Assembly (NCBI GenBank): GCA_021234155.1
Contig: JAJEKV010000028.1
Span: 15,003,928 to 15,067,927, forward strand
Source of the DNA: Isoetes taiwanensis
Lineage: Eukaryota; Streptophyta; Lycopodiopsida; Isoetales; Isoetaceae
Direction of reading: 5' to 3'
DNA: 64,000 bases
Shown: positions 1 through 64,000 of the stretch, in pieces
How the letters are laid out: every line of letters starts with the position of its first letter
Position numbering within the stretch: position 1 is the stretch's first letter
Position numbers and translations under genes: made by a program
Notes under the pieces: model-generated
Seen by the model: only the letters and a program-made list of their open reading frames with translations
Told to the model about the DNA's origin: nothing
Database searches by the model: none

Positions 1-121
1 GGGCTCATCTGATTTCCTGTAATGGCTGCCCCAAGTGGGCTGATTGCCCTAAGTGGACTCAACCCTTGCCTCATTCTCAGTCTGTTCATCACCTGTAACC
101 TTCTTGTCTTCACCTCCTCAC

Positions 122-2319
122 TCAATACCCTTTGAAAACCAAAAACAGATGCCACTCAGACACCCCCCTTGGGTACATAAACTCCCTAAGCCTTGCAGCA
201 CTTGCAACTTCAGCTGCATCAGCTATCTTCCTCCTCTCTCTCTCCTCCCTGTTAGCCTGTGCCCTCTTGGCAGCCTCCTCCCTTTCAGCCTTCCTCCTTG
301 CAGTCTCCACCTTCCTTGCTGCCAGCTGCTCCAATTTCAATTTCTCGGCCTCTGCTCTTCTTGCCCGTTCTCCTCTCAATGCCTCGCAGAAACCATCACT
401 CGATATGTGCAACTCTTCCCCCCAGATCTGGGGCAAAGCCCCTCTTCCTTGCCCTCGTGGCCTGGGATGGCCGCACACATGTTTGAGATGGTTCTTGCAA
501 ACCAGCCATAGACCCTCCAACATCATAGACATGCACCTGACTTACAGGAGCCTGAGAAGCCATCACTGCAGCAGCACCTTCATCACCAATTTCATGTTCC
601 ACATGGACAGATTGTGGCACATGCTCACTAGCTGGAATGTGTAGTGTTTGGTCAATTTGCACATCAGTTGGGAGTTGTCCAGGTAAGGCCTCCCATAGCT
701 GGTGCACTTTTGCCATGTCAAACCCTTCCATTGGTTCCATAGCTGGATGGTACTCTTTTCCAGATTGCTCATGGCCTTCTGTAATGTCTTCAACATGCAC
801 CCTCCCAAACCTAGTACACTCTTGGCCTGGCCTAACCTTTTCCTGGTCAAAGGGCCACATACCAGTGGCCCTAAAACCTGCCTTGATGTTGTGGGGTTGT
901 TAGGGCCACATGCAATTGATTGCGAAATCAATTCTGCTATCTCCTTCCTCTTTGGCTCTGCCCTCCCTTTGCTAACCATGTAGGCAGCTCTAAGCCTCTT
1001 GAATGATGCCTTGAAGGGGGCAAAGCATGCCACATCTAGAGGTTGAAGTCTATGAGATGTGTGTGCAGGCAATAAGGGAAAGTGAATGCCTTTCTCTCTT
1101 GCTGCCAATATGACTTCTAGATCTACATGGCTGCCATGACCATCCAAAATGATACACCAACTGGGACTCTGGGGATACACCACGTGGGACTCTTGCTGCA
1201 AAATGTGACATCCATGATTTAAACAATTCTGATGTCATCCAAGCTGAAGTCTGGACAGCCTGAATGGCACCCTCTTCGCATCTTGCAATGTTGTCCTGCC
1301 TCATTCGATTACCCTTAAAAATGTACATGTTGGGGATCCTATACCCCTCAGCATTAACACATATCAAAGTAACCCACTACCTGTTGTTCATAACGACCTC
1401 ACTCACCCTGTTTCCCCCCTGCCTAGCTATGATTTTCAGCCCCTTCACTTTCCTTGCCTGAATTCCAGTCTCATCAGCGTTCCATATCCTTGAGGCTGGG
1501 AAGGCAAACTCAACACAAATCTGCTTGAGCTCAGCATAAAAGTTGTCGAGGTTCTCCTGAGTCATGGCACAGTCATGGCACAGCCAAGTAAAAGTTTATA
1601 GTACATAATTCAAAAGTTTCGCCAAGTCCAAGTATATATAAATGTAATAATAATAATAACTTTAGCCAAATTAATATCATAAAATACTGTAAAATTCTGA
1701 AAAATAGCCAAACCATTTTTTATGAAAAAATGTATAGTATGCTTAATTTTTTCCCTGCTAGTCACATCTAGGATTTATGTACTCCTGAGTGCAACTTCGG
1801 GGTGCCTTTTTGCTTAAAGACCTTCCACCACTTCTTGCCTGGTACTCCAGATATCCCACAAGACCCCCCTGCTCTAGCCATCTATGCTGTCTTTTTCTTA
1901 ACAGCAGATAGGGTAACTCCCATTCCTTGCTCTGCCATGCTAAGGGCTTAATTAACTAGCTCCTCCTCTTGGAGAGTTGTCAATATTTGTGGACGGTTTG
2001 TTTGCTTGTGGGTTGTTCGACCATATAGCCAATCTCTGATTGTGGATTCTGGTATACCAGACCTCCTTGATGCCTCTCTAATCGAAATGCCAAGTTCACT
2101 TACCTCTTCGAGGATGTCGAGCATTTGCTCCTCTGTCCATTGACCTCTCCTACTCGGCCTCCTTGACATTGGACTGGTAGCAGCACTGCCATGTGGTGCC
2201 CTCCTCTTTGTCCTGGATGCGCAAACTCTCTTAGATGACGCCGGTCTCCTGGTAACTCTCTCAGCATTGGATTCTCTTTGTGCCCTCGTCGAAACCATGG
2301 CTGTCTTCGTGCTCTTCAT
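122..2319 (-). pseudogene. pogo/Tigger-like DDE transposase relic (copy 1)
   Basis: Decayed transposase of the pogo (Tc1/mariner superfamily) type, read from high to low coordinates. A pipsqueak-like helix-turn-helix lies at about 2165-1990 (RRGQWTEEQMLDILEEVSEL, then STIRDWLYGR). A CENP-B-like stretch with KKWWK follows near 1830. The DDE_1 catalytic core runs from 1565 to about 900: the first Asp is in NADETGI, the second in ILDGHGSH, followed by LPAHTSHRLQPLDV. TGMWPF near 860 matches the usual end of the domain, and a Lys/Glu/Arg-rich coiled-coil-like tail lies at 532-122. A TAG stop interrupts the core at 1377-1379, and the reading frame changes near 1165, 880 and 530, so it cannot make transposase. 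The 3' end may lie beyond the window. No terminal inverted repeats were identified. Family assignment is firm; element limits are not. Confidence 0.85.
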
Positions 2320-2891
2320 AGCCTCCTCTCGAGAACATATGAACTATGAAAGGAGGGCAGGATTTTATATCCATGGAAGCCATAGCGGAAGTCGGAGAAT
2401 TGAATTCAGAAGAATGCAATCGAGTGCTAGGTTTGGACGCCAATTCAAATCACCTGCATTGAATTTGTCTTTCAAATCAGCATGCTCGGGGTATTTTCTC
2501 CAGCACGGATGTGGTCATTCAGTGCATGGATATGGTCACTCAGGGCACGGTGCCTGGGACCTGAACTCACGACAGAGGCAACGGCAGGCACGGTTGATGG
2601 ACGCTGGTGTCTCGGTTGATGGAACCTCACTCAATGACACCTGGCCACAATACGACGATACGTAGACATGTGGACCCATGGCAGCATGGAGTTAAACCGC
2701 GTAGGGACGGGGGGCTGATCCATACTCCTAGGTGGGGTCACGGCAGAGGGCGACCATACCCTATAAGATCAAACTAGAATTTTAGAAAGTTGCAGAATAG
2801 AAATTGAATCCATACATCATGCTAGGTTTAAAAAAGGCCAAGCTCTTTATCATTTCCTGCACAAACCCAACAACAGAATTAGAGAAATAAT

Positions 2892-4097
2892 TTAGAAAGC
2901 AAAATTCAAAAAAACAAAGCTATAAAGAGGACACGCACAACACTTAGAAGTGGAAGAATTTTGACAAAGTTGGAGGAATCCATTAGCCATTACATAAAGT
3001 GCATTTGCAGTTGTAGCTGCAATCTCTAAGCCTTGCCTCTTAATGGCAAGTGTCTCTCCATGCAATTCTTTCTGCATACTCTCTTGCCTTGCATGCCATT
3101 CCATCTTGGATTCTTCACTTTTTTGCATCAAATTGATCCATCCATCTACACCACGAGGCATTCTACCCCTTTTCTTCCCGGTTCCGGGGGATTATCATTA
3201 CCATCAATATTTCCACCATCAGGACCCACTGGTGTATTTGGGACCTCATTGACATCATCCTCATCCTGCATGATGTCTGGGTCATTCCCTTGTATTGATT
3301 AACCAAATAAAATTTAGAGTATGAATGTAACATGAATAAATAAAATGACTAGAATAAGTATTACCTAGTGTTGAATGTGGAGTGGTGAAAGAGCTTGGAA
3401 TGGAAGATTCAGACACAAGGCCACCAGGATTAACTGATGTCTTTCTTCCATAACATCTGTCCATTGCATCATAAACATCCATGAAAAAGTTAATAGGCAA
3501 ATTGCAATCTTTGCGCTCCGCACTAGACATTTGCCAGTAGCTATTTCGCCCGCTAGGAATGTCCCTTTCATAATCATTGATCTTCTTAAAGTCTCCTGCC
3601 AGCCCCTCCCATTTTGTCAAGCAAGCTTTATGAGATCTTCTAACATCGTGTTTCCAACAATAATCTTCAATCTCGCTCCATTTTACATCTCGTTTCTTCA
3701 TTTTCTCTCTACATCCTCCAAACATACGCTTCTCCTCATCTGCCTTCTTGGCAGCTTGAAGAATCGTCAATTCATGAGCAGCCCAATGAGTACTCACATA
3801 ATTTCTTACATTCTTGGAATTGGCAGGTCCTTGGGCAAAATTCTCTACATTAGAAGCACCATTACTATTACCAGTGCAAGAATTATAAATTTCTTCCAAT
3901 TCTTGTGTTTCTTGTACACAATCTTCATTGTTTAGGAGGCCTGTAAAAGAGTTCTGCTATAAAAGTATTTATTTTACAAAATAGACTTGAGAATTGAAAA
4001 TTAATAAATCAGAAATGGAAATACAGACCTGGCTAATCTGTTGTGCATAAATTCGAAATCCAGCGTTGTGGGCGAAATTGCTGCCGTTTCCTCTCAT
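2892..4097 (-). CDS. Trihelix (Myb/SANT-like) DNA-binding protein, three exons, intact
   Basis: Best-preserved gene here. Exon 1 is 4097-4029 (ATG; MRGNGSNF..., 23 codons, phase 0). Exon 2 is 3953-3365 and exon 3 is 3288-2892. Both introns have GT-AG ends and the phases join cleanly: CAG/gt to cag/AAC, then G/gt to aag/GG. Exon 2 holds a trihelix-type domain: tryptophans in THWAAHE, VKWSEIEDYCW and LTKWEGLAGDF, followed by an aromatic and basic segment (SYWQMSSAERK) and FFMDVYDAMDR. Exon 3 has an acidic run (DPDIMQDEDDVNEV), a basic patch (GRKRGRMPRG) and a helical C-terminal part as in trihelix factors. A further splice near 2945 is possible, so the C-terminus is uncertain. Proposed role: nuclear, sequence-specific DNA binding. 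Plant PIF/Harbinger elements also encode Myb/SANT-like proteins, but no Harbinger transposase is visible next to it. Confidence 0.75.
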
Positions 4098-4175
4098 TGT
4101 TTGAATGCTTGAAATCACCGAAATCACTGTAATAGAAAGAACTTGAATGCATAAGAAAACGTCTTGATGGCCTTT

Positions 4176-4185
4176 GTATATATAC
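4176..4185 (-). promoter_or_regulatory. TATA box of the trihelix gene
   Basis: GTATATATAC lies about 80 bases upstream of the ATG at 4097, which would put transcription start near 4150 with a short leader. The motif is palindromic, so strand is assigned from the gene. It supports 4097 as the true start. Confidence 0.5.
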
Positions 4186-4239
4186 TCCACAAATGGCGCC
4201 AAGTTCTGTTACTCCACATGAGTGGAAAGAGGAGTTCAA

Positions 4240-5460
4240 TCTAGCCGGTAAGGTTTCTAAATGTCGGTTAGATTTTCATAAAAGGACAAAGCCAGACGAA
4301 AATTCGGTCTTTCGGAAGTGGCAACGAACTTCCGAAAAAAAGGAGTTCACCTTTGCTACGTAAGCCAAAATGGGTTCGCTTAAATCAATGGGAATGGCCG
4401 ATTTCGGATCTGGGATTGCCACATGGCAAGGTAATCCGTAACTCGGTTTAATGGGAATGCACCCTAAGTATAATGGCCCAATATGTCGGTGTTCCCTGTT
4501 TAGCGAGGGAGCTTATTCCTTGCACGCACATTTTCTACTGCTATGTCTGTTTTTGGCCTCACTAGACGATTATATTGTAACGAGTATCACTTTTTTGAAC
4601 GAAATATATGGGCTTTCCAGTGCTATGCTTCTTTGTCACAAATTGTGTACTATTGTCTGTAAATTGCTCGGAAATGGATATTAAACATCCCAACATTTTT
4701 TGCTATTGTTCCCACTGTCGTATTTCTAATCAAAATTTGTGTATACGCGCAATTCTCGCTTTATCATATGAGCCGCAATTCTCGCTTAGGCTCGGGCCCT
4801 CGCAGGCCCGATCTTCTGGTGGTTCGATCCTCGGACCCTCCATCATCCCTCGATTCACTGATCACCAGGGAAATTTTGAAACAGCGCAGCGGGGCTCCAG
4901 ATTGCATCCACATGCACCTCCATTCAATCGTGTGATTTCTTCCCTTGCCATGTTGGTGCCTTTGGTTGCATCCAACCTGTCGGACATGGAAGACAACAAT
5001 CGATGGTGCATATTAAGGGCATATAAATACAGACACCATATGGTCGTAGTAGTCGCCGTATCCCATCCCGTCGTATCTACTACCTATCATCCTGGAGCCA
5101 ATATACGCAAATGAGTTTTGTACGTTTTCAACTGTAATAATTAGCACAAGGACACATGTTGCAAAGAATGTATACAGCATTGCCGAACCACTGACTGTGC
5201 GCTACGAACATCGTGGATTCTGGTATTAGGGTTATCTTCTAATCTTCTTCGCTTAGTGGAGGCGACTATCGTTCTTCTTCTGCGAGATGCCTCGAACAGA
5301 ATTTTGTTACAAGGTCAAAAACATCTTCTCTTTTCACTCGAATCCCTTTTTGGCTTTATACTATCATCGCAAATCTAAGTAATAGGGGAAGCCAATGCCG
5401 AGGATCACCATAGCTACAATACTAGCATCTGAGAATTTCAACACCTCCCGGACTTGGGAC
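4240..5460. other. Intergenic, no gene recognised
   Basis: Upstream of the trihelix gene. A short direct repeat (CGCAATTCTCGCTT, near 4747 and 4780) and a GGGCC-rich patch near 4795-4812 are visible. The open frames here have no recognisable domain. Confidence 0.4.
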
Positions 5461-5464
5461 TTAG

Positions 5465-6309
5465 GTGGGCGATACTAAGTACGGTGATTTTGATGGTAAG
5501 CTAGAGATGGAGGTGGAATCGCCAATCCCCCAAAGGAAACGGAGAGTCGATGCCCTATTAGAGCCATCGGAGTCTCCCAAAAGATTTTCAGGTTTCGATC
5601 GCTTCTTGTTTTGTAGGCGGGCGGATGGGGGGGAGGATGGGTCAGTATCCACAGTCAGTATTGAGCTGAATGGAAATATACCATAGAAGAGAGTGAAGAC
5701 ATTGAGTACATGCATGACACCATAGTGAACAAATGGTTGTGCAAAATTGGTGACTGCACATGTGCATGGGTGAAGAGAGGTGATTTGGAGAACCACTATT
5801 GAAGAAAGCATGACTGCATAAATTGGCAAGTTCCATAGGTGCCAAGGGGGCACAGGCCAAACCCTAGAAGCTTGCCGCCCAAGAAGAAGAGGTGTTATTA
5901 CGACACCATTATCTATGCCAGAGCCCATGATGCTGAATACAAGATAAACCAAAATGTAAGAAGGAAATGGAAGAGGGCCAAAGAGAGGGTCGAGAGGACT
6001 GTCGGAGATCAGATTGACAACGGTTTCTTGGCTCCACAAGATAGGGAGCTTTGGATACAGCAACAGATTGAGATTAAAAGAAATCAGGAACTGAAGATGC
6101 TGGACTGCCCGATGGAAGAAATAAAGGAAAGGATAAGGAAAAACTTTGGTAAATCACCGCTCATGGATCAAGAGCCTTCCCGTCATGCTGAAGGTGGGAA
6201 GAGGTCGCTTGCAACTCTAGGAAAAGATAAATTCGTGGAGAAGCCCATGCCCCAGACGCCCAGATTTGATAGTGACTGGCACTATTATCTCAATACTTTA
6301 CAGCTATAG
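5465..6309 (+). pseudogene. Broken C2H2-like, lysine-rich protein relic
   Basis: Two plus-strand open segments look like one decayed gene. The first (5465-5686) starts MGDTKYGDFDG and has a basic patch PQRKRRVD. After a frame change near 5680 the text continues in the frame of the second segment and includes a zinc-finger-like run, CKIGDCTCAW then DLENHY then RKHDC, with the Cys/Cys and His/His spacing of a C2H2 finger. That frame is stopped by TGA after ENHY (about 5799) and TAG after WQVP (about 5836). It then stays open to 6309 as a highly charged stretch (PKKKRCYYDT, RRKWKRAKERVERTV). Both stops are one base from TGG, so each may be a lost tryptophan. I do not recognise the family. Confidence 0.4.
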
Positions 6310-7290
6310 TTTGTTGCCTAGTTTTTTTTATTTCGGTTACTAAAGGGATTTGTACTCGGGTACGTGGCCCAACATAATTCAATCAGCTATTCAGTCGTGG
6401 CAACAAGCCCTATTCTAAAAGTAGGCAAGTCTGCATCAGATGCTGGGTTCATGTATGTGAAGTAAATGCCAAGTAGTTTGCCACAATTCTGGGTGATTTA
6501 TCTTATGAGGACTGTTGGGCCAATGAAGAATGCATCAGATCCTATTTGTTTTGAGTGTCATGTATCCATTTCATAATTTATCACCCACTGACTAGTAGGC
6601 ACACCGACCATCGGGTTGTAAGTCACTCAATTCCAATTTAAAAAAGGTGTCACCACATCCTCGTTCATTTTTTTGCCTTCGGAGTTTTCCTCTGAGGCAG
6701 CAAGAAAGGGAGCGTATGATCAATTCTCAAATGTTACCCCAGATTCTCCCTTTGTTAATGCCAATTGGATAGTAGCAGATGCTAGTTTTTTTTACATGCA
6801 TGTCAACTTCAGGTAATTGAGTTTACATGCTTTCTCATTGGCAGTGCCCTAGTTTCTTATGGGAATGGATTTTTGTAGCAAACATTGGAGCCTCGTCATT
6901 TTAGTTGCAGATCAAGAGGCTTGCTAGAAATTAGGATAGCTTTGCCTCTCTATACTGCATTTTGATTCTTACCAAGGCTTGCATGCATCCACAAGAGAGT
7001 TTGTGATACAAGAGTATTCCATGTCTGATTCTATGTTTAGTATGTGTTGTCTTTTGTTATGCTAATTTTATACTTCTAATGGTTCTTTTAGAACTTAAAA
7101 GTACTATGTTCTTCTGTGCATTCTCTGTGTATTTTAGAACTGAAGAGTGTTTCAATCTATGTTTAAGCATTCTCTGTTTTATTTAGAACTTAAGAGTCTC
7201 TACTTAAGCATTCTCTAACTTATAATTACTCTGTCGATGATTCTCCATCTCATGTTTAAATAGTATAAAACATCGCATCTAGATTTCTCG
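6310..7290. other. AT-rich intergenic sequence
   Basis: No coding region or known repeat recognised. Loosely repeated phrases built on agcattctctgt and tagaacttaagag occur at 7085-7215, suggesting a degenerate minisatellite. Confidence 0.4.
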
Positions 7291-7503
7291 TGCTTAGTAC
7301 GAGTGTAACAAAGTTTAATGATTCCTATATTTCTTTCAAATGTATGTGCCACATCGCAAGAAGCTTTGGGGAAAAGATTAAAGATGAATTATATTACATA
7401 ATATGTCGTTAATCTTTTCCCCAAAGAGCATGAGAAGTGGCATATACATTTAAAACAGGATCAGAAATCATTGCATTATGTTAAGTTCGCGCTAAGCGCG
7501 AGA
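7291..7503. repeat. Fold-back element 1 (arms about 100 bases)
   Basis: An imperfect inverted repeat closes on itself across this interval. The inner arm is CTTTGGGGAAAAGATTAA at about 7363-7381, with its complement at about 7411-7428. The outer arms pair AATGATT..AAATGTATGTGCC with its complement. The outermost left arm GCTTAGTACGAG pairs with the complement of CTTAGCGCGA at the right. MITE-like or fold-back DNA is the simplest reading; a microRNA-type precursor is possible. Confidence 0.65.
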
Positions 7504-7631
7504 AGTCCAGGTTGAATGCTTTATAATTTTTCAAAATAAGGAGAATGCTCTTTAACTCTACACGTGAAGCATAAGAGATTGCCATTACAATAAATTATTA
7601 TAGACCCAAAACATTGAAATGTAAGTCACAT

Positions 7632-7731
7632 TTCGCGCTAAGCGCGACAAGGTGGAAAGATTATAAAGATGTACTATGTAACATAATACATCTTTATAAT
7701 CTGTCCACTTACCTTACGCGCTTAGCGCAAG
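7632..7731. repeat. Fold-back element 2 (arms about 50 bases)
   Basis: The left arm begins TTCGCGCTAAGCGCGAC and contains AGATTATAAAGATGTA. The right arm is its near-perfect complement, ending GCGCTTAGCGCAAG. The same GCTTAGCGC palindrome ends fold-back element 1, so the two are related. Confidence 0.7.
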
Positions 7732-8955
7732 ACGTAGGTGCTTGTTGTCTATTTCCTAGACTTATAATAATTTATTATAAAAAAATGGCTAACTTAGATA
7801 TTCCTTGTGCAGCTACCAAGAGACCACTTGTTACAAGAATTAGTGCTCATCAAAGAATCCAAGAAGAACCCCAAGAAAGTGGTAGAAGAAACTGCGGATA
7901 TAGATCGGCCTTTGAGCATCAAGCTCATTGATGATGGCAGAGTCATAATATATGAGCTCAGTCAAGGGTTGTCAGAGATAATTCTGCCTGAGGAGCTGAA
8001 TGTTTTGTAACAGTGAACACGACAGGCTCAAAATATGATGTAGTCCTACAATAAAGAGAGAACAGAGATGGGGCCTTTAAAAAGGTAGGGCTGGTCCTTT
8101 CATGTGAGGAGCTGGGCAACCGTATCTATGTCTTCATAGTAGAGAAGACAGTGAAGAAGAACCTCAGCATTTGCAAATACAATGCAGATATAGATGAATT
8201 CAGACCAGATAAGACAGCAGACAGTGTTACAAAGCATGGCTGGCCTCTTTAAGGCTCAGTCCATACAATTCAGTCTATCTATGAGGAAATGCCCGTAGTC
8301 CAAAAAAACTTGCAAAAGAAACCATTATCAAGTTTCTACATATCAGGTTTTGGTGCTAGTCATGGTCCACTTGAGTCAGAATCTTTAGTCCTTATACCTC
8401 TACCAAAGATAGTGAAGGAAACATATTGTGTGAAGAAATCGAGGGTGGATGTTATAGACAAGTTGTTGAAGTTCAAGAAATGGTATCCACTTGGCTTAGA
8501 TGTCACAAGAAGGATAGCTATTGACAAACTAATAAGATCACCTATAGCATCTTTTATATCCAAGAACTTTTATCCCAAACGTGCCCAAAAAATATAGAAG
8601 TCCATGGTAGAATATCCCACCAAAGTACCAAATCCTGTTGATGATCTACCATGGGACACAACTACTGACAAGCCCTACCTATGGAAGACCTGGGATGACG
8701 TAAAGAGAGCGACATTATTTGCTACATAGTCATTGAGGGGGCACCATTCAGTAGAAGAAGAAAAACCACTTATAGAAAAGATGGATAAGATAGACGCCAA
8801 GGAATACAGGGAACACTACAGCTATAGTAATCAGAACCTTTAGTGCAGCAACATCTCAACTTGCACTCACTATAATAAGTGAAAACTTGAACACAATTGC
8901 AAAGGTAATACAATATTCCTCGTAAGTTAAGTACCTTGTTTATTTCTTAAGTATA

Positions 8956-9103
8956 CTTGCACGAAACTGCAGTCAAAGCATGCGCAGAGTCTCGGGCTTA
9001 GGCAAGGACTTTGGGTTCGCAACAGATAATAAGAAACACAAAGTCCCAATGCTAAGTGCGAGGCTCTGCATATGCTTGACTGCAGTCTCGTGCGTAGGGC
9101 GAG
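8956..9103. repeat. Fold-back element 3 (arms about 60 bases)
   Basis: The left arm starts GCACGAAACTGCAGTCAAAG and includes GCGCAGAGTCTCGGGCTTAG. The right arm, from about 9040, is its imperfect complement (CTAAGTGCGAGGCTCTGC, then GACTGCAGTCTCGTGC). It lies inside the coding relic, between its pieces. Confidence 0.65.
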
Positions 9104-9486
9104 TACAGTTTGTTTCTTGTTACCCGTCATTCTAAACGCGACATACACATCGAGGCGATACTAACTTGCTGTTTTTTTTTCCTTGTCTCACGCCCTATCG
9201 CATGGAGTTGAGGCAAGCTCGAAATCAATGGATTGAGCTTGGTTGTCTAGTTTCATCAAGAAAGAAGCGGGGAAAGAAGAAGAATAATTCCTATGAAGAT
9301 ATAATAAAGATGATCTTTAAAGTCATCATACAACAGAAAAAGAAGGATGTCATCGAGAAGGAAGAAGAAGCTAGCACCAAGAAGAAAAAGTCTAAGGAAG
9401 GACCCTCTGATTCCTACAACATAGTATTCAGTCTTGATTATGTATGAGACAAATGGAATGAGATGTGGAGCAGATGGGCCACAAAT

Positions 9487-9641
9487 GAGCTGCTTAGCAC
9501 GGGGACTCTGTGTTTCAAAATCCTCTATCATGCACTTAGCGTAGGGACTCTGTATTTTAAAATCCTCTATCGTACTGGCGAGAGATGATAAGAAACACAA
9601 AGTTCCCCCGTTAAGCCCCTGACTCTGTGCATGCTGATGAG
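9487..9641. repeat. Fold-back element 4, with an internal direct repeat
   Basis: Left-arm text GCTTAGCACGGGGACTCTGT and a second direct copy (ACTTAGCGTAGGGACTCTGT) face a complementary right arm with GTTAAGCCCCTGACTCTGTG. The phrase GATAAGAAACACAAAGT also occurs in element 3 near 9025, tying the two together. Confidence 0.55.
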
Positions 9642-11539
9642 CTTGTAGGGAAATCAAGCAAGGCTAAGAAGGAAGCCCTTGGAGATTTCAATGTTATAGA
9701 GCTAAGGGGTGCAGATGGCTTAAGGGAGGAAGAACTACTCAAGGCGCTCTAGTCAGTTTTGGATGCACAAAATTTCTACAACAAAAAATGTACACTCTTC
9801 TCCTGAAGCCTGCAAGTCCATGAAAGACCTCCGTATCAAGAGAGATGCCATCTCGAAGGAACTCTTCGAGATGTCTGGAATAATAAACCTATCTGATCAG
9901 GGTGTCTTAGACATGATGCGTATAATTGATGAAGACCTGCTCAGGCAATCAAAGTAATCACCTAGATTTATTCAGGCATATAAATCCAGAAATAAGGAAG
10001 AACCAGCCCATCTACCCGCAAAAGTATGTGTGGAGATGAAGTGCAAAGTAAGTGGGGACTTTGATATTCCTGAGACAGTCTTCTGAAATCTAATCTAAAT
10101 CTGAAATCTAAATCTCTGAAATCTCTGAAATCAGGGTTCTCTGGTAGTTGCCACCTAAACTTTCAAAAACAGGTTCATTGTTTGTAGTGGACTGTCGAAC
10201 ACACCATCAGGAGATAGGTTATTATATACCAATGATGTCCAATTGTCTGAAGCAAACCACTGAAGAATACATCACCATTGTCTTTCTGTCAGATCTTGTA
10301 ATGGAATATCCAAAGGTCATGCAGGCCACCACTCAGATGAAGGCCAATATGAGTGTAAGACATAGGGTACTGGTAGATGGGACCCTTGCTAAAAATAGTT
10401 ATATCAGTAATGGAATAAACAGTGATCACTTATGTGATCATAAATAAAGTAGCAGATGCAGTACATGACCTATACAAGCGTGATTCCAAAACGCTTCCTG
10501 AACCGATAATCAAATTTACAGAAAAGGACAGCTTGAACAATTACCACTAGACCGATGAACTTACAGCCAACATGATCGAGGAGGATTGCGAGAAGGAATT
10601 ATAATATAAGCAGGTTGGCCTGAAGGGAGGTAACAAGTGGAGATTTAGCGGGAACTTGACATATTATCTGATGGAAACATTTGTATCCAAGCGATGCTTA
10701 ATCTGTGATTACTTCGTTAATGAGAGCATGGGGCGTGAAGCTTTAAGAAATGGAAGAAATATCCAAAGCTGGGTGGCCATTGAGCAGCAAAAAGAGTTAT
10801 TGGAACTGTTCTATTCCCATGTGGAGAAGCATGAACCAGCATATGCTGGTAAGAAAGCACAGAGGGATAGAGCACAGGCTGAGAAAAACACAGGGTAGAG
10901 GATGCCACTTAAACCATATATTGTGCCGAGAGGAAACTACCCCGAATAACAAAAAACTAATCATCTTTGACTTGAATGGAGTTCTTCTGAAGACCTTCTC
11001 CAAAGTAGAGTACCGTACTGCAGCGGGGGTTCTAGAGACAAAGATCAAATGGGACCCAAGACCTGATGTTTAGAAACTATTAAGCCATCTTAAATACAGA
11101 GCAAGCATCGGTATATGATCTTTTCATGATAAGGGCTAACATAGTCGAGATTAGATCAGTTGTTCCTGAGCTGAAGGACTTTGACTTTCACGTCATTCTA
11201 GATCAAGGGTTTTATGAAGTTGTTCTCCGCCCACGTGGGACAAAAGATATCTTCATAAAAAATATACATGAAGCCATGGAGGTGATAGAAGGATTTCAGA
11301 AAAACCAGATATGTTTGGTGGATGATGATCCCACCAAGTATGCTTGAATGTAAAGAGCAGCTAGGGCAGCATAAATCCTCCATCGTGGCATCCAAATGAT
11401 GAAGATGAAGAGCATTGGGTATCAGCAGAAGCACTCAAAATGTTTGATTCATTCATATCAGCCTCCACAATTCTGTTTCCTAAGAAGCAGACTAGATTTG
11501 CAAAGACAGATGTCGATCCATTTGTAAAAATTATTGTCA

Positions 11540-12030
11540 ATGACTATGTACTCATATTTGTGGTATATATTGTACATGTATATAACTTATATTGATATAA
11601 AAGATGTTTTTAAATGGAAAACTATTATATTCTTGGCTCTTTCTTGTCTACACTCTCTTTTTTGCTGGTTTGATTGTCTATATATTTTAATGGACACAAT
11701 AAATGGTGTAATGAATGCAATTTATAAGTTAAAAAACCGAGTTGAAAAAAATAAACAATGGAATAATTTTAAATTAATAGAATCATGGTTGTATGTAAAC
11801 TTGATTGGATAAAGCCGAGATATATTCCAAATGTGAAAATGGTGGATACAACAATTTGGAACGAGCCCAAATTGGCCACGAATCTTTTGATGACCAAACT
11901 GTTCTACCTTCTGATGTTGCAAATAAGTTCAGTTTGTTAATGGAAAATAGGAAGGTAAAATGGCGCCCTGAACAATGAAAGTAGCAAGGGCAAAGCTCCC
12001 ATGAAAATGATTTTACATGAAGAATTTGTG
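11540..12030. other. AT-rich gap, nothing recognised
   Basis: Follows the coding relic. It is strongly AT-rich, with only short open frames that have no recognisable similarity. Confidence 0.4.
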
Positions 12031-12043
12031 ATTAGGCATACCT

Positions 12044-12345
12044 TTGTAGAAGGCAAGGAGAGGAAGCACATTTTTTAAGTAGGGGAGTATCCACATTGCA
12101 AACAGCTGCCAGATAAGGAAGCCACTTATCATAACAAGGGTTATCAGGCACCTTCAAGGTTGTAATGTAGGAAGCAAAACTGCTCACTGTGCCCAGGAGC
12201 CTGGCCACCTCAATATAATTGAGAGTGCAACCACTCCACATGAAAGCCAAGCTTAGCATCAAATCTGCCGAGTCTGGAATGTCAGTCGGCATGGCAGAGT
12301 AACTCATGTCAAGTGCGCCTTTAAAATCGATCGACATAAACTAGT
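12044..12345 (-). CDS. Possible isolated exon of an unrecognised gene
   Basis: An open stretch of about 100 codons is preceded by an AG (caactag) and followed by a plausible donor (CAAAG/gtatgcc at 12044). It reads ...FKGALDMSYSAMPTDIPD, then LMLSLAFMWSGCTLNYIEVA, then CYDKWLPYLAAVCNVD. It is helical and rich in Leu, Ala and Cys; I do not recognise the family. It lies on the same strand as the gene fragments at 13.9-23.3 kb and may be another partial copy. No partner exon was found. Confidence 0.3.
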
Positions 12346-12399
12346 TGCTTGCTTCAAAGAATAGGCAAATTGAGGTATATCGAATTTTATGGATATCTA

Positions 12400-12800
12400 C
12401 AGAGAGAGACATGAAAATGACAACAGACAAGAGCACATGAAACTAAACAAAAGAACCAATAAATAGACAAATTTAATAAATAGTACCACAACAAAATACA
12501 ATGAACCTAGAGCCCAACATATTTATATCTCAAATATGAACAATGGGTTCATGCGAACTTATCAGAGCAACACCAACATTTGCGGATAGAACAATGAGTA
12601 CATTTGGACTTATCAGAGCAGCACCAACATACGCTTATCAAGCTGACCTAAAGTCTAGAAAAATGAACTAACATGCCGAGAGAGATAAAACAAAATGAAC
12701 ATAGAACAAGGACCCAAGGAGAAAAACATGAAAATGATGAGAGACGGTATAAAGGAGATGAAAGAACCAATAAAAGAAGAAAAAGCACAAGTACTAAATG
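12400..12800. repeat. Purine-rich stretch with short duplications
   Basis: The phrase TTATCAGAGCARCACCAACAT occurs near 12558 and 12611. Another phrase built on gacatgaaaatgayrasaga occurs near 12409 and 12727, each followed by aaagaaccaataaa. These are short, diverged duplications without coding content. Confidence 0.4.
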
Positions 12801-13163
12801 GAAGAAACAAGGTGCCGACATGAGGGGTTGCCCTCCGGTGGCACGAAAGTGTGTTTTCGTGGTTTCTAGATCGAAACTCTTTTGTATCGGATTTTTTGTG
12901 TGAACATAGGGTGTGTCGTTTTCTTAGCCAGGAGTTTTGTTTACGAAGTCGTACAGGGAATTTATAGAACTGGGGGAGGAAATAATAATGCTTCTAACTA
13001 ATTTACATAAATGGTATTGTGCAACAAATGACTATGTGATTTACAGGTACTTGAGATATTGAACGAGCACAATGAACAAAGTGTTGCACTATGATTTTAC
13101 ATATATAAAAGCAGGTTAAGACAAATTTAAGCGTTGATGTTGTTATCATTTCACCTCACATTC

Positions 13164-13317
13164 GTGAATTTTACCTCACAATGACAACCTTATTGGCTTG
13201 GTAATATTAGCATATGTCGGATTATCTTTGTAAATTTATCGTGAATTTTACCTCACAATGATAACCTTATTGACTTGGCACTATTAGCATATGTCGGATT
13301 ATCTTTGTAAATTTATC
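13164..13317. repeat. Two-copy tandem repeat, 77-base unit
   Basis: GTGAATTTTACCTCACAATG opens both units (13164 and 13241). Each ends ATCTTTGTAAATTTATC, with only a few differences, so the duplication is fairly recent. Confidence 0.85.
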
Positions 13318-13861
13318 AAACCAACCTGGCACAAAATGCACAAGAAAAATTGTGAGACACGCATGAAAAGCACTAAATGCAAGCCATCTGCATTTGTTAA
13401 CATAACAAACAATCAATACTTTCAACAGAAATGCTATATATTGCATCATTTATGCAAGGGATTACATTCCTTCATTACAGATAAATTTCTCCCACAGTGA
13501 AGCCACAATTAAGCCATTAATACTTGTTCAGAGAGAAAAAAAAAAAAAACATCGAAGTTAAAGAGCAATATAGACAATAGCTTAGCCTCCACAGTATGCA
13601 AATATATGCAGTTATAATAATCTCCCTAGAAGGCAAACAAAACAAGGCTATCGAATCAAGTTAGGTAAGAAGAAAAAATGTCCCTGGAAGGAATCAGCAG
13701 ACCTCCCTTATAGAAGAAAATGCAAAGGCCAGATATTCCTTTATGTTAAATAACATGCAAATCTAGGAGAAATCGTGTAACAAAAACATAAGACATATAA
13801 CATGGAACATAAGACAAATGACATGGAGCTCACAGGAAGGCCAAAGATCACGACACACTTA

Positions 13862-14205
13862 CCCTGTAGCATGAAATGCGGTGCCCTAAATCAATAACAG
13901 TAGCGAGCTCCACCAGAATGACAACGGCAAGACCTAGTGCCGCAAATCTACCATTCAATCCCTCTATATAAGGATTGAAACCTAATTCTACAACTAAACT
14001 CCCCGATACAGGATGTTTCAGAGGCACTGGAGGCAAAAGCACATTCTTAATTGTACTTTTCCTTACATGCACGGATCACCCTCTTCTTTTCAAGCCTTTC
14101 TGAGCTCTGCTTTCTTATCGAATCCGTTTGTGACCTTGTGTTGAAGCCTGGCAAGACGAGCTTCAAAATCCTCTTCTTTTACTTCTGCTTCTTCAGTTTC
14201 TTCTT
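13862..14205 (-). pseudogene. Light-harvesting-like (chlorophyll-binding motif) gene fragment
   Basis: Part of a nuclear gene for a chloroplast protein. After an AG at about 14206, an acidic segment (EETEEAEVKEEDFEARLARL, then KKAELRKA) is followed by a TGA and a frame change. NVLLPPVPLKHPVSGS and ELGFNPYIEGLNGRFAALGL follow. The E..NGR.A.LG pattern and the following hydrophobic helix are the hallmark of LHC-like (LIL/one-helix/ELIP) proteins that bind chlorophyll in thylakoids. The last codons run into a consensus donor (AGG/gtaagt at 13861), and no later exon was found. N-terminus and transit peptide are absent. It appears to be a partial copy; the exact subfamily is not known to me. Confidence 0.5.
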
Positions 14206-14235
14206 GGGATCTTCTATGAGGCATGTGAATTTGTA

Positions 14236-14450
14236 GTGGTGCAGCAACACATGGAATATGGAAGCGGGTTAGCCAGTTTGCGCAGGGGCCACCCAGCCAC
14301 ACTGGTGACCGCCAGTTTACAGGCAACAATAGGTTTGGAGCAGTTTTTGGCATATCCTAGGCATATTTTGACATATTATTTCAGCATATACTTAGAATAT
14401 GCCGGAAACTCACCTGAGCAAGTGTTGCCCCCTAGGGACCCAAAAAACAA
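14236..14450 (-). repeat. Dispersed ~200-base repeat, copy 1
   Basis: Read on the minus strand it begins near GGGTCCCTAGGGGGCAACA and continues through GCATATTCTAAGTATATGC, GGATATGCCAAAAACTGC and AAACTGGCGGTCACC. Similar text occurs at 23480-23655 and 36713-36900. It lies just upstream of the light-harvesting-like fragment, as the other copies lie upstream of their gene fragments. Confidence 0.55.
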
Positions 14451-14723
14451 CTTTGTCTATTGCTACAAGTGTTAGGGCTACAAAATTAGAATTGACTTTT
14501 GAATCAATATACTTGGATTTGACTCACAAGCTTGTGCTTGTGGCATTCTAACGATGCCAAAAGCTATAGTTAGATTCTCCTTTTCCGCTTTTGCACAATA
14601 AACCTTTAGGCCTTTAATAATATCTTTCGATCCACCTCATCAAGAGTAACATCTATTGGACATGTTCAATATAGGAGTGCCTCCATCATTTCTACATGTT
14701 TTCATTTCTTTTGTCATTTATAG

Positions 14724-15056
14724 TCATTTCATGTCTAATACCTGCTCTTTGTCTGTAAAGCAATGTTTTTCCCGTGTTTCAACCACCTTTAACCTCTGCA
14801 TTTCAGAGTTGTGGCAGAATTGTGAAAGTACTTCTAAATGCCTATTCATAACATCTTTTATTCTCGCAATCAATACGTCATCCGCATTCCCAGATACATG
14901 ATCCACTCTTCTAATTCATCAATGAAAATGCTAAACAAGGTCAGGGAGAGAAGACATCAGGGAGAGAGGACATCCCGGTTTAATGCCAATATTGCTCACA
15001 ATCCTTTTAGCATGCCGGCACGGACTAGAAAGTTCATTAAGAACCTTTTCATATAG
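14724..15056 (-). pseudogene. LINE reverse-transcriptase fragment
   Basis: Minus-strand text in two adjacent frames reads KVLNELSS, SNIGIKPGCPLSL, FIDELEEWI, then GNADDVLIARIKD, NRHLEVLSQFCHNSEM and FTDKE. These match RT motifs of plant non-LTR elements in order: GIKQGCPLSP, IDELE and the YADD box, here with Asn for Tyr. There is a frame change near 14925 and no complete RT. It is a 5'- and 3'-truncated relic. The LINE endonuclease piece at 58607-58978 could come from the same lineage. Confidence 0.6.
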
Positions 15057-15776
15057 GGTTTTGATAGAGTTGTGGACGCTCGTGCGGCGCCTCGTCTGGC
15101 GGAGCCGCCTCTAAAAATTATACGCCGGAATTTTTTCCAGGCGTGATTATGTAGTGCATAAAAGGCACGGGCAGCAAATATAGACTAGAGAATTAGAAAA
15201 CAATTCCTAAAAATCAAGTAATGCTTCCTGTGTACATCCATGTTCCTCTTGCCATAGGAAAATCTACTTATTTTTTATTTGGCAACTACCGACACTCCCA
15301 ATTGGCATCAATTCCTAGATAAATTATTGTGAACCTAGTGACAAGCTATTCTCAGCTATTGGATCAAACTTTTTGATCCACCCGCTCACCTTAATGTACA
15401 TTAAAACTAAAAGAAAGCCTCACAGTGCCCCTCATACCAATTTTCCCTCATATCAATTTGATGCAATCTCGGCCGTTGGATCAATTTGATCCACTGCATT
15501 CACTAAAACTTTATTACAATATACACCTTGATCCTTATAGAGGCCATATTTTGTACAATTTTGAAGACAACCAAAGGGCGGCATTTTGAAGATGAGTTCC
15601 CATAATCAAGGAAAGAGACATTCCTCTTTTGAGGCAGCCACGTGGCTCCTGGTGCCAAACGCAATGGCTATGACCATATACTAGACTTACGAAGAACTTG
15701 TCCCCACAAAGCTAAGTTCTTGGAATTTTCTTTCTTCCAAACCCCTTTGTTAACTGCTCCTTAAGGTGTAGCCCAT

Positions 15777-17450
15777 TCATTCTTCTATTTTATATAACTC
15801 TGAAGACGTAACAGATGACAGAGAATCTACGCTGCCAGCAATATATCCTCCACTCCAAGCATTCTAAGTTAAACACATGTTAGAGGCTGCACAAACGCTT
15901 TTCAATCACATATTGAACCTTTACCTGGGAGTTGAAACCATCGGTGACCCCATCAACATTTAAAATCTGTTAAGGAACAAAAATAACAAATAAGTTAGTG
16001 CAAGTCTTGAAGCATGCCAAAGGATAAGTGGCAAACCTCCCCAGCTAAATACAGAATCTTGCATATTCTACTCTCCATCGTTTTCAGATTCACCTGTCCA
16101 AGCCAAAGCACGCTAAAACTTAAGAAAATTCCGAATGCTATGGAAAGCAAACTCAGATTACCTCTTTTAGTGGAATTCCTCCAGCAGTGACAAACTCATC
16201 CTTAAACTTTCCCTGTAATAATACCACTCGCTTAATGCTTGAGGTTGATATGTCAAAAGAAAGCAGTCCAGTTTAGAAAGCTTACTTTACTGGACACATT
16301 GAACATGCACTTCTTTAGAAGTGCAACCAGCTGTTGCAATGCTTTGTTCGTGATACATCCCCATATCATGTCTCCATCCAAATTCTGCTAAGAACATTCA
16401 ATTGAAGACAATTTTTCCCCATAGGAGCCAGGTAAAAGAAACTTACCTCCCGCTCTATCAGCTTTTGCTACTGCATAAGATGGGAAATGCATAGAGACAT
16501 AAGCTTATTAGTAACATAAAATCAATTGGAACTGAGTACCAAACTACTAACACATCCCCCTTCCCCTTGAGCATGAGAAAAAAATTTGACATCTCTACAT
16601 GGCAGAGATCGTCATGTTTCAAAACTTTCATTTCCATTTTGCAATCTATCTTTATGCAACCAGTTCCATAGTTCTCTAATCACTTACAGCAAAGGATGTC
16701 TTATGTTTAACTAAAATTGCTCCAGCCTCTTCGTTTTTTAATTCAGAAAGGAAATCCACCAATAATGTTCCTGGCAATCATTCTAGGTAAAATACAATTT
16801 CTAAGCTAGACTACTCCTTTATGATGCTGGCTTTCGACAAATTCCCTCAACAATCAAATTCACCTTGGTAGTTAGATTCGAAGAGGTCTCATGCAGCCCA
16901 GGCTGAAAGGCGCAGTACAACAGGCCCACTCAATCTCCAATGGGTTACAAGAAGGGGTCCATGCTAAAAATCAACGTATACATTCAAATTATCATACAAC
17001 AACAAGTTTGGCTGCAAAAAGAGATCAGAATCTCTGAAATACCTGAATAAAATGCGTGTCATGACTCCCACAAATTAATTCTGCCCCGACATGTGGAAAG
17101 CTAACTTAAAATGAGCACAAGCTTAATCAGTTGTTTACACAAGCTAACCATTGCAAAACCATACGCCTAAATGTGAAACCTTCGCATCTTACTCCTGCTA
17201 ATCAATTCAAGGCTGTATCCTCCACTGTGAAAGTAAAAAGGCTTGGTCTTGGTTCACTTATCGTATGACCAAGTTCAACAGCAAAGGTATAACCCTGCAA
17301 TTCCAGTTAGTTGACCTATGGTGATGCAGAATAATATTGTTCAGTCTTGATATCATCTGATGCGCGCTACCAATGGCAAACAACACAAAGTCTGTTAGGC
17401 TATTTGCAAACTGATTTGAAGCTAACGCACGGTGTATATAGTGCATCATA
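15777..17450 (-). pseudogene. HI0933-like flavoprotein (FAD/NAD(P)-binding), C-terminal half with introns
   Basis: At least nine exon pieces of an HI0933/YhiN-type flavoprotein. In gene order: about 17430-17360 (LTDFVLFAIGSAHQ), 17294-~17180 (GYTFAVELGHTISEPRPSLF), ~16960-16864 (LVTHWRLSGPVVLRLSAW), 16770-16688 (TLLVDFLSELKNEEAGAI), 16470-16447, 16384-16286 (NLDGDMIWGCITNKALQQ), 16212-16162 (GKFKDEFVTAGGIPLKE), 16093-16037 (VNLKTMESRICKILYLAGE), 15966-15925 (ILNVDGVTDGFNSQ), 15863-15777 (NAWSGGYIAGS, ending TGA). Nearly all junctions are GT-AG with compatible phases. Defects: TGA where Arg is expected in SAWAA(stop)DLF, further stops near 17190 and at 16470, and an AT where the donor after GSAHQ should be GT. 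The FAD-binding N-terminus is missing. It abuts the adenylosuccinate lyase end directly. Confidence 0.8.
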
Positions 17451-17465
17451 GGGGAAAATAACAGA

Positions 17466-17653
17466 TTAGACCCTTTTTGCTAGGGAACTAGCATATCCTA
17501 TGTAACCCTCAGGTGTCAAATTTCTTAGACTTTCTTTAACATTCTCTGGCAGTTCCAATTTCTCAACAAATTCTAGCATGCGTTCTCTTGTAATGTCACA
17601 ACCATGGGTGAATTCCTTCAGCTTTTTATATGGCTCCTGGATGCCATGTCGCC
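17466..17653 (-). pseudogene. Adenylosuccinate lyase, last coding exon (3' of Copia insertion)
   Basis: C-terminal exon of adenylosuccinate lyase, the purine-synthesis enzyme that removes fumarate from SAICAR and adenylosuccinate. It reads MRRHGIQEPYKKLKEFTHG, then ITRERMLEFVEKLELPE, then NLTPEGYIGYASSLAKRV and a stop at 17466. This closely follows the family pattern (MRRYG..EPYEKLKELTRG, LPEE..., LTP..YIG). The first seven bases of the exon (ATAATGA) now lie 5.1 kb away at 22795-22789 because a Copia element inserted there; the five-base target duplication is present on both sides. Confidence 0.85.
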
Positions 17654-17658
17654 TCATT
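17654..17658. repeat. Target-site duplication of Copia (left)
   Basis: TCATT directly precedes the 5' LTR and recurs exactly at 22789-22793 after the 3' LTR. Confidence 0.9.
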
Positions 17659-18117
17659 TGTTAAATGATGTCATGTTATTTGGGAGACCTATGAGAAGCA
17701 GTGGCAGTAGGTCAAAGTCAAAGTCAAAGTCAAAGTCAAAGTCAAAGTGGCGGCACCCCTACCGGGTGTTCTTTGGGCTCGCTAGAAACACCACAGACAC
17801 CCCCCCCCGCCACTTAGGGGTTTGCGTTGACCAGTCAAAGTCAAAGTCAACTAGGGCCGAATTTTAAGGAAGGCAGGTCTATCTACTCCTGATTTTTAGG
17901 CAAGTTGAAGAACTTTCTATATGAAGGGGATGAACAATTTGACAAGTGGATGCACCCGGATTAGAAGGTAAATATGGAGATAAATCTGGAGTAAGGCATA
18001 GACAAGGGGCTTTGCAGGTCGAAATATGAAGCAGGAGATTGTTTAAGCGCCTGATTGATCTTGTTGTCAGTGTATTGAGTATCAGTTTATTGAATACATT
18101 ATTTTCAAATTCTAACA
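17659..18117 (+). repeat. 5' LTR of Copia
   Basis: 459 bases, TG...CA. Carries about six copies of a GTCAAA hexamer near 17709-17747 and a second short run near 17836, flanking a GC-rich segment (GGCGGCACCCCTACCGGGTG). Confidence 0.92.
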
Positions 18118-18118
18118 G

Positions 18119-18131
18119 TGGTATCAGAGCC
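18119..18131 (+). promoter_or_regulatory. Primer-binding site (tRNA-iMet)
   Basis: TGGTATCAGAGCC lies one base after the 5' LTR and matches the complement of the initiator tRNA-Met 3' end used by plant copia elements. Confidence 0.9.
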
Positions 18132-18133
18132 AT

Positions 18134-21100
18134 GTCAAGCAGGTTTGGAGCAGGGTTGTTGAACTCTATTGCAAAGTGTATGAAGGGGGGACCCAGGGCT
18201 TTGATTTGGAAGGAACAAATCAAAAATGTTCTTGAAAATGAAGGGCTCTCGGGAATTAGTTCAAGGAACTAGTTCAAGTGGGGATGCATCTCTGGGCTGC
18301 AAGAAGAAGTTCTACTGGAAAGTCCGGTGAAACTTCGAGAAGAGTGGGGTGAAGTAGACTCAAGTAAAAGTGGTAAGGATGAAGGTGTTAAACTGCGTGA
18401 AGCATATGGTATTTTGACCAAGCAAAGTTGGGGCTTCAATTTTCTTTGAAGATAGGGAAAGTCCCCTAGTGATATTTGGAAGTTCCTGCTCAAAAACTAT
18501 GAGGAAAAAACGTCATCTCAGATTGATGTTCTTGATAAAGCACTTAGGATGCTAAGGGTAAAAGAAGGTGATGACTTACCAAAGTTTTTCTCTAAGTTTG
18601 ATAACATTGTGGCAGACTTAGAAGGTGCTGGGGTGTTGCTGACTGAACAACAAAAATTATTGCATGTGGCAAGAGCAGTTGAGGGGAACAAGCAGTTGTC
18701 AACTCTTATTAGGAATGTGGCCAAAACCAGAGAGGCAGCAGAAGAAATGATTCGAACAGAGTTTGAACAAAATAAGGTATTGTATGATGATGACATTGAA
18801 GATAATGTTGAAGTGTTGTATGCAGGTAAGGGCAAAGCAAAGTTTTCAGGAAAAAGTGCTAAAGATAAGAGTGAAATAGGTCCTTGTTTTCATTGCAAAG
18901 CAAAAGGGCATTTAAAGATAAGTTGTCCTAAATTGAAAGAGGTTGAGTGCTTTAACTGTGGAGGCAGAGGTCACTTCGCAAACAAGTGCTCAAGCGGCAA
19001 AATGAATAGAGGCAGACCAAGTAGAGGAAGAAATTATTCTAGAGGTCGAGGAAGAAATCCTGATACACAAAGGTCTGCTGTAAATTTGGTGCAAGATATT
19101 GAAGAAGAATCAAGTGAAGAGGATGAAGATGCTGAGGTAAGTAATTATGACATTTTGGTTGTTTCAAAAGAAAAATCTAATAATGATGATGAAATGTTAA
19201 TATTAGATAGTGGAGCAGAAAAATCCGTGACCAGTTCAGCCAAATTATTCAAGGAGGAAAAAGAAGGAAGGATTAAGCATATCAAGTTAGGAAATGGGAA
19301 GTTGCAAGATGTTCAATGCACGGGAATGTTAGAATTGTTTGACCTTCAAGGGAAAGCAGTAAACTTGAAGGATGTTTTGTGTGTACCTTCACTAGTCAGA
19401 AATTTAATTTCTGTTGCACAGTTAGTAGACATGGATTACACTGTTGTTTTTGACAAGTATCAATGTAAAGTGCTTTTGAATAATGAGATCAAATTTCTTG
19501 GAAGAAGATTTGGTAATTTGTTTGCATTGGATAGTGGTTGTTTGCCCAGTGTTAATTCTGTTATGATTCCAGATATGGACACTTGGCATCTGAGGTTATG
19601 TCATGTTAATCATAGCACCATAGATACTATGATTAAACAAAAAATAATCAAAGCAAAAAATGAAGTTGATGAGCCAAGAATCTGCCTAGGTTGCATGCTA
19701 GGAAAACATGCAAGATTGCCTTTTAAAAGGGCAAAGAGAAAAACCAAAGGGGTGTTGGAGCTAGTGCATACAGGATCTCGTGGCCCTCTTAATGTTAGAG
19801 GAATATCGGGAAAAAGGTATTTCATTACCTTTATTGATGACTTTAGTAGAAAGACAACATGCATGTGTCTTAGAACTAAAGATCAAGCCTTTGAGGCTTA
19901 TAAAATGTTTTCTTCGCAGAAGTGGAATTAGAAACAGGAAAAAGGTGAAATGTATTCGATCGGAGGTGGTGGAGAGTTCATGTCATCCGAAGTTTATCAA
20001 GTTTTGCAAGGTAAGGGGAATAAAGAGACAGTTTACATGTAGTTTTCTCCACAAACTAATGGCATTCTTTGAAAAGGAAAAATAGGACAATTTTAAATCT
20101 TTGCCGAGCTATGATAAAACACATGGGGCTACCCAATTATTTGTGGGAGGAAGTCGCCTTAACAAAGTGAAAGTTCAGAATATGTTACCAAATAGAGCCA
20201 TCGGTGGAATGATCCCGAGATGAGCTATGGTGGGGGAGTTAAACCAAACTATGAGACACTGAGAGTTTTTGGTTGTCTAAGCTTTGTTCATGTACCAAAG
20301 CAACAAAGGTTAAAGTTAGATGATCGAGCAAGAATAGCCTTTCTTGTAGGATATGATCAAGAATCCAAGGCATACCGATTATTTGATCCACAAAGGAAAA
20401 AGATTTTGATCAGTAGAGATGTGACGTTTGACGAATCTCAATCTTATAAAAACATAAAGTTTTTCTCTGTTAATCCTAAAGAAAAGGAAGTTCAGAAATT
20501 GAATACGAACTTTATTGATGATGATGATGAGCAGGATGCCAACAAACTCTCCTCTCAACAAGTTGGTGCTGAAGACGCTTCAGATAGTGTGGCGGATACT
20601 ATAGAAAAGGAGGTAACACAGCCAAAGGCTGGTAGAAGAAAGCTACTTATTTCAGATCTTGCAACAAGAGGCTAATGTTGATCATGAAAGATTTGGAAGA
20701 GATAACACAGGTAGAAGTAGGAGAATACAAAGTGAAGCAGCAGGTGTAAACCTTATTGAAATCCTTGCCTTGCTGGATACTGAAGTACCAAAATCTTATA
20801 GAGAAGCTATAAGTGTAGTTGATGCAAAAAAATGGAAAATTGCCATGAATGATGAGCTGGATGCATTTAAGAGAACAGGGACGTATGAGCTTGTAAACTT
20901 ACCTGAAGGTAGACATGCAGTGGGGTGTAAATGGATATTTAAAATCAAGCGAGGAGTACAACCTCACTCAATTAAGTATAAAGCTCGATTAGTAGCACAG
21001 GGATATACACAGAAGAAGGGAATTGACTATGAGGAAACTTTTTCCCCTATAGTAAAAATGACAAGTATCAGGATGTTGTTAGCAGTAGCAAATGCAAAAA

Positions 21101-22190
21101 GAATTTTTGAGGTACATCATATGGATGTCTCTACCGCTTTCTTGAATGTCGACTTGGAGGAGGATATCTTTATGATGCAACCTCCCGGCTTTGAGCAAGG
21201 GAAAGATAAAGTGTGGAAACTTAAAAAGGTCAGATATATGAGAGGCAAATACCAAGACAATGGTATATTTGCATGGACTCATATTTAAGGGAACAAGGTT
21301 TTATAAAACTAAAGGATGATGGAAATATTTATTTATTTAAGGATGGGAATGAAGTATGCTATATTGCATTATATGTGGATGACAATGTGATGGTTAGTAG
21401 CAATCTTGATGTGCTACAAAAATGCAAAGACATTCTCAAGAATCGATTTAAAATGATGAGACTTGGGCGAACTTAAAAGTTTTTAGGAATTGAAGTCTTG
21501 AGAGATAGAGACAAATGTGTTCTTACTTTGACACAAGGTGAGAATATTGCAGGCATGCTCAAAAGATTCAATATGGAAGATTGTAAGGTGGTAAAACTCC
21601 CATGGTTCCGTGTAACAAACTAACCTTGAATTTGAATGATGACAGTCGAAATGGAAAACATTCCATATCAAGAGTTAGTTGGTCGCTTACTATATTTATC
21701 TTTTTGCACAAGACCCGATATTTCATTTGCGGTCAATATTCTAAGTAGATCTTGTCATAACTTTGGAAAGGAGCACCGGCAGCCTAAGAGGGTTCTAAGA
21801 TATTTGAAAGGAACTGTAGATTATGGGATACAATTTAATTACGATAACATGGAGTTGCTATCATACCGTGATTCAGATTGGGGTGGAGACCCGATGAAAG
21901 AAAATCAACTTCGGGGAATTATTTGCATGCTAGGAGGAGGGCCCATCTCATGGAAATGCGAGAAACAAAAAGGCAATAGCATCGCCATCTGGAAGGCAGA
22001 ATATGCAAATTGCAACCCTTGTCGCTAAGGAAATAGTATGGAGTGAAAGGTTGCTACAAGAAATAGGTATAGAGCAAAGAAAACCTTTGAAATTGCTTTT
22101 TACAGCTTGGTCTGAGTTGCATAGGAATGATGAAAAATCCAATACAACATGAAAGGACCAAGCATATCGAAAGCCGAGATGCATTTCATA
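18134..22190 (+). pseudogene. Copia gag-pol polyprotein, frameshifted
   Basis: Starts MSSRFGAGLLN just after the primer site. A TAG at 18270 and frame changes break gag until 18549, after which 460 codons are open. That segment has two CCHC knuckles (CFHCKAKGHLKISC, CFNCGGRGHFANKC), a protease motif ILDSGAEKS, the GAG-pre-integrase zinc region (WHLRLCHVNH..., CLGCMLGKH) and the start of the integrase core with FIDDFSR. The usual first integrase Asp (HTDLCGP) is replaced (HTGSRGP). Integrase is frameshifted at 19931. RT resumes at about 20760-21288 (WKIAMNDELDAF, KARLVAQGYTQKKGIDYEET, MDVSTAFLN), then changes frame to YVDDNVMVSS near 21390. The RNase H side runs 21636-22028 (RLLYLSFCTRPDISFAVN). 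Degenerate text continues to about 22190. A dead copy; it may still be mobilised by intact relatives. Confidence 0.9.
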
Positions 22191-22330
22191 AGGGATTTAG
22201 TGAAGAAAAGAATCATTGAACCGCAATATGTTCAAACCGAAATGCAAGATTGGCGATATTTTGACAAAGGCTTTGACAGAGTTAAAATTTAGTAGACTGA
22301 GACATATGATCAGTTGCAAGGAAAAATAAC

Positions 22331-22342
22331 ATGAAGGGAAAG
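22331..22342 (+). promoter_or_regulatory. Polypurine tract of Copia
   Basis: ATGAAGGGAAAG sits immediately before the 3' LTR, where plus-strand priming takes place in LTR elements. Confidence 0.7.
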
Positions 22343-22788
22343 TGTTAAATGATGTCATGTTATTTGGGAGACCTATGAGAAGCAGTGGCAGTAGGTCAAA
22401 GTCAAAGTCAAAGTCAAAGTGGCGGGCACCCCCTACCCGGGTGTTGCTGGGCTCGCTAGAAACACACAGACACCCCCTGCCCGCCACTTAGGGTTTGTTG
22501 ACTATCAAAGTCAAAGTCAACTAGGGCCGAATTTTAAGGAAGGCAAGTCTATCTACTCCTGATTTTTAGGCAAGTTGAAGAACTTTCTATATGAAGGGGA
22601 TGAACAATTTGACAAGTGGATGCACCCGGATTAGAAGGTAAATATGGAGACAAATACTGGAGTAAGGCATAGACAAGGGGCTTTGCAGGTCGAAATATGA
22701 AGCAGGAGATTGTTTAAGCGCCTGATTGATCTTGTTGTCAGTGTATTGAGTATCAGTTTATTGAATACATTATTTTCAAATTCTAACA
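22343..22788 (+). repeat. 3' LTR of Copia
   Basis: 446 bases, same termini as the 5' LTR, with about four GTCAAA hexamers instead of six. Followed at once by the TCATT target duplication. Confidence 0.92.
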
Positions 22789-22923
22789 TCATTATCTACA
22801 AGCACAATAGGTTTGCAAATAAAACTTCCTTATCCTGGATGCTAGAGAATATAAAAACAACTTACAGTCTGATGGGGTTCTGCAAGAACCTCCCAATGTT
22901 GGTTCGGGTCCTTTGTTTGTCTC
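22789..22923 (-). pseudogene. Adenylosuccinate lyase, penultimate exon and start of last exon
   Basis: Exon 22923-22866 encodes 19 residues, KDPNQHWEVLAEPHQT at its end, matching DLxxTWEVLAEPIQT of adenylosuccinate lyase. It has a strong donor (ACT/gtaagtt). The 70-base intron ends ttgtag at 22796, and the first seven bases of the last exon (ATAATGA) run to the Copia target duplication at 22793-22789. Joined across the element the frame is continuous (HQT then IMRRHG). Upstream exons with the catalytic residues are missing; lysyl-tRNA synthetase exons lie there instead, only about 80 bases away. Confidence 0.85.
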
Positions 22924-22999
22924 CTGAAGTGAGCAAATAAGCAAATTAGAAGGGGGACATATTCAATGGTTTTCATACAGAAGAATAATAGAAAGTAAC

Positions 23000-23261
23000 C
23001 TTTGTTGCCTGACAATCTTCATGAGGTTTCATAGCCGGGAAAAGCAGAACTTCCTAGAACACATATGCTAAATTAGTTTACGTGGTTGTGACGCGAAATC
23101 CAGGTTATAAGAAATACCTTGATGTTCTGTGAATCAGTTAGAATCATTGCAAAGCGATCTATGCCCATTCCCCAACCAGCTGTTGGTGGCAATCCATACT
23201 CCAGGGCAGTACAAAAGGTCTCGTCAATTTCCATAGCCTCATCATCACCCATCAACCTGTC
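23000..23261 (-). pseudogene. Lysyl-tRNA synthetase, C-terminal exons
   Basis: Two exons of a class IIc lysyl-tRNA synthetase, which charges tRNA-Lys. Exon 23261-23118 (48 codons) reads [40 protein letters not shown] and QNIK. It contains class II motif 3 (GxGxGIDR), whose Arg contacts ATP. Exon 23053-23000 (18 codons) reads EVLLFPAMKPHEDCQATK. The splice sites are GT-AG and the phase is 0. If the last exon is read through, it ends after about 8 further codons, which suits the short variable C-terminus. No upstream exon (motifs 1 and 2, anticodon-binding domain) was found; a dispersed repeat begins about 220 bases upstream. It is a partial copy. Confidence 0.85.
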
Positions 23262-23479
23262 CTGTAGTGATAAGATAGAGATTACCCCCTGCATAAGTTT
23301 GATCAGAAAATAAAACACTTTCCAACTTCATCTTCTGCTGATCTGCAAACCTATCAGAGGCATCAAACCTACCTTTGTCTTTACCCAAGCAAGTGACTCT
23401 TGATCCAAATGCTACAGAATTTACGCCATCCCCTACAGCTTTGAGTCTCCATCACCTCCAGCAAACGATTCCTCAAACC

Positions 23480-23655
23480 GGTTACCCGGTTTTTAAAGTC
23501 GCTGCCCAACAACAACGGCCACCGCCAATTTACACCCCACAGCAAGTTTTTAGCAGTCATTGGCATATGCCTGGCATATGCTGGCATATCCATAGAATAT
23601 GCTATAAGCCCACACAAACGAGGGCTTGCCCCCCTAGGGGCAACCCAAAAATGAA
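23480..23655 (-). repeat. Dispersed ~200-base repeat, copy 2
   Basis: Minus-strand reading: GGGTTGCCCCTAGGGGGGCA, AGCCCTCGTTTG, then GCATATTCTATGGATATGCC, CAGGCATATGCCAATGACTG and AATTGGCGGTGGCC. Clearly related to 14236-14450 and 36713-36900. It lies directly upstream of the lysyl-tRNA synthetase fragment. Confidence 0.6.
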
Positions 23656-24120
23656 AAACTACATCAAGGTAGATCTAATACGTAAAACAAATGAAAGCAA
23701 CAAAGAAAATCAACCCAATTAAGATTATAGATACAGAGACCTCAATGGATGAACAGGGACACAAGGGACAAATGGGCTAACAAAATTGATGGAGTATCAG
23801 AACGAAACAGATAGACACGGCATTAAAGGAAGCAAAGGGGAAAACTAAAGAGCCAATTGATCAAGAAAAGAGCAAATAGAGCAACAAATTAAAACTATAA
23901 GTGATGAAACAACGAGATATCACAGCAAAAAATGCCAGAGAAGGAACAACAATGGTCAAATGGATGAATGAAATCAAAATATGACTAATATGTAGCATAA
24001 TAACAGGGGGTTTTCTTTGTATTTTTGTACGCTTTTCACTAAGGTTTTCCTATGATTTCGTGATGTATTCAAATGGATGTACTAATGCGTACATCTAGAG
24101 TGCACCATTTCCGAGCCATT
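23656..24120. other. Gap, A-rich, nothing recognised
   Basis: A-rich sequence with scattered phrases like acaaatgggctaacaaaa. No open frame with recognisable content. Confidence 0.4.
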
Positions 24121-24150
24121 GATTTTAGCCTCTTTTTTTTTTTTTTTTCC

Positions 24151-24328
24151 AATGGTCAACAACCAATGGCTCACAACAAAAGCCCTTTTTTTGTGCGTGT
24201 GGTGCATAATGGTCAACTACCAATGGCTCACAACAAAAGCCCTTTTTTTGTGCGTGTGGTGCATGATGGTCAACAACCAATGGCTCACAACAAAAGCCCT
24301 CTTTTTGTGTGTGTGGTGCATAATGGGC
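24151..24328. repeat. Three-copy tandem repeat, 57-base unit
   Basis: Units start at 24151, 24208 and 24265. Each has ATGGTCAACWACCAATGGCT, CACAACAAAAGCCC, a T-run and GTGYGTGTGGTGCAT. A T-tract precedes them. Confidence 0.9.
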
Positions 24329-24369
24329 ACATGAAGGGCTTGAAGGGCGCATGTAGTGCAGTTTCCCCG

Positions 24370-25435
24370 CTGGCAACACATTTCTTATCATAACTTTTGA
24401 TCTAGAGCTCTGTTTGAGATGATTTTTATTGCGTTGGAAAGCTCTCTTCGAGATCTTTTTGATAGTCTATGTTATGGATATGTTTGGTTAAGTTATATAT
24501 GCTAAAACAGCAATTTTTCGGCCGGGTTTGGTAGGCTTTCACATCCTACCAGCTGATTAATACAGGATTGCGCTATTGGATATTGTTTTATGGCTCATTC
24601 CGAATGAAGCTTGCAAAAAATTACCATGCATTTTTAGATTTTGAGGCAGTTATTAAGCAAATTCCAAGGCTTCTAGATCCTTGTGCTAACAAGCAGAAAA
24701 GTTTCCCACTTTGGTTTCTCACCACAAGAATCCATGGAGGCCAAAGGCTGCTGTTAAATTCCAATTGAAAAATGTTTGTGTATGGGTGTTGCAAACTTTA
24801 TGACTTTCAGAAAAATGGGATCAATCTGCTCTATCTTTATGGTAACTTTTACTTATGTTCTATTTGTTCTATGGTGATGAAATTCAAAAGCTACAGGTGA
24901 TGAAAGCCTCAAATGAATTCTAGTTTTTTTCTGGTTTGAATTCTAAAATTTTTGTCACACCGGGGGGGGGGGGGGGGGGGTGACGTCCCTAAGGCCCCGA
25001 AGGGGCCAAAAAATTTTTTTTGCAACACAAATCATTAACATCCAACATATAAGAATTAAATCCCCCAACACATAACAACCAACACATAACAACCAACACA
25101 TAACAACCATTGACATTAATTAACACAACCATTGGATCCAACACATTTAAATTAAAATCCCCCTTAAACCCCCTTTGGTTTGGGTGCATATTCACACGGG
25201 GGGTGACTCCGGGCAACGAGAGCTGTTGGATAGGCATATTCATCCCTTATTCCTTAATCTACACCGGACGTAAAGTTCCTCGTTTGTGGGGTATGCAAGT
25301 ACAAAATTTGCTATACTATATAACAAGATTCGCAAAATACTATAAGATTTCAAGCGGAATACTATATGGTGTTGATTTCGTACATGCAAAATACAATTAT
25401 GGACTAATAATGCAAAATATGACTAATAATGCAAT
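24370..25435. other. Non-coding sequence with G-tract and short tandem repeat
   Basis: Contains a 19-base G run at 24962-24980 and a roughly 14-base tandem repeat (AACAACCAACACAT) at about 25074-25108. The stretch from 24395 (AACTTTTGATCTAGAGCTC, later GTTGGAAAGCTCT) looks like decayed LTR-retroelement leader sequence, but no coding region supports that. Confidence 0.4.
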
Positions 25436-25439
25436 TATT

Positions 25440-28400
25440 AATTCTGTTTGATGTTTTGATGGCTGTTTGGTTGGGTCCTTTACCTCTTGTTGCAGATTCC
25501 AGGGTTTGAATCCTCCTTGATCTAGACCACATTTTAGAGCTTTTAATTAAAATGCGATTCAACTTTTGATTCGGCTTTGTGCCCAATGTCGCAGGTGCGA
25601 GTCTCCATTTAGATATATTATATATTATAGACCATTTATTAGTTTGACTTTTTTATTCTTTTGATGCATGCAAAGTTCTATTTTCCATTGTTAGCGTTGC
25701 TTTCTAAGTTTATATTGGCTTTCACGAAGTTCTAATTTCCTTTGTTTAGCTTTGCTTTCTAAGTTTATATTGGTTTTTTTTTTGAGCTTGCATGCTTAAT
25801 TTTCATTCCTCGTAGCTTATTTTTACCAGTTCCCATGCATTTGATGTGCACATAGGTAGCTTCTTTTCCATAGGTTCATTGCTCTAGGAGTGAATTAGAG
25901 CCTTCATGTACACATTCAACTTTAGTACTAGAACACTAACTCCTCATTTTTTCAGCGATATCCTTTCTTTTTTGCAATTGTCTCCATGGCTTTATTTATG
26001 CATGTTGACCATTTGATTTGAATTGAGGCTTGTCCATGATAGCTTTACGTTAACAATGTTTGGTTGTTAGTTAAATAGTGCATCTATACGGAATCATGGT
26101 AGTGGATGCCTTTTTGTAGGTGGTGGTTATTTTTGCATAGGCACCATGGTGGTTTCTATAAGATATCTAATTTTAACTTGTTTCTCTTGACACATATTTT
26201 GGGATCCGTGGTTTTGAATCCAGATTTTATAACTTGTTACTCTTGACCCATATGGTATGATTGTTTGGGATCCATGGTTTGAAATTTGGGTTCTGGTGCT
26301 TACATGGCATATTTATTGCTTTGACATATTTCTCTTTGGCTCTTATATTTTCCCTTTGGGATGCAAGTTCGTAGTTGCGTTATTTTAAGTGCACATTGGG
26401 TTGGGTTCATTTTACATAGTTCTTTTTTGCTCCATGTTGTAAAGCACGTAGTTTGGTCTTTTTTGGTCGATGTTGGCACATCAATCCCATGTCTAGATAT
26501 GGTTTCTTTTGACTTTCTGCATGCTTTGCTATTGAATGCAATGTGCTGGATCTTGGCTTGTTTTCAAGAATTCCTTCAGTTGGTAGTGCACGTTTTGGTC
26601 CTTTTTTAGACTTCTACGAGTTGATGCATTGAATGAGATGTGCTGAATCTTGGCTCGTTTCAAAGTATCCCTTCATTTGGTAAGTACACATTTTGGTCCT
26701 GTCTTAGACTTGCATGAGTTGATGCATTTTTACATTTCTTTGACTTTGCCTGTTTGGTCCTGGTTTTCCCTTCAAGTTACTTTAGTATTTAATAGTGTAT
26801 ACTCTTGGATCTATTTATTTTTATACATGGGCATTTGGTCGACATGGGTGTGCTTTGCTTTGCATTTTGCTCCATATTACTAGCATTCACATTTGCCTTA
26901 TTGCACGTTTTGCTATTTTCATTATCTCACTTTTTTGAGCCCCAGGCTGGTTCCTTTGGACTTTTATGCTTGATTAGGCCTGAGTCCATTCCTTACATTC
27001 CAGTATTCAATTTGCCCCGTTACCTATTATGTTACATGAATGTCCACTTTTGCATGGATTACTTGTGGGCTCGCTTCACGTGCAATTGGTTCCATTTGCA
27101 TAGACCTAGACTTTCACCCTTATACTAGCAGAGAGATCTTTCGTCCTTTTGGCATTGAGTTTTTCTGTTGGATGGTTTTATCCACTTCATAAATGTCTCT
27201 CATTGGTTTGGCCAGATCTCTCTGCCCTTTTGCATTGTTTATTGCACCAAGATGGACAGGCATCTTGTAGCTGGACGTAGATCACAAGGTTGCACTAGTC
27301 ATTGGACTTTTTTGCACTTCCGATTATTATCATCTAGATGGGATCTTTCTGTAATTTTCTTTGGTTGGTTTCCATCGTTTTCACTTTTATTCTTTTTTGT
27401 GTTGGCCTTAGCATGTGTAGATTTTAGTAATTTTGCATGAGTTGGCCATCTGTCGTTTGCTCATGTGGATCCTTTTTATCACCTTTGATAACACTTCTCT
27501 AGTTATTCCACTCAACTTGTCTTTCGCATTGCATTGCAAAGGTAATGCCTTTGGGCCAATTTTTCTTTCAATTTGCGATGTTCTTTTTAGTTCCTTGATG
27601 GCATTATTGTAGTGGCTCTGTACCCCCATGATGCTTTCTGGTTACATTTCATTGGCCTTGCCTCATTATTCCCAATGTTTTATTTTGTGGCGTCATTTAC
27701 TTCCTTTAGACCTTTAGTTCCTTTGTTGCAGCTTTGTGCTTTTAGCCCATTGTGTCATTTCTTCAAATTTCTCCTACTACGGTTGCCGATTCTTGTGTTT
27801 CTATAGTCTTGCAAGGTTTGTCGATGATCTAAATCCGATCAAGGGATGATCTGGTATGTTTCTGCAAAGCATATGCATCTCAAATTTTTAGACTTTTGTA
27901 TTCTTATTAGCATAAGTTGGTCGCATTTCTTTTTTATTGCATATTCATTCCTATTTTATTCACGCTTCTAAATGATTCTACATATCTTGTTGATGGCTTG
28001 ATTTTGCGTGTCGCTTTTTGATGACATTTTTCACATGTGATACGTATTCATATTGCTTAACCTCTATTTAGTATACGATATGGTTATCTGGTCTCTTTGC
28101 TTGTTTTTCCTTGAGTGTTTCGTTGTCGTGGGTTTAGGTTTTCGTGCTTGATCCATTCTTGGTCCTTATCTATTCTCTTCTTTAATCCTAGTCCTTTAGT
28201 TCCAATTTGTATTTTCTTTTTTCTTTTTCTTTTTCTTTTTTTGGATCCTTTGAGCTCCTTAGCTCCTAAGAATCTTTGTTTTTTCGTCTTTGTTCCTTTT
28301 ATCCTGGTTTGTCATGTATGTGCTACTTTATTGTGCTCTTGTTCCCTTTGTTTTCCTTTCCTCCAGTTGCTTCGTGCATTACATATGCTCCTTTGCCCTT

Positions 28401-29482
28401 CTGTTCCATTTACTCTATAGTCTCGTTTGCTCCAATGGGTCTTAATTTTTGCACTCGTTCGTCTCTTTAGTCTCATTTGCCTCACGGGTTCGCACTTGTT
28501 CATCTCTTTAGTTTACCTATTCATTTTCTTACTTTTGTGCTCTGTCATGGCCATTGTTATCGAGGTTCTATACATCTTGTTCATAGCTTGATTTGCGTAT
28601 TGCTTCATGATGGCATGTTCTTACCTGTTATATATATATTCATAATGCTTGACGTCTAATTTGGTCTATGATATAATTATCTTGTCCCTTATGTGCTTGG
28701 TTCTCTTCGTGTTGATTGTTCATTTTTATCATTTTAATTCGTCGGGCTTGATTAATTCTTGGATCTCGCCGCTTTGCTCGCCATATAGTCGTTGTTGAGG
28801 TCCTCTTTTCTTCAATGTTTCTCATATATCATTGGTCTATTCTTTCTTCGCGACCTTCGGTTTCGTCTTTGTTACTTTTGTGTATGAATGCCACTTTTTT
28901 CTTCCTTTTTCTCAGTTGTCTTCTTTTAATGCATTGTTTCATATTTGCCTTAGGTGCACCACCCATAGTCCATCTATTCCTTTAGTTCCATTTTGTTCTT
29001 CTTAGATCCTTTTGACCCGTTGGTTCTTTCTTCCTTTTGATTCATTGGTATTGCTCACTCCTATCATCTTTCTTCTATTTCGTCTTTGTTCTATTTATTC
29101 AGGTTCGTCATATTTGCTCCATCACATTAGTATCCCTCATCTGCTCTTGGCTTATCATTGTGCTATATTTATTCTGCTCTCATCGTCTCCGTTAGTCCAT
29201 GGGTCTTGTTCACTTCATTTGTTGTTGGTCTTTTGCTATCAATCTTGACCTTGACTTCTCTCTCATCATTTGCCTTGCTTCTCTTTGCCCTCTTAGTGTA
29301 TGTATATCATGTTTTTTGCTCTTTGCTCTGATTATCCCATTTACTCCTTCAGCTTTGCTTCGTCGTTTCTTTTTTCTTGTCCCCCTTGACGGATCCTTCA
29401 TTCGTTTCGTTTTTTGCCCTATTTTATCTCATCGTCCTATTTTCTCCATTCTTTTCAGTTAGATTCCTCTTCTATCGGGCAC
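25440..29482 (+). repeat. T-rich, ORF-less body of an unclassified repeat, copy A
   Basis: About 4 kb of T-rich plus strand with no long open frame. Loose internal repeats include TTGGTA.GYRCACRTTTTGG.CCT near 26577 and 26681. Similar phrases recur in copy B (TTGGTACACACATTTTGGAT near 47438), so the two stretches belong to one family. It precedes the LTR-like module at 29483. The start of copy A is uncertain. Confidence 0.45.
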
Positions 29483-30659
29483 AACTGGTTGTATCATAGG
29501 ACCCATCCTAGGAATGCCACTTTCTATTGCGATAGCAATAAAGGCGACATTCCTTGGATGGGGACGCCCTACCTTGCATCTCCTATTTATATCGGCTCCT
29601 TCTTCTTTTCCAGTTATCGGCGTTCTCTTAAGCTCCTTTCCATTCTGCTCATTCGCTGGCTCTACAAGTTTCCCGCCCCCCTCTCCCTCTATAATATCTG
29701 AGCTTGTTGTCATATCTACGTCTTATTTTTTTTCCTCATGTTACGTTCATCTGTTGAAGTTGCATCATTTTCTATTAGTTGGTTAGTCATATTTATGTCT
29801 GCCTATTTTTCTATACTTCTGGGGTTACCCTACAGCCTCCGATATCCTCCATGTTTTCTCCTTGTCTTTTGAAAGTGTATATGTTCTTATTTTTTATTTT
29901 TTCACAGGGTGGCACTGTAGTCTCATGGCATTGTATCATTTCATTCTTCCTCGGCGTGGCACTGTAGCCTCCGAGACATCATTCTTTTTTATTTTCTCTC
30001 GACGCGGCAATGTAGCCTCCGAGGCAGCACCAATCGGATGTTCTTTCCCTCGATAATCATTTCTGTGGATGGTTTTCAATTGGTCGGCTATTGTTTCTTT
30101 CTCCAGCGTGGCCCTGGAGCCTCCGAGCCTTACTATACAGATTTTTGATATTGCACGTTGGTGCGCATTTTTGCTTGAGGCATCTAACTTCCTGATGAGT
30201 TATTTTCTTTTCAGCCTTAGACTCTGCAGGTAAGGTTTCATGGTTCTCAGTATGCGCGAGGGTCACACTTCAATTATTGCTTGGCGCAACGTCTTCAATT
30301 TGTCTCTATTCTAGTTTGGACGCTGCCAGCATTCCTCAAGAGCATTGGCGACTGTTTCTCATTAGGGTTTTCCTCGAAAACTCGAAAGGCAGGGTTTTTC
30401 ATAATGATGAGAAGCGGTTCGCCAGTTTTTCTCATCTTTGCATAGATCAAGCAGTGGATAAACCATCTTTTATCTTGTATTTTTAGTTTCAACGTGCTCT
30501 CGATGATTATCTAGTTCGGAGCATTTAATTTTTAAGTTTTTCCAATTTTTTTTCTACCCCTAGTAGGGGAATCAATTTGTACTCAATGATTTTACAAAGC
30601 TCAATGAGAACACCACTTCACTTAGCACAATTGGTTGTATCATAGGGCCCATCCTAGGA
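29483..30659 (+). repeat. 1.2-kb LTR-like module, copy A
   Basis: Bounded by a repeated phrase, TGGTTGTATCATAGGRCCCA then TCCTAGGAA, at 29487-29515 and 30630-30659. Just inside the left end is a stem-loop (TATTGC/GCAATA), then GGATGGGGACGCCC and a TATA-like CTATTTATA. Phrases of the form GCAMTGTAGCCTCCGAG recur at about 29958, 30008 and 30111. The right end has TACCCCTAGTAGGGGAATCA. The same order of landmarks occurs at 49801-50991. No coding content. Confidence 0.55.
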
Positions 30660-31510
30660 ATCCATTTCAATCACACTATCTTCCACAAATGCTTCTACCT
30701 CAACAGTTAAAGTAAATGAAGGTTTGTAGGTCAAACGCAAAGAGAACTAACCGTATACAACCTAATACAGAAGTCAGAAGCAAACATAACCTGCTTTCGT
30801 CCGCCATTCCAATCACACCTGTAATAATAAAGTAAAGCATGTTAGAATCAGCAAGAATCTCCAAAAAAACAACAGAATGCTCAATTTTAACATCAAGAAA
30901 TTCAAAAGTTTTAGGAAACTGGCGAAGCTCGGGGATTCAAGAAAGTCGAAGAAACTTGACAGAACAACTCCAGAAACGAAGAAGAACTCGAAGAACTCTA
31001 TATAAACGCAAAAATCTCCAGAGAAAGTCGAAGATCTTCACAGAAACTTGAAGAGCTAGCAAAAGTCGAGGCTAAAACACAAAGATTAAACAAACCTGGA
31101 AAATACTCGCCAGAATCAAAGAAAATCACTGAAGAACCAACAAACCTGGAAAATACTCGCCAGAATCAAAGAAAATCACTGAAGATCCACAAAAACTCGA
31201 AGGAAACTCGAAGAAACTCTAAAGAAGACTCCAAAATACTCTTGTGACGCCTTTCCCTTATGCTTATATACATGCACTTCAGCGGTATATAGTGGTTGGC
31301 CTAAAGTATTGGTTCACTTTAAGCATTCTTTAACCATAACTAAACTTTCGAAAGTCCAAATTTTTGGAAATAAAGTGCATATTGTACATTTAAACATGCT
31401 TTACCTACTGGCACCAAAATTGGAGCATTATCTTACCTGTGCCCGATCCACTGTCTGAGGTCTCCGATCCGCTAGAGCTAGAAGGGGATGGGCTCCTCCT
31501 GCCTCTTCTT
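30660..31510. repeat. Purine-rich non-coding sequence with a 50-base duplication
   Basis: CAAACCTGGAAAATACTCGC begins two 50-base units at 31091 and 31141. Surrounding text is a degenerate run of CTCGAAGAAACTC-like phrases at 30880-31240. No gene was recognised. Confidence 0.6.
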
Positions 31511-31529
31511 TTCCTCTTTCTATCCTTTT

Positions 31530-32803
31530 TTTTTCAGCTCCTCATTTTCCTCCCTTTTCCAACGAGGAGCTTGATCCATACCGGTCCACAAGTGGTGGAG
31601 GTCCATACTTTTTGAGCATGCATTAGTGGTGTTTGTTCCATCAGAGGTAATCGCTGCATCTGATTCCTCATCGAAGCCAACCTTGCATTCTTTGTTTTCA
31701 ATCGCCATGTCTTGTTCCCATGCCGTGTTTCCCGCCGAACAAGTTCCTAGGTTGCCACTGGTGCTGTCGGCCTTGGCCTTGAGACCCTGAACCCGTATTC
31801 CTGGCTGCAAGTATTGGTCATCAATGTTGTTATTGAAGTTATATAACACATGACATCATTTATAGATCAATCACTATTAACCGTGAAAGGAAATCAAGTT
31901 GAAATTCAACTTATAAGTTAACAATGAGTTACGATGATTAATGTATTAGACTTTATACATTATAGGGAAATTGTAATAGTACATAGAAATCTCAAGACAT
32001 AATTTTAATGATACGTGGACGCAAGAGTTGTTCATCGGCGAGAGCCCTTCCTTGATCTGAAGAATTTCTTCACATCCTTAAGTCGAAGGCCCTTGCCGAT
32101 GTTCCGCAAGATGTTCCTGGAAGATCCATCTTCGAGAGCTCGAGCCATTTGAGGTGGAGGAAGTGGAGGTGTTGTTGCTGCAACGACCGTCATTGGTGCG
32201 TCTCTTAAGTGGCCCCTTGCGAAGTCGAGGCTGTAGAGGGCCACGGATCTCTTGAAAAGGATGATATGATCCGCGGTTGTCGCCGCCTTTGGCGTGTTGT
32301 CCAAAACCCGAGCGCTTTGAGGAGAAGCCACGTTTCTTCACCTGGGCATCTGAACTCCTTGTGGAAGACTATCATCTGCCCCTGACTTAGGACTGGAAGA
32401 TAGTATCGGAGCGTCTTTCCCCTTCCTATGGGTCTGAATACCTGTGCCCTTTCTTTGAGCTGCTCCACCATAGACGTCCAATGCTAGAAGGTCTTCGTGA
32501 TCCCTCCACATGGTGGTTGCACTCTCCAAGTTGATGCTGCTGGATGCTTCCCGCATGCTCCTTGATCGAACCGCTCAAGCAGAGCTCGCCCTCCCCCGGT
32601 TTGTACAACTCTTTGGATTTCTTGAAATTCCTCCTCTGGAATGATTGGCTGTTGTCGATGATACAACTCCCTTATTTGTTCGTAGGCGGCAATGTCGGAC
32701 ATCGTCTCGCCGGCGTAGGAGTGTCGCTCTGCTACTTCCCTTGGGAATTCATGATAGGAGTAATCGATGAAGTCGTTCTGCTGTTCCTTTGCAATCAGGC
32801 CTA
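31530..32803 (-). CDS. Unrecognised multi-exon gene (possibly degraded)
   Basis: Coding-like minus-strand pieces. An AG at 32804 opens ...KEQQNDFIDYSYHEFPREVA, RHSYAGETMSDIAAYEQIRE, LYHRQQPIIPEEEFQEIQRV and GGGRALLERFDQG. A frame change or splice near 32560 leads to ASSSINLESATTMWRDHEDL. Another frame at 32331-32032 reads RSVALYSLDFARGHLRDAPM and ends RLKDVKKFFRSRKGSRR with a stop. A separate segment after a good acceptor (cttgcag at about 31810) reads GIRVQGLKAKADSTSGNLGT and ends in an acidic-basic run. The protein would be charged and mostly disordered with a basic C-terminus. I do not recognise it; a retroelement gag is an alternative. The frame changes may be introns I could not place. 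Confidence 0.35.
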
Positions 32804-32829
32804 AATGTTAGTAACAATCAAAATTAAAA

Positions 32830-33870
32830 CAACACAATGAATTTTGTAAGCCCCTATTACAAGTGTTGAAAGCACACCACGTTCCATCTAAGAAAGTGAA
32901 AACAGAATTAAAAGGATGTCAAGTAGATACATTCAAATTGAAGAATACAAATTATACATCACATAATCTTGAGAGTATAAAGAATTTATGGATCTCAACC
33001 TCTTGGTTGGCCTCTCAATTTGAGATCCATGATAGCATTCATGGGTTTCCTCAAAGCTGCAGTTAATTTGCGAATCACTATCTATCACATAGAATAGGCT
33101 GATATTCTACCTGCCCATCTTGAAAATGCTTCATCGTATCTGCAAAATGTTCATCCACATTGCCAACAGGTATCTCAACAGATATGGCAATCTTATTTTT
33201 TGAAACATTTATAGAATTCATTTGAGGATTGTTATCATGCACTTCCACAATTTCAATTGGGTCATTTGGCTCAGAATTTTCATCTTCTACAGCCTGTAAA
33301 TTATACTTTCAGATCATTAGAGGAAATTTGAGATCTTATTTCATCCCCATAAGAATCCTCCAATGGAATGGCTACCCTCTATTAACTGCAATTAATGCAG
33401 CACCAAAAGCAAATATTGTTTGTTGTTTTTCCCCATAACTTTTTGATCCAATTTGTCAAAATGTTGCGGCGTTTGTTGCATTAGATGCGGAATGAAAAGA
33501 TCTTTCCAATGATATATGGTTATGATGTATTTCAATATGGTCATATGCGTTAACCTTTAAAAAATATGATTTTTTGCTTATTTCTTATATATTTATATCA
33601 TAAAAGATGTATGAATGGGTTATCACTAGATAGATCTTGTGAAGGCGAACCCATTGCTACAAAAAGTTTTTGAATCGGAGTTCCGATCAAAAAGTTATAA
33701 TGAAAAAAATTATACTCTGAAGTTAGTTAAATTTGCATTAATTACGCTGTGCCACATATCTTGGAATGAGATATCACGAGACTCTTCTCTTATTGGAGGA
33801 GTTTAAAAAGTTGACATGGCATTTTAAGCATCCCTTAATGGGACAAAATGTGATCTCATTTTTCCTCTAA
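32830..33870. other. Non-coding gap
   Basis: No exon recognised. Text near 33437-33560 (AACTTTTTGATCCAATTTGT, AAAAGATCTTTCCAATGATA) resembles the leader-like phrase near 24395, which hints at a shared decayed retroelement. Confidence 0.35.
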
Positions 33871-33886
33871 TGTTTAGGTTAAGAAA

Positions 33887-35674
33887 TTAACAGAATAAAA
33901 AATAGGAAGTAAATATAAAAAAACAAGATATATCTTTTTTTTTTTTTCTTTCTCTTTCCTTTACTAGCTTCTTTCTCCTTCTTTCTTGCTTGCATAGTAG
34001 CCTCTCTCTCTCTCTGCCTTTCCTCCTTCTCCCTTTGCTTTTGGTCTTTTTTTCTTTTTTTCTCTTCCATCTCAATTTTCTTCCTTTTAGAAGCTTTCTC
34101 GCGTGCCTTTTTCTTTTCTTTTTCTTAGTTTCTTCTTGCTGCAACTTAGCTATATATCAGATTTAGTTACCAAAAGAGTTCCTTTGATATCTTTTGGAAA
34201 AAATGATCTCCTAGATCTAATTCTCTCTTCTCCAGATGCTTGCAATTCTGCTGATATTCCTTGTGCTTCCCATTGCACTTCAGGAGCTGTCTCTTGTAAT
34301 TCTGCTGCTGCTCTACTAAGTCAACCAATGGGCTATCATTAATATTATCTTGAAAAATAAAGTATTTTCCATTCAATTTAGGTTCAACTATTGCAGGATT
34401 CAGTGGCCAGATTCCTATTTTTCTAAATCCAGTTGTTATGTTACTAGGAGTTAATGCTGTATGAAGAGCTTCACATACAACTCTTGTCAAATCCTCTTTA
34501 TGAGGTTCCCTTTCCTTTGCTACATACAATACCTTTTTCTACCATTCCTAAAAGCTTCTTTAAAGGGCCTAAAACATGAGACATCTAAAGGTTGGAGTCT
34601 ATGACTCGTATGAGCTGGCAATTTTAGAATTTGAAGACCAATAGATGAAGCACCTCAATACATCAACAGCCAAATGGCTGCCATGTCCATCTAGAATCAT
34701 GAGGTGTGGATTCTCCTTGGAAACACCTTCTGGAACTTTAGCTTTGAAATGATCGAGCCAACTTCTGAACAAAGCATTTGTCATGTATGCTTTGCCATAG
34801 CAGCATCTGTTCACATCCTTCTATATAGTCTTCTCTGGCTCGTGTACCTTTAAGCACATAAAGAGATGGTAACGTAGCCCCAGCTGCAGAGATACAATAA
34901 CATACAGTTAGTCATTACCTATTCTTCATGGTCCTTTCAGAACTTGTCTTTGTCCTCTTCGCCCAATGACCTAAACTCCTGATTCTTTTCCTGCTTGAAT
35001 CCTTAATTCATCTACATTTCATATATGAGAAGCATAAAAATTAAAAGTTCTATAAGTTTCTGCCAAATCAGAGTCGACAGCATCAAGATTAGATGGTGAA
35101 ATGGCAATTGCTCTAGCATTATCCACTACTTGAGCCCTTCTCAATGCCACTTCAGGGTGCCTTTCCTTGAAACATTTCCACCACTTCATACCTAGAACTC
35201 CATCTTTGAATGGAGTAATCCTTCCAACACAAATTTCTGCAACTTTCTCTCCCTTAAGAGACAAACAATATCTGCTATCATTTGTAAACATCAATTGACA
35301 AGATATGTTTCCTCTTTAGAGCTAAGAACTTTTGGTCTTCTACCATTCTTCACTTTTGAGATATCAAAGAGATAATTTCTCAAAGTTGTGTGAGGAAGAC
35401 CATGCTTCTTGGCCACTTTCCTGATAGAAAGAATGCCCTCATCTGCTTCTTCAATTGCTACATCCATCTGCTCCTTTGTCCAAGCACCTCTCCTCATGCA
35501 TCTAACTTTTTTAGAAGCCAAACCTGCTGGATTTGGTACCTGAACACGTTTTTTGACTTCAGATCTGGGCCACTGAGGTAAAGGAAAAGGAATAGCATCA
35601 TCATTGTAGTCCTCAACAGGATTGGAAGGAGCTTTTGCTTGCTGAGAACGATTTCTGAGTGCCCTAAAAAGCAT
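33887..35674 (-). pseudogene. pogo/Tigger-like DDE transposase relic (copy 2)
   Basis: Second transposase relic of the same superfamily, on the same strand as copy 1. Order: pipsqueak-like helix-turn-helix at 35560-35300 (RRGAWTKEQMDVAIEEADEG, TTLRNYLFD), then a CENP-B-like part at 35294-35019 (VLGMKWWKCFKERHPEVALR). The catalytic region has NVDELRIQAGKESG near 34990 and LMILDGHGSHL near 34690, then GFRKIGIWPLNP near 34430. A Lys/Glu-rich tail (MEEKKRKKDQKQREKEERQR) ends near 33887. There are stops in the core (after ESGV near 34968, and around 34810-34900) and a frame change after the second Asp, where VDVLRCF departs from the expected sequence. It is clearly diverged from copy 1, so these are two different subfamilies. 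Confidence 0.8.
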
Positions 35675-35679
35675 GACAG

Positions 35680-36710
35680 TGACAGAGAAAAACTGAGGAG
35701 ATGCTAAAGTGCAAGAGCAAGAAACTAGCAGGGGACCATGAGCTATCCAAAGATCAAGATTTCAACTTTATATAGCTTGAAAGAGAGGGAAAATTAGAAC
35801 TTTACCTGCTTGATCATGTGGCTAGATTGCATGCCACATTATCAATCCTCAAGAAAATTGATCTAGAACGCACATAAATGGATGATTGGAGGGAAAAGTA
35901 GTTGCAGCTAGGGATCCGTGAATAATGCAACAGAAATGGAACATTTGACATGCATAAACGGCTAGGAAATACATGGAATTCCTTTGCATGCCTTCAGGAA
36001 AATTCTAAACCATTCAAAACAGAGAAAACCCATAAATAAAAACATCCAAGAATGGAAAAGCTCTGTGTCAACATCGGCAGAAGGCTAAACTATTCTGGGA
36101 ACAATACCATGCCATGTTTAGCGATGATTGAACCGTGTTTAGGCAGGATTCAGACAAATTTTAGCATCTCTGAGTGCCATCGTGAGGCGCAGCGAACAAA
36201 TTCAGGTTTAAGGGTTGGACCTTAGAAAGCTCAGATGTGGATGCCTCAGGTCCGCGCGGTGTTGCAAACGTGGTGATCCTCCAATAATGGCTAGTATGCT
36301 CTATTGAGTTCCATTCTTAGATACGTTGGGGTGTATAGAATTGATGATATATTACATCTTTTGTGTGTTATTTGATATGAAATGTGAAGATCTTTCTACA
36401 ATCTTTCTACAAATGTTTTTCTCTATGGCATATTTTATTTTCTTGTTGTCGCTATTGTTTTCTTTCTTTATTTTACCTTGTATTTGTTCTTAAAAGTAAA
36501 GTACCAGATGAATTGAATCGAATTGAATTGAATAGAACAATTTTTATTGGGACTTAATAAAGGAATGTAGTAGACTTATTACTGTCTGGATTAAATGAAA
36601 ATGTCATATTTTTATAAAGCCCTTGATCTGGCAACAGAAGGTCTAACCTTGCTTCTTGTGCTATAGATACAAACGGCTTCGTTTCATGAGCTTTAGGCGG
36701 TAATGCTTTT
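35680..36710. other. Upstream of pogo copy 2, non-coding
   Basis: No gene recognised. A GAATT-based repeat (ATTGAATCGAATTGAATTGA) lies near 36512. Confidence 0.4.
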
Positions 36711-36712
36711 TC

Positions 36713-36900
36713 GGGTTGCCCCTAAGGGCAAGCCCTCCCTTCTGTGGTGATGTGGAATATTCTAGGTACGTGTCAGAATATATCCGGATATACTGATGAC
36801 TGTCCTAAACCTGGTGTGGCCAGTCGTTTTGCTCGTCACCTGTGTTGCTGATCGACCCAGTCGCCTCTGTTCAGACCAAACAAACTGGCATGCATCCCAT
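36713..36900 (+). repeat. Dispersed ~200-base repeat, copy 3
   Basis: Begins GGGTTGCCCCTAAGGGCAAG and contains GGAATATTCTAGGTACGTGT and AAACCTGGTGTGGCCAGTCG. Same order of landmarks as copies 1 and 2, opposite orientation in the window. It lies directly upstream of the BUD31 exon fragment. Confidence 0.55.
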
Positions 36901-36914
36901 AGCTACAACACTGG

Positions 36915-37035
36915 AATGCCAGAGGTGCGCACTACCAGAATCTGCTACTCCAAGGGATGGAAACTCATCGAGCGTACCCTTCGTGACCTCGAGGCCATGG
37001 TGTCACAAGCAAAAGCTACAAAAGCGGTTGAGGCA
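36915..37035 (+). pseudogene. BUD31 (G10) splicing factor, first-exon fragment
   Basis: ATG at 36915 opens MPEVRTTRICYSKGWKLIER, TLRDLEAMVSQAKA. This follows the conserved start of BUD31/G10, a spliceosome-associated zinc protein (MPKVRTSRVKYPEGWELIEP, TLRELDAKMREAEN). The match fades after about 40 codons. The cysteine-rich C-terminal part was not found downstream, so this is a fragment. The frame stays open for a further 25 or so codons without similarity. Confidence 0.65.
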
Positions 37036-37129
37036 AGTTCATTTCAAACAAATCTAAAATATGATAAAAAAGGTAGTCGTGTTTTTCGGTTTTGTGTACG
37101 GGCATCCTCTTCTTCGACATAGCATCTGT

Positions 37130-38560
37130 TTTTGCTTCGGCGCTTTGTTTGCAGAAGCAACACTTTTCATTCCGTGTCAGCACTTCCATTTAGTGTCAGC
37201 ACATTCCATTTGTTGTCCTCATGCATTGTACCTGGTATTTTCAAACCAGGACCATTGTTTCCCTTTGTTACACGGCATAAGATTTCCATTTCAAACTCCT
37301 CAATAATATACCACACAATGGAATTGGCCTGAATAATGCATCTTGTATGCCATCCCAGTGAGGCAATCAATCAATTTATTTTCAATATAGTAATTTGATG
37401 ATACTTACTCTTGAAGAGAAAAGCTATTCAATAACATGAAGGATATAAGCTTAGCCATTTAATTTGCATGGAAGTAGTGATAGTGTTATGTTTTAAGCTA
37501 GATTAAATCTATGATCATCCTATTTCAGGGGTATTTCATATGGTAGGGGTTCTTACCTTGATTTCTAAGACTTTGTAATTTCTTTGCTTTTGAATTCCCT
37601 GCTATAGTAAGCACAACCAATAGAATGTCAAAATATCTAAGTAAATATTATGGATTTTGAAGATCACTACTTGCCACTTTTGTCAGCATAATCTTTCACT
37701 TCCTGCAACTAGTTAGTCTGGCTTAGTCTAGACCTTATAACGTCGTCTCTTCATCTGGTAGAACCTGATATAATCTTGACATTTCTCATCACTTCTTAGT
37801 GCCTTTTCAACACTTTTGTGGAAGGCATGTATACGATATGGTATTTGGAAATAACTATCAAACTTATCGACAGCGATAAATTTATCTTTATGTTCCTATT
37901 CCTGTTGTGTTCCTGGTAATTTTAACAAGATGTTGTCTTTTGTGTATTGCCTTCAACCGATCTATATCTCTATAATATTTAGATAGGTTACATCAATGCT
38001 GGAAAAACTACATTTTAAACACATTCAGTGGCCCAAGAGTGCTTCCAAATGATAAGCTTTTTGCTATACTAGATCTCATTGCAAGACGTGTTGAGTATGT
38101 TTTCTAAGCTTATAGCACACTTGGATTCGTTTTAATTATGCCAAGGCTTGCACATACTTGAAACTTATAGCAGGAGAATGTTCATCTGAAACATTCTTGA
38201 AAAGTCAGTTCTTGGTAAAATATTTGCCCTATTATGTCGTTCATAGTTGCCGAAAAGAAGTGCTTTTGATTTTGTTCAAAAGTTGCATGCACAGCTTGTG
38301 AGTGTTCATTCTTGATGATCATATAAGATGATGATCAATGGAATTATAATAAGATTGTCAAACTTCATTTTATTTCATTACGACTAAGATTATATTGCAC
38401 AAAGTTGCGTGCATAACTAGATGCAGACCAATGTAGAAATCAGCTCTAACATGTGCTTGTTTACAATAATTGATACTAGTCAGGCTAATGTTTCTGTGCT
38501 TCAGATGCTATTAAATCATGCCTAGATTTTTTTATTTCTAAAGCTCAAATTTAGGACCTA
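37130..38560. other. Non-coding gap after BUD31 fragment
   Basis: No exon recognised. It could be intron or flanking sequence copied with the fragment. Confidence 0.35.
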
Positions 38561-38755
38561 AGTATTTCAATGACCTCGTATACATCTGATAATTTATTTT
38601 GTTCAAGATTTTCGTTCATGTACCACACAAAAAAAGGAGTTCAAGATATCGTTCAAGCCAGAAAAGATCTCCGCCAACATTTCATTTTGGAAGCTACGAG
38701 GAAGAAGGTGGTGGAGATGTCTCTAATGGAGCTAGATCCAATGGCTCCAACATCA

Positions 38756-38808
38756 TGAACATAGACAAAGCTGTAGATGTTGCTGGTAAAGGGCTGCATT
38801 TGTTTGTT
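38756..38808 (+). repeat. Direct repeat unit, left copy
   Basis: GAACATAGACAAAGCTGTAG and ATGTTGCTGGTAAAGGGCTG, CATTTGTTT. A nearly identical copy is at 43951-44000. In one frame it reads NIDKAVDVAGKGLHLFV. The upstream 38570-38758 open frame (RKDLRQHFILEATRKKVVEM) may be part of the same unknown coding relic. Confidence 0.7.
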
Positions 38809-39567
38809 AACATTAAAAATCACATTACCAATTTCCACAGTGTGCAATAGCTACCCTCTATCCAAGATCTACCCATTTCATTGATTCCAGTCAATACAGA
38901 CCAACCTGCTAATCTTTTCCCTTTGAATCTATCGTACATCATTCCTCTGGCAATTGTGCGAGTTAGTGAGTGGGTGCAAAATCATAGCAAAAATGTCTAT
39001 TAAATATATCTTATATGGACATGAAATGGCTATTCGTTTTGTAAACTAATTTATTAAGGGATGAGCACCTGAATGGGCAATCAAATTCAAAGAACTGGCT
39101 GCTACTTTTACGTTATGCTGCAACAATTCTTATCATCATTTGACATAAATGTCAATTGAAAATTTTTATTTAGTTTTCAATTCTTATCAAATGTCAATTC
39201 AAATTTTTTATTTAGTTTTTAATCTACGGAATCATTAATATTAAAATTTGTACACTGGCTTAAATCATGTCTACGTACCATCCACATAAGAACATTATTC
39301 CATTGCCAAATCTAATTTTCTCTATGCCTCTCCACGAGGGCAACCCGTTGTGCGACAACACTTTGTTTTTTTCAAGAAGGTGCCGCTTTTTACGTTTTTT
39401 GTTTCCGGGTGGCAGGGCAATAGTTGATAAAATATCTTTGCTAGATCACGCTTGGATGTGCTAATTGATGGCCGAGATGAGTGTTGGAATGTTGGAGTAT
39501 GTGTGTAATGGGCACATGAAGAATGACCAGTGGGAGGAGCTCGAAAAGCCCATCAATGGACAATGGG

Positions 39568-39641
39568 TTTCGATGGTAGAAATTTGGCTTGCAAGCGGGG
39601 GTGAGGTCCCAGGTTCGATCCCTGAAGCTGTCCCACAATCA
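39568..39641 (+). repeat. tRNA-like segment in the left terminal repeat
   Basis: GGTAGAAATTTGGCTTGCAA then GGTCCCAGGTTCGATCCCTG. A box A-like part, an anticodon-arm-like TTGGCTTGCAAGC with TGC in the loop position, and a perfect box B (GGTTCGATCCC) with a mostly paired T-stem (CCAGG/CCTGA). Resembles tRNA-Ala(TGC). It is too degenerate to be a functional tRNA gene. Confidence 0.55.
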
Positions 39642-39928
39642 TGTAGAAGGCTCATTTCTCAACGTGGTAATGCAGCCATGGTCCCCCCGCAAAGGGTGCT
39701 TAACCGCGACCGGGATAGTCCTGATGGTGTAGGGGTGAGAATGAGCAAGCTTGGCTGCTGGAAAGCCCAACTCCCGCAGATGGTGGAGTTGCCAGGAGGG
39801 AGCATGTGGATTGTGGTGAAGGCTGGAATGGATTGCGTGCCCATTAAGGGGGAATGTTGGAATGTTGGGTATGTAATGGGCACACATGAAGAATGATTCG
39901 GTGGAGGATCTTAGAAAGCCCATCAATG

Positions 39929-40003
39929 GGCGTGCTTTCGATCGGTAGAGTACTTGGCTTGCAAGCAAGAGGTCACTGGTTCGATCCCCAAACACCCACC
40001 CAA
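39929..40003 (+). repeat. tRNA-like segment in the right terminal repeat
   Basis: GGGCGTGCTTTCGATCGGTA, GAGTACTTGGCTTGCAAGC, AAGAGGTCACTGGTTCGATC and CCCAAACACCCA. The ends can form much of an acceptor stem (GGGCGTG against AACACCC), and box B is intact. The anticodon arm is better kept here than in the left copy, while the T-stem is worse. Confidence 0.55.
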
Positions 40004-40560
40004 TCATAGAAGGCTCATTTCTCAACACGGAGGGCCCTCAGTGGTATGAGTTGCGTGAGGAATCGGCAAGCTTTGGCTATAGAACGTTCTGTAGTCCTTG
40101 CTTCTTCATGAAACAATCTCAAAAAGGCCACTTCTTGAAGATGAATGCGGAGGCGTAGAAGTGCGCCCAACGAGAAGCGTTGAAATAGAGCTTTACCCAA
40201 ATAAAAAGCTTTATCAAGCAAGCAGCAAAAAAGTCTTCTCAAGGTTCTGCGACAATCCTCCTCGCACGGGAATGTTCATGTCAATACTTACATCACAAAA
40301 GCTGTGCCCCTGCATATATTCCATACCCCCTCCATGCCTAGGATATGCCCTTCCAAAGAGGCCCTTGAGAATCTTAGTATGTGCAACAGATACGTGGAAT
40401 AAAAATACTCCAAATGAACTCGAAAAGAGAAGAAGATCCCAATATTATACCATGGACACCAAAGCCATGTGGGACATTCAATTATCGATGGCACAACATG
40501 TTATTTACAAACCATGCGGAAGGACACACAGCACTATAGAATAAATTTTGTAGCACAGTA

Positions 40561-43075
40561 TCACCTTGGACCGAGAGGAACAAAGGAAATGACATCGCTC
40601 TTGTAGCTCTTGGCCTTTGCTTCTAACAATTGCTTTGGATCTAATAATTCCATGGACTCTTCCACAGTAGTTGAACGAAACCCTTCAAACTTCATTTGAG
40701 GAGTTTCAACCTTCCCCTTCAAGCATCTCAACAACGTGGGACATGGCCTCGACTGAGGATCTTGTTGAAACACACAAGGCGTAGATACTTCCATAACCAT
40801 CTTTACTTGCTCAAGTTTCACCCCTTCACCAACTACACACTTATCCATGACGCGAGAAAATCCCTGGCTTTGGCTACATTCCCATAATGCTCGTGTGCTG
40901 AAATTTCATCAGGCCTAGATCCAATGATTAGAAACTAGTAAAACCACTCCAAAGCTATAAACATCAGTCTTCTCAATAGCTCTTTTCTGTGAACCAATCT
41001 GGTGCTAAATAGCCCCTTGTTCCCTCGCACAGTTGTCATAACAAAACTTTGGTCCTTGTCGGCAAGCTTAGAAAGCCCAAAATCACCAACTTTAGGGTAA
41101 AAGTTTTCACCCAAGAGGATGTTTTGTGGCTTCATATCTAAATGAACAATTCTTTCATTGCATTCTTCATGCAAATAAGCCAATCCTTTTTTGCTGCCCC
41201 AAAATATCTAACCTAGTCTTCCAACTGAGTTGATTAGGAGGATTGAGCCATTTGTCAACAGATCCATTAGGCATGTATTCATAAACAAGGGCCCTTCTAG
41301 ATTTGTCTGCACAGAAACCTATTAACTGAACAAGGTTCATGTGATGAACCCTACTTAAGATTGACATTTCTGCATAAAACTGCTTACTACTCTGCCCACT
41401 TCCTTCCAGTTTCTTCACTGCAACAAATGAGCCATTTGCTGTGAACTCCTTTGTAGACAGAACCAAGCCCCCCTTCCAAGCATTACAGAAAAATCCATTT
41501 TGTCATTTCTGCTAAGTCTTTGTAAGTGAAGCGTTTGAGGGTTGTTTCTGACAGAAAAGCACTTAAAGTACCATCTGATTCTTCTGAGTAGTCGTCATCA
41601 GCACGAGATCTTCGCCAACAAATGATACAAATTGTTGCTGCTGTTATAATTCCCAATCCAGCAAATCCTACACAAACTCCGATGATAATTGCAGCTTTGG
41701 TGCTTATTCCTGAAGATGAATCTGTACAAATCTTGAAGAATGCCACATAGCTGGTATTTCCAGATACAAAGGCTCTCAACTAGGCTAACCCGAAAGCACT
41801 GTTATTTTTCTGTGAGTCCGATAAAACCCAGCCCGACAGGTTAATTTTGCAAACAAAGATTTTTACATTGCTCAACACTGGACAGATTTTTTGATAAGAA
41901 GAGTGATTATTGGTAAATAATCTATCCCCCGGTAATGTAGCAGTGAATGAAGTGCTCTTACAATCATCTATGTATCTTTGATTTCAGTTTGCAACCAGCA
42001 TCAGGATCTGAACTAACTGAAGCTTCAAAATAAGTATAACTGGGACAACTACACGTGTTATTGTTACACAATATATGAACCACCCCGTAAGCAAATCACA
42101 TTTTTTTTGAGATAGTTGTTTGAAGTTACCCATTTGCTAGCACTGATCCGACCATCGTTTTTCAATGTCACAAAAGCAGAATTCGAAAATTCGTTTGAAC
42201 TTTTTAACTGTAAAATACTCACCACAAGGTCTCGAAGTATTGGTACAATTGCTGGTTTAAACTTCAGAAACTCACTTATCTTTTACTCACATCAGATCTC
42301 AGCTGAAGAACAAGATCGCTCTGATCACAACAAAAGGTCAGAAAAACTGAGGATTTCTTAGGTATCATTCCATGTCCATTCTTGAAATCAAACTGGACAT
42401 AAGCGAAGGCCTAATCTGCTCTGTTCAAAGCTAAGCTATAATTACCGCTGGAAAGATGCATGCCATATTTAAGCACTTGGCTACAAGCCAAGGTATCAGT
42501 AGGGCTATCAAGGTCATCCATATTTGTTGCCACTATTTCCTGTAGGTATTGACAGAAACAATATTACCACGATCACTAACCTACCAAATTTAACACCTCT
42601 GTTTGCAGTATTTTGTTTGCGTTACACATTGAAGTTTCGCCTGAATCTTTAAGAATCATATTTCCATTTATGAATTCAAGGTCTGCACCATACCACTGAC
42701 CTGGTTTGATTTATCCTAAAATAACCTCTGAATCATGAGTCTCCTTCTGTAGGATCATAAGCAATAACAGAGAGTATAGTGCGTTCCATCCTTGGTCACA
42801 AAGAAGAGGCCATGCTGCACATCCTTGGTGTTATTGCCGACAATGCCAGTGGATCAGCCCTCAACCCAGTTGTCTAGGTTTAGCAAAAGGAACCAGTGTT
42901 GGAAATATCTTGAGATCGAATTGGGTGTATTGATGCGACAGAGCTGCAAAGGAAAGAAAAAGCAGCGAGTAGAATAACAGAGTTTCTGCCATAGGAGGAG
43001 CTCAGGGGAGGCCAGCCAGTACATAAAGAGAAGAAGGAAAAGAGACGTGGGGAGAGAAAATGCCGCCATAGTCAC
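40561..43075 (-). pseudogene. G-type lectin receptor-like kinase (SD2-5-like) pseudogene
   Basis: Membrane receptor kinase relic in gene order. A signal peptide (MTMAAFSLPTSLFLLLFMYW at 43075) is followed by bulb-type lectin traces (VVWYGADLEFINGNMILKDS near 42690; GNYSLALNRADQAFAYVQFD near 42430). A transmembrane helix (AAIIIGVCVGFAGLGIITAA near 41690) leads to juxtamembrane RFTYKDLAEMTK. Kinase pieces follow: FVAVKKLEGSGQSSKQF with the catalytic Lys, ALVYEYMPNGSVDKWL, IVHLDMKPQNILL, and KVGDFGLSKLADKDQSFV with DFG. The C-terminal lobe reads CVFQQDPQSRPCPTLLRCLK and ends at 40561. Frames break after the N-terminus, near 41475, 41200 (LGQQKRI against LGAAKGL), 41010 and 40900. The catalytic loop has HLD, as is usual in this subfamily. 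Dead gene, not a processed copy. Confidence 0.85.
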
Positions 43076-43079
43076 ACCT

Positions 43080-45190
43080 TAACTGGGTCACGTTAATTAA
43101 AACAAACAAAGTGCCTTTGTCCTCAAAGTAGAGACATTTAACACGTGTCAATCACGTGGCCTTTGGCAATATGCTTGCTCGTGGACAAACCAAAATCACC
43201 ATTCCTACAGTGAGCTTCAAAAAGCCATCGTGGTAAATGCCAGACGTGGATATATTATAGCCAGTCTTAAATGGCAAAAAAATCTAGTAAAAGTCCACGA
43301 AAATATCGTGTAATTTTTTTTTTGGCGTTCAAAGACATGAACATACCACATACCACGGATATGCCCGTGGCTATAACACGACGGCGTAAAGTATAGGCCT
43401 ATGTTTTGTTCAACTTTGTGGCCTAATTAAACAACTCCTAGTAGGTTCCCAATGACGTTTTTTTGTAGCGTTTTTGTTTTTTTAGTTTAATTGGCGTTGT
43501 TGGATAGGTTTTTTTTTCTCGCTCAAGGGTTCCCCTTTGGATGATCCATTTTGGCGAGCGAATTGGGTATAATCCGAAGCTTGGGGGCTTGGATGCGTGG
43601 TGCATCTGTGCATATCGTGGTGGCAAAATATGGCAAAATATGCATATCGTTAAGGGGTAGTATTAGAATAAACAATAATGGGCACAAGAAAGGATGTTGC
43701 AGTGCAAAGACAAGGTTGTATAGTGCAAAGACAAGGTTGTGTAGCTCACTCTAACGTACCATCCTTAGCTTCTATAAGTTCATTTTTGATATGATTTTAT
43801 TTTCTAAGTTAACATTTCCAAAGCAGGGGGTGTCCTAGCCGAGAAAGAATTCTTAGCATTCAAAGATTCTAGTAGTTTCTGGCTTTTAACAATAAATTTT
43901 TTTTTGCAAGCATGTAAAGATTATCCATGACAATGGCATGTGCCAGCTTTGAACATAGATGAAGTTGTAGATGTTGCTGGTAAAGGGCTGCATTTGTTTA
44001 TCCTATTGTTTAAGTTCGGTTTTTCCGAGGTCCCGAAAAGTTCTTGGATTTTTTACTTGGTTTATTAGTCTAAGGTTTAGAGGCGTGATATTTCATCGGC
44101 AAAAAGTTTTTTCAGTGAGCCAAAATCAGGAAGGAAAAATAGGGGCCTCTGGAAAACCAAGGGAGAAAAAAAAAAAGAGGAGGGCTCGATGGGGCTCGCT
44201 TTGGTAAGTTCTTTTTGGATAGGATCGTTTTTTTGTGCTCGGGGAGTTGGATAGAGGTGGTGGCGAGTTGCAGTGCATGCAAATTGAGAGGTATAAGAAA
44301 AGGAGGTTCAGGATGCTGCTGCTGTGAATCAGAAGTCTATTTGTTGTCAAATTAGGTAGGAGATGTGTATGTATGGTAAATGACTCTCCATGTTGAATGT
44401 TCATGATGAAATTGAAATGAAATTGATGGATACCGTTTCATTTGCGAAATACGGAATGAGGTGACTCATTACTATGTTCTTTGCGAATTCCAGTGAAATT
44501 ATACGATGACAAATCATTAAAATATTCTTGCAAATGAGGTAAACCTGGAAGCCTCTATTGGAAAAATGAATTCTTACGCGGTCAATGGTGTAAATGTATT
44601 GATTGAAATAAAGATGCTTCATTCAAATTTTCTTTCACCACTCTCTTGTGATTAGAGATTGTCCCTGTCATGATTTGGTCATGCATGCTGATTTGGAGGA
44701 TATAATTATGGAACCATGAAACAGAATACCGCAGTTCTATTATAAGGTGTTCATGGATGGGAACTCCGCATCACATCTCTCTTCGTCGCCTCTTCTTCAA
44801 ATGATTCAATTAATGGTTCAATGGCATCCATAGCTAACCTTTGTCCTCGTTTCATTCTGGAGAATCATCTTCTGTCCTATCTTTTCAGCTTCCATGTGGA
44901 ATTCGAATTATATTTTAGAAAAGTAATTCAATTGTTTGTTTGCAATCATACATTGTTCTCACGCAGCTTGAACCAGGAGTTCAGGCGTTTTCTTGATGGA
45001 GGATCATGGTGATTCATGATCGGGGGTCCTGTTTGGAGAATGGGGCCATTAATAAAGAACTGCACTTATCTATGCAGGGATTGCATGGGTTCAGGCGAAT
45101 CTGTTGTATGCTTTGAACCATGGGATCACAATCTGGAGGCTAAAATCCGGGCAGAACCTATTCGGACAAAGTCCATTTCCTTTGGTTTCA
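43080..45190. other. Non-coding gap; right copy of direct repeat at 43951-44000
   Basis: No gene recognised. GAACATAGATGAAGTTGTAG and ATGTTGCTGGTAAAGGGCTG at 43951-44000 repeat the 38756 unit in the same orientation. A short duplication (GTGCAAAGACAAGGTTGT twice) lies near 43705-43740. Confidence 0.6.
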
Positions 45191-45199
45191 GATGTTTAA

Positions 45200-48100
45200 G
45201 TGCAAGCTTGATGGTGTGTTGAGAACTCGAGAGTACTGAGACAGCTTGCTTTTTGCCCCTCTGAAGCTTTTGGTTTATGGAGATCCTCGTTCTGCATTTC
45301 GGGCCATGCCTTGCCCTTCGCATACGGTCTTTCCTTTTTCTTTCCCTTTTGGTGCTCGGATCGCCCTCCGCCTTTGATGGGCTCTTGCCATGGTCTCACA
45401 AAATCTCTTGAGTTAGGGCCTTGCTTTCATCGCTTTTTGGATTTGCTTTTGGCCCGGTTTTGGTGGTTGATCTCGAAGCTTCCAATCTTGCAACTTTGGT
45501 TTTGTGCAAGATGAGTATTTTTTGATGTCCAGTCCGGATTGGCGGTATTGGCTCCCTTTCGAAGTTTCTTTTTTTTGCCTTCACAGGCTTTCGAATTGGT
45601 TTTTGCGATCATTTTTCCTGTGGTTCCATTTTTGCATGATTTCTCAAACTTCCAGGTTCTTATTTGAATCAGAAGGTTATGCTTGATTGCCAAAACTTCT
45701 AGTCTTGCAATCATCAGTTGTGTTAGTGTCTGCTTTGTTTTGGGTTTGAATCTCGACCTCCTTTAGCCAAATCGACAGGTTTGTTGGATGGATTCGGCTC
45801 CTTATAGCCTCACCTTCTCATTATCTACGTCATTAGTCCACGATCCTCAATCTCTCCTTTGTTGCGTGTCCCGGGAGCCTCATGTCTGGTGGTTAAGGCC
45901 AGCCATAGCGAGTTCTTTAGGAAGGGTTACCGTGGGGATACGGTTCCCACTTTCCCCTATTTATTTTTGTTGATTCTAATGGTTTTGGTTACATCATCTA
46001 GTAGCTTGCTTAGTAGACATCAATTTTTTGGGATTTGGATCATCTCCTTTGCACTGAGGAGAGTGTGTTCGCTCGTCACGAATATCTACTGGCGCTTTTT
46101 GAAAGCAGGTGTGGATAGTCTGTTGTGAGGAGTTCCTGATTAAGCAAGACTAGGCCAAAAGTTGAATCTGGATTGTTATTGGCGTTTGGTGAGAGTGCTT
46201 CTCTATTGTCTTGGAGACCAAAGGTTTGTGTCAGAGTGTAAATTAGTGAGTTTTATTGCACTATGGGGTGAGTTTTTTGTTGTAGGTCATTATGGGCTTT
46301 ATTGCACCCACCAAACTTTATATCCCCTTTATGGATGTTTCGCGAATAAATCTCTCATGAATTTGTGATATAAATCTAACACTAACGCGCTGTTTTGCGG
46401 GGTTCGATAGTTATTTTTTGTTCTTTCCATGAAATTCTAGAAGCTTGGCACTTCATATTCCATTTTAATTCCGGCCCTAACAATGCCCAATGTATGTCTT
46501 GTACATGGTTCGAATTAGTTTAGTTTCAGCGAAGGGTGCCCTAGGGTGTTTTCACATTACATTTTCTTCATACATTTAGTTGGGGCATGGGTCAACGAAA
46601 AATATACTCGGAATCGGCTTATTATTAAATTGATGTTTTCACGATATTTGGTAGGCTTTATTCACATGTGAGATATTCTCATTTCATCAATTCTTGAATT
46701 TTTACTAAGTTTTTTTATTTAGGTTCATGGTTTTCAACACCTTACACAAGATCTTTGATGCATATCTCTTTTAATTATAATGCTTATCATTGCGATATTT
46801 TATTGTGGCTTAAGCCTTTACAAAGCTGAGATGACTTCATCTAATGCATGAGCCTTCATGCTTTTCGCTTTTACATGTCATTATATGGTTTCATCAGATT
46901 GGGCCTTAAGCTTTTTTTTACATATGCCTAGATGGTTTCTGCTTCTCCATATATAAATGAGCATTAAACCGTTTAGTAGTGGTTTCTTTTACGTAGCTCA
47001 TTTTGTTTTATTTGATCTTTGGATCCGGCTTTGGTATATCGTTACCGTGGCCTTTCTTGTACTAACCAGATGTCTTTATGTTCATCACGGAAGTTACCTA
47101 TCATCCCAGCCGTTGAAGTCACATGAAGTTTCACATTGCTTTGGCCGGCGCCTTTGAAGTTTGTATGTTGGTTGATCTACGGCGAGTTGATTTCCCCCAT
47201 GGCTAGTAGATGGATGGTAGTTATCATATATGATTTTATTTCTGACTAGTTTTCTTTGGGGGGCTCAATATCCGTCTTTCTTGTCATGGTTTTGGATGGC
47301 ATATACTACATGGTCTCATCCGGATCATACTTCTCCTCATAGTGCATTACATGGTTTTGCTTTTTTCCATGTAGGGGAATAGGTGTTGAGATCTGCATTG
47401 TATAAGTCGTGGTCGTTTTTATTATTGCTTTGTTGGTTTGGTACACACATTTTGGATCCTTTTTAAAACTACTTGCCTCCAGGATAGGTGTCGTTGATAC
47501 GTCATTCCAAAGACCTGCGGTCATGTTGATTCTGTTCTTTGTTCTTGTTTTTGTCCCTCGTTTCACTCTATTTGTCTTGTCGTTTATTCGTTTGCCTTGT
47601 TTCCTCCTAACGTTTATGGCATTTTTGCATTTTCCCTGAACACATTTTCATTTACATTGTATCTTTGGAGTGCAGTTCGATGTGCTCCAGTGTTCATGCT
47701 CCCTTTGGGGTTGTACCGTCAGCTAATATATTAGTCTCTAGATATTGTCCCTGTTTTCGCATCTGATCTCGCTCTACTTGATATTCTTTTTAATTTTATA
47801 GTCATGTTTGGTCCGATTTAGATCCTATTTGGTCAGTTGGTTTCATTGAGCCTCCATGCTCTAATTGCTTCCTCTAAGGCTTTTTATGTTTCTATTTGTT
47901 TTTACACGATTGTCTCTTGAGATCTTTTTGTGTCTGTCTTACCGTTTTCTCCGTTTCTCGTTTTCACTTGACCCCAATTTAGGTAATTTCTTGTTCATCT
48001 TTGGTTATGTTCTCATTTACTCTACCGAGTGCTTATTATTTATGTGTGTTTTGCTCTTGTTGCACCTCTTCCTGTTTTACCCCGTTCTTGGCTTGTTTTG

Positions 48101-49800
48101 CACTCGTTATTAGATTCACCCATTTTGTTCCTAAGTATCTTGTTTGCCTCATCCCTCTGAAGACTTGACACCCCCTTTACATCTAGTCTTTTCATGAGAT
48201 CTAAAATATTTGGTACTATTCCTTCCAGTCCGAGTTACATCATTATTTCCACTACTTCTTTTGGTATTTTATGGCTTTATTTTGTTCCTTTGTCTCCTTT
48301 TTCATTTTCCATTTGCACTTTGCATGCTTCTTTAAGATTGTTTTTTCAATTTGCGTCTTTTTTATTTGTGTCTTGGATAGCCTCTAGTGCTACTTGTCCA
48401 TCTTATTTGTTTATGGATTGTCCTTTTTATTTATTTCCCATGGTTTTCTTATGCCATTTTCTTTCATTCGTTCTTTCTTGTCGTTGCCATTTTTCCCTCT
48501 TCGTTTCATGATTCCTTGTTGGGTTTGCTTTAATCCACTATTGAGTTGTTTTTAATAGTTTCGACATGTTCCATTTACTTCCCTTGTGTTATGTGTTGCT
48601 CCTTTCTATTTTTTGCTAGCTAAGTTGTTCGGTTTCTGCAAATGATTATCATTTCATCATTTCTTTGTTATTGTTGGCTGTTTGACTGGTTTGCCATAGA
48701 TTTGTTGTTTTGAATTTTTTTCATTTTCACTATATTGTTTCATTTGTTCACTTGATGTTTTCGCCGTTGCACCTCACCTCCTTTTCTTTTGCCTTCGCTG
48801 TCTCATTCATCATTGTATGCTCCTCGCTGTTCCAAATTTCAGCTCCTTTCTTTGCCTCTTCCTCGCTCTCCTGTTCTCACCTGCCCATACTTCACCCCTC
48901 AGAGCCCTCGCCTTCCTTTGATTTTACTTTTCATACCATCTCTTTTTCGTGTCCTCTATTTGGTCCGTGGATATTACATCTGGCTGCTCTATCTAGCTCT
49001 CCTATATGACGCTTTTATGTCCCATCGATTCCTAATGTTCCTTCGTAGATCCTTCCTCACATGTGATCTTTATCTTTTTCCACTTTTTGTGTCCTTCGCT
49101 TCCCCATTACTTCCTCCCGTTCATGTTGGCCTTTGTGCTCACTACCGACTCCTTTTATCCAGCCTCATATCCCATGGTTTCCTATTCCTAGATTTGGCTT
49201 GTTCAAGTGATCCCTTATTATCCATTTTTATTTTTTTGTTCTTCCATTCGGCATCACATCCCATAAATACTTTTTCCTTCCTCTAACCGCATTGTTTGTG
49301 TCCTCATTTTATGTTCTCTTCAAATTTCTTAGATTACGTTGTGTCCTTCATTTTTATGTTCTGCTTTTCCATCTTTTTCATTGTTACATCGCTCTCTTTC
49401 ATTTTCATACATCCCATCATTCGCTTCCGGCTTTTGTCCTTCTACTTCTTTTTGCTTCATTGTCTCTGGCTCTTCTCCTTTATTCCTTTTTTGTTCCAAT
49501 TCTTCTTGGTCTCCTCTTCCCCCATTTACTCTGGTTTGCCTTGGGTCTCATTTGCTCGATGAGCCATCTTCTGTGGTTCTCGAGACCGTTGCTTGCCTGC
49601 TCACTTCGTTTGTCCCATTGTTTTACTATGGGTTGTCTCATTATTTGTTTGGTATCTCGTATCTCTCCCTATTCCATTGATGTGTTATAGTTCTAGCCCA
49701 CATATTTACCATTTTTTCCATTTTTTTTTTTTTTTCATCTTCTTTTTACTCCCATTCGGCTTAGTTTGCTCTGTTTTGTTTGGGTAGATTCCTCTTCATC
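45200..49800 (+). repeat. T-rich, ORF-less repeat body, copy B
   Basis: Similar in character to 25440-29482 and sharing phrases such as CACACATTTTGGATCC (near 47446). It also shares the immediate left context of the module, TAGATTCCTCTTC.ATCGGSC, just before 49801. Only short, proline/serine/phenylalanine-rich chance frames occur. The left limit is uncertain; the clearest similarity starts near 46400. Confidence 0.4.
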
Positions 49801-50991
49801 GGCCCACTTGTTTGTGAAAATAGGACCTATCCTAGACGCCACGGTTCTATTGCTTTTAGCAATAGAACCGATATTCCTGGATGGGGACGCCCTCACATCT
49901 CCTATTTATTACGCTTCTTTCTTCCATGTTCATTCATCTACGTTCTCTTGAGCTAGTATTCTGCTCCTTCTTTGTCCTACCAGTTTCCCCCTCATCCCCC
50001 CTCCTAAATGGTTCCCTACATTAGGCCATGTCTATTTTTCCGCTTTCCATTATTCCATTTTATTGTGGAGTTGTTCCATTTTTTTTTGGTCGATTGGTCA
50101 TCTTTTATTTTTTTTGTCTATCTTTCAACACCTCTGGAGGTTGCTCGCGGCTTCTAACATCCTCCATGTGTCGTTTTCTATGTTTTTTGTAAGTGTAGAG
50201 ATTTTGATCTTCAATTTGTTCGGCGTGTTTTTCAGAGCCTCCGATGCATACTTATTATTATTTTCTTGCTCGACGTGGGTAATCAGAAAGCCTTCAAGCA
50301 TATTTATTTTGTTCTTTCTTGGCGGCAATCAGAGTCCTCCAAGGTTTCTTTTTCACATTTCTGCTATGTAAGGCAATGTAGCCTCCGGGAGGTGACTAAT
50401 CGACAGTTTGTCTCATGGCGGTCATTCCGTGGACAGCTCGCTGGTCTGGCCATTGCTTCTTCCTACGCGGCCTTGTGAGCCTCCCGAAAGTGCTATTATA
50501 TTCTATTTTAGAGCAATTCCGCCACGTGCCTTGGCTTAAAGTCCTAACTTTCTAATGGGTCATTCTCGCTTTCAGATTTTCTAGTGCGATCTTTTTGGTA
50601 GCTTCTTATTGTCACTACCATCATGTTTGCAAGAACCCACTTCCTTGGCCGACGATGTCGGGTGGGTATCTAAATGAGAGTGGCGACAGCTTTTCATTAG
50701 GGGTTTCCCCGAAGCCCTAACGAGCGGTGGTTTTCATCTCGATGAGGAGCATGAAGTTGGTTTTTCACATTGGCATATACCCATAGTGGAACAACTGCCT
50801 TTTATCTAGCACTCTTTTAGTTTTTTTCATGCCTCGATAAATATTCTAGCTTCGAGCATGTCTGCTTTTTGCTTCAGATTTTCTATCCCTAGAAAGGGGA
50901 TCAATATGTACTCAAAGATTTTACAAAGTCTCAAATGAGAACACTAATTCACTCTCGCCACTTGTTTGTGTCATAGGACCCATCCTAGGAA
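49801..50991 (+). repeat. 1.2-kb LTR-like module, copy B
   Basis: Bounded by CACTTGTTTGTGAAAATAGG, ACCTATCCTAG (49805) and CACTTGTTTGTGTCATAGGA, CCCATCCTAGG (50960). A 13-base stem-loop (CGGTTCTATTGC/GCAATAGAACCG) lies just inside the left end, then GGATGGGGACGCCC and CTATTTATTA. AGCCTCC-type motifs recur (near 50236, 50389, 50476). The right part has TATCCCTAGAAAGGGGATCA. Landmarks match copy A in order, but divergence is clear. Confidence 0.55.
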
Positions 50992-51059
50992 GGGTAGATA
51001 TGAAGAGGTTTACATTCTCTAAAGTTACCGGCTTTTTTATTTCATTTTGATGTGATTGA

Positions 51060-52257
51060 TTCTGAGCCATGAGAGATGAAAGTGGTATGCTTCAATTCGG
51101 CTGCTAGGAAGTTTGATAGGTTGGTCTGTTGGTAAGGTCTTTAGCATATCAAGTATGATGCTAAAGCCAATGAATAGGATTTTCAAACCGCTGAGCCATT
51201 CGTGGGAGGTATACCCCAGACACTTCTATAGTTCAGAGTGCGGAGGACGACAAGAATATTCATTGTCATATGTATGAGTTTGTATCGATTGCGATCTAGA
51301 GCTTAAAATGAGGGACTCGCTGGTTGATGTGATTGGTGTTGTCACGAGAGTGGAGGAGGCATCACGAGTTCATCTAAAAATGGCAGCCCTATGGATCGAG
51401 AGTCATGTCTTTGAAAGACGTGATCGGTAAGGCAAATGAAGTTACTATGTGGGGCCAGGTATCTTTAAGCAGAAGGTAGACAAAATTGAAGATTTGTGGA
51501 GTGCGCCGAAGAACCTGTGCTTTGTTCCTCTAAAGGAGCTTAAGGTGAGAGTGATTACGCAATCCAAGTCATTAGTTACCGCCCATTCGACCAAAGCAAG
51601 TAAATCCTCCTATTCCCGAAGTGCAAGGAGTTAAGAGATTGGTTTATTGCGTAGGAAAGATGTCCCTTCTCGCTTGCCTTCGATGTCGCCGTAGCTTATT
51701 GTCTATAACTGCCTCTAAAATTCGTGAGCGCACTTATCGTGAGGTAGCACCCGAGACGTGGCAAAACCGGGCCTTGGTTGAGTTACAGGTGGTGATGGAC
51801 GTGAACATGAAAATATGATTTCATGTATTATAAAGATGTCCATTGAGATCTACTAATCGCCAATGTTTGAATAGAAGGCCTAGCGGGAGGGATGATTGTG
51901 GCATTGTAGTGGTTTAAACATTCGTGGTGAAGGAATGTTCATATAGGTATGTGATTTCGCTGGTAAACTATTTGATCGCTAACGTGAGTTCTCCGGTGAC
52001 GCGCTTTTCAAGAGGTTGGTGAGGAGCTATTTGGCTGCACAGCGAAGCAAATGGATGCTTGAAAATTGAAGAATATTCAGAAGTTCAATCAGATAGTGCA
52101 GCAGACCTTCTTCAAGACATTCCAGTTCAAAATAAGAATTAAAGAAGAGACATACAATGACATGCAAAGAAACAAGTACGTAGTTGAGGGAATTGACAAG
52201 ATGAACTATTCCATGGGCTGCACCACTTTGCTGCAGCAAATCCATGAGCTGATGTGA
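51060..52257 (+). pseudogene. Replication protein A large subunit (RPA1/RPA70) pseudogene
   Basis: Decayed copy of the RPA 70-kDa subunit, the single-strand DNA-binding protein of replication and repair. In order: VVCFNSAARKFDRLV near 51080 (OB-fold A-like), DVIGVVTRVEEASRV at 51319-51365 with SLKDVIGKANEVTMWG, an SDYAIQ... region with NPPIPEVQ then ELRDWF near 51600-51640, CSYRYVISL near 51940, ELFGCTAKQMDA near 52025, and a well-kept C-terminus NQIVQQTFFKTFQFKIRIKE, ETYNDMQRNKYVVEGIDKMN, YSMGCTTLLQQIHELM ending at 52257. Many frame changes, and no clear introns across 1.2 kb, so it may be a retrocopy or a copy of one large exon. N-terminal protein-interaction domain not found. The zinc-ribbon cysteines are largely lost. 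Confidence 0.75.
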
Positions 52258-52556
52258 TGCCTGGATTGGAGAGAAGGAAGAGGGACCTTGTAAATATTTT
52301 GAGTCTGCATTCCTCTCCTTGCAGATGGTGTGTTGTACATATTTTTTTACACATTGTGAATAATCTTTGTGCTGTTTATAATGAAGTTGATTGTGAAGAT
52401 TCCAATTGTTCTATTGTTGTCTTATCTTTTCGCTTTCTGGTGTCTTTTGAAGCCAGGTGAACTAAGAGTCTAAATGTAACTCTTAGTCCCTTCTATTTCC
52501 TTTTCGCAGCAAAAGTACCTTCTCTTCTGTATCTTCTGTTCACAGCATCATTACTT

Positions 52557-52994
52557 ACATTCTTAGATCCTCGCAGTAATATAAGATATGACTTCTTCAT
52601 AGCCTGCTACCATCTACGCGCAATTATCATCATAACAGTGCCCTATCTTAAGCTCATGTGCGAAATGTGCATGGAAGCCATAGGTCTTCAGCAAATCCGT
52701 CATATTTGTGGATACGCTTAACATGCACAAAGTGTCTATCCCCTTGAAGTTGCAGGTGTTGCCACGTTTTTATATATTTATTTTATCGTTTGTTGCAGAC
52801 ATTCTTAGATCCTCGCAGTAATATAAGATATGTACTAAATCATAGCCTGCTACGATCTGACCGTAATTACCATCATAACAGTGTGCTATAGTAAGTTCAT
52901 GTCCCAAGTGTGCATCCAAGCCATAGGTCTTGAGCAAATCCGTGATATTTGTGGATACGCCTAGCATGGACAGGGTGTGTATCCCCTTGAAGTT
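52557..52994. repeat. Two-copy tandem duplication, 242-base period
   Basis: Units start at 52557 and 52799 with ATTCTTAGATCCTCGCAGTA and end near ATCCCCTTGAAGTT. On the minus strand both can be read as related peptides (GIHTLSMLGVSTNITDLLKT; GIDTLCMLSVSTNMTDLLKT). The nearer copy is open for 112 codons (53108-52770), the other has a stop. I do not recognise the peptide. Confidence 0.8.
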
Positions 52995-53143
52995 TTCTGA
53001 AACAATAGTGCACTGCAGAGGTCCGATTTTGAAGACTTGCAGACTGAGCATGAAAAGAATAGCCTTAACTATATTCTGGGCTTTTGGACTTCTTAAAAAG
53101 CTTGCCAAATTTTTTTTGATAATCTGAATTCCCTTCTAGAATC

Positions 53144-53260
53144 AGGAATAATGACCGGAGTACTTGGACACGTTTTAGCTAAATTCCCTGATATTGTTGG
53201 TTATGGAGTACAGTATACATTGAAGAAAGTGGCTGCTTATTTTCAAAGGGTTGGGTTACT
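53144..53260 (+). pseudogene. Possible mTERF-family exon fragment
   Basis: After a plausible acceptor (ctagaatcag at 53143) the text reads MTGVLGHVLAKFPDIVGYGV, QYTLKKVAAYFQRVGLL. This has the shape of an mTERF repeat (L..fP.il.ysv...l.p.v.fl..lGl); mTERF proteins act in organelle gene expression. Only one repeat unit is visible, so the call is weak. Confidence 0.35.
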
Positions 53261-53299
53261 TAGTGTAGAAAGGATGTTGCTGCTACATTATTGTTTCTA

Positions 53300-55310
53300 C
53301 ATCAAAAAAATCCAACATTTTATTTCAGTCTTATTGGAATTCAAATCAACGTCAAACGGGTTCTTCACTCTATCCATCATTACATTCACTCCCTACTAAA
53401 CTATAGATTCCCTGAAATTTTGGGCCTGCTTCCTGCTCGAGAGTATGTATGCCTGAGCAACAGAGGTGCATTCGAAGAGCAATAGAATAGCCAGCAATTG
53501 TTTGTATCAGAAGGATTAGAGCAGGGATACCCCCTCGATAGATACTAACTATGATTTGTTGCTTAAAGGTCCAACCTTGACACGTTTCCTTCTGCTTCCT
53601 TCTGCAGTTAGATTTGTAAAAAAGTACTGATCGAATCAATATCAGCTCAACTTGAATGCAATTAAAGGTTTGCAGCTTCCTCTCTACATTTTTGCTATTC
53701 TTTGAAGCCTTATTCTATCAAAGCTTTGCATGGATTAGCTTGCAGACTTTCTTTCAACAGCGGGTTCCATATTAACTGTTATAGGATTGTATTGAAATAT
53801 TCTTTCTAAGTATGTACAGATTCTTTCTTTCTTTCTTTCACACTATAAGATTTTCAATTCTATTTGTTTAATAAGTGCTCTCCATTTGTTCTCTGGACAA
53901 CTGCTTCAATTCACAGTTAGCTCTTTACACTTGGACAGTAAACAACTGTTGCTTGATTGCTTCAAAAATGCTCATGTTCCATTTTTGCTAGAGACATGAG
54001 TTTTGTTGCCCATCAATATTTGTGCCTTTGCATGAGAGATAGGGATGCTAAAAGATGAAAACAATTGCATGTCGTATGCATATACTGTGAAAATGCTTTG
54101 GAACAAGTAAAAGCGAGCTTCAGAGGCCTCTCTGAATCTTGAAAGAGAGTCTGAATGCCATATCAGTTGCATGGAAGATGCTGCATATGTTGTCAAAGTA
54201 AAGAGTCTTGACGATTGCGCTTGACCATCTTCAACAAACGCTCTGAACTGTCAGGATTTGTGTCCGTCCGTTGGTTGCTCAAGAATCCACATTGGGCTCA
54301 TGTGAGAGGTTTTGCAATCTAAGGAGATATGGCTTTAGTAAGAGTTTCATCAGCTCAATTCTTTATGTCAGTTGCAGATTGTATATTGGCTTTGATTTTC
54401 TCTTTGTGATTGCCAACAAGATGATAGTTGTTTGCATCATTGCCAACCTGCGCATTTTCTTGCAAGTGCAACAGAGATAATAAATAATTTGCCTGGCAGG
54501 TTCTTTAAATGGTTGAATATCTTAAGAGAAAAATAACAAGCAGAGTGATCAATCCTTTTTTCTAGATGCCTACATTTTGTCTCTCTACAATTAGTATCCT
54601 ATATCCATTTCTGCTAATAACCTTGCCTACAATGAGCGAATGATGTGAGAAGCTTTGTCACCATTATTTAATTTCAGGCATAAAGACATAGATAATTCAG
54701 CAGTCTACTATTCACGTAATCTTATTTTATTTAAAAAACATCTATATTTGTTTCTGAAAAATGACATTTATCTTATAGCCTTCTTTGTTTGGCAGAAATC
54801 TGTTGATTGGCTGATGTCGATAGGTTATTTGGAAAAGACAATCAATTCTCTTCCTGCTTGAAAGGTATGTTTATTTGCATTCACTTTTCGTTACCATTGG
54901 CTTCTCTTTAATCAGAGTTCGTGTAGCTCAAAACTCTTTCGTCTCTGAATATCCACATCTCTTCTTAATTTCTGGATACCCAAGATCCTATATACACTTC
55001 CCTTCATGCCTCAAGCGATGTTTTCAACAACTAGTATCTGTTGAAGATTGAGCAGCAGATTGACCATACCTGTATTCTAATGTAATGCAGCCGGTTTTGC
55101 CCATGTTTATGGCTTTCTTTCGCACTCTTCTAGAATGTTCTTTATTTGTTTTTTTCCAACGCAAGCAAAAAGTAGGGATAAAAGTAGATATGGTGGCCTT
55201 TATAACCATTGTAGATACATGTAAAGCAAGTTCCAGGAGGAAATGTACTACGTCCAGATAAATATGTGACTGTATCATCTGCTAATATTCATATTCCATA
55301 AAGTGTCCGG
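53300..55310. other. Gap with no convincing gene
   Basis: Several short plus-strand frames, for example one ending SVDWLMSIGYLEKTINSLPA at 54861, have no recognised similarity. A TTTCTTTCTTTCTTTC microsatellite lies near 53823. Confidence 0.35.
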
Positions 55311-55319
55311 GGTCTTATT

Positions 55320-56245
55320 GACTTTCCTTATGCAGTCTAAGCTCCATGGTCGCAAAAATGCATCATCAACAAACTTCAAATGCTCATATTAAAGTCCCTC
55401 CATGTATCTATCCATAAGGAGAGTTGTTGGCTAATGTGTAAGATGGTTGATATGCGGCAGTAGCTATTTCTGTGTCCCTTCCACCATGCACACAAATATT
55501 TAATTGAACCTATGGAAAGTATAGATATTTTATTATCTATCATCATCTTCGAATGCACATATATCATAAACCTGGGTTGACTTGAGCATCTGAATAGCTT
55601 GAACGTACCCCTGGAGATTTTGAAGCTAGATCTTCATCAACAAATCTTACTTTTCTATTTCCCAGGCTGGAGTTCCATCGAATATCTGCCTTGCAACCAA
55701 TGCCTGTGCAATAGATCAGGAATACCCTCAAGCCACATTGGCAGTACCACACACACTGTAAATCGTTCCTTGCCTCAATCTTGCTAACTATCTTTTATGT
55801 TAGCTCCATGGGTATCAAGGAAAGGGCTTTTAACTTACTGATCTAAAAATCACCCAAATGAGCTCCCAAGAAAATACTAATTTCCAAATAGATATAAAAT
55901 TCTTCGCCCGACGAATTGCATGAGCATAAGCATCATCAATGTTCCGGTCAATTGTGCATTTTTTTTCCACTCAGCAAACCCGTTTTCGCAGTATCTTCAG
56001 GATTATTTGGAAAGCCTACAGTAGCTCCTCCATCAATAGACCAAAAACTCTACACATCCCATGCAGTTGCATCATGTTCATCAAGAACACGAGATAGAGG
56101 AACAATGACGTCCATCTCAGAAAGAGGCAACATACACTCACGTACTCTTATCTTGACACTGCTTAGATTATCGTTGCTCAAAGTTGAAACATACATCCCA
56201 TGATATAGGACCTTTCCACCCGTTAAGGTCTGCCATTCATTCCTT
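55320..56245 (-). pseudogene. Phospholipase D (plant alpha/C2-type) pseudogene, C-terminal half
   Basis: Decayed gene for a membrane-lipid hydrolase that releases phosphatidic acid. Read in order with frame changes: GPISWDVCFNFEQR near 56200, [40 protein letters not shown] near 55990, [20 protein letters not shown] near 55930, QYFLGSSF-like text, LIPMEL, ERFTVCVVLPMWLEGIPD near 55740, RFMIYVHSKMMI near 55570 (the second HKD box region; the canonical form is HxKxxxxD, and H and K are kept), GGRDTEIATAAYQPSYTLAN, NSPYGQIHG, and WYEHLKFVDDAFLRPWSLDC near 55350. Stops and frameshifts throughout. It is intron-free over about 900 bases, fitting the long second exon of alpha-type genes or a retrocopy. 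C2 domain and first HKD box not found. Confidence 0.8.
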
Positions 56246-56249
56246 TAGA

Positions 56250-56750
56250 TACTTGAGCATCAGAAAAACGTCAACAAAACACAAATATGCCTGAATTCCC
56301 CATTTCATTTAATTTACCATTGCTTTTCAGATTCAAGCATGATTTACTATGCTCTCTAGCATTTCACATTATCTTCATTGCTCCCTTCTTGCTTTAAAGG
56401 TATGTTTACTTCCTCTTAGCGTCTTCGTCTCATCCCCTTCAAATTTGAAGAGTTTATATTGCTCTAAAATTCCATAGATTATCCAAACACTCTTCACTCC
56501 AACACATTCTGATCATTATAGATCATAGCTCAATTGCAGGTTAGATCTCATACCTCTTTAAATTCCTTTACTTCATATTGTCTTTCTTGGATCACACTCT
56601 TCATATTTCTCTCTACGTTTATTTAGATTATCCACATACTTCTATTGCAATAGAGTGACCTAGCACATCATTCTCGCAACCAACACTCCTAGAAATGGAA
56701 AGACAGGGTCAGCGCGAGGATGAACATGAATGAAACGCAAAAAGAAGACA
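56250..56750. other. Gap between phospholipase D and Helitron relics
   Basis: AT-rich; no exon or repeat recognised. Confidence 0.4.
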
Positions 56751-56757
56751 ACTTGAC

Positions 56758-58570
56758 ATGTCTCCATCATGTTCTTTCCAAGCACCACTGGTGATACACA
56801 AAACAATGTCTCAGGAAACAACTGCAAACACCCCCGCAGCCTCCTGCAAACAGACGAAAGGAGATGCCCGAAACCAATCGATCAGACCAGGCCCTTCGAT
56901 CCCAAATCCCCCGCGATCAAATGCATTGCTACCACGTCCAATAACTCCACTAGAATCTCACCTTGCACCACAGTTACAAACATCAGATGAAATAATCTCC
57001 CAACAAAGACACGCAACCACCCACGTCAACAACACATACAACCAATACCCAGCAGCTAGATACAACCTCTTGCAGAGCAGCAAGACGCGATGCTCGAAAC
57101 GCGAGCAACAACATCAACGCCTTCAACATCGAATGACCCACCACCACATCCACTACTACCATATCAAATAGGCTCACAAATCATAGATCAGCGACTGCCA
57201 TTGTTGCAAACACCAGAACACAGTACTACGCCACCTCAAACTAGCATACATGATGAGCCGCACACCCAGAGAAACACAACAATGAGAGAACTAAGCGGCG
57301 CTAGATCAATCGACCTCTTTGCGCTTTCTGGGACCAACAGAGACCACCAAACATTCAAGTACCACCACTGCATTGCGCCAAAATAGCATGGACCACAAAC
57401 ATTCCCACCCACATGATCTTGGGACCATGAGCAAAATTTGCTCTTCTTCCACGCTCTCTTATGGCCATCGGAGGCAGCCACTTAAATGTTGTTCTTACGG
57501 TAAAGTTAGCTTACGGGCGATTACAACGCACCCTACGTCTGGCGAAGAAATGCGGTCCTCATGCCTAATGACCCGGACCCAACACGCGGGGACATCAAAA
57601 CATCATCTTCACTCAAGAGATGGAAGCCTAATATCAATAAATGAATGCCATTCGTAAAATGCGATCCATTGCATTTCGTACTCATATTTCCCTATGGAAC
57701 CGGTTGGCATATTCATATCCCTAATGAACAATGTCGAACAAAACCCGGAGGGAAAGAAATGTTACAAAGACCGCAATTCAATGAGGTCTAATAGTTCTTT
57801 TTAGCTTCATTTGGAAGAACTGCGTGCTATGAGGTGCGGACGATGGGATGGGTCATTTTTTGTAGTAGCTCTCTTGTGATTTCTATCCAGTTTGGATTCG
57901 CAGTCATGGTTATAAAATAGTCTGGTTTGCCTAAGGTTCGTACAATTGCTATAGCGTCGTGGTATAGCTGGTTTGTGTTTCTTGGTGAGCCGGTATGGCT
58001 TGATGGCAAAATGATGCGTCTTCCTATGTTTGATGCAAAGGAAAGATCTACGTCATAGAGTTCCAAAAACGAGGTCTACCACATGCACACGAACTCTTGA
58101 TGGTCCACCACAATGACAAACCACAAACGCCCGCAGATTTTGATAAAGTAGTATCAGCAGAACTTCCAGACCCACAAACAGAGCCACAGCTATATACGAT
58201 CGTCACAACTAGCATGATACATGGCCCATGTGGCCCTTTAAACCCACAATCCCCATGCATGAAGGACGGAAGATGCACAAAACAATACCCAAAGGAATTC
58301 CAGGAAGAAACTACAATACACGGCGGAAAAATAAAGTATAGAAGACGAGACAATGGCTGATATATAATCCGCAACGGAAACCGTATAGACAATAGATGGG
58401 TTGTACCACACAACAAATGGCTCTCCACATATTTCAACTGCCATATCAATGTTGAAATATGTGCCCACATCAAATCAGTCAAATATCTTTACAAATATAT
58501 ATACAAAGGACCAGATATGATCTCAGCGACACTAGAATACCAGAATCTACCAGTCACCAGCACACCCTCG
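56758..58570 (+). pseudogene. Helitron Rep (helitron helicase-like N domain) relic with internal inversion
   Basis: Remains of the Rep/helicase protein of a rolling-circle Helitron. A polar Pro/Gln/His/Thr-rich N-terminal region (56758-57300) is followed by YNAPYVWRRNAVLMPNDPDP near 57525, DGSLISINECHS and, after a frame change, DPLHFVLIFPYGTGWHIHIP at 57660-57725. The next part is on the opposite strand (58066 down to about 57780): LYDVDLSFASNIGRRIILPS, SHTGSPRNTNQLYHDAIAIV, RTLGKPDYFITMTANPNWIE, then HRPHLIARSS. On the plus strand the gene resumes at 58058: EFQKRGLPHAHELLMVHHND, MIHGPCGPLNPQSPCM, CTKQYPKEF, YRRRDNG and IKSVKYLYKYIYKGPD. The motif order is typical of the family once the inversion is allowed for. 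The helicase motor domain is absent. Confidence 0.85.
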
Positions 58571-58606
58571 ACATCTGCAAACCTTTCAAAGGAATAAGGG
58601 TCCATC

Positions 58607-58978
58607 CTATCCGCATAAGGGGTGGCTGCGATAGAAGGTGCTCTCTGCGTGAGGGAAATAACAGGCGGCCAGAAAAAGAGGGTTGCCACTGGTATTATGC
58701 ACACGAACCCACAAGTACCGGTTGTGTAAATGCGTCTTCGAGGGTAACCAGAATGTGCCAAGGTTGTCCGTAGTGCAAAGCCACTCCACCATGACCCCTC
58801 TCGTCTGCATGTATTGAAGACCGAAATGTTGGTAACGGCAGATCGGGTAGCATGTGCCAAAGCATGCTCCCCATGTCTCCATGAGAAAGATGAGATCCAT
58901 ATCATTTTGCCACCTGAGTTCAGATCGCCCCTTCGCTAAGGGAAGCATCGACATTCCATGAGACCACCCAGAGGGCAC
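58607..58978 (-). pseudogene. LINE endonuclease (EEP/APE-like) fragment
   Basis: Open for 123 codons. DMDLIFLMETWGACFG has the conserved ETW of APE-type LINE endonucleases. LQYMQTRGVMVEWL and RYLWVRVHNTSGNPLFLAAC, YFPHAESTFYRSH follow, matching the central strands (WV.V, LFLAACYFPPxxSxFY). The GDFN and SDH motifs further on are missing. The frame overlaps the end of the Helitron relic closely, so one element probably inserted into or next to the other. Confidence 0.6.
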
Positions 58979-58984
58979 AATTCC

Positions 58985-60625
58985 TATTTGTCATCGGGAT
59001 TGTTGCGCGCTACCGAAGCCGCTGGGAGGATCGAAGCGTAGGCCGAAAGGAGAAGTAGATGGAGCGGAGGCAAAGATGTGGTCGAAGGCATGGGTCGTGA
59101 GGGAGCAGAGTAGGAGTGAGAAGGGGGTCGTAGAGAAGTGTAAGCCACACGCGGTAACAGGCCGGCGGAAGTTCCGCAGCAGAAGAAGTCGGCTGGAAAT
59201 GCATCCCGCCGAACCAATCCGCGCTACCGGTAGCGGTAATGCTCGACCATTAAGCCCGCCTCATGCGTCTCCCGGCAGACGGTAGGAGGTCCCGATCCAT
59301 GTACGTGGATAAACCCCTTCAAAGATCCGGCCGCAAGATGGTATCACGCACTGCATCCGCAAACCGCGAATATGACAATGGTCACGCCGGTAGCGGAAGA
59401 GCCCATGACGGAATTTTGCTTTCAGCGGAATAGCCCGGGAGATATCATCACGATCGAGAATGTATTCGGATGTTGTGAGACTCTCCCCTATGCTTGTTAA
59501 AATACCTCGAACTGAAGTTAATGGCCTCAGCTGCGCTCTACAGGTTAAAACGCGGAGTCAAAGGTGGAAAAGAGGCCGAGGTCGTCGGGGGAGGTGGTGG
59601 TGGTGGGCAGGATGGAGTGCGTTTGGAGTCTGCAGGCGGTGATCACGGGGAACTGAGCTGCCGTGGAAATTTTGTCGGCGGTAGCCAGTCAGGCAGCGTT
59701 CGGTATAATGAAGTCCGGAACTGTCGCGAGGGCCTAACGCCCAGCCATCATCACCGCACCTTCTGCGGTACGACTATGAACCTCGGCGAGGAGACCGGCT
59801 GCTCGTCTATGGATGGTTACCGCAACCCACAGAGCTCGGGCTCGAAGTAGCGAAGGCGTGCTCGAGCCAGCCTACCGCGGGCATCGGGCGGGCTTGTATT
59901 TCGATCTTACTCACGAAGATCGAGGCGTCAATGGGCATGCAGGGAGCGACTGCGCTTCCGTGCCATGGTGGTGGCGCCTCCACCCTCACGGTGGCCAGGA
60001 GACTGCAGTGACCATCGTCTCCTACATTCGCTCCCTCTCATGTGTCATGGTGTCAGTGATGAACCACCGGAGTCTGGGCGGGCCGCATGTCCCGTGACCT
60101 CTGCGGCTTTGTTGCTTTCGAAGTGTGCGGGGCCAAGGCCATCTTCCACATCTTGTCGCGGGTCTCGGACACGTGATGCGGTTCTTTCTCAACCACCATT
60201 TGCCTTTTTTGAGCACATGGGATGCAGGACTCCATCTCCCAGCTTTGTCATGCCCGGCCCGGTGAGGGCCTTTGTTAGCCTCATCCGACACTTTGGTAGC
60301 CTCCCTCCCGGCTTTGACATGGCTCCAATTCTCTGCCGAGGCGGGGTTCCCTATGTGATCGAACAGAAATCAATCCCTTCGGCCGGGCTGGCCTCGGCTG
60401 AGGGGCCTTAGCCTTGGCAGGAGCCTCCTTCTTCATGGAGGATGACTCTCCCACATCCATGATGGTGTCCCGGGGACCGTTTGTGCGTGCCCCGCCTTGG
60501 GTTTCTCGGGCTGGCCCGTACCACGTGGCCATGACTTTCAAAGTTTGAGGGTCTCCCGGCTGCTTGGAAAGGGTGTTTTAGAATCCAATTTGGGGACTCA
60601 AAACGGGCAGAGCACCTTTTGGGAG
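58985..60625. other. GC-rich stretch, unassigned
   Basis: Markedly more GC-rich than the rest, with many overlapping chance frames (for example a glycine-run frame at 59494-59850). Because a LINE endonuclease fragment ends just downstream on the minus strand, this could be its ORF1 or 5' region, but no zinc knuckle or ORF1 domain was seen. Left unassigned. Confidence 0.35.
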
Positions 60626-60630
60626 TGTGG

Positions 60631-60979
60631 CCACAAAACCCTAGCACACATACGGAAAAAGTGCAGATTTGAGCACCTGAAACAAAGACAAGCATGCAGC
60701 TATCATACACCTTGAAAGCTCTCGAACCAGCTTTCCAACAAGCCTAAGCACATGAAAATCTGACCGGATGTGAGAGATACGGTCCGTCGAAGTGTCCACT
60801 GGGTGCCACAGAAACCCTAGCACACAGCCCGGAAAAGTGCCAATTTGAGCACAGAAACAAAGCCAAGCATGCAGGTACTATACACCGTTGGAAAGATCTG
60901 AACCAGCTTTCCAACAAGCCCAAGCACATGAAAATCTGACACGGATGTGAGAGATATGACCGATCAAAATTCTGCCGCA
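60631..60979 (-). repeat. Dimeric repeat, copy 1 (two ~175-base units)
   Basis: Units at 60631 and 60805 each carry AAACCCTAGCACACA, TTTGAGCAC, AAGCATGCAG, CCAGCTTTCCAACAAGCC and CACATGAAAATCTGAC, then GATGTGAGAGATA. The second ends GATCAAAATTCTGCCGC. The strand given is arbitrary. Confidence 0.85.
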
Positions 60980-61197
60980 AGGCGAGACCAATCGAATACT
61001 TACTAAAACATCGCCAATCCCTATATTGGTGTGGGACTTTCATCAACAACACCATCGGGAACTAGGGTATGAATTAGTAAAACATTCTCGTAACCTTCAA
61101 TAAGAGTACAACACACACCTTTCAACACCGCGTGGCCAAGGCCAACAACGGCATCAGGCGAGGGCTATACATCTCAAAGAAGGAAGAAGAAGGGCTG

Positions 61198-61556
61198 CCA
61201 CAAAAACCCTAGCACACAGCTCGGAAAACAGCAGATTTGAGCACTGAAACGAAGACAAGCATGCAGGTATCATACACCTTTGGAAAGCTCTATAAACCAG
61301 CTTTCCAACAAGCCCAAGTACATGAAAATCTGACACCGGATGTGAGAGATCTGAGTCTGTCGAAGTGTCTACAAGTTTGCCACAGAAACCCTAGCACACA
61401 GCCCGGAAAAGTGCCAATTTGAGCACAGAAACAAAGCCAAGCATGCACGTACCATACATCTTGGAAAGATCTCTGAACCAGCTTTCCAACAAGCCCAAGC
61501 ACATGAAAATCTGACACCGGATGTGAGAGATATGACCGATCAAAATTCTGCCGCCT
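61198..61556 (-). repeat. Dimeric repeat, copy 2
   Basis: The same two-unit arrangement recurs 219 bases after copy 1, with units at 61198 and 61379. It ends again in GATCAAAATTCTGCCGC (61537-61553). Units in matching positions are more alike than neighbouring units, so the dimer was duplicated as a block. Confidence 0.85.
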
Positions 61557-61559
61557 TTA

Positions 61560-62820
61560 GGGATGATTCTGCCGCCTTGGGGGAACCGTTTGAAAAACAC
61601 CAAGAGAACAGACTGAGAGTCTACAGCGCAATCAAGATGTCGGGGATAGTGGGTTGATGCAATCAGAAGGGCATAATCAAATTGGAACCAGCACAATTTC
61701 TTAGGTACTTGGCAAGTTTATTGCAAGGAAATCAAAACATTGTGTTCTACAAAGTTTTGATACACTTGCCTTGTGCTGCATATCCATTATAAATTCTTGA
61801 TGGGTCTTCCAGAGCTACTGATAAAAGCAAGACATGCTAGTTTTCGAGTTGCAGAAGCATTTAGATTCACTTTCAAGGAATGATTAGAGAGCATTTAGGT
61901 CTATAGACCTCCATTTTTTGTTACCACAGTCAACTTTCCTTCCATGTATTTTATTACAGTCAAAACTGTATTCCGAAGTTGTTTCATGCTCTCTGCCTGT
62001 ATCATGCTCTCTGCCTATTTCATGCGATGCAGTAATGGCAAGAATTATGGATCTGATGTGGCCTCTGCCACAGGAAAGTACTGTTGGTAAACTGCCCATC
62101 AATTGTTTGTATGTGCACGTGCTATCCTTTTGTGCCCTTGGTTGGCCAATTGTTTCTAATTGCCTACATTCTTAACCCATCCCTGTAAGTGTTTCTGGCT
62201 GCCTATTTAGTGCATTTAAAGATGGGCTACTTCTGGGTTACTGCTGTTGTGCATGAAGATCATTTTATGATACCTTTATCAATTTTTTCTTTAGTAATAT
62301 CTAATTGCTTTTTCTGAGCTATTAGAGTTGATTTCTTTGTCTAATTTTCTTTGCAACATCTAATTGCTTTCTCACTGTTGCTTGATTGGTTTTCCATCTA
62401 TTAACGAGAGCATTCATTTTCCAACATATGATGTCATATGGATTTGCTTGCAGCTTTATTCAAAGAAGTACATATTGCATATGTTTACAATTCAAAGAAT
62501 GTATAGTACCGTAAGAAGGAACAATCATTTTTGCAACAAAGCGGCATGCTGCAAATGGTGTAACCACATGAAGAAGATGTCCATATTTTTCTCTTCTTGG
62601 CTTCTGTTGCTTCTCAGTTTTTGACTCCATGTCTACACTATTTGATTTCAAACGTGTTAACTTGCATCTTCTTGCATGTCCAATGATCTTTTTACAAGTA
62701 CTAGCCATAGTTATATGTATAGTCAATCTACAATTATTTGCTTCCACCTTTGCTCTAAAAGTTGCTTTTCTTATGTTTTACATGCTTGGGTCTGATAAAA
62801 TAATGTAGAAACAAGGTGCT
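61560..62820. other. Non-coding gap
   Basis: No gene recognised. A short tandem phrase (TCATGCTCTCTGCCTRTWTC) occurs twice near 61985-62022. Confidence 0.4.
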
Positions 62821-62825
62821 TTACG

Positions 62826-63215
62826 TGTTGAGCATGGCAAAAATCAAGTATGGCAAAAAATAAGTGTGGCCCATATTCTGCTTCAGAATGCCTCACTCAT
62901 TGCATTGTACAATTCCCAATTTCCACATGTGTTTCCTATTTAGTTCAGATCTATGTATACTCAATTTGCAGTTATTTGATCATGTAAAGCAGTTCGAAGA
63001 TATATCTATTTGCTGGGACCATTGCAAAAAATACGTGTGGCCCATATTCTGGTTGAGCCCATACATTGTCAAGCAAGTACAATGCCTCACTCATGCATTA
63101 TGTGTTTTAATTTTCAACATCTATTTCCATATTTAGTTAAGATCACAAGAGCTACTTCAGGTGCTGAGCATGGCAAAAATCAGGTTTGGCAAAAAACAAG
63201 TGTGTCAACGCATTA
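62826..63215. repeat. Three loosely repeated segments
   Basis: AARTGTGTGGCCCATATTCT-type text with AATGCCTCACTCAT occurs at 62862-62905 and 63027-63100. The phrase GAGCATGGCAAAAATCARGT followed by TGGCAAAAAAYAAGTGTG occurs near 62830 and 63165. These are diverged duplications without coding content. Confidence 0.6.
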
Positions 63216-63219
63216 CGAG

Positions 63220-64000
63220 GAGAAAGATTTAGATGTTGAACTTCTCTTCATGTGTACTGTACATTATTTAGGATTTTTCATTGAAGCGCAAAATTCGTTC
63301 ATCAATTATTTCAAATACAACTCTTGCAACATGTATATCCTTTCAAACCTCTATATGTACTCCTTATCATTCAGTATCGATGTTACAACTTTTTGACATT
63401 GTCCACCTTCACAACTTTTAGCAGATGTTATGTACACTTAATATTGCATACTTACATGATAGACGGCGCAGCTGAAATAGGTTTTAAGACATTTGACCCT
63501 ATATAAAATATGTGAGAATCTTCTAAACTAAAAATGTGAATACCATTTTTGGGGGCGTTTTGGGCTATAAAATATAGAGAAGAATAAGCGGCGCAAGCAT
63601 GGATGTGCATGTCCACCATTGCTATATATATAAGTTTGGCTGTACCCTTGAATATGACCAACCAAGCATAATTTACATATCTAATAGACTCACCATTGGT
63701 CCTTTCCAATTCCTTGATAGATAGAACATCGTTCTTTATTATTCCCTGAGATTGTCAGCGTGGCGAAGGAGGGTTTAATGAAGTCGAGGAACTTCAGTAG
63801 CGGTTTGTGAATTGATTGGGGTACGTAATCCCCTGCTTGGAAACGATAACCTCCATGAAAGGGTGCGTAACTTTCTTTAATAGCTTGCCTAATAGAAGAA
63901 TTTAATGTAGTTCACATTACGAAACGTGACCAGCATGAGAACTGGCAGGGATTCCTAAAGTGGAATTGCTATGGCACGGGAACTCTGAGGAGATGCTATA
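63220..64000. other. Right end of window, nothing recognised
   Basis: AT-rich to about 63700, then more balanced. No open frame with recognisable content. Confidence 0.4.

Follow-up and report, generated by a model that had tools for sequence, protein, structure and literature searches.

Pieces of three host genes in Isoetes taiwanensis as the probable cargo of a chimeric Helitron2-type transposon insertion

How do the 3' portions of three unrelated housekeeping genes come to lie head to tail on one strand with their introns retained? This question is raised by a stretch of the Isoetes taiwanensis genome (assembly GCA_021234155.1, contig JAJEKV010000028.1, positions 15,003,928 to 15,067,927), referred to here as the window, meaning all 64,000 nucleotides analysed. 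A first-pass annotation had described the array as about 2.7 kb of minus strand, attributed to multi-gene capture by a Helitron or Pack-MULE-type element. The exons, their order and their common minus strand are real, with C-terminal pieces giving translated matches to lysyl-tRNA synthetase (KRS, E=3e-27), adenylosuccinate lyase (ASL, E=3e-20) and an HI0933-type flavoprotein (E=4e-9 against PDB, E=7e-16 against Pfam PF03486). The unit that holds them is larger than had been described, extending over about 12808-23651, and the array is very probably the cargo of one rolling-circle transposon insertion of the Helitron2 kind. To find copies, each part was used as query in DNA searches of the genome from which the window comes (1.658 Gb, 1,110 contigs); the best 40 candidates per search were scored, and many copies were read over part of their length. 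The coding and inserted parts of the unit are as follows:

22913 to 23353, minus strand: 3' part of the lysyl-tRNA synthetase gene, captured with its introns, 93% identical to the KRS gene on contig C1033
22789 to 22912, minus strand: captured 3' part of ASL, first piece, matching the ASL gene on contig C907
17659 to 22788, plus strand: Copia LTR element with nearly identical LTRs and a 5-bp target site duplication, TCATT
17398 to 17658, minus strand: captured 3' part of ASL, last exon and 3' flank, 87% identical to the parent until about 17405
15157 to 17397, minus strand: module B with the HI0933 flavoprotein exons, copies on C1083, C1050, C1007 and C1052
about 14731 to 15081, minus strand: LINE-like reverse transcriptase fragment, read by eye from the translation, copies on C1050 and C1083
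about 13851 to 14075, minus strand: possible one-helix/chlorophyll-binding-like fragment, with weak PDB matches only

Alignment to parental genes succeeded for the KRS and ASL pieces but not for the flavoprotein. The KRS parent lies on C1033, where further KRS exons are present upstream of the matching part, and the ASL parent is the gene on C907, in which a 20-residue ASL signature is present upstream. Homology to both parents runs through the introns, and since these are alignable, capture took place at the DNA level; copying of this kind by a mobile element, as originally proposed, is thus well supported. The splice sites, described earlier as mostly intact, are not all preserved: at the first KRS intron the C1033 parent has GT as donor and the window has AT. 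Retained, parent-alignable introns also argue against retroposed or LTR/LINE-carried gene copies, an explanation that we consider very improbable; the LINE-like fragment in the middle of the unit and a 5' tip that ends in AAAAA on the plus strand would fit it, whereas the ends of the element match Helitron2. The LINE-like fragment (about 15080-14731) gave no match in a Pfam search. The possibility that the directly repeated tips described below are LTRs of one young element was considered and rejected, as they are only about 73% alike. For the flavoprotein, searches of the genome by family and by protein returned only element copies and no HI0933 parent; we infer that this piece, too, was captured from a host gene.

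The Copia element splits the ASL piece and is flanked by direct duplications of TCATT at 17654-17658 and 22789-22793; it is a later insertion. With the Copia element set aside, the array contains two joins between gene pieces, both of which could be mapped to the base. At the first of them, KRS homology stops at 22913 and ASL homology starts at 22912; a fusion protein of KRS and ASL is not expected, because the KRS stop lies upstream of this join. The same join is present at no fewer than seven other loci, namely on C974 (two copies), C1056, C996, C922, C1037 and C924, and it is older and multi-copy, unlike the flavoprotein join. On C996 and C922 the fusion includes a longer KRS part, on C996 with about 4 kb of KRS homology reaching nearly to the start codon, and for this reason the form in the window seems to have been shortened, with the 5' terminal module attached to KRS at 23353/23354. 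With gaps ignored, the KRS piece in the window shows 99.3% identity to C996 and 94.7% to the parent.

The C996 locus itself (C996:6335500-6349700) holds a KRS gene of nearly full length joined to an ASL tail, with a partner at C922:416753-420578 that is 97.8% identical over the stretch compared. No family tip was found in 14 kb of C996 around the fusion, and the locus may represent a KRS-ASL fusion of intact appearance.

KRS and ASL together form a module, designated A, that recurs on C974 (in two places), C1056, C1018, C996, C922, C1037 and C924. Its copies match the window down to about 17393 and then run on differently, while module B copies match the window from 17397 (in the case of C1052, from 17320), with differing sequence upstream. 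Two chimeric junctions result:

17393 to 17397, minus strand: module A/module B junction with 5-bp microhomology (TAACA), beyond which A and B copies each continue differently
14727 to 14731, minus strand: second chimeric junction, with short filler and slight microhomology

At the former, which lies inside a flavoprotein exon and constitutes the ASL/flavoprotein join, the window reads ...GCCTAACA followed by GACTTTGTG, where module A copies have GCCTAACATAA and module B copies ATTGTAACAGACTTTGTG, TAACA being common to both. At the latter, a C1083/C1050-like stretch meets a tail common to C1052, C51, C1089 and C1007, a tail that includes two tandem copies of a 77-bp unit at 13162-13315. Neither junction was found at another locus among the scored matches. 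The flavoprotein piece belongs to a repeat family other than the KRS+ASL family, and the two did not travel as one capture but were joined from separate transposon lineages. The notion of a single three-gene capture therefore gives way to that of a chimera of at least two, and probably three, separately amplified modules.

What carried these modules is indicated by the ends of the unit, which comprise the following features:

23646 to 23651, minus strand: 5' end of the element, TTTTT (23651-23647, either target T-run or element) and then GGG from 23646
23475 to 23651, minus strand: conserved 5' terminal module of about 180 bp with a 5' hairpin, GGGTTGCCCC/GGGGCAAGCCC
23354 to 23474, minus strand: sub-terminal spacer of this 5' end type, common to about nine other elements
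14264 to 14447, minus strand: internal second 5' terminal module, partly decayed, about 73% identical to the outer 5' module and 85-93% to other loci
12808 to 12835, minus strand: 3' end of the element, GAGGGCAACCCCTCATGTCGGCACCTTG, then a T-run

The same 5' boundary (TTTTTGGGTTGCCCC...) was found at 15 loci with mostly unrelated sequence outside it, and the hairpin folds with z=-3.2. The elements that share the spacer, about nine in number, depart from the window sequence once the KRS junction is reached. The first 20 bases of the tip occur in 7,802 genome copies at no more than one mismatch, compared with none for the reversed control, a figure that counts tips and not whole elements. On the sense strand the 3' boundary reads ...GGAGGGCAACCCCTCGTGCGCAGCACCTTG followed by T and is common to about ten loci with different flanks; this type of 3' end is seen on C1056, C1052, C1089 and C51 as well as in a second element of the window (end at about 39367). 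Family 3' ends were described by the pattern GAGGGCAACCC-N8-24-CTTGTT, and the strict motif was counted 351 times against the 7,802 5' tips, the 3' pattern being longer and subfamily-specific. Stems of the GTGC/GCAC type are present near the 3' end in several copies, with a weak fold on C1056 (z=-0.5) and z=-3.0 over a wider stem in the window. Position 4039 of C974a was also considered as a 3' end and rejected, since most of 13 further copies continue past it; that boundary is local to one copy and its duplicate, and the true 3' end lies about 140 bp further on.

Helitron2 elements have been described as having asymmetrical terminal inverted repeats (ATIRs), of which the 5' one, 0-2 bp from the 5' end, forms a hairpin at the tip and the 3' one lies 20-30 bp inside the 3' end, and as inserting between TTTT and T/C without target duplication (PMC3627910). 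In the present family GGGTTGCCC directly follows the T-run and is hairpin-forming, and the inverted GGGCAACCC is set back from the end by about 18-20 bp in six elements, a little less than the published distance. The 5' flanks end in T-runs, the 3' flanks start with T and the empty site lacks a target duplication, with the element starting after TTTT(T) and terminating in CTTG before T. Canonical Helitrons (Helitron1), in contrast, have 5'-TC and 3'-CTRR ends and insert between A and T, whereas here the ends are T/GGG and CTTG between T-runs. The earlier suggestion of a Helitron is consequently a good fit in its Helitron2-type, non-canonical form, but that of a Pack-MULE is not. Capture of several genes together with their introns is typical of Pack-MULEs, and an origin from these or from another TIR transposon would explain that aspect of the array; it is nevertheless highly unlikely, as the tips recur one at a time and in direct orientation, no long inverted copy of the 5' tip was found closing elements, neither a long TIR nor a 9-bp target duplication is present, and the empty site shows no target duplication of any kind.

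This empty site is a paralogue on C1027 (L042), in which the flanks outside 23655 and beyond 12806 are contiguous (about 80% identical) and meet in a T-rich run. Since both flanks of the window are contiguous there, 12808-23651 constitutes one insertion locus, and the two intact 5' tips and two 3' ends in the window can be matched in the correct order and orientation, 23651 with 12808 on the minus strand and 36707 with 39367 on the plus strand. Such precise ends, together with the empty site, contradict the least probable explanation of all, namely that no transposon was involved and that the pieces are ordinary genes in decay or segmental duplications. Some loci do resemble segmental duplicates, as C974a/b and C996/C922 share long flanks; but the window, C1056, C1018 and C974a have cargo in common as far as one shared 5' end, outside which their flanks are unrelated, and the parents of KRS and ASL are on separate contigs. 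The apparent duplicate on C974 involves C974:10009892-10014003 and C974:10180837-10184952, about 170 kb apart, and the first C974 copy has many scattered differences, some of them possibly assembly or polishing errors.

Taken together, we favour, with a probability of roughly 0.83, a single insertion of a non-autonomous Helitron2-kind element, whose chimeric structure was built by successive rounds of transposition and by template switching or microhomology repair. A putative RepHel protein would start at a 5' end, terminate at a downstream 3' end and copy flanking host DNA, and repeated rolling-circle rounds would add further fragments. A front of type A (KRS+ASL), a middle of type B (flavoprotein and reverse transcriptase) and the tail of a third element with its own internal 5' end would then be joined as neighbouring elements switch template or undergo microhomology repair, and Copia would have inserted into ASL last. 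RepHel genes are abundant in this genome, with 150 scored Helitron_like_N matches and 1,813 first-look candidates. One intact locus was read (L084, C1018:33462000-33471999), in which a 1,979-aa RepHel open reading frame contains Rep and a PIF1 helicase; no family ends were found within 10 kb of it, and Helitrons have possibly been active recently in this genome, judging from this locus. The lack of family ends at L084, the HI0933 parent not found, the weak 3' fold on C1056 and the excess of 5' tips over the strict 3' motif weigh against the favoured reading.

A closely related alternative, to which we assign somewhat less than an even chance, invokes the same Helitron2-type elements and differs only in the origin of the joins: front, middle and tail would have inserted separately, head to tail, and been fused by chromosomal deletions through microhomology end joining, the chimera itself never having transposed. 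The 5-bp microhomology at 17393-17397, found at the window locus only among the scored matches, is in keeping with this, as are same-orientation 5' tips 4-9 kb apart at other loci. On the other hand, C1052, C1007, C51 and C1089 all have the tail preceded by the same 280 bp, which indicates that composites do move. Furthermore, no leftover 3' end was found in a scan of the window between the outer 5' end and 12808, and the empty site fits one insertion. Template switching in the course of copying and later deletion between adjacent elements are both possible origins of the joins, and the chimerism could be post-insertional, while a single insertion of a Helitron2-kind element remains the reading that we prefer for the locus.

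Among known systems, the Helitron2 group (Bao and Jurka 2013, PMC3627910; Chlamydomonas CRe elements, Helitron-5_SMo) shares the 5'-tip ATIR hairpin, the 3' ATIR and insertion after TTTT without target duplication, but the family in the window differs in carrying intron-bearing fragments of several host genes. Helentrons and HINE/DINE-1 elements are similar in their sub-terminal inverted repeats, insertion at TT and high-copy non-autonomous forms; Helentrons are defined by an endonuclease domain, and gene fragments are reported to be infrequent in them, having been found in few genomes (PMC4067079). Nesting and sequential transposition have been put forward to explain maize Helitrons that have multiple termini; these show comparable stepwise capture, several gene fragments and extra internal 5' ends, although their ends are of the canonical ATC/CTAGT type and those of the window element are Helitron2-like (PMC3288121). 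Fusarium FoHeli elements likewise have ATIRs and non-canonical ends, but are fungal, with 27 putative capture events that the authors judged unimportant (PMC5148889). The main text of the Isoetes taiwanensis genome paper makes no mention of Helitrons (PMC8566536).

With its junctions mapped to the base, its empty site and its parental genes, the present locus provides material for testing capture models (end bypass, template switch, repair); cargo of this type can also push up the apparent numbers of genes and paralogues. Gene capture is well known in Helitrons, the best-documented extensive cases being canonical ones from maize and bats, but is reported as infrequent for Helitron2/Helentron elements. 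The present lycophyte family, of Helitron2 type and with about 7,800 tips, would bring in the other branch as well through its mosaic junctions and its intron-retaining cargo from several genes. A bolder proposal, which we regard as rather doubtful, is that this lycophyte family acts as a combinatorial exon shuffler, in which 5' tips, captured genes and 3' ends would be swapped by template switching in rolling-circle replication, spreading fusions of host genes through thousands of copies, some of them possibly transcribed.

The second element of the family in the window, at 36707-39367 on the plus strand, is complete, with both ends and a length of 2.66 kb; a Pfam search of its open reading frames gave no match, and parts of it recur at other loci. 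Beside the insertion, at 24152-24329, a 57-bp unit is present in three tandem copies.
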